38,140 bases of DNA from Treponema sp. (GTDB lineage Bacteria > Spirochaetota > Spirochaetia > Treponematales > Breznakiellaceae). This document shows, piece after piece, positions 1 to 38,140 of this stretch (position 1 is the stretch's first letter; every line of letters begins with the position of its first letter). The position numbers and the translations under genes were made by a program. Below the pieces are notes generated by a model, which ran no database searches, was not told the origin of the DNA, and saw nothing but the letters and a program-made list of their open reading frames with translations. The DNA lies in the NCBI GenBank assembly GCA_031274285.1, contig JAISQJ010000126.1, positions 1 to 38,140 on the forward strand, in the 5' to 3' direction.

Positions 1-108
1 GTCTACACCGGAATCGACAAACACGAAGGAGAAAAAGTCGGCGGCTGGGATACGGTTGTATCGAGAAAAGAATACGAACAAATATTTGAAAACAAACCGG
101 CATGGTAA
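1..108 (+). CDS. C-terminal tail of an unidentified protein (truncated by window edge)
   Basis: Frame 1 is open from the first base and ends with TAA at 106-108, giving 35 residues that end in ENKPAW. The tail is hydrophilic and rich in Lys and Glu, with no motif I can place. It is somewhat more AT-rich than the genes that follow. A GC-rich hairpin with a T-run lies about 30 bases after the stop, which fits the end of a real transcription unit. I do not recognise the family from this fragment. Confidence 0.5.
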   Translation, partial: VYTGIDKHEGEKVGGWDTVVSRKEYEQIFENKPAW

Positions 109-134
109 GGCAATATGGTCATGATTGTTTGCGA

Positions 135-189
135 AGGGTACGGCCGCTTGCCGGGCTCTTGTCCCCTCAGGCGGCGCCTTGCCTTTTTT
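135..189 (+). terminator. Probable intrinsic terminator after the truncated first gene
   Basis: The arm at 135-150 (AGGGTACGGCCGCTTG) pairs imperfectly with 168-184, where the core match is GCCGCTTG with CAGGCGGC. It is followed at once by TTTTTT at 184-189. The position between a rightward gene end and the end of the leftward acetyltransferase gene suits a terminator. The arms contain bulges, so confidence is moderate. Confidence 0.5.
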
Positions 190-194
190 AGCGG

Positions 195-665
195 TCAATC
201 TATCGCTTTGAAAAAAATTATTTCAAAGGCTTCGTCTAAATATTTAAAGCCGCCGATTTCCGTATACCCCATTTTTCTGTAGAAATGCTGAGCCCCCTCG
301 TTTGACAGGGTTGAGGTGAGTACCGTTTTGTGGCCCTTCAGCTTCATGCTGTTTTCCCAATAGTCGATCAACCTTTGCCCAATTCCCCTGTTTCTATACG
401 CTTCAAGCAGGTATATTTTATTCATAAAGGGGATTTCATCCCAAAATAAATTGTAGCGCAGGTAGCCTAGTGTTTGTTGGTTGGTGACGGAGAAGTTAAC
501 TTTCTGGACAAGGTATATTTCCTTGTTTTTTATTTTTCCCCTTAAAATTTCAGCGGTAAGGTGCTGGTCGTGTTCTTTGAGCCAGGGGTAATCGGTGGTT
601 TCCGCGTAGCGTATACATATGCTTTCTTCTTTGGGCTGTTCGCCTGCTGTCGGAGGGGCTGCCAT
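195..665 (-). CDS. GNAT-family N-acetyltransferase
   Basis: This is a single GNAT domain of about 156 residues, the usual size for a stand-alone GCN5-related acetyltransferase, which moves an acetyl group from acetyl-CoA to an amine. The acetyl-CoA pyrophosphate-binding motif A is visible as YRNRGIGQRLI (Q/RxxGxG/A type). It is followed by the C-terminal pattern NEGAQHFYRKMGY typical of the fold. I chose the ATG at 665 over the upstream ATG at 680 because TCCTT on the plus strand at 673-677 gives an AAGGA ribosome site with 7-base spacing to 665, while 680 has only a C-run before it. The substrate cannot be read from the sequence. It lies downstream of the dehydrogenase gene on the same strand, separated by about 50 bases with homopolymer C and A runs (703-716). 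Confidence 0.85.
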   Translation of the reverse strand: MAAPPTAGEQPKEESICIRYAETTDYPWLKEHDQHLTAEILRGKIKNKEIYLVQKVNFSVTNQQTLGYLRYNLFWDEIPFMNKIYLLEAYRNRGIGQRLIDYWENSMKLKGHKTVLTSTLSNEGAQHFYRKMGYTEIGGFKYLDEAFEIIFFKAID

Positions 666-715
666 TTTGTCGTCCTTCATAGGGGGGCGCTAAGACCGCC
701 CCCCCCAAAAAAAAA

Positions 716-2101
716 TCAGCGCAAATACTCCGGGGAATCTTCCAGCCGGGAAAGGATGCCCTCCATAAGCCCCAGGTCCCAGGAAAGATCCAGCAGGCAG
801 TATTTGTTCCGCATCATCTGGGCCCGGCGGGCGGTGGCGATGGCCTGGCTCCGGGAAAGGCCGATGATCTCCGGCTTAAGCGGGCAGCCCGCCTTTCCCA
901 GCATTTCCTTGAGCTTGGCATAGGGGAGCAGCCGGGCAAGAACCTTTTCCCGCAGTTCTTTGTAGTGGTCCCGGACGGCCTGGTTAATCCGGTCCGCCGC
1001 GGCGTTGTCGACCAGTTTTTCCAGGGCGGTCTTTACCACCAGGTCATGGGCCCGGCTTCCCTTAAAGGCCGACGAGACCTCGACCATCCGCAAAGAAGGG
1101 GTGGGCCGGGTGAAGCCCTTGGGCGGGGAGGGGGGGGCGGCGGGGTCCGCGAAAAAAAGCTCGTAGTAGGCGGTGGCCGCCAGGGTACCGATAGTAACCT
1201 TGTGACCGTGGGTTACGGGGACCCCGTCTATCGAAAGATCGTCCATCTCCCAGACATGGCTAAAGAGGTGTTCACTGCCTGAGACCGGTCGGGAACTCTT
1301 GAGGGCCTGCATGGAAAAACCTGTGATCGCCAGGGCCTCGAAAAGGGCTATGACCGCGTCGCTATCCCCCCGGGCCGCGGGGATCGAGCGGTTCAGGTAA
1401 TCCAAAAGCCCCGGCTGGGTCATGTTCCAAACATCTTCCCTGATCGGCTCCGCCACCGGCGCCCCCTGGGGCCCCACCAGATCGCAGAGAATCCAGTCAC
1501 AGCCGGCGATAATTTTACTGGCCAGATCCCCGAAACCCGATGAGGAAAGGTAGGAGGGGGCCCCGGCCAGGGTCTCCGGCTCCGCGGCCAAGGCAAGGGG
1601 GGCGGTGCAGGGCATGGTTTGTTTATATCCGTCGTAGAGGATCGCCGCGCCGTAGGCGGTATAGCCGTCCACGCTGGAGGCGGTGGGAACGCAGAGGTAG
1701 GTCCGCCCCAGCTCGGAGGAGGCCCTTTTTACCAGATCGTTCACCGTGCCCGCGCCGATGGCAAGGGGGACGGTTTCGTCCAGATTTGGCAGGGCGGAGA
1801 GTTTTTCCTTGATGGCCGTGACGTGGTAGTATTCGGCATGGAGACGGGGCGCGGCGGGGAAACGGATTTCTCCCCGGACGGCGATGCCCGCCCCCTCCAG
1901 AATTTCCCTGACCTTCCTGCCCGCCGCCTCCCAGGTGTTTTCATCGGAGATAAGGTAGACTCCCCCGGCCTGGTAATACTTTTCCAGCAGCGAGGGGATG
2001 CCGGCGTAACAGCCCCGGTTGATCAAAAGTTCCTTGGTTTGGTCCGCAGCCCTTAAACATTCCGCCAAAGAGGGGATAGGGCCGGCTTTGTGGTTTTCCA
2101 T
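716..2101 (-). CDS. sn-glycerol-1-phosphate dehydrogenase-like protein (AraM/EgsA family)
   Basis: A 461-residue iron-alcohol-dehydrogenase-superfamily protein that best fits the glycerol-1-phosphate dehydrogenase branch, which reduces dihydroxyacetone phosphate with NAD(P)H. Visible features are the nucleotide-binding loop GAGTVNDLVK (116-125), PTASSVDGY (139-147), and candidate metal ligands D192 (GFGDLASK), H278 (SGSEHLF) and H298 (THGHKVTIGT). In the family these three bind Zn or Ni. A GGAG at 2108-2111 lies 6 bases before the ATG. The gene is divergent from the aminotransferase and has its own promoter candidate. It is slightly longer than typical AraM proteins because of a C-terminal extension. 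It could instead act on another polyol phosphate. The cytosolic dehydrogenase assignment is firm, the substrate less so. Confidence 0.8.
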   Translation of the reverse strand: MENHKAGPIPSLAECLRAADQTKELLINRGCYAGIPSLLEKYYQAGGVYLISDENTWEAAGRKVREILEGAGIAVRGEIRFPAAPRLHAEYYHVTAIKEKLSALPNLDETVPLAIGAGTVNDLVKRASSELGRTYLCVPTASSVDGYTAYGAAILYDGYKQTMPCTAPLALAAEPETLAGAPSYLSSSGFGDLASKIIAGCDWILCDLVGPQGAPVAEPIREDVWNMTQPGLLDYLNRSIPAARGDSDAVIALFEALAITGFSMQALKSSRPVSGSEHLFSHVWEMDDLSIDGVPVTHGHKVTIGTLAATAYYELFFADPAAPPSPPKGFTRPTPSLRMVEVSSAFKGSRAHDLVVKTALEKLVDNAAADRINQAVRDHYKELREKVLARLLPYAKLKEMLGKAGCPLKPEIIGLSRSQAIATARRAQMMRNKYCLLDLSWDLGLMEGILSRLEDSPEYLR

Positions 2102-2122
2102 GGGTATCTCCGATTACGGCTT

Positions 2123-2152
2123 ACTATAGCACATTTCATCTGATATATTGAA
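2123..2152 (-). promoter_or_regulatory. Candidate sigma-70 promoter for the glycerol-1-phosphate dehydrogenase gene
   Basis: Reading the minus strand, TTCAAT (2147-2152) is followed after 18 bases by TATAGT (2123-2128). A TG one base before the -10 makes it an extended -10. The predicted start lies about 15 bases before the ribosome site. The -35 is weak. The same -10 hexamer occurs in two stronger promoters in this window. Confidence 0.45.
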
Positions 2153-2191
2153 GTCCGAAGTTTGCGTTTTGGCGCAGGCGCAGGAGTAGTT

Positions 2192-3418
2192 ATGCCGGTT
2201 GCGTTGGCGATTAAAGAGGCTCTGGGTTCCCAGTCCATGATCCGTAAAATGTTTGAGGAGGGGAACCGCTTAAAGAAAGAACACGGGGCCGCTAAGGTTT
2301 TTGATTTTTCCCTGGGTAATCCCGATATTGAGCCGCCCCCGGCCTTTCACCGGGTCTTGCTTAAACTGGCCCGGGAGGACCGCAAGGGGTCCCACGGGTA
2401 TATGCCTAACGCGGGTTTTCCCGAGGTGCGGGAGGCCCTGGCGGCCAAGGCTTCGCGGGAGCAGGGGGTGGAGATTGACGGCTCCCATGTGGTCATGGCG
2501 GTCGGCGCCGCGGGGGGCTTAAACGTTGTCTTTAAGTCGATCCTGGACCCCGGCGACGAGGTGATTGTTTCGCGGCCCTACTTTATGGAGTACCGTCCCT
2601 ATGTAGCTAACCATGGGGGTAAGCTGGTGGAGGTGGACTCCGCCGCGGATTTCAGTCTGGACCTGCCGGCCATTAAAGCCGCCCTTTCCCCCCGGACCAA
2701 GGCGGTGCTGATCAACTCCCCCCACAACCCCAGCGGCCGGGTGTACCCGGCCGGGGATATAGCGGCCCTGGGGAAACTCCTGACCGAAACCGGGCGGCGG
2801 CCCTACCTTATCTCCGACGAGCCCTACCGGGAGATCTGTTACGACGGTGCGGCGGTTCCCCCCGTTCTTTCCGCCTACGACGAGTCTATCGTGGTAAGCT
2901 CCTATTCAAAAAGCCTCTCCCTCCCCGGGGAGCGAATCGGTTATGTGGCGGTGGGACCGGCGGTGTCTGACAAGGAGAATCTGGTGAACGCCCTGATCTA
3001 TTCGACCCGGGTACTGGGTTTTGTCAATGCTCCGGCCCTGATGCAGCGGATTGTGGCGGAACTTACCTTTGCCAAGGTGGATGTGGCGGTCTACGCCCGC
3101 CGCCGGGACGCCTTGACCACCATTCTGGATGAGGCGGGCATAAGCTACGCTAAACCGGAGGGGGCCTTTTACCTGTTTTGCCGGGTGCCGCCCCGGCGGG
3201 CCGGGGAAGCGGCAACTGGGAATTCGGCCGCCGGGGAAGCGGCCGCCGCCCCGGTAGATGACCGGGCCTTCGCGGAACACCTTAAACAGTACCTTATCCT
3301 GGGAGTCCCCGGTTCGGGTTTCGGTAAGCCGGGCTGGTTCCGCCTGGCCTACTGCGTGGACGAGGCGATCATCAGGGCCAGCGGTCCGGCCTTTCAGAAG
3401 GCCGTGGAAACGTGGTAA
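2192..3418 (+). CDS. PLP-dependent class I/II aminotransferase
   Basis: A fold-type I aminotransferase of 408 residues, in the normal range (about 390-410). The PLP pocket is complete: NSPHNPSG (about 175-182), SDEPY (about 208-212) and the Schiff-base lysine K240 in SSYSKSLSLPGERIGY, with a substrate-binding Arg in the C-terminal WFRLAYC. The family moves amino groups between amino acids and 2-oxo acids. The closest look is aspartate/aromatic-type AspB, but the substrate is not readable. I chose the ATG at 2192 because AGGAG (2182-2186) sits 5 bases upstream; an in-frame TTG at 2162 has no such site. Near the C-terminus is an Ala/Gly-rich insertion (GEAATGNSAAGEAAAAP) made by a direct repeat. 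It is followed by ridA and an FAD oxidoreductase, though a terminator-like hairpin stands between. Confidence 0.85.
   Translation: MPVALAIKEALGSQSMIRKMFEEGNRLKKEHGAAKVFDFSLGNPDIEPPPAFHRVLLKLAREDRKGSHGYMPNAGFPEVREALAAKASREQGVEIDGSHVVMAVGAAGGLNVVFKSILDPGDEVIVSRPYFMEYRPYVANHGGKLVEVDSAADFSLDLPAIKAALSPRTKAVLINSPHNPSGRVYPAGDIAALGKLLTETGRRPYLISDEPYREICYDGAAVPPVLSAYDESIVVSSYSKSLSLPGERIGYVAVGPAVSDKENLVNALIYSTRVLGFVNAPALMQRIVAELTFAKVDVAVYARRRDALTTILDEAGISYAKPEGAFYLFCRVPPRRAGEAATGNSAAGEAAAAPVDDRAFAEHLKQYLILGVPGSGFGKPGWFRLAYCVDEAIIRASGPAFQKAVETW
3200..3243 (+). repeat. 14-bp in-frame direct repeat inside the aminotransferase gene
   Basis: GCCGGGGAAGCGGC occurs at 3200-3213 and again at 3230-3243. The copies are 30 bases apart and so keep frame. 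They encode the Ala/Gly-rich insertion near the C-terminus, outside the recognisable catalytic motifs. Confidence 0.8.
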
Positions 3419-3422
3419 TCGG

Positions 3423-3466
3423 GGCTGCGGCGCCCGCCAGGGGGAGCTGAAGAGCAGCCATTTTTT
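3423..3466 (+). terminator. Terminator- or attenuator-like hairpin between the aminotransferase and ridA
   Basis: GGCTGC (3423-3428) pairs with GCAGCC (3454-3459). The loop is GC-rich and contains the palindrome GGCGCC. One base later comes TTTTTT (3461-3466). The stem is only 6 bp with a long loop, so it may be partial. ridA has its own strong ribosome site just after it. Confidence 0.4.
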
Positions 3467-3483
3467 GTACTAAGGAGTGTAAC

Positions 3484-3861
3484 ATGAAGACGATTCAGAC
3501 CGATAAGGCCCCGGCGGCCATAGGTCCCTATTCCCAGGCCATAAGCGCGGGGGGATTCCTCTTTACCTCGGGCCAGATACTCCTTTCCCCGGACACCGGG
3601 GAAGTGACGGGGACCACGATTGCGGAGCAGACCGAACAGGTTATGGTCAACCTGGGGGCCGTGCTGGAGGCGGGGGGCTCCGGTTTTTCCCTGGTCCTGA
3701 AGACCACCTGTTTTTTATCGGACATGGCGAACTTTGCCGCCTTTAACGAGGTGTACGCGAAGTATTTTACCGGGAAACCGGCCCGCTCCACCGTGGCGGT
3801 TAAGGCCCTTCCCCGGAATGTGCTGGTAGAGGTAGAAGCGGTAGCGGCGATTCCGGCGTGA
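3484..3861 (+). CDS. ridA: RidA family reactive intermediate (enamine/imine) deaminase
   Basis: At 125 residues this matches the RidA/YjgF family length. Family landmarks are the N-terminal KAPAAIGPYSQAI, the central TSGQI, the Arg in KPARSTVAVKALPRN that binds the substrate carboxylate, and the terminal VLVEVEAVAAIP with its conserved Glu. RidA proteins are trimeric cytosolic enzymes that hydrolyse 2-aminoacrylate and related imines released by PLP enzymes and amino-acid oxidases. AAGGAG at 3472-3477 with 6-base spacing fixes the start. The stop TGA overlaps the GTG start of the following FAD oxidoreductase (GTGA), so the two are translationally coupled. With an aminotransferase upstream and a flavin oxidoreductase downstream, an imine-clearing role in this locus is plausible. 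Confidence 0.92.
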   Translation: MKTIQTDKAPAAIGPYSQAISAGGFLFTSGQILLSPDTGEVTGTTIAEQTEQVMVNLGAVLEAGGSGFSLVLKTTCFLSDMANFAAFNEVYAKYFTGKPARSTVAVKALPRNVLVEVEAVAAIPA

Positions 3862-5336
3862 CCGTCAGCATTGTCGGGGCCGGCATCGCGGGGATGAGCG
3901 CGGGGATCTACGCCCTGCAAAGCGGTTTTGAGGTAACGATCTACGAGTCCCACTCCGCGCCGGGGGGCGCCTCCACCGGCTGGCGCAGAAAGGGGTATTT
4001 CTTTGAGGGGGGTATGCACTGGCTCACCGGCTCGTCCCCCGGAACCTCCCTGTATAAACTCTGGCGCAGTATTGGCGCCCTGGACGAGGATACCCCGGTG
4101 TATAACCGGGACCCCTTCTGCGTAGTTGACTACCAGGGCCGGCAGGCCTTGCTCTACCGGGATGCGGAAAAACTCAGGCGGCATCTTGTTGATCTGGCGC
4201 CGGAGGACCGGCGGGAAATCGATAGGCTTGCTGCGGATATCAGGATATTCGGGGCCCTGGACATACCGATCGGGGACCTTGCGGGGCTCAGGGTTAAGGA
4301 AAAAGCGAAGGTCCCCCTTGTTACCCTGCTCAAGATGGCCCGCGTCCTTCCCCGGCTCCCCTTTTGGGCCTACCGGACCATTGGGGACTATGCGGAGCGT
4401 TTCAAAAACCCCCTGCTGCGGCAGATGATGGGGAACATCATGAGGGGCGAAAGCGGCGCCCTGGGCATGGTATTCACCCTGGGGACCCTGGCCGCCGGAG
4501 ACGGCGGCTTCCCCCGGGGCGGCGCCCTGGCTATGGCCCGGCGCATGGCGGATAAGTTTGAAGCCCTGGGCGGTGTAATACAATTCGACAGCCCCGTGGA
4601 TAAGGTTACGGTCAGGGAGGGAAAGGCGGCGGGCCTTAGGGTCCGCGGGGCGGAAATTGCCGCGGACGCGGTGATGGTGACCCAGGATACCCTGGCCGCC
4701 CTTGATACGCTTTTTGACGAGCCCATACGGGAACCCTGGGCGGAAAAGATGCGCCGGGATACGAAGCCCATGATCTGCACCTTCATAAGCCTGGGGCTGG
4801 AAACGGATCTGTCCGGCCAGCCGGGACGGGTGGTATTTACTTCGGATATTCACCTTACCTGCGGGGGACTTGAAAAGACGACCCTGGACATCAACAATTA
4901 CGCGGGCTACGAGGGCTACGCCCCCCAGGGCTGCACCGCGGTCACCTCCATCCTAGCCGGGGATACCTACGATTTTTGGAAGCGGCGCCGGGAGGCGGGG
5001 ACCTACCGGGAGGAAAAGCAGCGCCTGGCGGAAAACTTTATCGAGGCCCTGGGGAAAAAATGGCCCCAGATCAGGGATAAAATCGCGGTCTGGGACGTGG
5101 CCACCCCCCTTACCTACGAGCGTTACCTCCACTCCTACCGGGGTTCCTTTATGTCGATCATGGGGAAGGGGCCCCTGAGGACGTATCCGGTTAAAGCCGC
5201 GGGTATACGGAATCTGTACTTTGCGGGCCAGCGGCTCAGGCCGCCGGGGGGATTCCCCATGGCCGCCCTAAGCGGAAGAAAGGCGGCGCAGCAGCTCTGC
5301 CTGGATACGGATACGGTTTTTCAGGGCAAGTCGTAG
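3858..5336 (+). CDS. FAD-dependent oxidoreductase, phytoene-desaturase/amine-oxidase-like
   Basis: A 492-residue flavoprotein of the CrtI/amine-oxidase superfamily. The N-terminal dinucleotide-binding motif is VGAGIAGMSAGIYAL, followed by an acidic residue in IYESHSAPGG, the adenine-ribose contact of the family. The C-terminal FAD motif reads NLYFAGQRLRPPGGFPMAALSGRKAAQQL, given here only as a span (about residues 450-480). Members desaturate carotenoids or oxidise amines and other hydrophobic substrates. No carotenoid synthesis gene is visible nearby, so carotenoid work is unlikely to be safely inferred. It starts at GTG in a 4-base overlap with ridA, and its last 16 bases overlap the end of hisS on the opposite strand. 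Function beyond FAD-linked oxidoreduction is unknown. Confidence 0.8.
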   Translation: MTVSIVGAGIAGMSAGIYALQSGFEVTIYESHSAPGGASTGWRRKGYFFEGGMHWLTGSSPGTSLYKLWRSIGALDEDTPVYNRDPFCVVDYQGRQALLYRDAEKLRRHLVDLAPEDRREIDRLAADIRIFGALDIPIGDLAGLRVKEKAKVPLVTLLKMARVLPRLPFWAYRTIGDYAERFKNPLLRQMMGNIMRGESGALGMVFTLGTLAAGDGGFPRGGALAMARRMADKFEALGGVIQFDSPVDKVTVREGKAAGLRVRGAEIAADAVMVTQDTLAALDTLFDEPIREPWAEKMRRDTKPMICTFISLGLETDLSGQPGRVVFTSDIHLTCGGLEKTTLDINNYAGYEGYAPQGCTAVTSILAGDTYDFWKRRREAGTYREEKQRLAENFIEALGKKWPQIRDKIAVWDVATPLTYERYLHSYRGSFMSIMGKGPLRTYPVKAAGIRNLYFAGQRLRPPGGFPMAALSGRKAAQQLCLDTDTVFQGKS

Positions 5337-6706
5337 GGGCGCCGCATCTGCCCTTTTGCCCCGCCCCCCACTATTTCTATCACATCCTGGAGACTTAAGC
5401 CCTCCCGGTTTTGCCGGGCCCCGATATCCCGCAGGGTCAGAGTCCCTCCGGGGGCCTGCGGGGGCATAAGGACCCAGGGGATCCCCTTTTTTTCGGCCTG
5501 GATAAACTGGCGGACCAGGGCTTTGCCGTCGGCTTTGCTGTCGGTCTTACCGTCGGCGGATGCCCCGCCCCCGCGCCCCCCGGTCTCAAGCAGCACCTCG
5601 CAGGGGATTCCCCGGGCGCGGAACTGTTCCGCCAGGGCCTGGCGGCGGCCGGCCTCCTCCTCCCCCCCGGCGGCGACAGCCAGGACGGTATAGGAAGGGC
5701 GCTCCCCCGGTTTCCCCAGGTCTTCAAGGGCCGCGGCCAGCCGGTCCAGGCCGATGGAGGCGCCTACCCCGCTCACCGGGTCTTTGGAGTAGAGCCCCGC
5801 CAGGTTGTCGTAGCGGCCCCCGGAGCAGACCGAGCCGATAGAGGGATCGTCGTTGAGGAAGGTTTCATAGACAATCCCGGTATAGTAATCCAGGCCCCGG
5901 GTGATAGCGGGATCCAGGACAAAGGAGTCCCCGGTCCCCGTGTCCGCCATATAGGAACGCAGAATCTCAAGCCGCCCGGACTCGGGGGAGGGGCCGCCGG
6001 AAAGTTCCGTCATCGTTTTAAGGACTTCCCCGTAAGTTCCCCGGCAGTTTATAAATTGCAATATCCGCGCCGCCCCGTCCTCCCCGGTTATTTCCGCCAG
6101 CAGCCGCCGGGTTTCCTCCTCGCCGATTTTGGCCAGTTTATCCACGGTCCGCAGAATCTCTACGGATTTTTCCGCCGCGCCAATCCGGGTGAGGAATTTA
6201 TTAAAAAGCCCCCGGTGGTTCAGGTGGATACTCACCTCAAGGCCCAGGGCCTTAAAGGTGTTCCGCATCACCAGGAGGATCTCAAAATCCGCGGCTGCGC
6301 TTTCGCTCCCCACAATGTCAACATCGCACTGGGTAAATTCCCGGTACCGGCCCCGCTGGGTGTTTTCCCCCCGCCAGACCTTGGCGATATGGTAACGCCG
6401 GAAGGGGAGGCCCAGTTCCTGCTTGTATTGGGCGATAAAGCGGGCAAAGGGGACCGTTAAATCAAAACGCAGGGCCACATCCCGGTCCCCCTTATCCTTA
6501 AAACGGTAGATCTGCTTTTCCGTATCACCCCCGCCCTTGCCCAGCAGAATCTCGGCGTATTCCAGCGCCGGGGTGTCGATAGGGACAAAGCCGTAGGAGC
6601 GGAAGGACCCCTCAATTTTTTCGATAAGGGATCGCCGGGCAATTTCCTGGGGGGGGAGAAAATCCCGGAAACCCTTGAGGACCCGGGGTTCGATGATTGA
6701 GGCCAT
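5321..6706 (-). CDS. hisS: Histidyl-tRNA synthetase
   Basis: Class II synthetase that charges tRNA-His; 461 residues from the chosen start. The sequence shows the family opening PRVLKGFRDFLPPQ (about 7-20), motif 2 within residues 102-130 (FRRYHIAKVWRGE then YREFTQCDVDIVG), the histidine-binding motifs RGLDYYTGIVYE and SGGRYDNL, and a C-terminal anticodon-binding domain. The open frame runs up to 6982, but the upstream 92 codons overlap the neuB gene and look random, so I place the ATG at 6706 where family similarity begins. The ribosome site is weak. It lies 52 bases after neuB and may be co-transcribed with it. A three-unit tandem repeat adds an ADGK/TDSK insertion in the C-terminal domain. 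Confidence 0.93.
   Translation of the reverse strand: MASIIEPRVLKGFRDFLPPQEIARRSLIEKIEGSFRSYGFVPIDTPALEYAEILLGKGGGDTEKQIYRFKDKGDRDVALRFDLTVPFARFIAQYKQELGLPFRRYHIAKVWRGENTQRGRYREFTQCDVDIVGSESAAADFEILLVMRNTFKALGLEVSIHLNHRGLFNKFLTRIGAAEKSVEILRTVDKLAKIGEEETRRLLAEITGEDGAARILQFINCRGTYGEVLKTMTELSGGPSPESGRLEILRSYMADTGTGDSFVLDPAITRGLDYYTGIVYETFLNDDPSIGSVCSGGRYDNLAGLYSKDPVSGVGASIGLDRLAAALEDLGKPGERPSYTVLAVAAGGEEEAGRRQALAEQFRARGIPCEVLLETGGRGGGASADGKTDSKADGKALVRQFIQAEKKGIPWVLMPPQAPGGTLTLRDIGARQNREGLSLQDVIEIVGGGAKGQMRRPYDLP
5519..5554 (-). repeat. Three 12-bp tandem units inside hisS
   Basis: Plus-strand units are GGCTTTGCCGTC (5519-5530), GGCTTTGCTGTC (5531-5542) and GGTCTTACCGTC (5543-5554). On the coding strand they spell four-residue units ADGK, TDSK, ADGK. 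The 15-mer GCCGACGGCAAAGCC (minus strand of 5519-5533) also occurs in queA at 11728-11742. Confidence 0.85.
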
Positions 6707-6758
6707 GCCGTATTCTTGCCGGAATCCGCCGGCCTTGGCAATGATGACGCCCGGGGGG

Positions 6759-7886
6759 CTAAACGTCCTCGAAGCGGATGCCCTCCCCGGCGGGGATAAA
6801 GTTCCGGGCCCTCCTCCCGGCGATCCCTGCCGCCCAGCGGGGGGGGAGGCCGGGGCGGAGGACCTTTTCGGTCCGCAGTACGGCAAAATCGCCCTCACCA
6901 ATAGGGTCCCCCTGCTCGATGTCGTGTAAGGCGTGGAGGGAACGGTTGGTCCGCTCGTAATTTGCCCGTTCCGAGGGGGCAAGGCGCTTAACCCCGTCCC
7001 CCAGGACGGCCTCTACCAGGGCTTCCCCCCGTTCCTCCGCATAGGCGGCGATGGTCTCTTCCGGGGTCCTTTCCTGGGCCCCCCGTACCGCCCGTACCAT
7101 CCGGGCAAAGTCCGGCGGCGGCAGGGCGATGGGGTCGTCCAGGCCGGGATCGTCCCGGGAAAGGCAGAAGTGCTTTTCAATAACCGCCGCCCCCAGGGCG
7201 GTCCCCAGGGCGGGGACCAGTTCCGGGTCCAGGCTGTGATCGCTTAAGCCCACGGGAACGCCGAAGACCCGGGCCAGGCTGTCCAGGACCCGCAGGTTGT
7301 AATCCGTTTCCGGCGCGGGATAGGCGGTGACGCAGTGGAGCAGGCAGACCGGGACCCCGCCGAGGATCTCCAGGGCCTCCTCAATATCGGCCAGCCTGGA
7401 GACCCCGCTGGAAAGGAGGACCGGGAGGCCCCTCCGGCGTTCCCCGGCGGGGCCTTCTCCCGTGGCCTTTCCCCGGCGGGCTATTTCCCCCAGCAGGGCC
7501 GTATAGTTAAGCTCCGGGGAGGCGATTTTTACCAGCTCGGGGTTAAGGGCCGCCAGTTCCGCCAGGCTTTTTTTCCCAAAGGGGGTACAGAGGAAGATGA
7601 GCCCCCGGCTTTCTACATAATCCTTAAGGTCCCGGAAAAAGGACGGCGCCGTTTCCAGGTCCTTAAAACGGTCGTAGAGCCGGACCTTGCCCCCCGGCAG
7701 ACTCAGTTCCCCGGTCTTGGGGTGGAGAATCTCATCGGCGTAGACTATTTGGAATTTGATACAGTCCGCCCCGGCCTCCGCCGCCGCGTCGCAGAGTTCC
7801 CGGGCCTTCACCGGGTCCCCCCCGTGGCCGGTACCCAGCTCGGCGATGACCAGCACACGCTGAGGGCCGAATTCCCTGGTTCCCAC
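6759..7886 (-). CDS. neuB: NeuB-type nonulosonate synthase with SAF domain
   Basis: The protein condenses phosphoenolpyruvate with an N-acyl-hexosamine to make a nonulosonic acid (sialic, legionaminic or pseudaminic type). Landmarks are VIAELGTGHGG near the N-terminus, AGADCIKFQIVYADE, FLCTPFGKKS, VKIASPELN, the PVGLSDHSLDP loop, and EKHFCL before the catalytic tail. The last 60 or so residues (SLHALHDIEQGDPI to AGEGIRFED) form the SAF antifreeze-like domain that caps the active site. No ATG is available. GTG at 7886 preceded by GGGGGA with 8-base spacing fits where homologues begin, but the frame is open to a TTG at 7943. A short Gly/Arg-rich insertion (GKATGEGPAGERRRG) lies mid-protein. No other nonulosonate gene is visible beside it, so the exact sugar is unknown. 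Confidence 0.85.
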   Translation of the reverse strand: MGTREFGPQRVLVIAELGTGHGGDPVKARELCDAAAEAGADCIKFQIVYADEILHPKTGELSLPGGKVRLYDRFKDLETAPSFFRDLKDYVESRGLIFLCTPFGKKSLAELAALNPELVKIASPELNYTALLGEIARRGKATGEGPAGERRRGLPVLLSSGVSRLADIEEALEILGGVPVCLLHCVTAYPAPETDYNLRVLDSLARVFGVPVGLSDHSLDPELVPALGTALGAAVIEKHFCLSRDDPGLDDPIALPPPDFARMVRAVRGAQERTPEETIAAYAEERGEALVEAVLGDGVKRLAPSERANYERTNRSLHALHDIEQGDPIGEGDFAVLRTEKVLRPGLPPRWAAGIAGRRARNFIPAGEGIRFEDV

Positions 7887-8056
7887 GGTAATAATCCCCC
7901 GATTCAGAGCGCCCCCCCGGAACGGCTGAAGAAGGCGGCCCAAAGCCCCCCTCGACAGATCGAAAATTTAGAATTAAAATATAACATAAGCGTTTGATTT
8001 CGTCCCAAACCGGGCGGCCAAACGCGGTAAGCAGGAATATCAACAAGGAGCGAGAT

Positions 8057-8281
8057 ATGAAGACCCTTACCTGTGATGTCTGCGGAAAGATCATCCAGCA
8101 GCCAGTTCCGGCCCGGAACTACTTCCACATGGCCCACCGGGATATCTGCGAGCCCTGCCATGACCAGCTTGAACTCCTCATCAAGCCCACGGTTCGGACC
8201 AAGCAGCCCTTTAACTATGAATGGTACAATCACCTGGTTCAGGATTCCATCGAAAAGGCCATCCAGAAGGGGAAATTCTAA
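8057..8281 (+). CDS. Small double-CxxC (zinc-ribbon-like) protein
   Basis: A 74-residue protein with CDVCGK near the N-terminus and CEPCHD about 27 residues later, a four-cysteine arrangement expected to bind one zinc. The rest is charged and probably helical, ending in DSIEKAIQKGKF. AAGGAG (8045-8050) lies 6 bases before the ATG at 8057 and decides the start; the frame extends further upstream without a good site. It is divergent from neuB across an AT-rich stretch (about 7960-8000) that should hold promoters for both. I do not know a function. A nucleic-acid or protein adaptor is possible but not shown. Confidence 0.75.
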   Translation: MKTLTCDVCGKIIQQPVPARNYFHMAHRDICEPCHDQLELLIKPTVRTKQPFNYEWYNHLVQDSIEKAIQKGKF

Positions 8282-8286
8282 GCCCC

Positions 8287-8344
8287 GAACCCTTCCCGCC
8301 CCCGGCAAAACCCATTGACAGCGTTGGGGCCGGGGGGCGGGTTC
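8287..8344 (+). terminator. Strong GC hairpin after the double-CxxC gene
   Basis: The arm at 8287-8306 (GAACCC, then a TTCCC bulge, then GCCCCCGGC) pairs with 8329-8344 (GCCGGGGGGCGGGTTC). It begins 5 bases after the stop codon. The nearest T-run (8363-8367) is about 20 bases later, so it may need another factor. A GTATC-GCT-GATAC inverted repeat at 8374-8386 follows, in the likely yebC promoter region. Confidence 0.45.
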
Positions 8345-8435
8345 CGCTTCCCAATCCCGCCGTTTTTATGCTAGTATCGCTGATACGTTGATTCAATCCG
8401 GCTTTCCATGAGGGCCATGTACAAGGAGCTTTTAT

Positions 8436-9176
8436 ATGTCGGGCCACAGTAAATGGGCGACTATCAAACACGCAAAGGGCGCGGCGGACGCAAAGCGCGG
8501 CCAGATGTTCACCAAGCTGATCAAGGAAATTTCCATCGCCGCCAGGATGGGCGGGGGCAGCATTGAGGGGAATCCCCGGCTCAGGACCGCGGTCCTCAAG
8601 GCCAGGGGCGCCAACATGCCCAAGGACAACATCGACCGGGCGATCAAGAAGGGGACCGGCGAGTTGGAAGGGGTTAACTACGAGGAACTCACCTACGAAG
8701 CCTATGCCCCCGGCGGAGTGGCGGTGCTGATCGAAGTGCTTACCGATAACAAAAACCGGGCCGCCGCGGATGTGCGGAACATCCTTACCAGGGCGGGGGG
8801 GCAGCTTGCCACCGCCGGTTCCGTGGCCCGGCTTTTCAAGCGCCAGGGGATCATCACCCTGGACGGGGAAAAGTACACCGAGGATCAGGTGATGGAGGCC
8901 GCCATCGACGGGGGGGCCGAGGACGTGTCCCTCTCCGACGGGATCATCGAGGTAACCACCGCCCCGGAGGATTTTGAGGCGGTCCTTGAAGTCCTGAACG
9001 CCAAAAATTTTGAAACCATGAGCGCCGAGGTAAGCATGGTGGCGGAATCGGAGATTGCCCTGGACAACGAGGGGACCGCCAAGGCGGTAAAGCTTATCGA
9101 GCGTTTGGAAGATAACGACGATGTACAGAATGTCTATTCGAATATAGAGATTCCCGAAGGTTTTGAAACAGAGTAA
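8436..9176 (+). CDS. yebC: YebC/PmpR/TACO1 family protein
   Basis: A 246-residue member of the YebC family, matching the usual length. The opening MSGHSKWATIKHAKGAADAKRG is the family signature (first 20 residues or so), followed by KEISIAARMGGG, NIDRAIKKGTGE and YEAYAPGGVAVLIE. Members were described as DNA-binding regulators and more recently linked to relief of ribosome stalling, so the molecular role in this organism is open. AAGGAG at 8423-8428 with 7-base spacing supports the start. It opens a tight operon with ruvC, ruvA, ruvB and queA; pairing of yebC with ruvC is common in bacteria. Confidence 0.95.
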   Translation: MSGHSKWATIKHAKGAADAKRGQMFTKLIKEISIAARMGGGSIEGNPRLRTAVLKARGANMPKDNIDRAIKKGTGELEGVNYEELTYEAYAPGGVAVLIEVLTDNKNRAAADVRNILTRAGGQLATAGSVARLFKRQGIITLDGEKYTEDQVMEAAIDGGAEDVSLSDGIIEVTTAPEDFEAVLEVLNAKNFETMSAEVSMVAESEIALDNEGTAKAVKLIERLEDNDDVQNVYSNIEIPEGFETE

Positions 9177-9720
9177 GCCCGGGCCGGAAGGGGAGGATCT
9201 TTCCCCTTCTGCGGATAGCCGGGCCCTGGGGGGCGCCGGTTTATCGAAGGGGGGCCGCCGTATTATCGGGGTGGACCCCGGCCTTGCCTCCACCGGCTGG
9301 GGTATGGTGGAGCGGAAGGGTAATGCGATCCGTTACCTGTGCCACGGATGTTTCAATACCGAATCCTCCATGCCCCAGGAGGAACGGCTTCTCCTTATCC
9401 ACCGGGAATTTGCTGCGGTTCTGGAGGAGTGGAAGCCGGACCTGTCCGCCATCGAAACCCTTTACTTTGGCAGGAACGTCTCTAGCGCCATCCCCGTGGC
9501 GGAAGCCCGGGGAGTTGTCTTGATGACCCTGGCCCGGTTCGGCATAGAGGTCAGGGAATTCAGGCCCATCGCCGTGAAGCAGGGGGTGGTGGGTCAGACC
9601 ACGGCGGATAAGAAGCAGATTCAGATGATGGTCAAAGTTATCCTGAAGCTGGAGAAAATTCCCCGGCCCGTTCATGCGGCCGACGCCCTGGCCATGGCTA
9701 TCTGCGCCGCCCGGCTGTGA
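9163..9720 (+). CDS. ruvC: Holliday-junction resolvase RuvC
   Basis: A structure-specific endonuclease that cuts Holliday junctions symmetrically together with RuvAB. The RNase H-like catalytic set is D38 (IIGVDPGLASTGWG), E98 (SAIETLYFGRN), H171 and D174 (VHAADALAMAICA). His at the third place instead of Asp occurs in other RuvC proteins such as that of Thermus, so it is not a defect. About 32 residues precede the first strand and are not usual for the family. The only in-frame start that keeps the first Asp is TTG at 9163, inside the yebC end (14-base overlap), with AAGG only 3 bases upstream. The true N-terminus is therefore uncertain. The gap to ruvA is 10 bases. Confidence 0.93.
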   Translation: MKQSKPGPEGEDLSPSADSRALGGAGLSKGGRRIIGVDPGLASTGWGMVERKGNAIRYLCHGCFNTESSMPQEERLLLIHREFAAVLEEWKPDLSAIETLYFGRNVSSAIPVAEARGVVLMTLARFGIEVREFRPIAVKQGVVGQTTADKKQIQMMVKVILKLEKIPRPVHAADALAMAICAARL

Positions 9721-9730
9721 AGGGGGTTCC

Positions 9731-10318
9731 GTGTTTAACAGTATCAGGGGCTTAATTACCGGAAAAAACGGCGAAGGGCTCAGGCTGCTTACCGGAGGCC
9801 TGGAGTGGGACCTGGCGGTACCCCTTATCGATCAAACGGATTTGCCCCCCACGGGAGAGGAAGGCAGGGTTTTTACCTGGCTCTACCACCGGGAAGACCA
9901 GATGAAGCTCTACGGCTTTTCCAGTGCGGCGCGGCGGGCCACCTTCCTGGAACTCCTCAAGGTTGAGGGGATCGGTCCCAAGGGGGCCCTTAAGATCATG
10001 GGCGGCATAGGCCAGGAAGAACTGGAGGCCGCGCTGGAGGCCGGAGACCTGGACCGGCTTGAAAGGGTGCCGGGGCTGGGGAAAAAGACCGCCCAGAAGA
10101 TGATCCTTGCCCTCAAGGGGAAGCTGGCTAAAACGGAGGCCGGCGCCGGGCCCTACGGGGATTTGGCGGAAGCCCTGGCGGGTATGGGTTACGACAGGCG
10201 GGCTGCGGCGGAAGCCCTGGGCAGGGCAGCGGCGGAACTAAAACCCCCAAGCGGGGCTGACGGGGAGAGCCTGCTCCTCAAGCGGGCTATTGCCTATCTG
10301 TCAGGCGCCCAGGGCTAG
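9731..10318 (+). CDS. ruvA: Holliday-junction DNA helicase subunit RuvA
   Basis: RuvA binds four-way junctions as a tetramer and loads RuvB rings; 195 residues is typical. Domain I (OB-fold) is about 1-65 (opening FNSIRGLITGK). The paired helix-hairpin-helix motifs are LLKVEGIGPKGALKIM and LERVPGLGKKTAQKMIL. Domain III follows a short linker and contacts RuvB. I chose GTG at 9731, preceded by AGGGGG with 4-base spacing, because the frame upstream to an ATG at 9674 overlaps ruvC and lacks similarity. Start and spacing point to co-translation with ruvC and ruvB. Confidence 0.94.
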   Translation: MFNSIRGLITGKNGEGLRLLTGGLEWDLAVPLIDQTDLPPTGEEGRVFTWLYHREDQMKLYGFSSAARRATFLELLKVEGIGPKGALKIMGGIGQEELEAALEAGDLDRLERVPGLGKKTAQKMILALKGKLAKTEAGAGPYGDLAEALAGMGYDRRAAAEALGRAAAELKPPSGADGESLLLKRAIAYLSGAQG

Positions 10319-10321
10319 GCC

Positions 10322-11362
10322 GTGGCTAAAGAGAAGAAGATACCCCCCGAGCAGTACCTGGGGCCGGAGAAAATCCCCAACGAAGATGATACCAGCCTCC
10401 GTCCCCAAAGCCTGGGGGAATTCCTGGGTCAAAAGGGTACCAAGGAAAACCTTACGGTCTTTATCGCCGCGGCCCGGGAGCGGGGGGAAAACCTGGATCA
10501 CCTCTTCCTCACCGGCCCCCCGGGTCTGGGAAAGACTACCCTGGCCCAGATAGTGGCCAATGAACTGGGGGCCGAATTTGTTCAAACCTCGGCCCCGGCC
10601 CTGGACAAGCCCAAGGATATCATCGGGATACTTACCAATCTGGAACGGAACGGGGTTTTCTTTATCGACGAGATTCACCGGCTCAAGCCCGTCATTGAGG
10701 AAATGCTTTACATCGCCATGGAGGATTACAAGATAGACTGCGTCATCGGCCAGGGGCCCGGCGCCCGGACCCTGCAGATACCCCTCCAGCCCTTTACCCT
10801 GGTGGGGGCCACCACCAAGGCGGGGAATGTTTCCAGCCCCCTGATCAGCCGCTTCGGCATTACCTGCCGTTTTTCTTTTTACGAAACGGAAGACATGGAG
10901 GCCATCGTGCGGCGGTCCGCGGGAATACTGGGCATCGGGATCGACGCCGGCGCGGCCGCGCTCCTGGCCCGCTCCGCCAGGGGCACCCCCCGGGTGCTCA
11001 ACCGGCTGCTCCGGCGGATGCGGGACTTTGCCCAGTACCAGGGGGAGGCCGTTATTACCCGGACGGTGGTGGAAGAGGGGCTTAAACGTCTGGAAATTGA
11101 CGCCCTGGGGCTGGAACGCTATGACCGGGAGATTTTGCGGATCATTATCGAACGTTACGCCGGCGGGCCGGTGGGGGCGGAAACCCTGGCCATCAGCATC
11201 GGCGAATCCACGGACACCCTGGAAGATTACTACGAGCCCTACCTGATCCAGGTCGGGCTCCTGCACCGGACTCCCCGGGGCCGGATGGCTACTCCCCTGG
11301 CCTACGGGCACCTGGGCCTCGAAAGCGCGGTGAAGCAGGGGGAAAAGGGTTCCCTGTTTTAA
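10322..11362 (+). CDS. ruvB: Holliday-junction branch-migration ATPase RuvB
   Basis: A 346-residue AAA+ motor that drives branch migration with RuvA. Visible are Walker [10 protein letters not shown] (65-73), Walker [11 protein letters not shown], sensor 1 at VGATTKAG, the arginine-finger region [14 protein letters not shown], and a C-terminal winged helix ending in [16 protein letters not shown]. It starts at GTG 3 bases after the ruvA stop with no strong ribosome site of its own, so translation is probably coupled. It is followed 2 bases later by queA. Confidence 0.96.
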
Positions 11363-11364
11363 CC

Positions 11365-12444
11365 GTGGCGAAACTTTCCGACTTTTACTTTGACCTTCCC
11401 GAAGATCGTATCGCCCAGTACCCCGAGGCGGAGCGGGGCCGTTCCCGGCTCATGGTCCTGGACCGTTCAAAGGGCAGCCGGGAACACCGCATGGTGGGGG
11501 AACTCCCCGCCCTTTTGGAAAGGGGTTCCCTCCTGGTCTTCAATAACTCCCGGGTCCGCAGGGCCCGGCTTTCCGGCCGGGCCCTGGACACCGGCGCCGG
11601 GGTGGAATTTCTCCTGCTGGAGAAACAGTACGGCGACGGAACCCTCTGGAAGGCCATGGTTCGGCGGGCCCGGCGCCGGAGGGTTGGGAGCCGCTATGTT
11701 TTTGCCGGCGGCGAAAACGGCGGCACCGCCGACGGCAAAGCCGGCGGCAGAGAGGCGGAGATCGCCGGGGAGGAGGGGGAATTCAAGGTCCTCCGCTTTG
11801 ACCGGCCCGTAGACGATGACTGGCTGGACCTTCACGGCCATATCCCCCTGCCCCCCTACATCAAGCGGGAAGACCGTAAGCTTGACGGCGAACGCTACCA
11901 GACCGTTTACGCGGCGGAAACAGGTTCCACCGCGGCCCCCACCGCGGGGCTCCACTTTAGCCGGGAATTACTTAAATCCCTTGAAGACGCGGGGATTGAA
12001 ACCGCTTTTATTACCCTCCACGTGGGCCTGGGGACCTTCCTCCCCGTGCGGACGGAAAACATCGAGGATCACCTGATGCACCGGGAGTCCTATACGATCA
12101 GCGGGGAAGCCGCCTCCCGGATTGAGAAGGCCAGGGAGGAGGGCAGGAATATTGTGGCCGTGGGGACCACCAGCGTCCGGACCCTGGAATCCGCCTGCCT
12201 CTCCGCCGGATCGGAGCCCCTGCGGTTACGGCGGGGGGAGGGGAGTACCGCCCTGTTCATCTACCCCGGTTACCGCTTCAAGGTGGCGGACCAGATCTTC
12301 ACCAACTTCCACACCCCCGGCTCCACCCTGCTCATGCTGGTATCGGCCTTTGCGGGCCGGGATTTTATCCTGGAAAGCTACGGCCAGGCGATTCGGGAGG
12401 GCTACCGCTTCTTTAGTTACGGGGATGCCATGCTGATACGGTAA
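11365..12444 (+). CDS. queA: S-adenosylmethionine:tRNA ribosyltransferase-isomerase
   Basis: QueA transfers and rearranges the ribosyl part of S-adenosylmethionine onto preQ1 in tRNA, giving epoxyqueuosine at the wobble base. The protein has 359 residues, near the usual 340-355. Family motifs are LSDFYFDLPEDRIAQYP at the N-terminus, TAAPTAGLHF, HVGLGTFLPV and IFTNFHTPGSTLLMLVSAFAG. It starts at GTG 2 bases after ruvB, so it is the last gene of the operon. An insertion of about 20 residues around position 115-135, rich in Gly and containing ADGK, breaks the usual family spacing and shares a 15-mer with hisS. Confidence 0.95.
   Translation: MAKLSDFYFDLPEDRIAQYPEAERGRSRLMVLDRSKGSREHRMVGELPALLERGSLLVFNNSRVRRARLSGRALDTGAGVEFLLLEKQYGDGTLWKAMVRRARRRRVGSRYVFAGGENGGTADGKAGGREAEIAGEEGEFKVLRFDRPVDDDWLDLHGHIPLPPYIKREDRKLDGERYQTVYAAETGSTAAPTAGLHFSRELLKSLEDAGIETAFITLHVGLGTFLPVRTENIEDHLMHRESYTISGEAASRIEKAREEGRNIVAVGTTSVRTLESACLSAGSEPLRLRRGEGSTALFIYPGYRFKVADQIFTNFHTPGSTLLMLVSAFAGRDFILESYGQAIREGYRFFSYGDAMLIR
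11728..11742 (+). repeat. 15-mer shared between queA and hisS
   Basis: GCCGACGGCAAAGCC is identical to the minus strand of 5519-5533 in hisS. In both genes it encodes A-D-G-K-A within an extra low-complexity stretch, while the surrounding sequence is unrelated. Confidence 0.75.
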
Positions 12445-12494
12445 AGGCCGTTCCGCGGTGAAAGACCCCGGGAAGGACGAACCCCGGCGGATTC

Positions 12495-12914
12495 TTAGTC
12501 CTCTTCCCAGGGGTTAAGGAGGAGCAGCCCTTCAATGTCTTCAAAGTCCCTGGTGTTCCGGGTAACCAGGGTAAAGTTACGGGCCAGGGCGGCGGCGGCG
12601 ATGAGCGAATCCAGGGTAGGGAGGGTTCTCCCGGCCTTCACGCACATCCTGCCCCATTCCCGCATTGCCGCGTCGTCTACCGGAATGACACGGTCCTCGA
12701 ACCATTCCGGTATTTGGATATTAAGAAAATAACCCAATTCGGTTTTTTTCTTTCCCGGAGGAAGCCGCTCCACTCCAAAGGCAATTTCCCCGATGCTTAC
12801 AACGCTTATAAAAAACGCCCTTTGGTCACGGCTATCCACAAAAGTTCTGACCTGGGTAGCGCAATTCCCCTTCCAAAGTTCCGACGCGACATTCGTATCC
12901 AAAAGATATTTCAC
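12495..12914 (-). CDS. VapC-type PIN-domain toxin
   Basis: A 139-residue PIN-domain protein, the size of VapC/FitB toxins, which are Mg-dependent RNases that usually cut tRNA or rRNA. The acidic set is D6 (YLLDTNV), E43 (SIGEIAFG), D102 (PTLDSLIAA) and D123 (NTRDF), as expected for an active nuclease. It starts at GTG, overlapping the antitoxin stop by 4 bases (GTGA) with no strong ribosome site of its own, which fits translational coupling. It ends 50 bases from queA, tail to tail. Confidence 0.9.
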   Translation of the reverse strand: MKYLLDTNVASELWKGNCATQVRTFVDSRDQRAFFISVVSIGEIAFGVERLPPGKKKTELGYFLNIQIPEWFEDRVIPVDDAAMREWGRMCVKAGRTLPTLDSLIAAAALARNFTLVTRNTRDFEDIEGLLLLNPWEED

Positions 12915-13180
12915 AGGTTGAGATCCCGCATCGGTTCGATCCGGCGCTCCGGTAATTCCAGTTCAACGCCGCGCAGGGGAGAATTCTGGAAAAATTCATA
13001 CAGACTTGGCTTTTCCGGCTTACGGAGCTTCTTGTACTCATCCATGGAAAGGACAACCGCCTTTTCCTCCCCCCGTACCGTGATGATCTGGGGCTCCTTG
13101 GCGGCGGATTTTACCACCTCGCTTAACATGGCCTTAGCCTCCTGTAGCTGCCATTTGGTGTTCCTTACCCGTGCTTCCAT
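12911..13180 (-). CDS. Phd/YefM-type antitoxin
   Basis: An 89-residue protein placed directly upstream of and overlapping the PIN toxin. The N-terminal half (TKWQLQEAKAMLSEVVKSAA, then PQIITVRGEEKAVVLSMDEYKKL) is the Phd/YefM DNA-binding and dimerisation fold. The Arg/Glu-rich C-terminus (LELPERRIEPMRDLNL) would wrap the toxin. A GAGG lies 8 bases before the ATG. Phd-type antitoxins repress their own promoter as toxin complexes, and a repeat over the -10 and start region here would suit that. Pairing of Phd-type antitoxins with PIN toxins is common. Confidence 0.88.
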   Translation of the reverse strand: MEARVRNTKWQLQEAKAMLSEVVKSAAKEPQIITVRGEEKAVVLSMDEYKKLRKPEKPSLYEFFQNSPLRGVELELPERRIEPMRDLNL

Positions 13181-13203
13181 GTTCCTTACCTCACTGCTTA
13201 ATG

Positions 13204-13221
13204 GTCTGACTAGTCTGACTA
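13204..13221 (-). repeat. Perfect 9-bp tandem repeat, candidate antitoxin operator
   Basis: GTCTGACTA occurs twice in a row (13204-13212 and 13213-13221), and the junction forms the palindrome GACTAGTC (13208-13215). The repeat covers part of the -10 and the expected transcription start of the toxin-antitoxin promoter. Being an operator is inference. Confidence 0.6.
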
Positions 13222-13246
13222 TAACCTGTCGCTATCCTGTTGTCAA
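13218..13246 (-). promoter_or_regulatory. Near-consensus sigma-70 promoter of the toxin-antitoxin pair
   Basis: On the minus strand TTGACA (13241-13246) is followed after exactly 17 bases by TATAGT (13218-13223). Transcription would start near 13211, leaving a leader of about 30 bases before the antitoxin ATG. Confidence 0.75.
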
Positions 13247-13391
13247 GGGAGATTCCGGATTGGTCCCATGGTTTCCTCCATCAGCGCCCATTGGGTACCC
13301 CGCTAAGCCTGCCCGGTTAAATTCGTAATTCCGGCTTTAGAATTGCCCCGCCGCTCCTAAGCCTTTTCCCGGGGATTCCGACAATAGAAGT
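13247..13391 (+). other. Leader region of the flagellar rod operon
   Basis: About 145 bases between the toxin-antitoxin promoter and flgF. A TAGAAT at about 13337-13342 could be a -10, but I see no matching -35 and no clear sigma-28 sequence. The word GATTCCG occurs at both ends. No gene is visible here. No reliable promoter can be named. Confidence 0.3.
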
Positions 13392-14246
13392 ATGATTAGA
13401 GGGTGGTATACCGGGGCCAGCGGCATGAGGGCCCAGCAATGGCGGCTGGACGCGGTGGCAAATAACCTTGCCAATATCGATACCGACGGATACAAGCGGG
13501 ATCTGGCGGCCTTTAAGGCCTTTCCGGAGCTGCTCCTGCGGCGCACCGATGACGACGGGGTCTACCGCCACCCCTTCGGTTCCGCGGATGCGGCCCCCAT
13601 CATGGGGAAACTGGGCACCGGGGTGGAACTGAACGAACTGTACACCGCCTTTGAGCAGGGGGCCCTAAAGGAAACCCAGAGCGATTTTGATCTCGCGCTG
13701 GACGGAAAGGGTTTCTTCGCCGTGGCTACCCCCTGGGGGGAACGCTACACCCGGAACGGTTCCTTCCAGTTGGGGAAGGAAGGCTTCCTGGAAACCAAGG
13801 AAGGCTACCCGGTGCTGGGGGAACGGGGCCCCATCAGGGTGAAGGCCAACAATTTCCAGGTGGACAAGGAGGGCCGGGTTTGGATCAATGCGGCATATGC
13901 GGATGATCCGAACCTGCTGATCTCCCGGGAAAACAACACCTGGGATGAAACCGCCCTGCTGGACAGTCTTAAGATTGTGGACTTTGAAAAGGAACGCTAC
14001 CTCAAGAAACAGGGTTCCAGCCTCTACCGGGACACCGACGATTCCGGCCCCGGCATGATCCTGGAAGAAGATCGCCGGCCCCGGGTGGTCCAGGGCTTTA
14101 CGGAGGCTTCCAACGTGGAGCCCGTGGCGGAGATGGTGCGGATGATCGAGGTGAACCGGGCCTACGAGGCGAATCAAAAAACCATACAGTCCGGAGACAC
14201 CATGCTGGGGACCCTTATCAACCAGGTACTCCGGTTTAACGGCTAA
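13392..14246 (+). CDS. flgF: Flagellar basal-body rod protein FlgF (FlhO-like)
   Basis: A 284-residue rod/hook family protein of the periplasmic flagellum. It carries the N-terminal helix motif GWYTGASGMRAQQWRLDAVANNLANIDTDGYKR (as a span, residues 4-36), the central LDGKGFFAV and GERYTRNGSFQL that define the FlgF/FlgG hook-like domain, and the C-terminal ASNVEPVAEMVRMIEVNRAYEANQKTIQ. It is a little longer than enteric FlgF (about 250). Such proteins are exported by the flagellar type III apparatus without a cleaved signal and polymerise into the proximal rod. The ribosome site (AGAAG) is close and weak. It is followed by flgG after 14 bases. FlgF and FlgG paralogues are hard to separate; order and the LDGKGFF form favour FlgF. 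Confidence 0.88.
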   Translation: MIRGWYTGASGMRAQQWRLDAVANNLANIDTDGYKRDLAAFKAFPELLLRRTDDDGVYRHPFGSADAAPIMGKLGTGVELNELYTAFEQGALKETQSDFDLALDGKGFFAVATPWGERYTRNGSFQLGKEGFLETKEGYPVLGERGPIRVKANNFQVDKEGRVWINAAYADDPNLLISRENNTWDETALLDSLKIVDFEKERYLKKQGSSLYRDTDDSGPGMILEEDRRPRVVQGFTEASNVEPVAEMVRMIEVNRAYEANQKTIQSGDTMLGTLINQVLRFNG

Positions 14247-14260
14247 AAAAGGGGAGCAAC

Positions 14261-15061
14261 ATGGTCAGAAGCTTATGGACCGGCGCCGCCGGAATGATCG
14301 GCCAGCAGGCCAACATTGACACGATTTCCAACAACCTGGCGAACGTGAATACCTGGGGTTATAAGAAGGTACGGGCCGATTTCGAGGACCTCCTCTACCA
14401 GACCGTAAAGGTTGCCGGCACCCCCGCCACGGAGGATACCGTGGTCCCCGTGGGTATCCAGATGGGCCACGGGGTCAAGCTTGCCGCCACCCAGCGGATG
14501 TTCAGCCAGGGGCCCCTGCAGGGCACGGAGAACGTGTCCGACATGGCCATCAACGGGGAAGGTTTTTTCCGAATCCAGATGTACGACGGCAGTTTAGCCT
14601 ACACCCGGGACGGGGCCTTCAAAATTGACGAGGACGGGCGGCTGGTGACCAGCAACGGCTACTGGGTGCTCCCCGACATTGTCATGCCCGAAGGTTTCAT
14701 GCCGGAGAAGATCACTATCACCAAGGACGGCCGGGTTTCGGTTATCGTCCCCCAAATTGACGAAAACGAACCGGTAAACGTGGGGCAGTTGGAACTCTAC
14801 CGTTTCCCCAATCCCGTGGGTCTTACCGCGGTGGGGGAAAACCTGTTCAAGGTGAGCAACGCCTCCGGCCAGCCCATTGCCGGGCGTCCCGGTTACGAGG
14901 GGATGGGCAGCATTGAACATAAGTTCCTGGAAATGTCCAATGTATCGGTGGTTCGGGAGATGGTGGATCTCATCGTGGCCCAGCGGGCCTACGAGTTTAA
15001 TTCCCGGACTATTCAGACCAGCGACAACATGCTGGGTACCGCCACTACCTTGAAACGGTAG
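14261..15061 (+). CDS. flgG: Flagellar distal rod protein FlgG
   Basis: A 266-residue protein, close to the 260 of well-studied FlgG. Landmarks are MVRSLWTGAAGMIGQQ with NNLANVNTWGYKK in the N-terminal helix, INGEGFFRIQ and GSLAYTRDGAFKID in the middle, and LEMSNVSVVREMVDLIVAQRAYEFNSRTIQTSDNML at the C-terminus (as a span). It forms the distal rod on which the hook is built. GGGGAG at 14251-14256 with 4-base spacing marks the start. It lies between flgF and the rod-binding gene, a typical treponeme order. Confidence 0.94.
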   Translation: MVRSLWTGAAGMIGQQANIDTISNNLANVNTWGYKKVRADFEDLLYQTVKVAGTPATEDTVVPVGIQMGHGVKLAATQRMFSQGPLQGTENVSDMAINGEGFFRIQMYDGSLAYTRDGAFKIDEDGRLVTSNGYWVLPDIVMPEGFMPEKITITKDGRVSVIVPQIDENEPVNVGQLELYRFPNPVGLTAVGENLFKVSNASGQPIAGRPGYEGMGSIEHKFLEMSNVSVVREMVDLIVAQRAYEFNSRTIQTSDNMLGTATTLKR

Positions 15062-15070
15062 TAAGGGGGA

Positions 15071-15523
15071 ATGATGGATATCGGAGCGATCGGGGCCCAG
15101 TACCTTGAACAGAACCGCTACGGTGTAGAAAACCTGCCGGCGGTCCGCGGCCGGCCGGAGCCTTCCTTTGCCGATTACCTGGAGCGGACCGGAGGGGAAA
15201 CGGACGGTAAAGCACCGACGGAAACACCGACGGAAGCCCTGACCCCGGTCCTGGGGCCCGGAAAACCTCTGGTTGATAAGACCAGCAAGCTCTATGAGCA
15301 ATGTCAGGAACTGGAGACCTTTCTGGTAAAAAACCTCCTCACGGGGATGCGGAGTACGATTCAGAAAACCGGCCTCATTGACGAGGGGCTGGCGGGTAAG
15401 TTTTACGAGGACATGCTCTGGGACGAGTACGCCAAGGACTTTACCCGGAACGCGGGATTCGGCCTGGCGGAACAGGCCTACCTGGAACTGAGCGGCCAGC
15501 GGGGCCGACGGGCCCGCTACTAG
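15071..15523 (+). CDS. flgJ: Flagellar rod-binding protein (FlgJ N-terminal domain only)
   Basis: A 150-residue protein matching the rod-binding half of FlgJ (LETFLVKNLLTGMRSTIQ, then GLAGKFYEDMLWDEYAKDF and GFGLAEQAYLEL, about residues 78-145). FlgJ caps the growing rod. The muramidase domain of enteric FlgJ is absent, as in many other bacteria where a separate enzyme opens the cell wall. Two ATGs are possible: 15071 sits directly against AAGGGGGA, so 15074 with slightly better spacing may be used. A Thr/Pro/Glu-rich linker (residues 40-58 or so) holds a 12-bp tandem duplication. Confidence 0.88.
   Translation: MMDIGAIGAQYLEQNRYGVENLPAVRGRPEPSFADYLERTGGETDGKAPTETPTEALTPVLGPGKPLVDKTSKLYEQCQELETFLVKNLLTGMRSTIQKTGLIDEGLAGKFYEDMLWDEYAKDFTRNAGFGLAEQAYLELSGQRGRRARY
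15202..15237 (+). repeat. Short tandem repeat in the flgJ linker
   Basis: ACCGACGGAAAC (15214-15225) is followed by ACCGACGGAAGC (15226-15237), and just before is GGACGGTAAAGC (15202-15213), related in sequence and 12 bases long. They encode TDGKA then PTET PTEA, a linker expansion outside the rod-binding domain. Confidence 0.7.
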
Positions 15524-15557
15524 GAGTTTGTTGCGCTTCGCGCTTTGACAGGCTCTG

Positions 15558-16250
15558 CTAGGGCGTCCCAAGGCTGACCAGGTATACCACTACATTGTAG
15601 AGCCCGTGGGCCAGGGCCAGGCCGTGGAGGCTGCGGAAACGGGTGTAGATCAGGGCCAGGATCAGGGCCGCCAGCAGGGAATTCATGGTCCCCCAGGGCC
15701 CCTCGTACAGATGGCACAGGGCAAAGAGGGCCGTGGAAACCGCTGTGAATGTCCAGGGCCCCAGGCCCAGTTCCTCGAATTTTTTCCCCAGATAGTACCT
15801 AAAATAGCCTTCCTCAAGGTAGCCGGTACTGAGGCAGGAAAAAAACATGACGGCCAGGGCCGGGATGCCGCTGGGACCCTGGACCCTAAAACCCTGGGGA
15901 AGGCCGGGAAAGAAGGCAGCGGCCGCGGAGACGCAGAAACTGGTGAGGATCAGGGCGGGGAAGGCCCAAAGAAAGGCAAAAAGGTCCCCCAGGGCCGGCG
16001 CCGGGCTTGGCCTGGTCCTTCGCCACAGGTACCAGAGCAGGCCCAGGGCAGGCAGGTTGTAGGCGGCGATACGGATAAGCTCGCGGTTCACGGAAAATAC
16101 CGCCGGTTCCGCGGGGACTTCGCGGCGCAGGGCGCCGGGGAGAAACAGCACGCAATACAGGAGCAGGGGTTCCAGAAAAAGGGCCGGACGGGGGGCTTTC
16201 GGCGGCCCCCCTTCACGGGCCGAAGGGGACAGGGGCATTCCTTTTGACAC
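15558..16250 (-). CDS. CPBP-family intramembrane metalloprotease
   Basis: A 230-residue hydrophobic protein with about six membrane spans. The CPBP (CAAX/ABI) signature is complete: E146-E147 with R151 (EEGYFR), H180 in FALCH, and H215 with N219 (AHGLYN). The family cuts peptides within the membrane or acts in peptide self-protection; the substrate here is unknown. It is the only reverse-strand gene between the flagellar rod operon and the PilZ operon. Start is unsure: GTG at 16250 has GGAG just one base before it, while ATG at 16238 has the same GGAG 11 bases away. Its first codons overlap the -35 of the rightward PilZ promoter. Confidence 0.85.
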   Translation of the reverse strand: MSKGMPLSPSAREGGPPKAPRPALFLEPLLLYCVLFLPGALRREVPAEPAVFSVNRELIRIAAYNLPALGLLWYLWRRTRPSPAPALGDLFAFLWAFPALILTSFCVSAAAAFFPGLPQGFRVQGPSGIPALAVMFFSCLSTGYLEEGYFRYYLGKKFEELGLGPWTFTAVSTALFALCHLYEGPWGTMNSLLAALILALIYTRFRSLHGLALAHGLYNVVVYLVSLGTP

Positions 16251-16272
16251 TCCGCATGGGACAGGCTATAGT
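16244..16272 (+). promoter_or_regulatory. Near-consensus sigma-70 promoter for the PilZ operon
   Basis: TTGACA (16244-16249), exactly 17 bases, then TATAGT (16267-16272). Transcription should begin near 16279, about 27 bases before the PilZ ATG. A second TATAAT (16279-16284) has no -35 at proper distance. The -35 lies on the start codon region of the divergent protease gene. Confidence 0.75.
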
Positions 16273-16305
16273 CGATAGTATAATCCTGTAGGGAAGGAAT
16301 AGTAT

Positions 16306-17505
16306 ATGGCGCTTCTTGTCTTCGTTATCGTTTGCGGAGTTTGTGCCGTGCTTATCTATTATTCCCAAAAATCCGGTCCCCAGGGGTCCTGGGTTCAGTT
16401 TTTTGCCAAGGGTACCGACGCCGGTTTTTCCCTTAGGGAGATTGAATTACTGCGGAAACTGGCAACCAGGTGTAACCTGGAGGAACCTTCCTCCCTGTTT
16501 TGGTCCCGGAATCAGCTGGATCAGTGTATCCGCGCCCTGGTCAGGGCGCAAAAGAAGGGTGCGGGAGAGGAGGATATGGGAGATCAGGATTTCCTCTCCA
16601 GACTCTACGAGTACCGCAAAAAGATCGAAATGGAAAAACCGGGGATCAAGAACGGTATCAACAATTCCCGGCAGATCAGCGAGGGCCAGAATCTGCGGAT
16701 TCTGGTGCCCGGCGCCGGAGTCTTCCGGTCCCAGGTGATTAGAAACTCCCCCCAAAACATTACCATCTCCCGTCCGGTGAACGACAAGGTCAGTTCCAAT
16801 ATCTCCTGGATTGGCACCAAGCTGTCGGTCTATTTTTGGCGGGAAGATGACGCCGGCTATGTCTTCGATACGGAGGCCTTCGACGAAGTTTTTGCCAAGG
16901 GGATCTCCTCGCTTAAGCTTGCCCATTCGGAATCCCTCTACCGGACCCAGAAACGGAAGTCTATCAGGATAAAGATGCACAAACCGGCTTACCTGTACCT
17001 CCTGGGGCCGGGGGAGGAATCGGGGAAGATCGAAACCGTTCCCGGGGCCAAGTGCTTTATGGAGGACCTGTCCGATACGGGCTGCGCGGTGATCATCGGC
17101 GGCCAGGCCGCGGCGGGCATGCGGATCAAGGTCCAGTTTGCCCTTAGCGGTACCCCCATCTGCATGAGCGGTACGGTCCGCTCGGTGGATTTCAAAGAGG
17201 CGGTTCAGCGTTCCCTGCTCCATGTGGAAGCCGATCCTCTGCCGCGCTATGCACAGAACAAGATCCTGGGTGAAATTTTCGGTATGCAGGAGGATAACGA
17301 GGAAGATCTGCCCTACCGCATATCCAACGCCGTTGTTCCCCAAGCGGCCCTTGAGCCGGCCTTCGTGCCCCCCGCCCCCCAGGACCAGGCGGAGGAGGGG
17401 CTTCCCTTGGCCGCGGGCGCTGAAGGGGCCCCGGTCTCCCTGGGGCCAGCCTTGAACGATGAGCCGCCCCTTATCCCGTTCCCGCCGGAGGGAGGTATCC
17501 TGTGA
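16306..17505 (+). CDS. Membrane-anchored PilZ-domain c-di-GMP receptor
   Basis: A 399-residue protein with one N-terminal membrane segment (residues 2-19), a middle region with YcgR-like beta-rich sequence (about 120-205), and a PilZ domain. The PilZ c-di-GMP-binding motifs are both present: RxxxR as R217-R221 (KRKSIRIK) and DLSDTGC (254-260). The C-terminal 60 residues are a Pro/Ala/Glu-rich tail. PilZ receptors of the YcgR type often tune flagellar motors. Its place next to the rod operon makes that a fair guess, not a proof. GGAAGGAA (16292-16299) precedes the ATG by about 6 bases. Its stop overlaps the next start (GTGA). Confidence 0.87.
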   Translation: MALLVFVIVCGVCAVLIYYSQKSGPQGSWVQFFAKGTDAGFSLREIELLRKLATRCNLEEPSSLFWSRNQLDQCIRALVRAQKKGAGEEDMGDQDFLSRLYEYRKKIEMEKPGIKNGINNSRQISEGQNLRILVPGAGVFRSQVIRNSPQNITISRPVNDKVSSNISWIGTKLSVYFWREDDAGYVFDTEAFDEVFAKGISSLKLAHSESLYRTQKRKSIRIKMHKPAYLYLLGPGEESGKIETVPGAKCFMEDLSDTGCAVIIGGQAAAGMRIKVQFALSGTPICMSGTVRSVDFKEAVQRSLLHVEADPLPRYAQNKILGEIFGMQEDNEEDLPYRISNAVVPQAALEPAFVPPAPQDQAEEGLPLAAGAEGAPVSLGPALNDEPPLIPFPPEGGIL

Positions 17506-18713
17506 AATTCCCGCTTATATTTATGGTCATCCCGCTGTTTCTCCTTTCCCTGTCCCTCAACGCCCAAGATTCCATTCTCTATTCCTACCAGCGGAATTTC
17601 ATGCGGGCCAGCCTTTCCACCAAGACCGGGGTCCTGCTGGACGCGGCCACCGATGACCGGGCTTCGGAATTCATAGGCCAGCTTTACGAGTACGCCCTCA
17701 ATTTTTCCCTGCAAAACGCGGAGATTCTGCGGGGGGACCCGGACCTGCTCAACCTGACGGTTGTAGCGGCCCGGGGGGCGCTTCACAGCGCCCATGTTCA
17801 AAGCATCGCTACCCTCTGGGGTATCTTTACCAATTTCCGGGATTCCCAGGCCAGGATCGCCGCCCTTGACGCCCTGGCGGTACTTGGGAAGGGGAATATC
17901 CAGGTGGCGGAGAACCTCAATCAGTTTTTGGCGAATCAGAACAGCCTGTACCGCTCGGGCATGGATGTGGACATCCCCACGGTTTCCGCCTGTATAAACG
18001 CCCTGGGCGCCCTGGGGGAGGAGAGTTCTTTTCCCGTTCTTTTTGCCGCCATCACCGCCGGGTATCCTGAGTCGGTGGGGGCCCAGGCCGTTATTGCCCT
18101 GGAAAGCCTTCCCGGCGACCTCAAGGGGAATTTCACGGAAGTATTGAGGAAGAATCCGCCCTCGGAAAAGCTGGCGGTCTTCCGGGCGGCGGTTTCAAGT
18201 TCCCGTATGAGCGGCCCGGAGAAGGGCGCCTTTGCCCAGACCGCCCTGGAAATCGGTATGGACGAGGAGAACCTTTCCACCGAGTACGGCTCCGCCCTGA
18301 CGGCCCTTTGTACCCTTGCGGTTAAGACCCTGACGGAGCTTAAATGGGCCGGCGCCGATACCACGGTACTGCAGTATTTTTACCGGGTCCAGGGAGCGTA
18401 TCAGGAGAATAAGACAAACCGGGAGCGGGACCGGCTTCTGGAGGTGATAGGCTGCCTTTCGGTCCTGGGCAGCGCCGACGCCGCCCAAGCCCTCTCCCTG
18501 CAGTTGGGCTATCTGAACTCCCAGTTTGAACGGGCAAAAAAAGAGGGGACCTTTAGCGAAAATGACGAAGCCCTGGTCCTGGGGGTGATTGGGGCCCTGG
18601 GCGGCATGGAAGATAAAATTGCCTTTGATAACCTTCACTACGTTGCCTATTTGGATTACCCCGAGCGGGTTAAGGCCGCAGCCAGGGAGGCCTTGAATAA
18701 GCTAAAATGGTAA
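17502..18713 (+). CDS. Exported HEAT-like helical-repeat protein
   Basis: A 403-residue protein with a signal peptide (residues 1-21, cut likely after LNA in SLSLNAQDS). The rest is nearly all helical with recurring Ala/Leu-rich pairs, for example ARIAALDALAVLG, VSACINALGALGEE, AVIALESLPGD, VIGALGG and VKAAAREALNKLKW, in the manner of HEAT/ARM scaffolds. Such proteins act as periplasmic or outer-membrane-facing binding platforms; the partner is unknown. It starts at GTG overlapping the PilZ stop by 4 bases, with GGAGG 6 bases upstream. It overlaps the ComEC-like gene by 7 bases. The tight coupling suggests, but does not prove, that PilZ signalling and this protein act together. Confidence 0.78.
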   Translation: MKFPLIFMVIPLFLLSLSLNAQDSILYSYQRNFMRASLSTKTGVLLDAATDDRASEFIGQLYEYALNFSLQNAEILRGDPDLLNLTVVAARGALHSAHVQSIATLWGIFTNFRDSQARIAALDALAVLGKGNIQVAENLNQFLANQNSLYRSGMDVDIPTVSACINALGALGEESSFPVLFAAITAGYPESVGAQAVIALESLPGDLKGNFTEVLRKNPPSEKLAVFRAAVSSSRMSGPEKGAFAQTALEIGMDEENLSTEYGSALTALCTLAVKTLTELKWAGADTTVLQYFYRVQGAYQENKTNRERDRLLEVIGCLSVLGSADAAQALSLQLGYLNSQFERAKKEGTFSENDEALVLGVIGALGGMEDKIAFDNLHYVAYLDYPERVKAAAREALNKLKW

Positions 18714-20212
18714 ATCTGAATCGTGTCTTTCCCCTCTCCGCCCTCACCTTGGGGGCGGTTCTTTCCTATTACGGGGCCTATCTTCTCAATTCCCGTCTGC
18801 TTTTCCCCCGAGCCTGGCTCTTCATCGCGGCCGCGGTACTGCTCTGGGCTTTTTTTCTTAGTCTGGCCCCCTTTGCGCTGCCGGGGCGCCCGTACCGCCA
18901 CCTCCGCCTTCTCGGCCTCTCGTGCGCCGCCGGTCTTGCGCTGGGCGCCGGTACCGGGATCGGGATTCCCGCCAGGTTAAGCCTGGGCTTGCCCATGGAA
19001 CAGATCACCGGCCTGGAAGGGCTGGTGATGGACGATCCCCGGACCCTCTCCGGGGGAAACGGCCTGGCCGCCCTCGACCTTGACCGGGCCTGGGGCTCGG
19101 CCGGCGGGCTAAGGAGTTCCGCCCGGGGAAGGGTGACGGTTATTTTTCCCGGCGGCCGGCTGGAGGATTTGAAGGAATTCGGCAGAAAAAGCCGGGTGTA
19201 CCTGGAAGGAAGCTTTATACCGTCCCGGTCCGGAGTCATGTTCCGGGCCTCGGCGGTCCACATCATTTCCCCGGCGCCGCCCCTGGAACAGTTCAGAACC
19301 GGCCTGCGGCGAAACCTGGTTTCCCGGTTCAGCCGGCCGGATAACGCATCCTGGGGAAGCCTCTCCCTGGCCCTGCTTTTGGGGGTTCGGGACAACCTGG
19401 ATTCCGGCTTTGCCCGTTCCTACCGGGACGCGGGAATCTCCCATGTCCTTGCCCTGTCGGGGATGCACCTGGCGATCTTTTCCGCCCTCATCGCCCTTAT
19501 CTTTAAGCGCGGCCTGGGTCCCCGGGCGGCAGCCGTTCTCGGGGCCCTGTTCATCCTGGCCTATGTATTCCTCATCGGCTCCCAGCCTTCCCTGGACCGG
19601 GCGGCCATCATGTACCTCCTGGGAGCCCTGGCTATTTTCTGCTCCCTGGCCAGGAATCCCGCCTCCCTGCTTAACCTGGCCTTTCTTATCCAGATCATCC
19701 GGCAGCCGGATTCGGGAATCTCCATCTCCTTCATCCTTTCCTACCTGGCCCTCTGGGGGATCCTCCGTACCGGCCTGGGGGTAGCCAGCCTGCTCAGGGG
19801 AAAGATTCCCCCCAGCCTGCTGGAACCCCTTTCCGCATCCCTGGGGGCCTTTATCGCCACGGCTTCCGTAAGCGCCGCCAGTTTCGGTATGCTGCAGCCC
19901 GCGGGCATCCTTACCGGCTTGGTAATAGTACCGCTGACCAGCCTGTTTATGGTGCTCTCCCTGGGCTACCTGGCCCTTGACTTAGCCTTTCCCCTCCTGG
20001 CGCGGCCGGTAGGGCTGGCCCTTTCCCTGCTTTACCAGGGGGTGGAAAAACTGGTGGCCTTATCCGCCGGCATACCGGGGATTGTCTTTGAAACCGGGAT
20101 GCCCGGCCCGGCCCTCTGGGTACTGATTCTTTCGCTCCTCTGTGCGGTCCTGATTGGCATCTTTGCGGAGCGGCGTCGGCTTAGGCTCAGCCGGGTCCCG
20201 CCCCTGCCCTGA
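18707..20212 (+). CDS. ComEC/Rec2-type membrane channel without nuclease domain
   Basis: A 501-residue polytopic membrane protein. The first 200 residues match the DUF4131-type soluble loop of ComEC, between membrane spans at about 8-25, 37-55 and 68-85. The ComEC competence domain follows, with the signature GISHVLALSGMHLAIF (243-258) and then about eight further spans. ComEC carries single-stranded DNA across the inner membrane in natural transformation. The C-terminal metallo-beta-lactamase domain of long ComEC proteins is missing: the protein ends after a span and RRRLRLSR. No other competence gene is in the window. It starts inside the previous gene (7-base overlap). Confidence 0.85.
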   Translation: MVNLNRVFPLSALTLGAVLSYYGAYLLNSRLLFPRAWLFIAAAVLLWAFFLSLAPFALPGRPYRHLRLLGLSCAAGLALGAGTGIGIPARLSLGLPMEQITGLEGLVMDDPRTLSGGNGLAALDLDRAWGSAGGLRSSARGRVTVIFPGGRLEDLKEFGRKSRVYLEGSFIPSRSGVMFRASAVHIISPAPPLEQFRTGLRRNLVSRFSRPDNASWGSLSLALLLGVRDNLDSGFARSYRDAGISHVLALSGMHLAIFSALIALIFKRGLGPRAAAVLGALFILAYVFLIGSQPSLDRAAIMYLLGALAIFCSLARNPASLLNLAFLIQIIRQPDSGISISFILSYLALWGILRTGLGVASLLRGKIPPSLLEPLSASLGAFIATASVSAASFGMLQPAGILTGLVIVPLTSLFMVLSLGYLALDLAFPLLARPVGLALSLLYQGVEKLVALSAGIPGIVFETGMPGPALWVLILSLLCAVLIGIFAERRRLRLSRVPPLP

Positions 20213-20236
20213 TCGCGGCCCGCCCGTATTTAACCG

Positions 20237-21142
20237 ATGAAAGAAAGCCTTAACTACGATTCCCCCACGGCCCTGCGGTCCTTTCTTGAGGGCCGGGGCC
20301 TTGGCATGAGGAAAAGGCTGGGACAAAATTTCCTGATACATCCGGGTTTCCGCACCAGACTCATCGCCGCGCTGGAGCTTTCGCCGGGAGACGGGGTCTG
20401 GGAGGTCGGTTCCGGCCTGGGGGCCATGACAAGGGAGCTTCTGGCCGCGGGGGCCCTGGTAAAGGGCTTCGAGATCGATCCGGGGTTTACCGCGTATCTG
20501 GGGGAGGCCTTCGGGGATCATCCGAATTTTTCCCTGGTCCCCGGCGACGTGCTGAAAACCTGGAAGGCGGAAGCGCCGGCCCCCTATCTCCTGGGGAACT
20601 TGCCCTACAACATCGCCGCCGTTCTCCTGGGGGACCTCATCGAGGGGAACCGGCTTTTCACGCGCCTCGTGGTAACCGTGCAAAGGGAGGTGGGCTTGCG
20701 GATGCTTGCCCGGCCGGGGCAGGCGGATTATTCTTCCTTTTCGGTGCTTGTCGGCGGACTCTATACGGTGAAACCCCTCATGACCATGGGGAGCGGGGCC
20801 TTTTATCCCCCTCCCCGGATTCAATCCCTGGGCCTCAGGCTGGATCTCCGGGAAGGGCTTGTCCCGGCCGGGCCCCCCCTGCTGTATCCCCTGGTGCGGA
20901 GGCTCTTTTCCAGCCGCCGTAAAACCGTTAAGAATTCCCTATGCGCTTTTGTGGCGTCTTGTGGTATGGTAAAGGGCGCGGCGCCCAAAGATTTGGCTCT
21001 GGCGGCCCTGGAGGGCTGCGGAATTAGGCCGGAGGAGCGTCCCGAAAATTTAGACGTTTCCCAGTTTCGGGATCTGGCCCGACAGCTTCACGGCCTGGGA
21101 ATCTGCCGCGCCGGTAACGGGCCGCCGGAAGCAGGGGGATAA
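20237..21142 (+). CDS. rsmA: 16S rRNA dimethyladenosine transferase RsmA/KsgA
   Basis: Adds two methyl groups to each of two adjacent adenines near the 3' end of 16S rRNA (A1518 and A1519 in E. coli numbering). The 301-residue protein has the opening RKRLGQNFLIHP, the S-adenosylmethionine loop EVGSGLGAMTREL, FEIDPGF, the catalytic NLPYNIAA and the late SGAFYPPPRIQS typical of the family. The start at 20237 has only a weak ribosome site, but the extra 24 residues before RKRLGQ (with SPTALRSFLE) resemble spirochaete versions, from memory. It sits 24 bases after the ComEC-like gene and 1 base before the PLP-protein gene. Confidence 0.94.
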   Translation: MKESLNYDSPTALRSFLEGRGLGMRKRLGQNFLIHPGFRTRLIAALELSPGDGVWEVGSGLGAMTRELLAAGALVKGFEIDPGFTAYLGEAFGDHPNFSLVPGDVLKTWKAEAPAPYLLGNLPYNIAAVLLGDLIEGNRLFTRLVVTVQREVGLRMLARPGQADYSSFSVLVGGLYTVKPLMTMGSGAFYPPPRIQSLGLRLDLREGLVPAGPPLLYPLVRRLFSSRRKTVKNSLCAFVASCGMVKGAAPKDLALAALEGCGIRPEERPENLDVSQFRDLARQLHGLGICRAGNGPPEAGG

Positions 21143-21143
21143 G

Positions 21144-21851
21144 GTGTCAATTGCGGAGGCTCTGGAATCAATCGAGGAACGGATACAAAAGGCCTGTAAC
21201 CGGGCGGGAAGAAAACGGGAGGGAATCCGGCTCATGGCGGTTTCCAAATTCCAAAGCCCCGCTAAAATCGCCGAGGCCTGGAAAGCGGGCATCCGGCTGT
21301 TCGGGGAAAACCGGGTCCAGGAGGCGGCGGAAAAATTTCCTCCCCCCGGACCGGATTCGGTCCCCCTCCGCCCATTCCCCGGACCCTGCGAAGTCCACCT
21401 GATTGGAACCCTGCAGCGGAACAAGGCGAAACTGGCGGTCCGGCTTTTTGACTGCGTCCAGTCGATTGACCGGGAGGAAATTATCGATGAACTGGCAAAA
21501 CACACCGCAGGACCCCTTAGGGTACTGCTGGAACTCCACACCGGGGAGGCTTCAAAATCCGGTTTCCCCGGCGAGGAAAGCCTCTTCCGGGCCGCGGAAA
21601 AGCTCCTCGCCATTCCGGCCCTGCCGCCGGCGGGGCTCATGACCATGGCCCCCCTTGGGGTCGGCGAGGGGGAAATCCGCGCATCCTTCCGCGCCCTCCT
21701 CCATGCCCAGGGAGCCCTGGTTTCCCGATTCCCCCAGGCGGACTGGTCCTGCCTTTCCATGGGTATGTCCGGGGACTTTGAGATCGCCGTTGAGGAAGGC
21801 TCCACCCTGCTGCGCATCGGTACGGCCCTCTTTGGAGAGCGGCGGCTATGA
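21144..21851 (+). CDS. YggS/PLPBP-family pyridoxal-phosphate homeostasis protein
   Basis: A 235-residue single-domain PLP carrier of the YggS (PROSC) family. The PLP lysine is in LMAVSKFQSPAKI (near residue 36), followed by FGENRVQEAAEK and HLIGTLQRNKAK. The phosphate-binding end reads CLSMGMSGDFEIAVEEGSTLLRIGTALFG. The family buffers free PLP and affects amino-acid and vitamin B6 balance. It starts at GTG one base after rsmA and overlaps the next gene by ATGA. There is a short extra Pro-rich stretch (FPPPGPDSVPLRPFPGP) between the two conserved blocks. Confidence 0.93.
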   Translation: MSIAEALESIEERIQKACNRAGRKREGIRLMAVSKFQSPAKIAEAWKAGIRLFGENRVQEAAEKFPPPGPDSVPLRPFPGPCEVHLIGTLQRNKAKLAVRLFDCVQSIDREEIIDELAKHTAGPLRVLLELHTGEASKSGFPGEESLFRAAEKLLAIPALPPAGLMTMAPLGVGEGEIRASFRALLHAQGALVSRFPQADWSCLSMGMSGDFEIAVEEGSTLLRIGTALFGERRL

Positions 21852-22363
21852 AAGGAAAGGCCCTTTTCCTGCTGGTCCTTGCCGGGGAATTTTCCGTTTT
21901 CGCCCAGACCGGGGGCTCCACCCAAATCGTGGCCCCTAACATCCTTCCCGATACCCAATCTTCGTCGGAATTCCCCCTCTGGGCCCAGGACCTCAGGCGG
22001 GGGGAGATTGTGGCCTTCGGCAGTTTCCCCTTCACCATATTCGTTTCAACCTTTACCATGGATTCCATCCGCTACTTTCAACACAACCGTAATGAAAAGT
22101 ACGCCCCCTGGCCCTTTAAGGGTCCCGGAGCCATAGAAATGTCACGGGAAGAGCGGGAAAAGACCCTGCTTATCGCGGCCGCGGCCTCGGTAGCCATCGC
22201 GGCCATTGATTTCACCATCGTGCAGGTTAAGCGGAACAAGGAGCGGAAGCGGATTGAGCGGCAGGGCAACGGCGGGGAAGTTTATATTATCCGCCGCCCC
22301 ATCGTGGAGGATGAACCGGAGGAGGAAGCTTCGGAGGAGGAGGCCCCGGAGGGGGAACCCTGA
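21848..22363 (+). CDS. Membrane/exported protein of unknown function
   Basis: A 171-residue protein with a signal peptide (1-19, ending FSVFAQ), a middle part with hydrophobic residues (FGSFPFTIFVSTFTMD), and one clear membrane segment (about 107-123, IAAAASVAIAAIDFTIV). After it comes a basic stretch (KRNKERKRIERQ) and a strongly acidic C-terminus (EDEPEEEASEEEAPEGEP). This looks like a periplasmic domain with a cytosolic tail. It overlaps the YggS-like gene (ATGA) and the RluD-like gene (TGATG). I do not recognise the family; similar proteins next to rluD may be a treponeme feature. Confidence 0.6.
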   Translation: MKGKALFLLVLAGEFSVFAQTGGSTQIVAPNILPDTQSSSEFPLWAQDLRRGEIVAFGSFPFTIFVSTFTMDSIRYFQHNRNEKYAPWPFKGPGAIEMSREEREKTLLIAAAASVAIAAIDFTIVQVKRNKERKRIERQGNGGEVYIIRRPIVEDEPEEEASEEEAPEGEP

Positions 22364-23289
22364 TGCCCGCTTTTTCCGGAACCGTGGAGGGCCCGGCGCT
22401 GCGGCTTGACCGGTATGTGGCCGAGTATTTGGGCCTTCTCTCCCGGTCCCAGGTAAAGTCCCGTTCCATGACCGCCCTGGTAAACGGCAAACAGGTTAAG
22501 CGCTCCAGGATTCTCAAGGCCGGCGACCGGCTGGAACTGTGCTGGGAGGAGGCGGAAAGCCTGGATCTCACGGCCCAGGACCTCCCCCTCACGGTGCTGT
22601 ACGAAGATTCCCGGGTGATAGTCATTGACAAGGCCCAGGGCATGGTGGTCCATCCGGGAGCGGGGAATCATTCGGGAACCTTGGTTAACGCCCTCCTCTA
22701 TAGGCTGCAGGGAACGCCGGCCGGAGCCCTGCCGGCGCTTCCCGGCGCTCCCCGCCGGCCGTGGATCGTGCACCGGCTGGACAAGGATACCTCCGGGGTC
22801 ATGATCTGCGCCTGGGACGAGGAGACCCTCGCCTTCCTGTCCGGGGAATTTAAGGCCAGAAGGGTGGGAAAACGCTATGCCGCCATCCTCCGGGGCGTAT
22901 TGCCGGAGCCCTCCGGTCGGATCGAAACGACGCTCTGCCGGGATAGGCGGGACCGCAGGCGTTTTACCGTCGGGGAAAAGGGAAAGGCGGCGGTCACCTC
23001 CTTCAGGCTCATCCGATCCTGGAATACCCATTCTCTGGTGCTGCTCCGCCCCCATACCGGGCGTACCCATCAGCTCAGGGTCCAGATGGCCCATCTGGGG
23101 CACCCGGTGCTGGGGGACCCTATCTACGGTTCAAGGGACCCCCTGTTTCCCACAGCGACCCTGATGCTCCACGCGAAAAGCCTGAGCCTGGCCCTGCCGG
23201 GGGAACCGGGGCGCCGGGTCTTTAAGGCTCCCCTGCCGGATCGCTTCCGGCCCCTCCTGGGGCCGGGCCGGAGGGGGCCGAAATCATGA
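22363..23289 (+). CDS. rluD: RluD-type 23S rRNA pseudouridine synthase
   Basis: A 308-residue RluA-family pseudouridine synthase. The N-terminal S4 RNA-binding domain is RLDRYVAEYLGLLSRSQVKS with VNGKQVKRSRILKAGDRLEL. The catalytic motif is IVHRLDKDTSGVMI with its Asp, and HTGRTHQLRVQMAHLGHPVLGD is the family C-motif. The S4 domain plus HRLDKDTSG fits RluD, which makes pseudouridines in helix 69 of 23S rRNA, though the exact site is inferred. It is 1 base coupled to the upstream gene and overlaps the second synthase by 4 bases. Confidence 0.88.
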   Translation: MPAFSGTVEGPALRLDRYVAEYLGLLSRSQVKSRSMTALVNGKQVKRSRILKAGDRLELCWEEAESLDLTAQDLPLTVLYEDSRVIVIDKAQGMVVHPGAGNHSGTLVNALLYRLQGTPAGALPALPGAPRRPWIVHRLDKDTSGVMICAWDEETLAFLSGEFKARRVGKRYAAILRGVLPEPSGRIETTLCRDRRDRRRFTVGEKGKAAVTSFRLIRSWNTHSLVLLRPHTGRTHQLRVQMAHLGHPVLGDPIYGSRDPLFPTATLMLHAKSLSLALPGEPGRRVFKAPLPDRFRPLLGPGRRGPKS

Positions 23290-24179
23290 CGGCATACCGG
23301 CCCCTGGGGGACAGCCCCCGCGTCGTCGATGAAACCGAATCCTACGCGGTGCTCTACAAACCGCCCCTGATGTTTTCCGCCCCCCTGGACCGGAAAAACG
23401 ACCGGGACACCCTGCTGGACTGGTATGCCGAACGCTGCCCCGCCGTTCTGGTCCCGCGGGGGCGTAAGGCCATAGAAGGGGGGCTCCTGCACCGCCTGGA
23501 CTTTGAAACCGAAGGGCTGATCCTCGTTGCCAAGACTCAGGGGGCCCTTGAATCCCTGCGGGCTCAGCAGGAGGATGGAAAGATCTCCAAGGAATACGGC
23601 GCCCTTAGCCTGAAGACCCCGTCCGGCTCCACGGCACTGCCCGGTTTTCCTCCCCCGCCCCAAGACAGAGACGGCGCCGGGGACGGTCCGACCGGCCTCA
23701 TCGAAAGTTTTTTCCGTCCCTGGGGACCGGGGAGGCGGGCCGTCAGGCCGGTGCTCCAGGCGGGAGGGGAGGCCGCCGGCCGGGTCTACCGGACGGAGCT
23801 AATCGCCTTTAGGGACCTGGACGGCCCTTCCGGACGTATTGTTCGGGCCCAGGGGGAAGGGGAAGCCCCGGTGGAATCTCTGACGGAATTTCCGCCGGAA
23901 ATTCCGATGCGCCTTTTTACCCTGCGGATCTGCCGGGGTTTCCGCCACCAGATCCGCTGCCACCTGGCATGGATAGGTTTCCCGATCCTCCACGACGCCC
24001 TTTACGGCGGGGGAGACCCGCGTTCCCGAAATCATCCGGCTTCGCTGGATCATCCGGCCTCGCAGGACGGGGGGGAGCCGTGTCCCATCGCGCTGCGGGC
24101 CCAGGCCCTCCGTTTTATCGATCCGGCGGCGGGGGAACCTAGGGACTGCCGACTGCCCTCCCTGCCTGATTTGGCCTAA
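23286..24179 (+). CDS. Second RluA-family pseudouridine synthase, no S4 domain
   Basis: A 297-residue protein, with the catalytic motif LLHRLDFETEGLILVAKT and the C-motif GFRHQIRCHLAWIGFPILHDALYG. No S4 domain precedes them. Between the two core parts lies a long proline/glycine-rich insertion (about 115-165), and near the end is an 18-bp tandem duplication that repeats HPAS. It overlaps the RluD-like gene (ATGA) and ends the operon. Target RNA and position are unknown; RluA and RluC type targets are both possible. Confidence 0.82.
   Translation: MTAYRPLGDSPRVVDETESYAVLYKPPLMFSAPLDRKNDRDTLLDWYAERCPAVLVPRGRKAIEGGLLHRLDFETEGLILVAKTQGALESLRAQQEDGKISKEYGALSLKTPSGSTALPGFPPPPQDRDGAGDGPTGLIESFFRPWGPGRRAVRPVLQAGGEAAGRVYRTELIAFRDLDGPSGRIVRAQGEGEAPVESLTEFPPEIPMRLFTLRICRGFRHQIRCHLAWIGFPILHDALYGGGDPRSRNHPASLDHPASQDGGEPCPIALRAQALRFIDPAAGEPRDCRLPSLPDLA
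24031..24066 (+). repeat. 18-bp in-frame tandem duplication in the second pseudouridine synthase
   Basis: ATCATCCGGCTTCGCTGG (24031-24048) is followed by ATCATCCGGCCTCGCAGG (24049-24066), differing at two places. It gives HPASLD HPASQD in the protein, next to the core fold. Confidence 0.8.
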
Positions 24180-24210
24180 ACTTGATCCACAGCATATGGG
24201 CGCCAAGTCA

Positions 24211-25563
24211 TCATCCCCTGCGGTTAAGGACGTACCTGCGAATCTCCGCGGCCAGGTAGAAGGAACCGGTTCCCAGAACGGGCCCGCGCGTAGGGTCCAG
24301 GGCGTGATCGATGGCCGCCGCCGTGTCCGGGATGAGCAGTAATGCTGTTTCCCGCTTTATTTTTTTACTAAAAATCCGGTAAAGATCCGCGGGGCTGCTC
24401 TTTTTAAATGTACCGGGGGCGGTAATGATAATGCGGGAAAAGCGGGGGGCCAGAATATCCGCCATGGCCGCCGCATTTTTCCCCTCGGCGCAGCCGAAAA
24501 TAAGGGTTCCCCCTTCACCGTAGAGGGATATAAAGGTCCTGCAGCATTGCTCCATACTTTTAGGCGTATGGGCGCCGTCGATCACCAGTTCCGGGTCCGC
24601 CAGAATCTGTTCAAACCTGGCGGGGAGGCTGAAGTTTTCCAACCCCTCCCTTATGGCCGCCGCATTTATCCGGGGAAACGCCCGCTCCGCAGCCAGAACC
24701 GCAAGCCCCGCGTTCATTGCCTGCACTTCCCCCGGAATCTTGATCGAAAGCGGCAGTTCCTGCCGGCCTTCCTGCAGACGCAGGCGGAATGAGGTACCCG
24801 CCTTGCTTAAACGTATGGCGCTTAATTCCGCATGTTCGGGAAAATACAGCAGGGGCGCGTCCTGGGCCCGCGTTTCCGCCCGGAAAACTTCCAGGGCCTC
24901 GTCCTCCTGGGCGGCAAGGATCAGGGGGACACGGGCCTTGACGATCCCCGCCTTTTCCCCGGCCACGGCGGCCAGGGTAGTTCCCAAATATTCGGTGTGT
25001 TCCAGTTCGATAAGGGTGATAACCGCGGCCAGGGGTTTTACAATGTTGGTGGCGTCCAGGCGGCCCCCCATGCCGGTTTCCACCGCCATGGCATCGCAGC
25101 GGGCAATCCTGGCGCAGAGAAAAAAATAGACGGTCATCAGCTCAAAAAACGTGACCTCCTCCCCCTCGTCCCGGCCCGGATCAAAGAGGCGTCCATCGGG
25201 CCCCGTAAGGCCGCTCAGTTTCCCCACCGTTTCCGCCAGTTCCTCACCGGCCTGGACATAGACCGATTCATCGAAAAAACGGTTTCCCATGGTAATCCGT
25301 TCCCGTTTTTCCATTACGTCCGGGGACGTATAACGGGCGGTCTTATAGCCCGAAGCCTCCAGGATAGCGGCGATCATCCCTGTCACCGAACCCTTTCCCT
25401 TGGACCCCGCCACATGAATAACCGGGGCCGCCTGTTCGGGATTACCGGAAAGACGGCACAGCACCCTCATACGATCCAGGCGGAAACTCTTATAGCTCTG
25501 CCCCCGCCCCATGCTGATAAACCGGGCAATCCAGGCAAACACATCGGAAGAAGAAGAAAACAT
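24211..25563 (-). CDS. folC: Folylpolyglutamate/dihydrofolate synthase
   Basis: A 450-residue Mur-ligase-fold enzyme that adds glutamate to folates or joins dihydropteroate with glutamate. The ATP-binding loop is VIHVAGSKGKGSVTGMIAA (FolC form of the Mur-ligase P-loop), followed by YTSPDVMEKRERI, AVETGMGGRLDATN and a C-terminal domain with LVIDGAHTPKSM. Family start is near residue 18-20, so the 17 or so residues before ISMGRG could be extra. The start at 25563 has no clear ribosome site. It is convergent with the pseudouridine operon and divergent from murC across 61 bases, where a promoter for each must lie. Confidence 0.92.
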   Translation of the reverse strand: MFSSSSDVFAWIARFISMGRGQSYKSFRLDRMRVLCRLSGNPEQAAPVIHVAGSKGKGSVTGMIAAILEASGYKTARYTSPDVMEKRERITMGNRFFDESVYVQAGEELAETVGKLSGLTGPDGRLFDPGRDEGEEVTFFELMTVYFFLCARIARCDAMAVETGMGGRLDATNIVKPLAAVITLIELEHTEYLGTTLAAVAGEKAGIVKARVPLILAAQEDEALEVFRAETRAQDAPLLYFPEHAELSAIRLSKAGTSFRLRLQEGRQELPLSIKIPGEVQAMNAGLAVLAAERAFPRINAAAIREGLENFSLPARFEQILADPELVIDGAHTPKSMEQCCRTFISLYGEGGTLIFGCAEGKNAAAMADILAPRFSRIIITAPGTFKKSSPADLYRIFSKKIKRETALLLIPDTAAAIDHALDPTRGPVLGTGSFYLAAEIRRYVLNRRG

Positions 25564-25624
25564 AGGCTATTTTAGAACAACGAGAGATGTTGCAAAAGGG
25601 GAAAGGCTTGGAGTATGATTCATC

Positions 25625-27076
25625 ATGGACAAATTATGCGCCGCTCCCGGTTCATCGGTCTACTTTATCGGTATCAAGGGAACGGGCATGTGCGCCCTGG
25701 CGGAATTGATGTTCACCACGGGGCGCCGGGTTTCCGGTTCCGACGGACCGGCCGTTTTTTATACCGATGCCATTCTTCAAAGCCTGGGCATACCCTATTA
25801 CGAAAATTTTTCTCCCGATCATATCCGGGACGATATTGATCTGGTTATCTATTCGGCGGCCTATTCGTTTGAAACCAATCCCGAAATGGCGGAGGCCCGG
25901 CGCCGCGGCCTCCCTATCATAAAATACACCGATGCCCTGGGGCTCTATTCCAGGGAATTTGATTCCTCCGGTGTTGCGGGGGTTCACGGTAAAACCACCA
26001 CCACCGCCATGGCCGGCCATCTTATCCGGGGCGCCGGACTGTCGGCCCAGATCCTGGTGGGGAGCGCGGTTAAGGGTTTTAAGGACCGTTCAACCCTGAA
26101 CCTGGGGAACCGGTATTTTGTGGCCGAAACCTGCGAGTACCGCCGGCATTTTCTGTCCTTCCGCCCCCGCAGAATCATTCTTACCGCGGTGGAAAGCGAT
26201 CATCAGGATTACTACCCGACCTACGAATCGATTAGAGATGCTTTTTTGGAATACTGCGCGCTCCTGCCGGAGGACGGGGAGCTTATCTACTGCGCCGACG
26301 ATCCGGGGGCCCGGGAAGTGGCGTTATTAAGCGGGAACCGGAATATCCGCCTGACGCCCTACGGTTTTACCGCGCCGGGGGATTACCGGATCCTCTCATA
26401 CGAAATAAAGAGAGAACGGGCGGAGATAAGGCTGGTGGGTTTTCCTTTGGTACTAACGCTGCGTATCCCCGGCCGGCACCAGGCCCTGAACGCCGCCGCG
26501 GCCCTGGCCCTTACCTCCTCCCTGATTGCCCTGGAATTCGGTGACGGGACGCCGGGCAGCGGCTGGACCGGGGAAAAGCGGGAAAGGGTCAGGGGGTCCC
26601 TGGAGGAATTTTCCGGTTCCAAACGGCGTTCCGAGATCCTGGGGGAAGGAGGCGGCATCCTCTTTATGGACGATTACGGCCATCATCCCACGGCCATCGA
26701 AGCAACCCTGAAGGGCCTAAGGGATTTTTATCCCCAAAGAAGGATCATCGTAAGTTTCATGTCCCACACCTATACCAGGACCGCCTCTTTGCTGGATGAA
26801 TTCGCCTCGTCCCTGGGGGCGGCGGATATGGTATTCCTCCACAGGATATACGCATCGGCCCGGGAGCGGTACAGCGGAGGTGTTAACGGCCGGACTCTCT
26901 TTGAAAAGACCAGGGAAAAAAGGGACGGGGTGTATTATACCGAAGAACCCCTGGAAGCGGCGGAGATTCTAAAGGGAATCTTAAAGCCGGGGGATCTTTT
27001 CCTTACCCTGGGAGCCGGTGATAACTGGCCCCTGGGCCAGGAGCTTTTCAATTACTATCGCGGAAAAGAAGGGTAG
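25625..27076 (+). CDS. murC: UDP-N-acetylmuramate-L-alanine ligase MurC
   Basis: MurC joins L-alanine to UDP-MurNAc in peptidoglycan synthesis. The 483-residue protein has IGIKGTGMCALAELM in the N-terminal domain, ATP loop GVHGKTTTTAMAGHL, ETCEYRRHFL and ILTAVESDHQDYY in the middle domain, and DDYGHHPTAIEATL in the third, which separates MurC from MurD/E/F. The best ribosome site is GGAG 11 bases before the ATG, slightly far. It is divergent from folC and 10 bases before yicC. A small Gly-rich insertion (DGTPGSGWTGEKR) sits near residue 305. Confidence 0.94.
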   Translation: MDKLCAAPGSSVYFIGIKGTGMCALAELMFTTGRRVSGSDGPAVFYTDAILQSLGIPYYENFSPDHIRDDIDLVIYSAAYSFETNPEMAEARRRGLPIIKYTDALGLYSREFDSSGVAGVHGKTTTTAMAGHLIRGAGLSAQILVGSAVKGFKDRSTLNLGNRYFVAETCEYRRHFLSFRPRRIILTAVESDHQDYYPTYESIRDAFLEYCALLPEDGELIYCADDPGAREVALLSGNRNIRLTPYGFTAPGDYRILSYEIKRERAEIRLVGFPLVLTLRIPGRHQALNAAAALALTSSLIALEFGDGTPGSGWTGEKRERVRGSLEEFSGSKRRSEILGEGGGILFMDDYGHHPTAIEATLKGLRDFYPQRRIIVSFMSHTYTRTASLLDEFASSLGAADMVFLHRIYASARERYSGGVNGRTLFEKTREKRDGVYYTEEPLEAAEILKGILKPGDLFLTLGAGDNWPLGQELFNYYRGKEG

Positions 27077-27086
27077 GGAAGGATCG

Positions 27087-27953
27087 ATGAAGAGCATGAC
27101 AGGTTATGCGTACCGGGAACAACAGAAAAATAACTACAGTCTTTCGGTGGAACTGCGGGGCTATAACAACCGTTTTCTTGAGATAAACACCTCCCTTCCC
27201 CCCTATTTATCTCCCCTGGAACAGCGGATACGGAGATTGGTGGCGGGAACCTGCGTCCGGGGGAAGGTCGAGGTGATAGTTCGCTGCCGGGAACCAAATG
27301 CCCCCTTCGCGGTGACGGTGAATCATGGGGCCGCCGCGGCATACGGGGAGGCGGTAAAATCACTGGCCAAAATCCTGCAGATCAATGAAAAACCGGATAT
27401 CGGCACCATCATCGGCCTGGAGGGCGTGCTGGAAATTGAGCGGCCCCGGGATGAAGATCGTTACTGGGAACACCTTGAACCGCTGCTCGCCGGCGCGCTG
27501 GAAATATTCGATGCGGAACGGCTGCGGGAAGGGCAGCACACCCGGGAACATATTCTTTCTCAGATCGCCGCCATCGAGGTTTCCCTGGAACAGGTAAACG
27601 ATCATGCCGGCGAAGCGGAGGCCGCAATAAAAGAAAATCTGCACAGCCGCTTTAAAGAACTTCTGGGAGACAAGATCGACGAGAACCGTATTCTGGCTGA
27701 AACGGCGGTTCTGTTAATGAAGTATACCATTGCCGAAGAAATATCCCGGCTCCGGTCCCACCTGGCCGAATTTCGGGCGGAGACGGAACGGAACCCCAGT
27801 CCCGGAAAAAAACTTGATTTTTTATGCCAGGAGATAAACCGGGAAATAAATACCATCGGATCAAAGACACCCCAGATCGAGGTGAGCCGTGCGGTGGTGG
27901 ACATGAAAAACGCCCTGGAGAATGTCAGGGAACAGCTTAGGAATGTGGAGTAG
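27087..27953 (+). CDS. YicC/YloC-family endoribonuclease
   Basis: A 288-residue member of the YicC/YloC family, which has recently been described as an endoribonuclease. The start is the standard KSMTGYA, and the end carries GKKLDFLCQEINREINTIGSKT followed by a helix-rich tail typical of the family (VDMKNALENVREQLRNVE). I chose the ATG at 27087 because GGGAAGGA lies just before it. An upstream ATG at 27018 falls inside murC. The gene lies 10 bases after murC and 8 before the kinase-like gene. RNA targets are unknown. Confidence 0.88.
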   Translation: MKSMTGYAYREQQKNNYSLSVELRGYNNRFLEINTSLPPYLSPLEQRIRRLVAGTCVRGKVEVIVRCREPNAPFAVTVNHGAAAAYGEAVKSLAKILQINEKPDIGTIIGLEGVLEIERPRDEDRYWEHLEPLLAGALEIFDAERLREGQHTREHILSQIAAIEVSLEQVNDHAGEAEAAIKENLHSRFKELLGDKIDENRILAETAVLLMKYTIAEEISRLRSHLAEFRAETERNPSPGKKLDFLCQEINREINTIGSKTPQIEVSRAVVDMKNALENVREQLRNVE

Positions 27954-27961
27954 GATAAGGT

Positions 27962-28525
27962 ATGAACGATAAGGATAAGCGGCGGGAAACCTTCAAGATC
28001 GCAATTTCGGGGAAAAGCGGCTGTGGGAATACAACGGTAAGCCGGCTGGTGGCGGAAAAACTGGGGCTGCGGTTTATCAATTTTACCTTCAGAACCCTGG
28101 CGAAGGAGCGCCAAATCTCCCTCGGTGAAGTGCTGGAAAAGGCCGCCGGGGACGATTCCTGGGATAGGGAAGTGGACAGCCGCCAGGTGGCCCTTGCCAG
28201 AGAGGAGGGGGGCTGCGTCTTAGGCTCCCGCCTTGCCATCTGGATGCTGCCGGAGGCGGATTTGAAGGTCTATCTCCGGGCCGCCCCCGAAATCCGGGTC
28301 CGGCGCATCATGATGCGGGAAGGGGGGAAAGCGGAAGAAGTGGCCGCCTTTACCGCCCGCCGCGACCTCCAGGACCGGGAGCGTTACCTGCGGATCTACC
28401 GGATCGATAACGACAATTACAGCTTTGCGGATTTGGTAATCGATACGGATAACCTTGATCCTGATAACATAGCCGGCCTCATAATCGACGCCGTCAAAAC
28501 AAAAGGAGCGTGGGAAAGGAAATGA
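27962..28525 (+). CDS. Cytidylate-kinase-like P-loop protein
   Basis: A 187-residue protein of the small archaeal-type CMP kinase form. The nucleotide loop reads ISGKSGCGNTTVS (15-27), where N23 stands in place of the usual Walker A lysine. The rest follows the kinase plan: EVDSRQVALAREEGGCVLGSRLAIWML, then DLKVYLRAAPEIRVRRIMMRE (CMP-kinase-like), and RERYLRIYRIDNDNY. It would phosphorylate CMP, dCMP or a related substrate, using ATP. A GATAAGGT lies just before the ATG. It lies 8 bases after yicC and overlaps the glycosylase gene by 4. Loss of the Lys questions normal ATP use, though K18 could substitute. Confidence 0.72.
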   Translation: MNDKDKRRETFKIAISGKSGCGNTTVSRLVAEKLGLRFINFTFRTLAKERQISLGEVLEKAAGDDSWDREVDSRQVALAREEGGCVLGSRLAIWMLPEADLKVYLRAAPEIRVRRIMMREGGKAEEVAAFTARRDLQDRERYLRIYRIDNDNYSFADLVIDTDNLDPDNIAGLIIDAVKTKGAWERK

Positions 28526-29370
28526 CAGGACAAGAAATGAACACTGAAATTCCGGACGCGAAGATCACGGCCTTTCGGGAAGCGGTTTACTCCAATTATG
28601 AAAAGGAAAAACGGAGTTTTCCATGGCGGACGAATACCAATCCCTGGGGGATATTGGTTTCGGAATTCATGCTCCAGCAGACCCAGACCGACCGGGTTAT
28701 TGATTACTGGAACCAATGGATGGAGAAGTGGCCCAGCGCCAGACTTCTTCACGAGGCTTCGATGGAAGATGTATTGAAGGCCTGGAGCGGCTTGGGCTAC
28801 AACCGCCGCTGCTACAACCTAAAGGACTGCGCCCGCAGAATCGTGAAGGATCACGGCGGGGAAGTGCCGAAAAATCATATCGATCTGGAGCAGCTTTCCG
28901 GCGTCGGCCCCTATACCGCCCATGCGGTCCCCTGCTTTGCCTATAATATTCCTACGGTTTTTATTGAGACTAATATCCGCGCCGCAGTACTGCACTTTTT
29001 CTTTAAGGATAAGGAGGGGGTACGGGACAAGGAACTGTTCCCCGTCCTCCGTGCCGCCCTTGATCATAAAGATCCCCGTACCTGGTACTGGGCCCTTATG
29101 GACTACGGGTTCGCCCTAAAAAAGCTTATCCCCAACCCGAACCGCCGCAGCGCCCACTATACCCGCCAGAGCCCCTTTGAAGGCTCTTTCCGTCAGTACC
29201 GGGGGGCGGTACTGCGGGTCCTGGCCCAGGAAGGTCCCGCGGGGATGATGGAGCTGCAGAGGCGCAGCGGAATAGAAAGTGACGTGGATCTGTACCGGGT
29301 GATAGTGTCGCTGGAGAAGGATCAGATGGTGGCGGAGTCGGCGGGGGTTTACCGGATTCGGGAGCGGTAG
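28522..29370 (+). CDS. MutY-like HhH-GPD DNA glycosylase lacking the Fe-S cluster
   Basis: A 282-residue HhH-GPD glycosylase of the A/G-mismatch type. It contains PWR with E48 in LVSEFMLQQTQTDRV, as in MutY, and helix-hairpin-helix LSGVGPYTAHAV (125-136). At the place of the catalytic Asp the protein has E149 in FIETNIR. The Fe-S cysteines expected after the GPD region are absent (DYGFALKKLIPNPNRRSAHYTRQS), and there is no MutT-like C-terminal domain. Instead a short winged-helix-like tail follows (AQEGPAGMMELQRRSG to the end). Related Fe-S-free proteins exist in other bacteria and archaea. ATG at 28522 overlaps the kinase stop; ATG at 28537 with AGGA 6 bases upstream is an alternative. Confidence 0.82.
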   Translation: MTGQEMNTEIPDAKITAFREAVYSNYEKEKRSFPWRTNTNPWGILVSEFMLQQTQTDRVIDYWNQWMEKWPSARLLHEASMEDVLKAWSGLGYNRRCYNLKDCARRIVKDHGGEVPKNHIDLEQLSGVGPYTAHAVPCFAYNIPTVFIETNIRAAVLHFFFKDKEGVRDKELFPVLRAALDHKDPRTWYWALMDYGFALKKLIPNPNRRSAHYTRQSPFEGSFRQYRGAVLRVLAQEGPAGMMELQRRSGIESDVDLYRVIVSLEKDQMVAESAGVYRIRER

Positions 29371-29422
29371 GGGGGGCCAGGACCCTGCGGGGTTAAGGCG
29401 TAAGGTGCGGTGTGATGCGGAG

Positions 29423-29452
29423 TTGACTTTTTGCACTAGTTTTGGCTAGTAT
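29423..29452 (+). promoter_or_regulatory. Candidate promoter for tRNA-Gly
   Basis: TTGACT (29423-29428), 18 bases, then TAGTAT (29447-29452), ending 8 bases before the tRNA 5' end. The -35 matches consensus at five of six places, the -10 at four. Confidence 0.5.
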
Positions 29453-29460
29453 GGGTTAAT

Positions 29461-29532
29461 GCGGCTGTCGTATAACGGCTATTACCCCAGCCTTCCAAGC
29501 TGGAGACGAGGGTTCGACTCCCTTCAGCCGCT
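29461..29532 (+). tRNA. tRNA-Gly (anticodon UCC)
   Basis: A 72-base cloverleaf. The 7-bp acceptor stem is GCGGCTG / CAGCCGC with discriminator T. The anticodon stem is CCAGC / GCTGG around loop CTTCCAA, giving anticodon TCC. The T stem GAGGG / CCCTT closes the loop TTCGACT. The 3' CCA is not encoded. It reads GGA/GGG glycine codons. Confidence 0.95.
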
Positions 29533-29546
29533 TTAACCAAAACACA

Positions 29547-29581
29547 GGGTCAGCCCTCCCTTCAAAGGCGGCCGCTGACCC
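29547..29581 (-). terminator. Inverted repeat at the end of the glycan operon
   Basis: GGGTCAGC (29547-29554) pairs with GCTGACCC (29574-29581), an 8-bp perfect stem with a 19-base GC-rich loop. It spans the last codons and stop of the exported protein gene. On the minus strand a TGTGTTTTGG follows. It could end transcription from both sides. Confidence 0.45.
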
Positions 29582-30374
29582 CGTCAATAGCCCAGCCGAG
29601 AATCACCTCCAGCCTTTTTTGGATGGCGGAGGGTATATCTATCTTTGAGGCAACAAAATCGGAAACTTCGGCGCCGCTTATGTTGTAGATCAGGACTCCC
29701 TCTTTGACAGGCTCAAAATAAAACTGGGCAACGAAACATCCGGCTTTAATTACCGGAAAAAAGATATAGCTCAGATCCCGGTTATTTGACAGGCTGTAGG
29801 TAAAACCGCGCTCCTCCTTCTTAACTTCCACCTGATAATAGGAATAGCTAAAGTTGGCGTCCTTTACCCTGATATAAATGGTTTCCGAGCCGGGCAGGCT
29901 GCTCAGGGGGGGCGGGTCTTCCTTTACCGATGTTCTCCTGGAATTTTCCAGGCGGGTGGATTCTTCAAAAAGGGGTATATCAGCTTTGCGGGTTTCCGAG
30001 TGGTATAAGCGTCCCCCCAGGGCGCTGATATGGCGAAGCCCGTTGTAAATATCGACCGGGGCCATGGGTCCGGAGGGGTAGGGTATGACCGCGAGACTTT
30101 CCGCTACCACCGAAGGCTTAAGGCGGCCGATGCCGGATCGAAACCGGGGATCGATACCCGAGGCTTCCAGGGTTTGGGGGTTGTTACGGTAGGAAGCGAA
30201 ATATCCTTCAGAAGAAAAGGCTTTTGCCCTTACCTCCGCATCCAGGGCGGGGAATATTTCATCGATAGAGCGCAGGGAGGATTGGGCCAGCCCATCCGCG
30301 CTGTTTTGGGGAAATAAATAGACAACAGAAGAAACAAAGATCGCACAAAAAAAAGAAAAAGACCTTTTCCTCAT
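29562..30374 (-). CDS. Exported protein of unknown function, last gene of the glycan operon
   Basis: A 270-residue protein from the chosen start. It begins [26 protein letters not shown], a signal peptide (span 1-26 or so), so it should be periplasmic or on the outer side. The body is mixed alpha/beta with IPYPSG, DIYNGLRHISALGGRLYHSETRK, IYIRVKDANFSYSYYQVEV and GVLIYNISGAEVSDFVASKID. I do not know the family. AAGGAG lies 7 bases before the ATG at 30374, which decides against the longer frame at 30440 inside the priming transferase. Its ATG overlaps the priming transferase stop by 1 base, so it is coupled to sugar assembly. A role in the export or fate of the glycan is inferred from position. 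Confidence 0.75.
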   Translation of the reverse strand: MRKRSFSFFCAIFVSSVVYLFPQNSADGLAQSSLRSIDEIFPALDAEVRAKAFSSEGYFASYRNNPQTLEASGIDPRFRSGIGRLKPSVVAESLAVIPYPSGPMAPVDIYNGLRHISALGGRLYHSETRKADIPLFEESTRLENSRRTSVKEDPPPLSSLPGSETIYIRVKDANFSYSYYQVEVKKEERGFTYSLSNNRDLSYIFFPVIKAGCFVAQFYFEPVKEGVLIYNISGAEVSDFVASKIDIPSAIQKRLEVILGWAIDGVSGRL

Positions 30375-31828
30375 CAATAGGCTCCTTTCCCTTTTATAAC
30401 AACGCCTATGGTCTTTAGTAACACCCACAGATCCAGCCATACCGACCAGCTTTGAAGGTAATAGGTATCAAAGGCTATCCTATCGGTATAGTCTGTATCC
30501 GAGCGGCCCGATACCTGCCATAAGCCGGTGAGGCCGGGCTTAACGGAGAAAATGTAATCGAAGTTTTTTCCGTACTTTTCCACTTCCGCCTCGACTACGG
30601 GCCTGGGACCGACCAGGCTCATATCGCCTTTAAGGATATTGATAAGCTGGGGAAATTCGTCAAAACTGGTGCGCCGCAGGAATTTTCCGATAGCCGTTAT
30701 CCGGGGGTCATTCTTTAACTTGTGATTAGATTCCCACTCCCTGCGCAGTTCCGGAGTCTCATTAAGCAGGTTTTTTAGCACCTCCTGGGAATTGTTGACC
30801 ATGGATCGGAACTTATAGGCAATAAAATACCGGCGGTTTCTCCCCAGTCTTTGATGGCCGTAGAGAACCGGTCCCGGCGAACTCAGTTTTACCAAGAGGG
30901 CGATGAGGAGCAGCAGGGGAAGAATGACCATTCCGCCGATAATCACGAAAGATAAATCCATAAACCGCTTCATGGCGAGGTTCCAGGACATCTTGAGTTT
31001 ATGACTGGTTACAAGGCCAAGAACACCGTCAAAATCCCGTACCGACATCCAGATATTAGTAACATTAAAGAAGGTCGGAATAAAAACGGAATACCGGAAG
31101 GCGGAAACCGAATAATTAAGGAGATGGGATAAATCATCGCCGGAAAGCTCCGGCATGGCGACAAAGGCCATGCGTATCCTGAACCGGCTGACTATTTCGG
31201 GACCTATCGAAGTATCGTGAATGACGGGAACCCCCCGGTAAGCATCATCAAACACCGCCCTTTCCTCCGGCTTATTATCAAGAATGAGAACCGGCGTATA
31301 GCCGATCCGCCTGCTGTCTAAAAGCCTGTCTATGACAAGATGTCCGGTTGGGCCGCTGCCGTAAATAACCGCCGGGATTTTTCCAAGCTTGGTCCAGCTT
31401 AAGATGTTGAACATCATTTCACGCATAAGGATAAGGATCACGGGGGAACAGAGAAAACTAATAATAAAGGCAATCGATATGGCGTCAAATTCCTGATCTT
31501 CAATATACCGGGAAAAGATGATCCCCCCGTGGGCCAGCACGGAGCTGACGGTAAAGTGGCGCAGTTCCTCCGACGGGGCAAGGGCAATCCCCGGATAGAG
31601 GCCGTTTGCCTGGAAGAAAATGATAAAAACCGGCAGATAAGGCCAATAGGTGACAAAGGATTTGAAGTTGATAGCGGAAATATCATACAGGTTGACCAGA
31701 AAAAAGCTGGTCCCGAAGGACAGCATGATTCCAAATAGATCGGAAAGTACAAGGGCAGTTGAGATGAAGGCCGAACTGGTCCGATTGTAACGGCGGGAGT
31801 ACCAGTTTTCAAATTCCCTGATGTCCAT
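30374..31828 (-). CDS. WbaP-type undecaprenyl-phosphate sugar phosphotransferase
   Basis: A 484-residue polyprenyl-phosphate hexose-1-phosphate transferase that starts glycan repeat units on undecaprenyl phosphate at the inner membrane. The N-terminal half has about four membrane spans (20-45, 60-75, 90-107, 118-137), followed by a Rossmann-like CoA-binding domain ([16 protein letters not shown], near 155-170). Then one further span and the catalytic domain follow: [54 protein letters not shown]-type [19 protein letters not shown], and [13 protein letters not shown]. WbaP-like proteins favour galactose-1-phosphate, but sugar type is not certain here. It sits 7 bases after the first GT4 gene. 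Confidence 0.93.
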
Positions 31829-31835
31829 GACCCTA

Positions 31836-32933
31836 TTATACCCTTATTCTTTCATTTATGATACCAGTTATCCGTTTCTTAAAGGATTCCCGGGAGAACT
31901 GTCTGACATGCTCCGAGAAAGCCTCCCGTCCGGAAAAAGATAGTTCGATTTCTTCGAATTTGTCCATAGCGCCAATCAATGCGGCGGGATTCTGTTCGTC
32001 AAAGAAGATTCCGGTGACCCCCTCCTTTACGGTATCCAGAGCGCCCCCCTGCCGGAAGGCGATTACCGGGCAGCCCGCGGCGTTGGCCTCCACGGGGACT
32101 ATGCCGAAATCTTCTATGCCGGGAAAAAGCAAAGCCCTGGCGCGGGAGAAAAGGGAAACAAGCTCCTCGTCGTCAATTTTCCCCAGAAACTTCACCAGGG
32201 ATGTTTTCCGGTACCGGCGGAGTTCTTTTTTCCTGATCCCCGATCCGGCCACCAGGAGCCTGCGGCCGCTGGCAATGCAGGCTTCAATGGCGATATCCGC
32301 CCGTTTGTAACCGGCAAGCTGGCCAAAGAAGAGATAAAAATCCCCGGTCCGGCGCGGAACTGAAAGGAAACGTTCAATGGATACGGGGGGGTATACTATC
32401 TCCGCGCCGCGGTTATAAACACGGGCGATCCGTTTTGCCACATAGCGGGAATTGGCGATAAAACGATCCACCATATTGGCGGAACTTACATCCCACAGCC
32501 GCAGTCCCGGAATAAGACGCCGCATAAAAAATTTGATCAGAGGGCTGGTATTTCTGAAATATTCATGATACATGTCCCAGAGGTAGCGCATAGGACTGTG
32601 GCAATAGCAGATATGGTAGGCATCGGGGTTCGGCACAACCCCCTTTGCCGGACCTGACTCGCTGGAGATAACCAGGTCATATCCCTGAAGGTTAAAATCC
32701 ATAAGGGCATTAGGCATAAGGGGCATGTAAAACTGATACATTTTTTTTGCAAAGGGCAGAGTGTTGATGTAGGAACAATATACCCGGCGATCCCTGATAA
32801 TGGGCGAAACCGCCGCGGGATTGTATACATGGGTGTAAATATCCGCCTGGGGATACAATTCCAGCAGCGCCTCCAGCACTTTTTCCCCGCCCCGCATGCC
32901 GGTAAGCCAATAATGAACAATGGCAACTTTCAT
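31836..32933 (-). CDS. GT4 glycosyltransferase (WbaZ-like)
   Basis: A 365-residue GT-B enzyme of family GT4. The opening KVAIVHYWLTGMRGGEKVLEALLELYP is the WbaZ-type mannosyltransferase look (span, first 28 residues). CYCHSPMRYLWDMYHEYF and a C-terminal FPGIEDFGIVPVEANAAGCPVIAFRQGGALDTV (EX7E-like donor site) follow. It would add a hexose from an NDP-sugar to the lipid-linked chain in the cytosol. Mannose is the guess by family. It overlaps the second GT4 by 4 bases and lies 7 bases before the priming transferase. Confidence 0.88.
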   Translation of the reverse strand: MKVAIVHYWLTGMRGGEKVLEALLELYPQADIYTHVYNPAAVSPIIRDRRVYCSYINTLPFAKKMYQFYMPLMPNALMDFNLQGYDLVISSESGPAKGVVPNPDAYHICYCHSPMRYLWDMYHEYFRNTSPLIKFFMRRLIPGLRLWDVSSANMVDRFIANSRYVAKRIARVYNRGAEIVYPPVSIERFLSVPRRTGDFYLFFGQLAGYKRADIAIEACIASGRRLLVAGSGIRKKELRRYRKTSLVKFLGKIDDEELVSLFSRARALLFPGIEDFGIVPVEANAAGCPVIAFRQGGALDTVKEGVTGIFFDEQNPAALIGAMDKFEEIELSFSGREAFSEHVRQFSRESFKKRITGIINERIRV

Positions 32934-34012
32934 GGTTTTATCCCGCTCTCTCCGGCAAAAGCATGTATAATAACCGAGGCCGTTTTATTAAAAGTGTATT
33001 TATTAAGCAGGTGATCCGGCAAAATCAGCGGCTGGTAATTTCCCATATTAAGGAGCTTAAGCATCTTTTCTTTTAAGTCGGCCGCGTCGGCGGCGCGGAA
33101 ATAGGTAACCGGGAATCCGGCGTATATCTCCTTAAAAACAGGAATATCGGAAATTAGTACCCTGGTGCCAAGGGCCATCGCCTCCAGCGGCGGAATGCCG
33201 AACCCCTCGTAAAGACTGGGCTGTACCAGAAGGGCGGCCCCGGCAAGCAGATTCCTAAGCTCCCCGTCGGTAATAAATCCGGTAAATTCAACGGCATTTC
33301 CACCGGATTCTTTTATTTTAGCGTCTGCAGCCCCGTCAAAGCTGCGGAAGTTATCCTTGTTTCCCACGATGACCAGTTTATGCGTTAGTCCTTCCCCGCG
33401 GGCATTAAAAAAGGCTTCCATCAGTGTTGAAAGGTCTTTGTGTTTTTTTATGTTGCCGACAAATAGAATGGTTTTGGTCTTTTTAGGCCGTATTGCCGAT
33501 TCCCGTAAATAGGGCAGCAGGGCGTCATACGTTACGATAACCGGCTTTTTAGTACCAAGATGATATTCAATCCGGGACTTGGAAAAATTAGAAACGGTAA
33601 AAACAATTTTTGAGCGTCTATAGGCTCGTTTGTAAAAAAACATACGGACAAGCAAACCCAAGGGGGATGTCAATTCCGGCATATCGGGAAAAACGATGTC
33701 GTGGATGGTGGTAAAGACGGGAACCGCAATGAAGGATGGAACATTAAAGAACGGGCTGTAGTAAAGATCCGAATGGTTTATGGCCCTTCGTATGCGGGAG
33801 GGGAAGAAAAGCAATTCTTTAACGGAAAAAGGCCTTATCGGGCAATCAATAATACTAAAATTAGTATAATCGGCGGTATGAGGTTTTATTTTTTGAGAAG
33901 AACCGATTAAAAAAAAGGTATTGGGCGATGAAAGAAAATAAGGCAAGCAGCCGCGAAGGTAAACGCCGACCCCGCTAGAATCTATGTGCCTGCAGTCAAT
34001 GGCGATGGTCAT
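32930..34012 (-). CDS. GT4 glycosyltransferase
   Basis: A 360-residue GT-B enzyme. Its N-terminal domain has DCRHIDSSGVGVYLRG and PVFTTIHDIVFPDMPE. The C-terminal half shows KTILFVGNIKKHKDLSTLMEAF and PSLYEGFGIPPLEAMALGTRVLISDIPVFKEI, with the E-x7-E donor pair of GT4 (EGFGIPPLE). Donor and acceptor sugar are unknown. Start and stop overlap both neighbours by ATGA-type 4-base overlaps, so it is made with the rest of the operon. Base composition is lower in GC than the housekeeping part. Confidence 0.88.
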   Translation of the reverse strand: MTIAIDCRHIDSSGVGVYLRGCLPYFLSSPNTFFLIGSSQKIKPHTADYTNFSIIDCPIRPFSVKELLFFPSRIRRAINHSDLYYSPFFNVPSFIAVPVFTTIHDIVFPDMPELTSPLGLLVRMFFYKRAYRRSKIVFTVSNFSKSRIEYHLGTKKPVIVTYDALLPYLRESAIRPKKTKTILFVGNIKKHKDLSTLMEAFFNARGEGLTHKLVIVGNKDNFRSFDGAADAKIKESGGNAVEFTGFITDGELRNLLAGAALLVQPSLYEGFGIPPLEAMALGTRVLISDIPVFKEIYAGFPVTYFRAADAADLKEKMLKLLNMGNYQPLILPDHLLNKYTFNKTASVIIHAFAGESGIKP

Positions 34013-35316
34013 GGTTTGTTGAATTTATTAACAAAGAATTCCATCAGATTTTGATATATATCCATATTATATCCGTCAATACCTTTGATTTGATTGCGGC
34101 ACGTATGGCTTAATAGTACCGGGCGGCAGCCGGCGGCAATGGCTGCTTGAACGTCCCTTAGATTATCTCCTACCATGTAAGACTGCGACAGGTCAATATT
34201 GTATTTCTCCGCTGCCTGAAAAATCAAGCCCGGCTTTGGCTTACGGCAAGAGCAGTCAATCTTGTATTCCGGCCTTTCACCGGGGAAACCTTTATCCGGA
34301 TGGTGAGGACAGAAAAAAATATCGTCCAGGTAGGCCCCCGACAAGCCCAGATCGGTTTCCAGTTTATTATGAATTTCTTCTAAATCTCCCAGGCTGACCT
34401 CCCCACGGGCAATTACCGGCTGATTGGTGATGACAATCGCAAGATAGCCGGAATTATTAATACCCTTCACCGCTTCTGCCGTACCGGGAAGTAATTCCAG
34501 GTCTTCACTTTTTTTGATAAAGCCGTTCATTACGTTTAATGTCCCGTCCCGATCAAGAAATACGGCCCTTTGGGGAAGGGAGAGATTTTTTGCCTTTACC
34601 AGCCCCGACTCAATATCCGTCTTAACCTGGTTGTATCTTTCAGGCGTTCCCATATCCTTAATATACTCAGGAGTCTTGTAGGCATAGATACGGCCTGATG
34701 CAACCAGGGGCTTAAGAATATCCCGGTCAAGGTCCACTTTACCGGGGTTGTAAGGAGTGTTTTGCCGGTAAAGCTTGAGCAGGTTTTTGTTCAGTAAATG
34801 TATTCCCGAATTGACTAAATTCTTATAGTAGCGGCGGGGATCCTCCTTATTGAGCCATGTAACAATGCGGCCAGAGTAATCAGGTACAATAATGGCGCTG
34901 TCGAATGGATGGCTATTTGGATGGACAGCAATAGTGGCATCGGCATTTCTATCCCTGTGAAATTTAATAAACCGTTCAAAATTAAAATCGAAAATAATAT
35001 CCCCGTTTACTAAAATAAAATCTTCACTTAATGAGGGGAGAAGAAGGGACAAGGCGCCTGCGGTACCCAGGGGTTCTTCTTCATGAAAATAATCTATAAC
35101 ACATCCGAATTTGTGTCCGTCCAGAAAATGATCTTTTATTACAGCCCCTAGATGGCCTGTTACCATAATAATATCGGTAAGGCCGTAACGTTTTAGGCAA
35201 TCCAACTGATATTCAAGAATAGGTTTATTGAAAAAGGGAATCATGGGTTTTGGAATATTATCCGCGATTTGGGCAATTCGTTTTCCCTTACCGCCGGCCA
35301 TGATAACAGTTTTCAA
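34009..35316 (-). CDS. Fusion of sugar nucleotidyltransferase and GmhB-type HAD phosphatase
   Basis: A 435-residue two-domain protein. Residues 1-235 form a nucleotidyltransferase: VIMAGGKGKRI with GGKGKR, KPMIPFFNKPILEYQL, EEPLGTAGAL, LVNGDIIFDF and PEYIKDMGTPERYNQ. Residues 248-425 form a HAD-IIIA phosphatase: FLDRDGTLN with D255 and D257, TNQPVIARGEVS, zinc ligands C336, H338, C355 and C357 (CPHHPD; CSCRKPKPG) as in GmhB, and MVGDNLRDVQAAIAAGCRP. This suits the NDP-heptose route, where a heptose bisphosphate loses its C7 phosphate and the 1-phosphate gets a nucleotide. The kinase and isomerase for that route are not visible in the window. Both domains look complete. A different sugar is possible. 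Confidence 0.86.
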   Translation of the reverse strand: MKTVIMAGGKGKRIAQIADNIPKPMIPFFNKPILEYQLDCLKRYGLTDIIMVTGHLGAVIKDHFLDGHKFGCVIDYFHEEEPLGTAGALSLLLPSLSEDFILVNGDIIFDFNFERFIKFHRDRNADATIAVHPNSHPFDSAIIVPDYSGRIVTWLNKEDPRRYYKNLVNSGIHLLNKNLLKLYRQNTPYNPGKVDLDRDILKPLVASGRIYAYKTPEYIKDMGTPERYNQVKTDIESGLVKAKNLSLPQRAVFLDRDGTLNVMNGFIKKSEDLELLPGTAEAVKGINNSGYLAIVITNQPVIARGEVSLGDLEEIHNKLETDLGLSGAYLDDIFFCPHHPDKGFPGERPEYKIDCSCRKPKPGLIFQAAEKYNIDLSQSYMVGDNLRDVQAAIAAGCRPVLLSHTCRNQIKGIDGYNMDIYQNLMEFFVNKFNKP

Positions 35317-36296
35317 AATTTTGTCTTCTTTAGCAAAGAAATAAGACGATAGGCCATGGACTCCAGGGTATTAAAAAGGCTTTTATGCCCTTTTTTGAGG
35401 CGCCGGAGCATGGAAAAAATGGAACCGTCAAGAAGCTCCAGGACATCCTTATCCGCTATGATCCTAGATCGCGGCTCGAAGGCAGATTTTGCATCATGGA
35501 GTTTTTGATACAGCCAGGAAGGAATGTCCCCCGTGTTCCTTATGGCCAGCAGGGCCGGTTCTGAAGCAAGGAGCAGGGGGGATGTTATGTAGACCAGGGA
35601 AGTGGCAAAGTAATGAATTATTTTTGCCCTATGTAAAAATGGAAGTCCGTTATTGGATATTTGGCAGTTCCATTCGCCGCCAATTTCCGAAATCATATTA
35701 TGCAATTCATAGTTTGCACGGTTAAACGAAGGCATGTCCTGGGAATTCCCCTCTTTCCTGCATATATTCCATAGAGCATGCCATTTTTCAAAAAAGCTAT
35801 GTGATTCCGGCGTGTCTTTGCAGTAGATAATACCGCCGTTGTAATAATTGCTGCAGGTTAGTATAAAATCAAAGCCAAGCCGCAAATTCTCATCAACAAA
35901 TTGCCGGTAGTAATGATGTTCCCTTAGTGGTACGTGGCAATCGGGGATGGCGCCGATTATTATATTTTCAGGAAAATCGCAATCAAGGCTGCCGCAAATG
36001 ACGGTATCGCAGTCGATATAGAGAAAGTTCCCTTCGATATACCGGCGCATGGAAGTTTTTATAAACCGGGAAGTTTCTTTCCGTGTCAATCCATTGGGGG
36101 AAGAAACAGTTATAATACTCGATGCAAGTTTTTCACATCCCGAACGGCGGCCTGATAATCCGGCCTTTGTTTCCGTATCAACCAATAGTATAACTTCCGC
36201 CGTGGGATTGTAAATCCTTAATGAAGCAAGCGAAAGGTAACATTGCTCATAAAAAAAGTCAGTATCACCGCTTACAAGGACATAGACATATTTCAT
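35313..36296 (-). CDS. GT-A/GT8-like glycosyltransferase
   Basis: A 327-residue protein with a GT-A fold look. It begins YVYVLVSGDTDFFYEQCYLSLASLRIYNP, and has the metal-binding DCDTVI (in LYIDCDTVICGSLD) typical of DxD enzymes. YYNGGIIYCKDTP and HRAKIIHYFATS (a His near the C-terminal part, also seen in GT8) follow. Donor sugar is unknown. It is the first of two neighbours with the same plan, with little direct likeness visible beyond the fold. It overlaps both neighbours by 4 bases. Confidence 0.75.
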   Translation of the reverse strand: MKYVYVLVSGDTDFFYEQCYLSLASLRIYNPTAEVILLVDTETKAGLSGRRSGCEKLASSIITVSSPNGLTRKETSRFIKTSMRRYIEGNFLYIDCDTVICGSLDCDFPENIIIGAIPDCHVPLREHHYYRQFVDENLRLGFDFILTCSNYYNGGIIYCKDTPESHSFFEKWHALWNICRKEGNSQDMPSFNRANYELHNMISEIGGEWNCQISNNGLPFLHRAKIIHYFATSLVYITSPLLLASEPALLAIRNTGDIPSWLYQKLHDAKSAFEPRSRIIADKDVLELLDGSIFSMLRRLKKGHKSLFNTLESMAYRLISLLKKTKF

Positions 36297-37150
36297 GGTC
36301 TTGATTTAAGAAGAGCCTTAATTATTTTCTTTATTGATTTTTTTATATCATATATGCTTATTATTTTTTTTAGAAAAAAAACAAGAGTAAACGGAATTCT
36401 TTCACCGCGGTCAACCAGATTGATTATCTTTTTATAAGGCAGCCTTTTTATATTCGTAAATCTGTATATTGATATTTTATCATGGGTTGTACGGCCCTTG
36501 GCGTGGACAATTTTAGTAGTACGCGGAATATAACTATTTTCACAGCTTACTATTTTATCTTCAAGATAACCTATTTTAAGCGATTTTTCCAGCGCCAGGG
36601 TTTCAACCATGGCCGGGGTTTCATGGGGAGGCGGCAGGTTGAGGGCAATGCGTTCATCCATCCGGTCAATCCATTTATGAATAAAAGCAAGGGCATTGGA
36701 GGTATTTACCGCAACAAATGATGCGATATAATCCATGCTCAGTCCGTCGGGACGGAGGAAGGGCTTGCTTCTCCGGCATAGCTGAATATCATAATTGGTA
36801 TTGATCAAATCGGAAAAATCTTCCATGATGATTGTGTCGCTGTCGATCATGACTACCGGAACATTGCCGTATTTTACTATGCGGCTGAGTATCCGGGTCT
36901 TCTCTCTTACCGCGTTGACCCATTCTTTTGAATGAATTGTATTCGAGCTTGTAACCGTGGATTCCGGGGGTAGAAGGGCGATTTTATCACTTAGGCCGGA
37001 AAGCGCGCTAATATTGCCGGAACTTAAGCCTAAATCCGCGATAAATATGGTTTTGATTTTTTTTAGATCGCAGGCCGCACAAAGAGAACTTAAAGAGATA
37101 TATAACAGGCGAAAATAAATATCATTGGCCACAAGTAATAGGTTATACAT
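36293..37150 (-). CDS. GT-A-like glycosyltransferase (second)
   Basis: A 285-residue protein related in plan to the downstream transferase. It begins YNLLLVANDIYFRLLYISLSSLCAACD, and has MIDSDTIIMEDFSD, the DxD metal motif. Later TKIVHAKG could be the His that helps bind the donor phosphate. The C-terminus is Lys/Ile-rich (SIYDIKKSIKKIIKALLK) and may form an amphipathic membrane-binding helix. The gene is the most AT-rich in the operon. It begins right after the stop of the ATP-grasp gene, with no gap. Confidence 0.72.
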   Translation of the reverse strand: MYNLLLVANDIYFRLLYISLSSLCAACDLKKIKTIFIADLGLSSGNISALSGLSDKIALLPPESTVTSSNTIHSKEWVNAVREKTRILSRIVKYGNVPVVMIDSDTIIMEDFSDLINTNYDIQLCRRSKPFLRPDGLSMDYIASFVAVNTSNALAFIHKWIDRMDERIALNLPPPHETPAMVETLALEKSLKIGYLEDKIVSCENSYIPRTTKIVHAKGRTTHDKISIYRFTNIKRLPYKKIINLVDRGERIPFTLVFFLKKIISIYDIKKSIKKIIKALLKSRP

Positions 37151-38089
37151 TTAAGCTAACCTGGTGCAGGGGGGTAAATATACCATGCCCCCCAATTTCA
37201 TGTCCCATTCCAGGGGTTTATACGAATTGAAACCATTCCCGTCATAAAGAGTAAATTCTCCAAAATAGATAGCATCATCAATTGAATACCAGTCTATCCG
37301 CAATTGAGGAAATCCGGATGAAAGATATTTTGATAAAGAAAGCATTAGCTCCAATTTGATGGGTTTGTTAAGCACAATACATGGATCGGTAGGGCAATCA
37401 TTTTCCAATGGCTGATATTCCCATCCGGGGGAATAGAAATTTCTTTTATGGCAGGCGAATCTGTCAATATCGACCTCTATGAGATTTGGTTGTCCGCCAA
37501 AACAGAATATTTTATAATCCTTCAGGTAGGTTTTAGATTCATCGGCCATATACTTTTCCGCAATTATTCTCGGCGTAATATTTTTATAACACCATTCACG
37601 ACCGTGATAGTAATAGTTACGCCGCAGTCTTTTTTTTAACATTGTTTTTGTTTTATGAATGTCAAAAGACATTTTATCATGACAAATAACAATGCTTCCC
37701 GAATCGTGCGTACATTTCAGAACAAACTGTTCAGGCAGCGTGTCAAAATCGATCTCATCAACATTATCCCATACGCCTAACAGGGGTATAAGATATTTTT
37801 CACCTATGGATTGGGCGATATATTTTCTAACCTCATATTTATCCGACATGACTGTATATACAGGTCTTCTGTCATATAATTTAAGCCACTGCAATTTTTC
37901 GTTATAGGTTTGGGGATCTTTAAGATTTAGCTTTTTTTTCATCAATACACGGAACTTTAACGCAAGAAATAATTTATCCGGGATTATATGGGAAATTCCG
38001 GATTCTAAAAATAATAATAAAAACTTCGACGGAACGAGGCCGGGATTAGTTAAATACCTGAGGGTTTTCGTAAACAGCACGGCTTTCAT
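37151..38089 (-). CDS. TupA-like ATP-grasp protein
   Basis: A 312-residue protein of the TupA-like ATP-grasp type found in polysaccharide clusters. Landmarks are LNLKDPQTYNEKLQWLKLYDRRP, MSDKYEVRKYI, PEQFVLKCTHDSGSIVICHDK (ATP-binding lysine and Gly-like loop), IAEKYM, LKDYKIFCFGG and RIDWYSIDDAIYFGEFTLYDGNGF (acidic metal-binding residues). The family is named after TupA, linked to teichuronopeptide formation in Bacillus, where it is thought to join amino acids to sugar carboxylates. Many copies are labelled as glycosyltransferases without proof. It is the first visible gene of the operon; only 51 bases upstream are within the window. No ribosome site is clear. Confidence 0.85.
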   Translation of the reverse strand: MKAVLFTKTLRYLTNPGLVPSKFLLLFLESGISHIIPDKLFLALKFRVLMKKKLNLKDPQTYNEKLQWLKLYDRRPVYTVMSDKYEVRKYIAQSIGEKYLIPLLGVWDNVDEIDFDTLPEQFVLKCTHDSGSIVICHDKMSFDIHKTKTMLKKRLRRNYYYHGREWCYKNITPRIIAEKYMADESKTYLKDYKIFCFGGQPNLIEVDIDRFACHKRNFYSPGWEYQPLENDCPTDPCIVLNKPIKLELMLSLSKYLSSGFPQLRIDWYSIDDAIYFGEFTLYDGNGFNSYKPLEWDMKLGGMVYLPPCTRLA

Positions 38090-38140
38090 AGATAAAAACG
38101 CCGGACAATCCGTTTTGGCAGGAAAAATACTATTTTTTTA
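38090..38140 (-). other. AT-rich upstream edge of the glycan operon
   Basis: These 51 bases before the ATP-grasp gene are AT-rich with a T-run at the end (38133-38139). No further frame is certain. A promoter or another operon gene may lie beyond the window. Confidence 0.3.

Follow-up and report, generated by a model that had tools for sequence, protein, structure and literature searches.

A probable WbaP-primed surface-glycan locus with a TupA-like ATP-grasp gene in a treponeme-like spirochaete without detectable LpxC

The window, that is, the whole stretch of DNA analysed here, is an entire contig of 38,140 bases. Between positions 29562 and 38089 lie eight minus-strand ORFs that the initial annotation had described as a glycan operon; all eight are present and their frames are open. 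Since the sequence ends at 38140, just upstream of tupA, the operon is cut there and anything preceding tupA lies beyond the contig. Gene calls are longest-ORF picks. The features of the locus and its edge are the following.

28510..29370, plus strand: mutY-like gene (Pfam and NCBIfam profiles), convergent neighbour and conserved chromosomal edge of the locus
29461..29532, plus strand: tRNA-Gly(tcc), between the mutY edge and the DUF6675 gene
29562..30374, minus strand: DUF6675 (PF20380) protein, 270 aa from an internal ATG (Pfam, 90.1 bits, cut-off 27)
30374..31828, minus strand: wbaP, WbaP-type polyprenyl-phosphate sugar-1-phosphate transferase (glycan primer), 484 aa (TIGR03022, PDB 8t53)
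31836..32933, minus strand: gt4a, WbaZ-like GT4 glycosyltransferase, 365 aa (Pfam Glycos_transf_1)
32930..34012, minus strand: gt4b, GT4 glycosyltransferase, 360 aa (Pfam Glycos_transf_1)
34009..35316, minus strand: fusion of an NTP-transferase (HddC/mannose-1-P guanylyltransferase-like) and a GmhB-type HAD 7-phosphatase, 435 aa, TTG start (Pfam, NCBIfam, PDB)
35313..36296, minus strand: gt8, GT8-like GT-A glycosyltransferase with a DCD motif, 327 aa (Pfam PF01501, just below cut-off)
36293..37150, minus strand: PF03407-like GT-A nucleotide-sugar transferase with a DSD motif, 285 aa (Pfam)
37151..38089, minus strand: tupA, TupA-like ATP-grasp ligase, 312 aa, the gene of lowest GC (0.371) (Pfam PF14305)

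Junctions read directly from the sequence bear out the tight coupling claimed earlier (gaps of 0 to 7 bases, overlaps of 1 to 4). The tupA and PF03407 genes abut with 0 bases between them, 4-base overlaps join the PF03407 gene to gt8, gt8 to the fusion, the fusion to gt4b and gt4b to gt4a, and 7 bases separate gt4a from wbaP. The wbaP and DUF6675 genes overlap by 1 base when the latter is counted from the internal ATG at 30374; its longest ORF, starting at 30440, overlaps wbaP by 67 bases. The drift toward AT in the upstream genes is equally apparent: in the order DUF6675 to tupA, GC is 0.513, 0.487, 0.516, 0.456, 0.436, 0.433, 0.395 and 0.371, and GC3 falls from 0.576 to 0.383, against 0.62-0.78 in seven other genes of the window.

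The wbaP product scores 447.9 bits with the NCBIfam model TIGR03022 (cut-off 403), which places it in the WbaP subfamily, and 215.7 bits with Pfam Bac_transf; it matches PDB 8t53 with an E of 1.3e-70. The top PDB match of gt4a is 2f9f, 'first mannosyl transferase (wbaZ-1)' (E 8.6e-15). The earlier view of a WbaP-primed glycan locus is supported. Further upstream, the PF03407 gene reaches 34.1 bits (cut-off 22) and the GT8-like gene 22.7 bits with PF01501 (cut-off 24.3), the latter yielding two chance-level matches only in the PDB.

Relatives of the locus (80 loci) were collected by means of the fusion protein, encoded by the fifth gene, so that the counts carry no information on loci lacking the fusion. 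Left out before counting were tblastn matches with E over 1e-8 and ORFs shorter than 90 aa; overlapping places were assigned to the best query only. The unit shared across this set reads GHMP kinase–SIS isomerase–nucleotidyltransferase/HAD–GT4–GT4–WbaP–DUF6675, with changing genes upstream, and the core from the fusion to DUF6675 is found, again downstream of variable genes, in other Treponema/Spirochaetia records. The gt4a and gt4b clusters (c4 and c5) occur in 33 and 29 of the 80 loci, respectively. Six loci (L025, L026, L044, L058, L066 and L076) have the core fusion-GT4-(GT4)-WbaP-DUF6675 in the same order as the window. They differ from it in that none has tupA or the PF03407 gene and in that five keep the kinase and isomerase, the sixth (L076) beginning inside the fusion. 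DUF6675 directly follows wbaP in all ten loci that hold it. In four of these ten (L025, L026, L066 and L076) the 3' end of the unit adjoins mutY as it does in the window, with cytidylate kinase in two and YicC and Mur ligase in two. Lower GC3 in the upstream genes is likewise seen in L025, L026 and L066, and L025, the closest relative (58%), also has a GT8-like gene upstream of its heptose genes. No counterpart of the PF03407 gene turns up among the 80 loci at E 1e-8, nor does tupA occur in any of them. The eight genes, presented initially as a single system, therefore do not form a conserved set: what relatives share is the core.

A three-gene operon on contig C2 (PLP/cytidylyltransferase fusion, PF04464, YidC fusion) was considered as the missing upstream half. 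This was not borne out, and the operon is taken as a separate locus, because the genes flanking it on both sides are higher in GC and have no match to glycan loci.

The fusion has Pfam NTP_transferase and HAD domains, and GmhB-type and HddC/guanylyltransferase-type activities are predicted to reside in its one chain. Alignment of the HAD part with PDB GmhB 2gmw (E 8.8e-34) shows the zinc-loop and catalytic motifs intact, while NCBIfam scores remain below cut-off (NF006506, 164.4 vs 178; TIGR00213, 145.6 vs 149.6). The NTP domain scores higher with mannose-1-P guanylyltransferase (129.8, cut-off 440) than with HddC NF049965 (88.3, cut-off 300), both far below threshold. GHMP kinase and SIS isomerase, which both adjoin the fusion in 48 of the 80 relative loci, are absent beside it here; where at least 2 kb of upstream sequence is available (70 loci), 45 have both partners, 22 one and 3 neither. 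An HddA-like heptose kinase was not found in the organism's own assembly (83.5% complete), where the only GHMP protein is galactokinase-like. An isomerase homologue lies elsewhere in the genome, on contig C171 (40% identical to the locus GmhA; TIGR00441, 142.4 against a cut-off of 209.45). The heptose-bearing glycan proposed at the outset is no more than probable, as the partner kinase and isomerase are not adjacent.

TupA scores 253 bits with PF14305 (cut-off 25) over profile positions 1-239 of 241. Doubt as to whether the protein might have lost key residues was addressed in a 13-sequence alignment (A1), in which all family-invariant residues (K84, K125 ahead of the loop, E178, D191, R264, D266 and E278) are kept; they may serve in ATP or metal binding. 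The protein is thus a genuine TupA-like ATP-grasp, with no solved homologue in the PDB at E<=1. Among 39 genomes, the gene occurs in this one only. In other spirochaetes TupA is found fused to glycan enzymes, namely GT2 (L123), Wzy_C (L113 and L116), PF03407 plus GT8 (L115) and RgpF (L129). The idea that the L115 fusion is directly homologous to the three upstream genes was rejected: its GT domains do not align with theirs (best 25.4 bits), and the family combination is all that it has in common with the window.

One of the closest parallels is the Campylobacter jejuni HS:2 capsule locus, in which we know of no WbaP. That locus resembles the window in combining a TupA-like ATP-grasp, glycosyltransferases and manno-heptose-type nucleotide-sugar genes, and its TupA-like enzyme, Cj1438C, attaches serinol-P or ethanolamine-P to capsular GlcA by an amide bond (PMC11800397, PMC11800379); the capsule has a poly-Kdo/diacylglycerol-phosphate anchor (PMC11800397). 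Cj1438 differs in being a GT2-linker-TupA single chain, whereas TupA is a separate gene in the window, and its amine donors are known. By this precedent, activity being shown for Cj1438C only, the amino-acid or peptide-like link suggested initially is plausible as an amide, which TupA might add to the glycan. We infer that, in its simplest form, the amide would join an amino acid or amino-alcohol to the carboxylate of a uronic acid. Against the amide reading, no uronic-acid or amine-supplying gene is found among the operon genes.

DUF6675 has an N-terminal signal-like helix, and no lipobox was seen. Its AlphaFold2 model (pLDDT 83.7, pTM 0.79) matches START/Bet v1-like structures with VIA Z of 11-12 (top 12.0, 158 aligned, rmsd 3.2) and a best Foldseek E of 3.1e-4, so it is predicted to be an exported protein of helix-grip fold. 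By prediction it shares this fold with START/Bet v1-like lipid-binding proteins, from which it differs in being an exported, spirochaete family with 5-14% identity among the matches listed. A START-like fold alone does not show lipid transport. Of 392 Spirochaetota genomes, 169 have DUF6675 above cut-off; a second copy follows yidC–jag, and in many relatives' glycan loci a YidC domain is fused to an EptA/LtaS/PbgA-like phosphotransferase. We found no literature on DUF6675. It is a speculative and rather unlikely proposal that spirochaetes lacking lipid A have their own surface-glycolipid route, in which DUF6675 would serve in the periplasm as a START-like shuttle, its cargo being a glycan linked to polyprenyl or diacylglycerol, with the ancestral copy beside YidC in the yidC-jag operon and the second after WbaP.

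The WbaP and GT4 content is like that of O-antigen loci. However, LpxC was found in none of 39 genomes (this one, 83.5% complete, and 38 relatives), while the search gave positives in 4 of 14 controls, E. coli included; the family Spirochaetaceae is without Kdo2-lipid A genes according to a published analysis (PMC3087551). The original remark on the lack of classical LPS is thus upheld and, as LpxC is absent from 39/39 genomes, the glycan cannot be an O-antigen on lipid A, a reading left with next to no probability. No convincing Wzx was found in the genome: the sole PF01943 match above cut-off (contig C36) belongs to a MATE (MatE) protein, and another (C132) is below it. Wzy_C matches there are below cut-off only, and with the contig ending at 38140 its extension yielded neither flippase nor polymerase; the relative L033 carries a Polysacc_synt protein.

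WbaP-type enzymes prime glycoprotein glycans as well, and the lack of lipid A and of a polymerase over cut-off would fit a short oligosaccharide that surface or flagellar proteins, rather than a lipid or capsule, receive from the polyprenyl carrier. Yet the eight genes include no oligosaccharyltransferase-like protein, and one PMT_2 (dolichyl-mannosyltransferase-like) protein, in L026 only, was met among the proteins scanned; we regard this as improbable. Slightly less so, though still doubtful, is a decaying or re-purposed locus that has lost its kinase and isomerase, leaving the fusion without heptose substrate as a mannose-1-phosphate enzyme or a relic. The rarity of loci with neither partner, an isomerase persisting elsewhere beside a galactokinase-like GHMP protein alone, and the top NTP-domain profile all fit such loss; against it stand eight open, coupled frames, the intact GmhB catalytic and zinc motifs, and an incomplete assembly cut at tupA, upstream of which the missing genes may lie.

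In the reading we favour, with a probability of about 0.6, these genes are the 3'-terminal part of a variable locus whose product is a surface glycolipid or capsule, primed by WbaP, decorated with an amide and probably bearing heptose, in a treponeme-like spirochaete without lipid A. WbaP would place the first sugar-phosphate on the polyprenyl carrier, and the two conserved GT4 enzymes would extend the chain. Their sugar donor would probably be GDP-manno-heptose or GDP-mannose, in whose synthesis the fused nucleotidyltransferase/7-phosphatase would take part. The low-GC, strain-specific upstream genes may add branch sugars through the two GT-A enzymes and, through TupA, an amide at the expense of ATP. 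The glycan would be exported as a capsule or onto a non-lipid-A anchor, DUF6675 possibly acting on the lipid side of export. Of all this, the gene content, the coupling, the synteny, the conserved residues and the absence of LpxC are observed directly, while the identity of the sugars, the substrate of the amide ligase, the anchor and the part played by DUF6675 are inferred.

In the literature on Treponema WbaP and O-antigen, nothing concerns the present locus by title and abstract; among the matches listed, heptose is absent from the treponeme/termite literature and nothing relevant appears for YidC/sulfatase. PMC13067680, on termite-gut spirochaetes, has none of six envelope terms searched.

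The treponemal outer membrane lacks lipid A, and the builders and carriers of treponeme surface glycans are poorly known. The locus supplies a defined group of genes: relatives share its core, its chromosomal edge is fixed in part, and its decoration genes can be exchanged. It also offers a putative amide ligase with tested chemical precedent together with a candidate lipid carrier, DUF6675.

Direct reading of the window revealed eight minus-strand ORFs spanning 38089 to 29562:

minus strand, most likely start 30374: DUF6675 (Pfam-type family)
minus strand: WbaP-type primer (TIGR03022 above cut-off; PDB 8t53, E 1.3e-70)
minus strand: gt4a, a GT4 enzyme (nearest PDB entry, a WbaZ-like mannosyltransferase)
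minus strand: gt4b, a second GT4 enzyme
34009-35316, minus strand: fusion of a nucleotidyltransferase and a GmhB-type phosphatase
minus strand: GT8-like GT-A (PF01501 score slightly below its cut-off)
minus strand: PF03407 GT-A
minus strand: TupA-like ATP-grasp

DxD-type motifs can be read in the translations of both GT-A proteins. The junctions are those that the initial annotation had proposed for eight coupled reverse-strand genes; the one correction concerns DUF6675, whose start is most likely 30374 rather than 30440. The fall in GC content that it had described for the upstream genes is also borne out, as GC3 drops from 0.576 in DUF6675 to 0.383 in tupA, the values for seven other window genes being 0.62-0.78. 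Since the window is a complete contig (G000:C107), the operon is truncated by the contig end, which lies 51 bases beyond the tupA start on its upstream side.

A scan with the fusion protein as query gathered 80 relative loci. Many carry record titles of Treponema, Spirochaetaceae or Spirochaetia, and there are also titles such as Lachnospiraceae and Prevotella; termite guts are the source of many of the Treponema assemblies. By clustering, with many contigs short, the GHMP kinase is found in 63 of the 80 loci, the SIS isomerase in 68, gt4a in 33, gt4b (cluster c5) in 29, wbaP in 16 and DUF6675 in 10, wbaP immediately preceding DUF6675 in all 10. The convergent mutY-like neighbour recurs in relatives' stretches L025 (partial), L026, L066 and L076; cytidylate kinase accompanies it in L026, YicC and Mur ligase in L066, and all three in L076. 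Different neighbours lie at the DUF6675 end in L044, L054, L058 and L060, and L050 and L061 stop there; the mutY edge is therefore common to part of the group only. GC3 likewise decreases upstream in L025, L026 and L066, and the entire glycan region is AT-rich in L044, L052, L054 and L058. Near one relative's glycan locus, a PEP mutase is fused to a cytidylyltransferase-like domain (L048:3981-5285), a sequence arrangement that suggests phosphonate decoration there.

Kinase and isomerase both precede the fusion in 48/80 loci; where at least 2 kb lies upstream (70 loci), both partners are present in 45, one in 22 and neither in 3. The L025 kinase (1707-2750) scored 436.9 bits against the HddA profile, under the cut-off of 600. 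In L025 the kinase and then the isomerase lie between the GT8-like gene and the fusion; the window has its GT8-like gene directly abutting the fusion, whose TTG start sits in a 4-base TTGA overlap (35313-35316). This junction occupies exactly the position of kinase and isomerase in L025 and may be a scar from gene loss or rearrangement. Elsewhere in the own genome, a GmhA-like protein (contig C171) is 40% identical to the locus type, and the search for a kinase returned only a galactokinase-like protein (C188); as the assembly is 83.5% complete, loss of the heptose partners is not proven by this search.

LpxC was detected in none of 39 genomes (the own genome and 38 relatives; 20 with completeness of 90% or more and contamination of 5% or less), and 4 of 14 controls gave a positive result. 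A published survey describes the family Spirochaetaceae as without Kdo2-lipid A genes (PMC3087551). Wzy_C exceeded its cut-off in two of the 39 genomes, both outside the own family.

On the residue check that the initial annotation had proposed for the ATP-grasp protein, window TupA keeps all columns invariant across 13 spirochaete sequences, itself being one of them and so keeping them by definition. PF14305 is above cut-off in 24/392 Spirochaetota genomes. Among the 39 near relatives a protein query found TupA only in the own genome, and tblastn matched tupA in none of the 80 loci at E 1e-8. This rarity, together with low GC, points to a decoration gene gained horizontally. TupA fusions in other spirochaetes involve GT2 (L123), Wzy_C (L113, L116) or RgpF (L129). 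L115:1-2733 encodes PF03407, GT8 and TupA domains in one uninterrupted frame of 911 aa or more, the family combination that the window carries as three separate adjacent genes; its GT domains gave no alignment with the window GT-A proteins and were rejected as their direct homologues.

According to two reports, the TupA-like C-terminal domain of Campylobacter jejuni Cj1438 uses ATP to form a glucuronate amide with serinol-P or ethanolamine-P, after glycosyl transfer (PMC11800397, PMC11800379). By analogy with this precedent, which is no proof of its substrate, window TupA is a putative amide ligase.

Cluster c3 (49 proteins, 32/80 loci, in or near glycan loci; e.g., L058:5657-8347) comprises proteins of about 890 aa in which YidC insertase and alkaline-phosphatase-superfamily domains are fused. 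Its model (pTM 0.71) matched PbgA, MCR-1/EptA and LtaS/LtaP-type enzymes amid many sulfatases; D498, D772 and H773, invariant in 21 sequences, are candidate metal ligands. The own-genome copy (C2:15641-18397) lies in a three-gene operon (L172:12515-18397) with a PF04464 CDP-glycerol-transferase-like protein and a cytidylyltransferase/CobD-like decarboxylase (PLP) fusion, the PLP half of which is nearest to PDB 6oux, 'threonine phosphate decarboxylase-like enzyme'. Members of these clusters sit inside the glycan locus in relatives. The C2 operon could possibly supply ethanolamine-phosphate for TupA.

The DUF6675 family is above cut-off in 169/392 Spirochaetota genomes. An AlphaFold2 model from 11 sequences (that of L061 truncated by its contig end) reached pLDDT 83.7 and pTM 0.79. 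Foldseek gave a best E of 3.1e-4; VIA-align gave Z 11-12 against START/Bet v1-like proteins (about 140-168 residues, 5-14% identity), above the Z 7-8 that is usual, according to the tool, for models without a clear match. A second own-genome copy lies directly 3' of yidC and jag/khpB (L174:1225-4741, contig C139). The yidC-jag-DUF6675 row occurs in 9 of 20 hand-picked stretches around DUF6675 matches, the other 11 including some selected as second copies; the row with the paralogue is present in L174, L181-L187, L197 and L198. The predicted fold, signal-like N-terminus and gene context raise the idea that DUF6675 might be a lipid carrier.

Altogether, the window holds a variable glycan locus of an ordinary kind in an unusual setting, without lipid A, its two features of interest being a putative amide ligase, TupA, and DUF6675, a predicted START-like exported protein.
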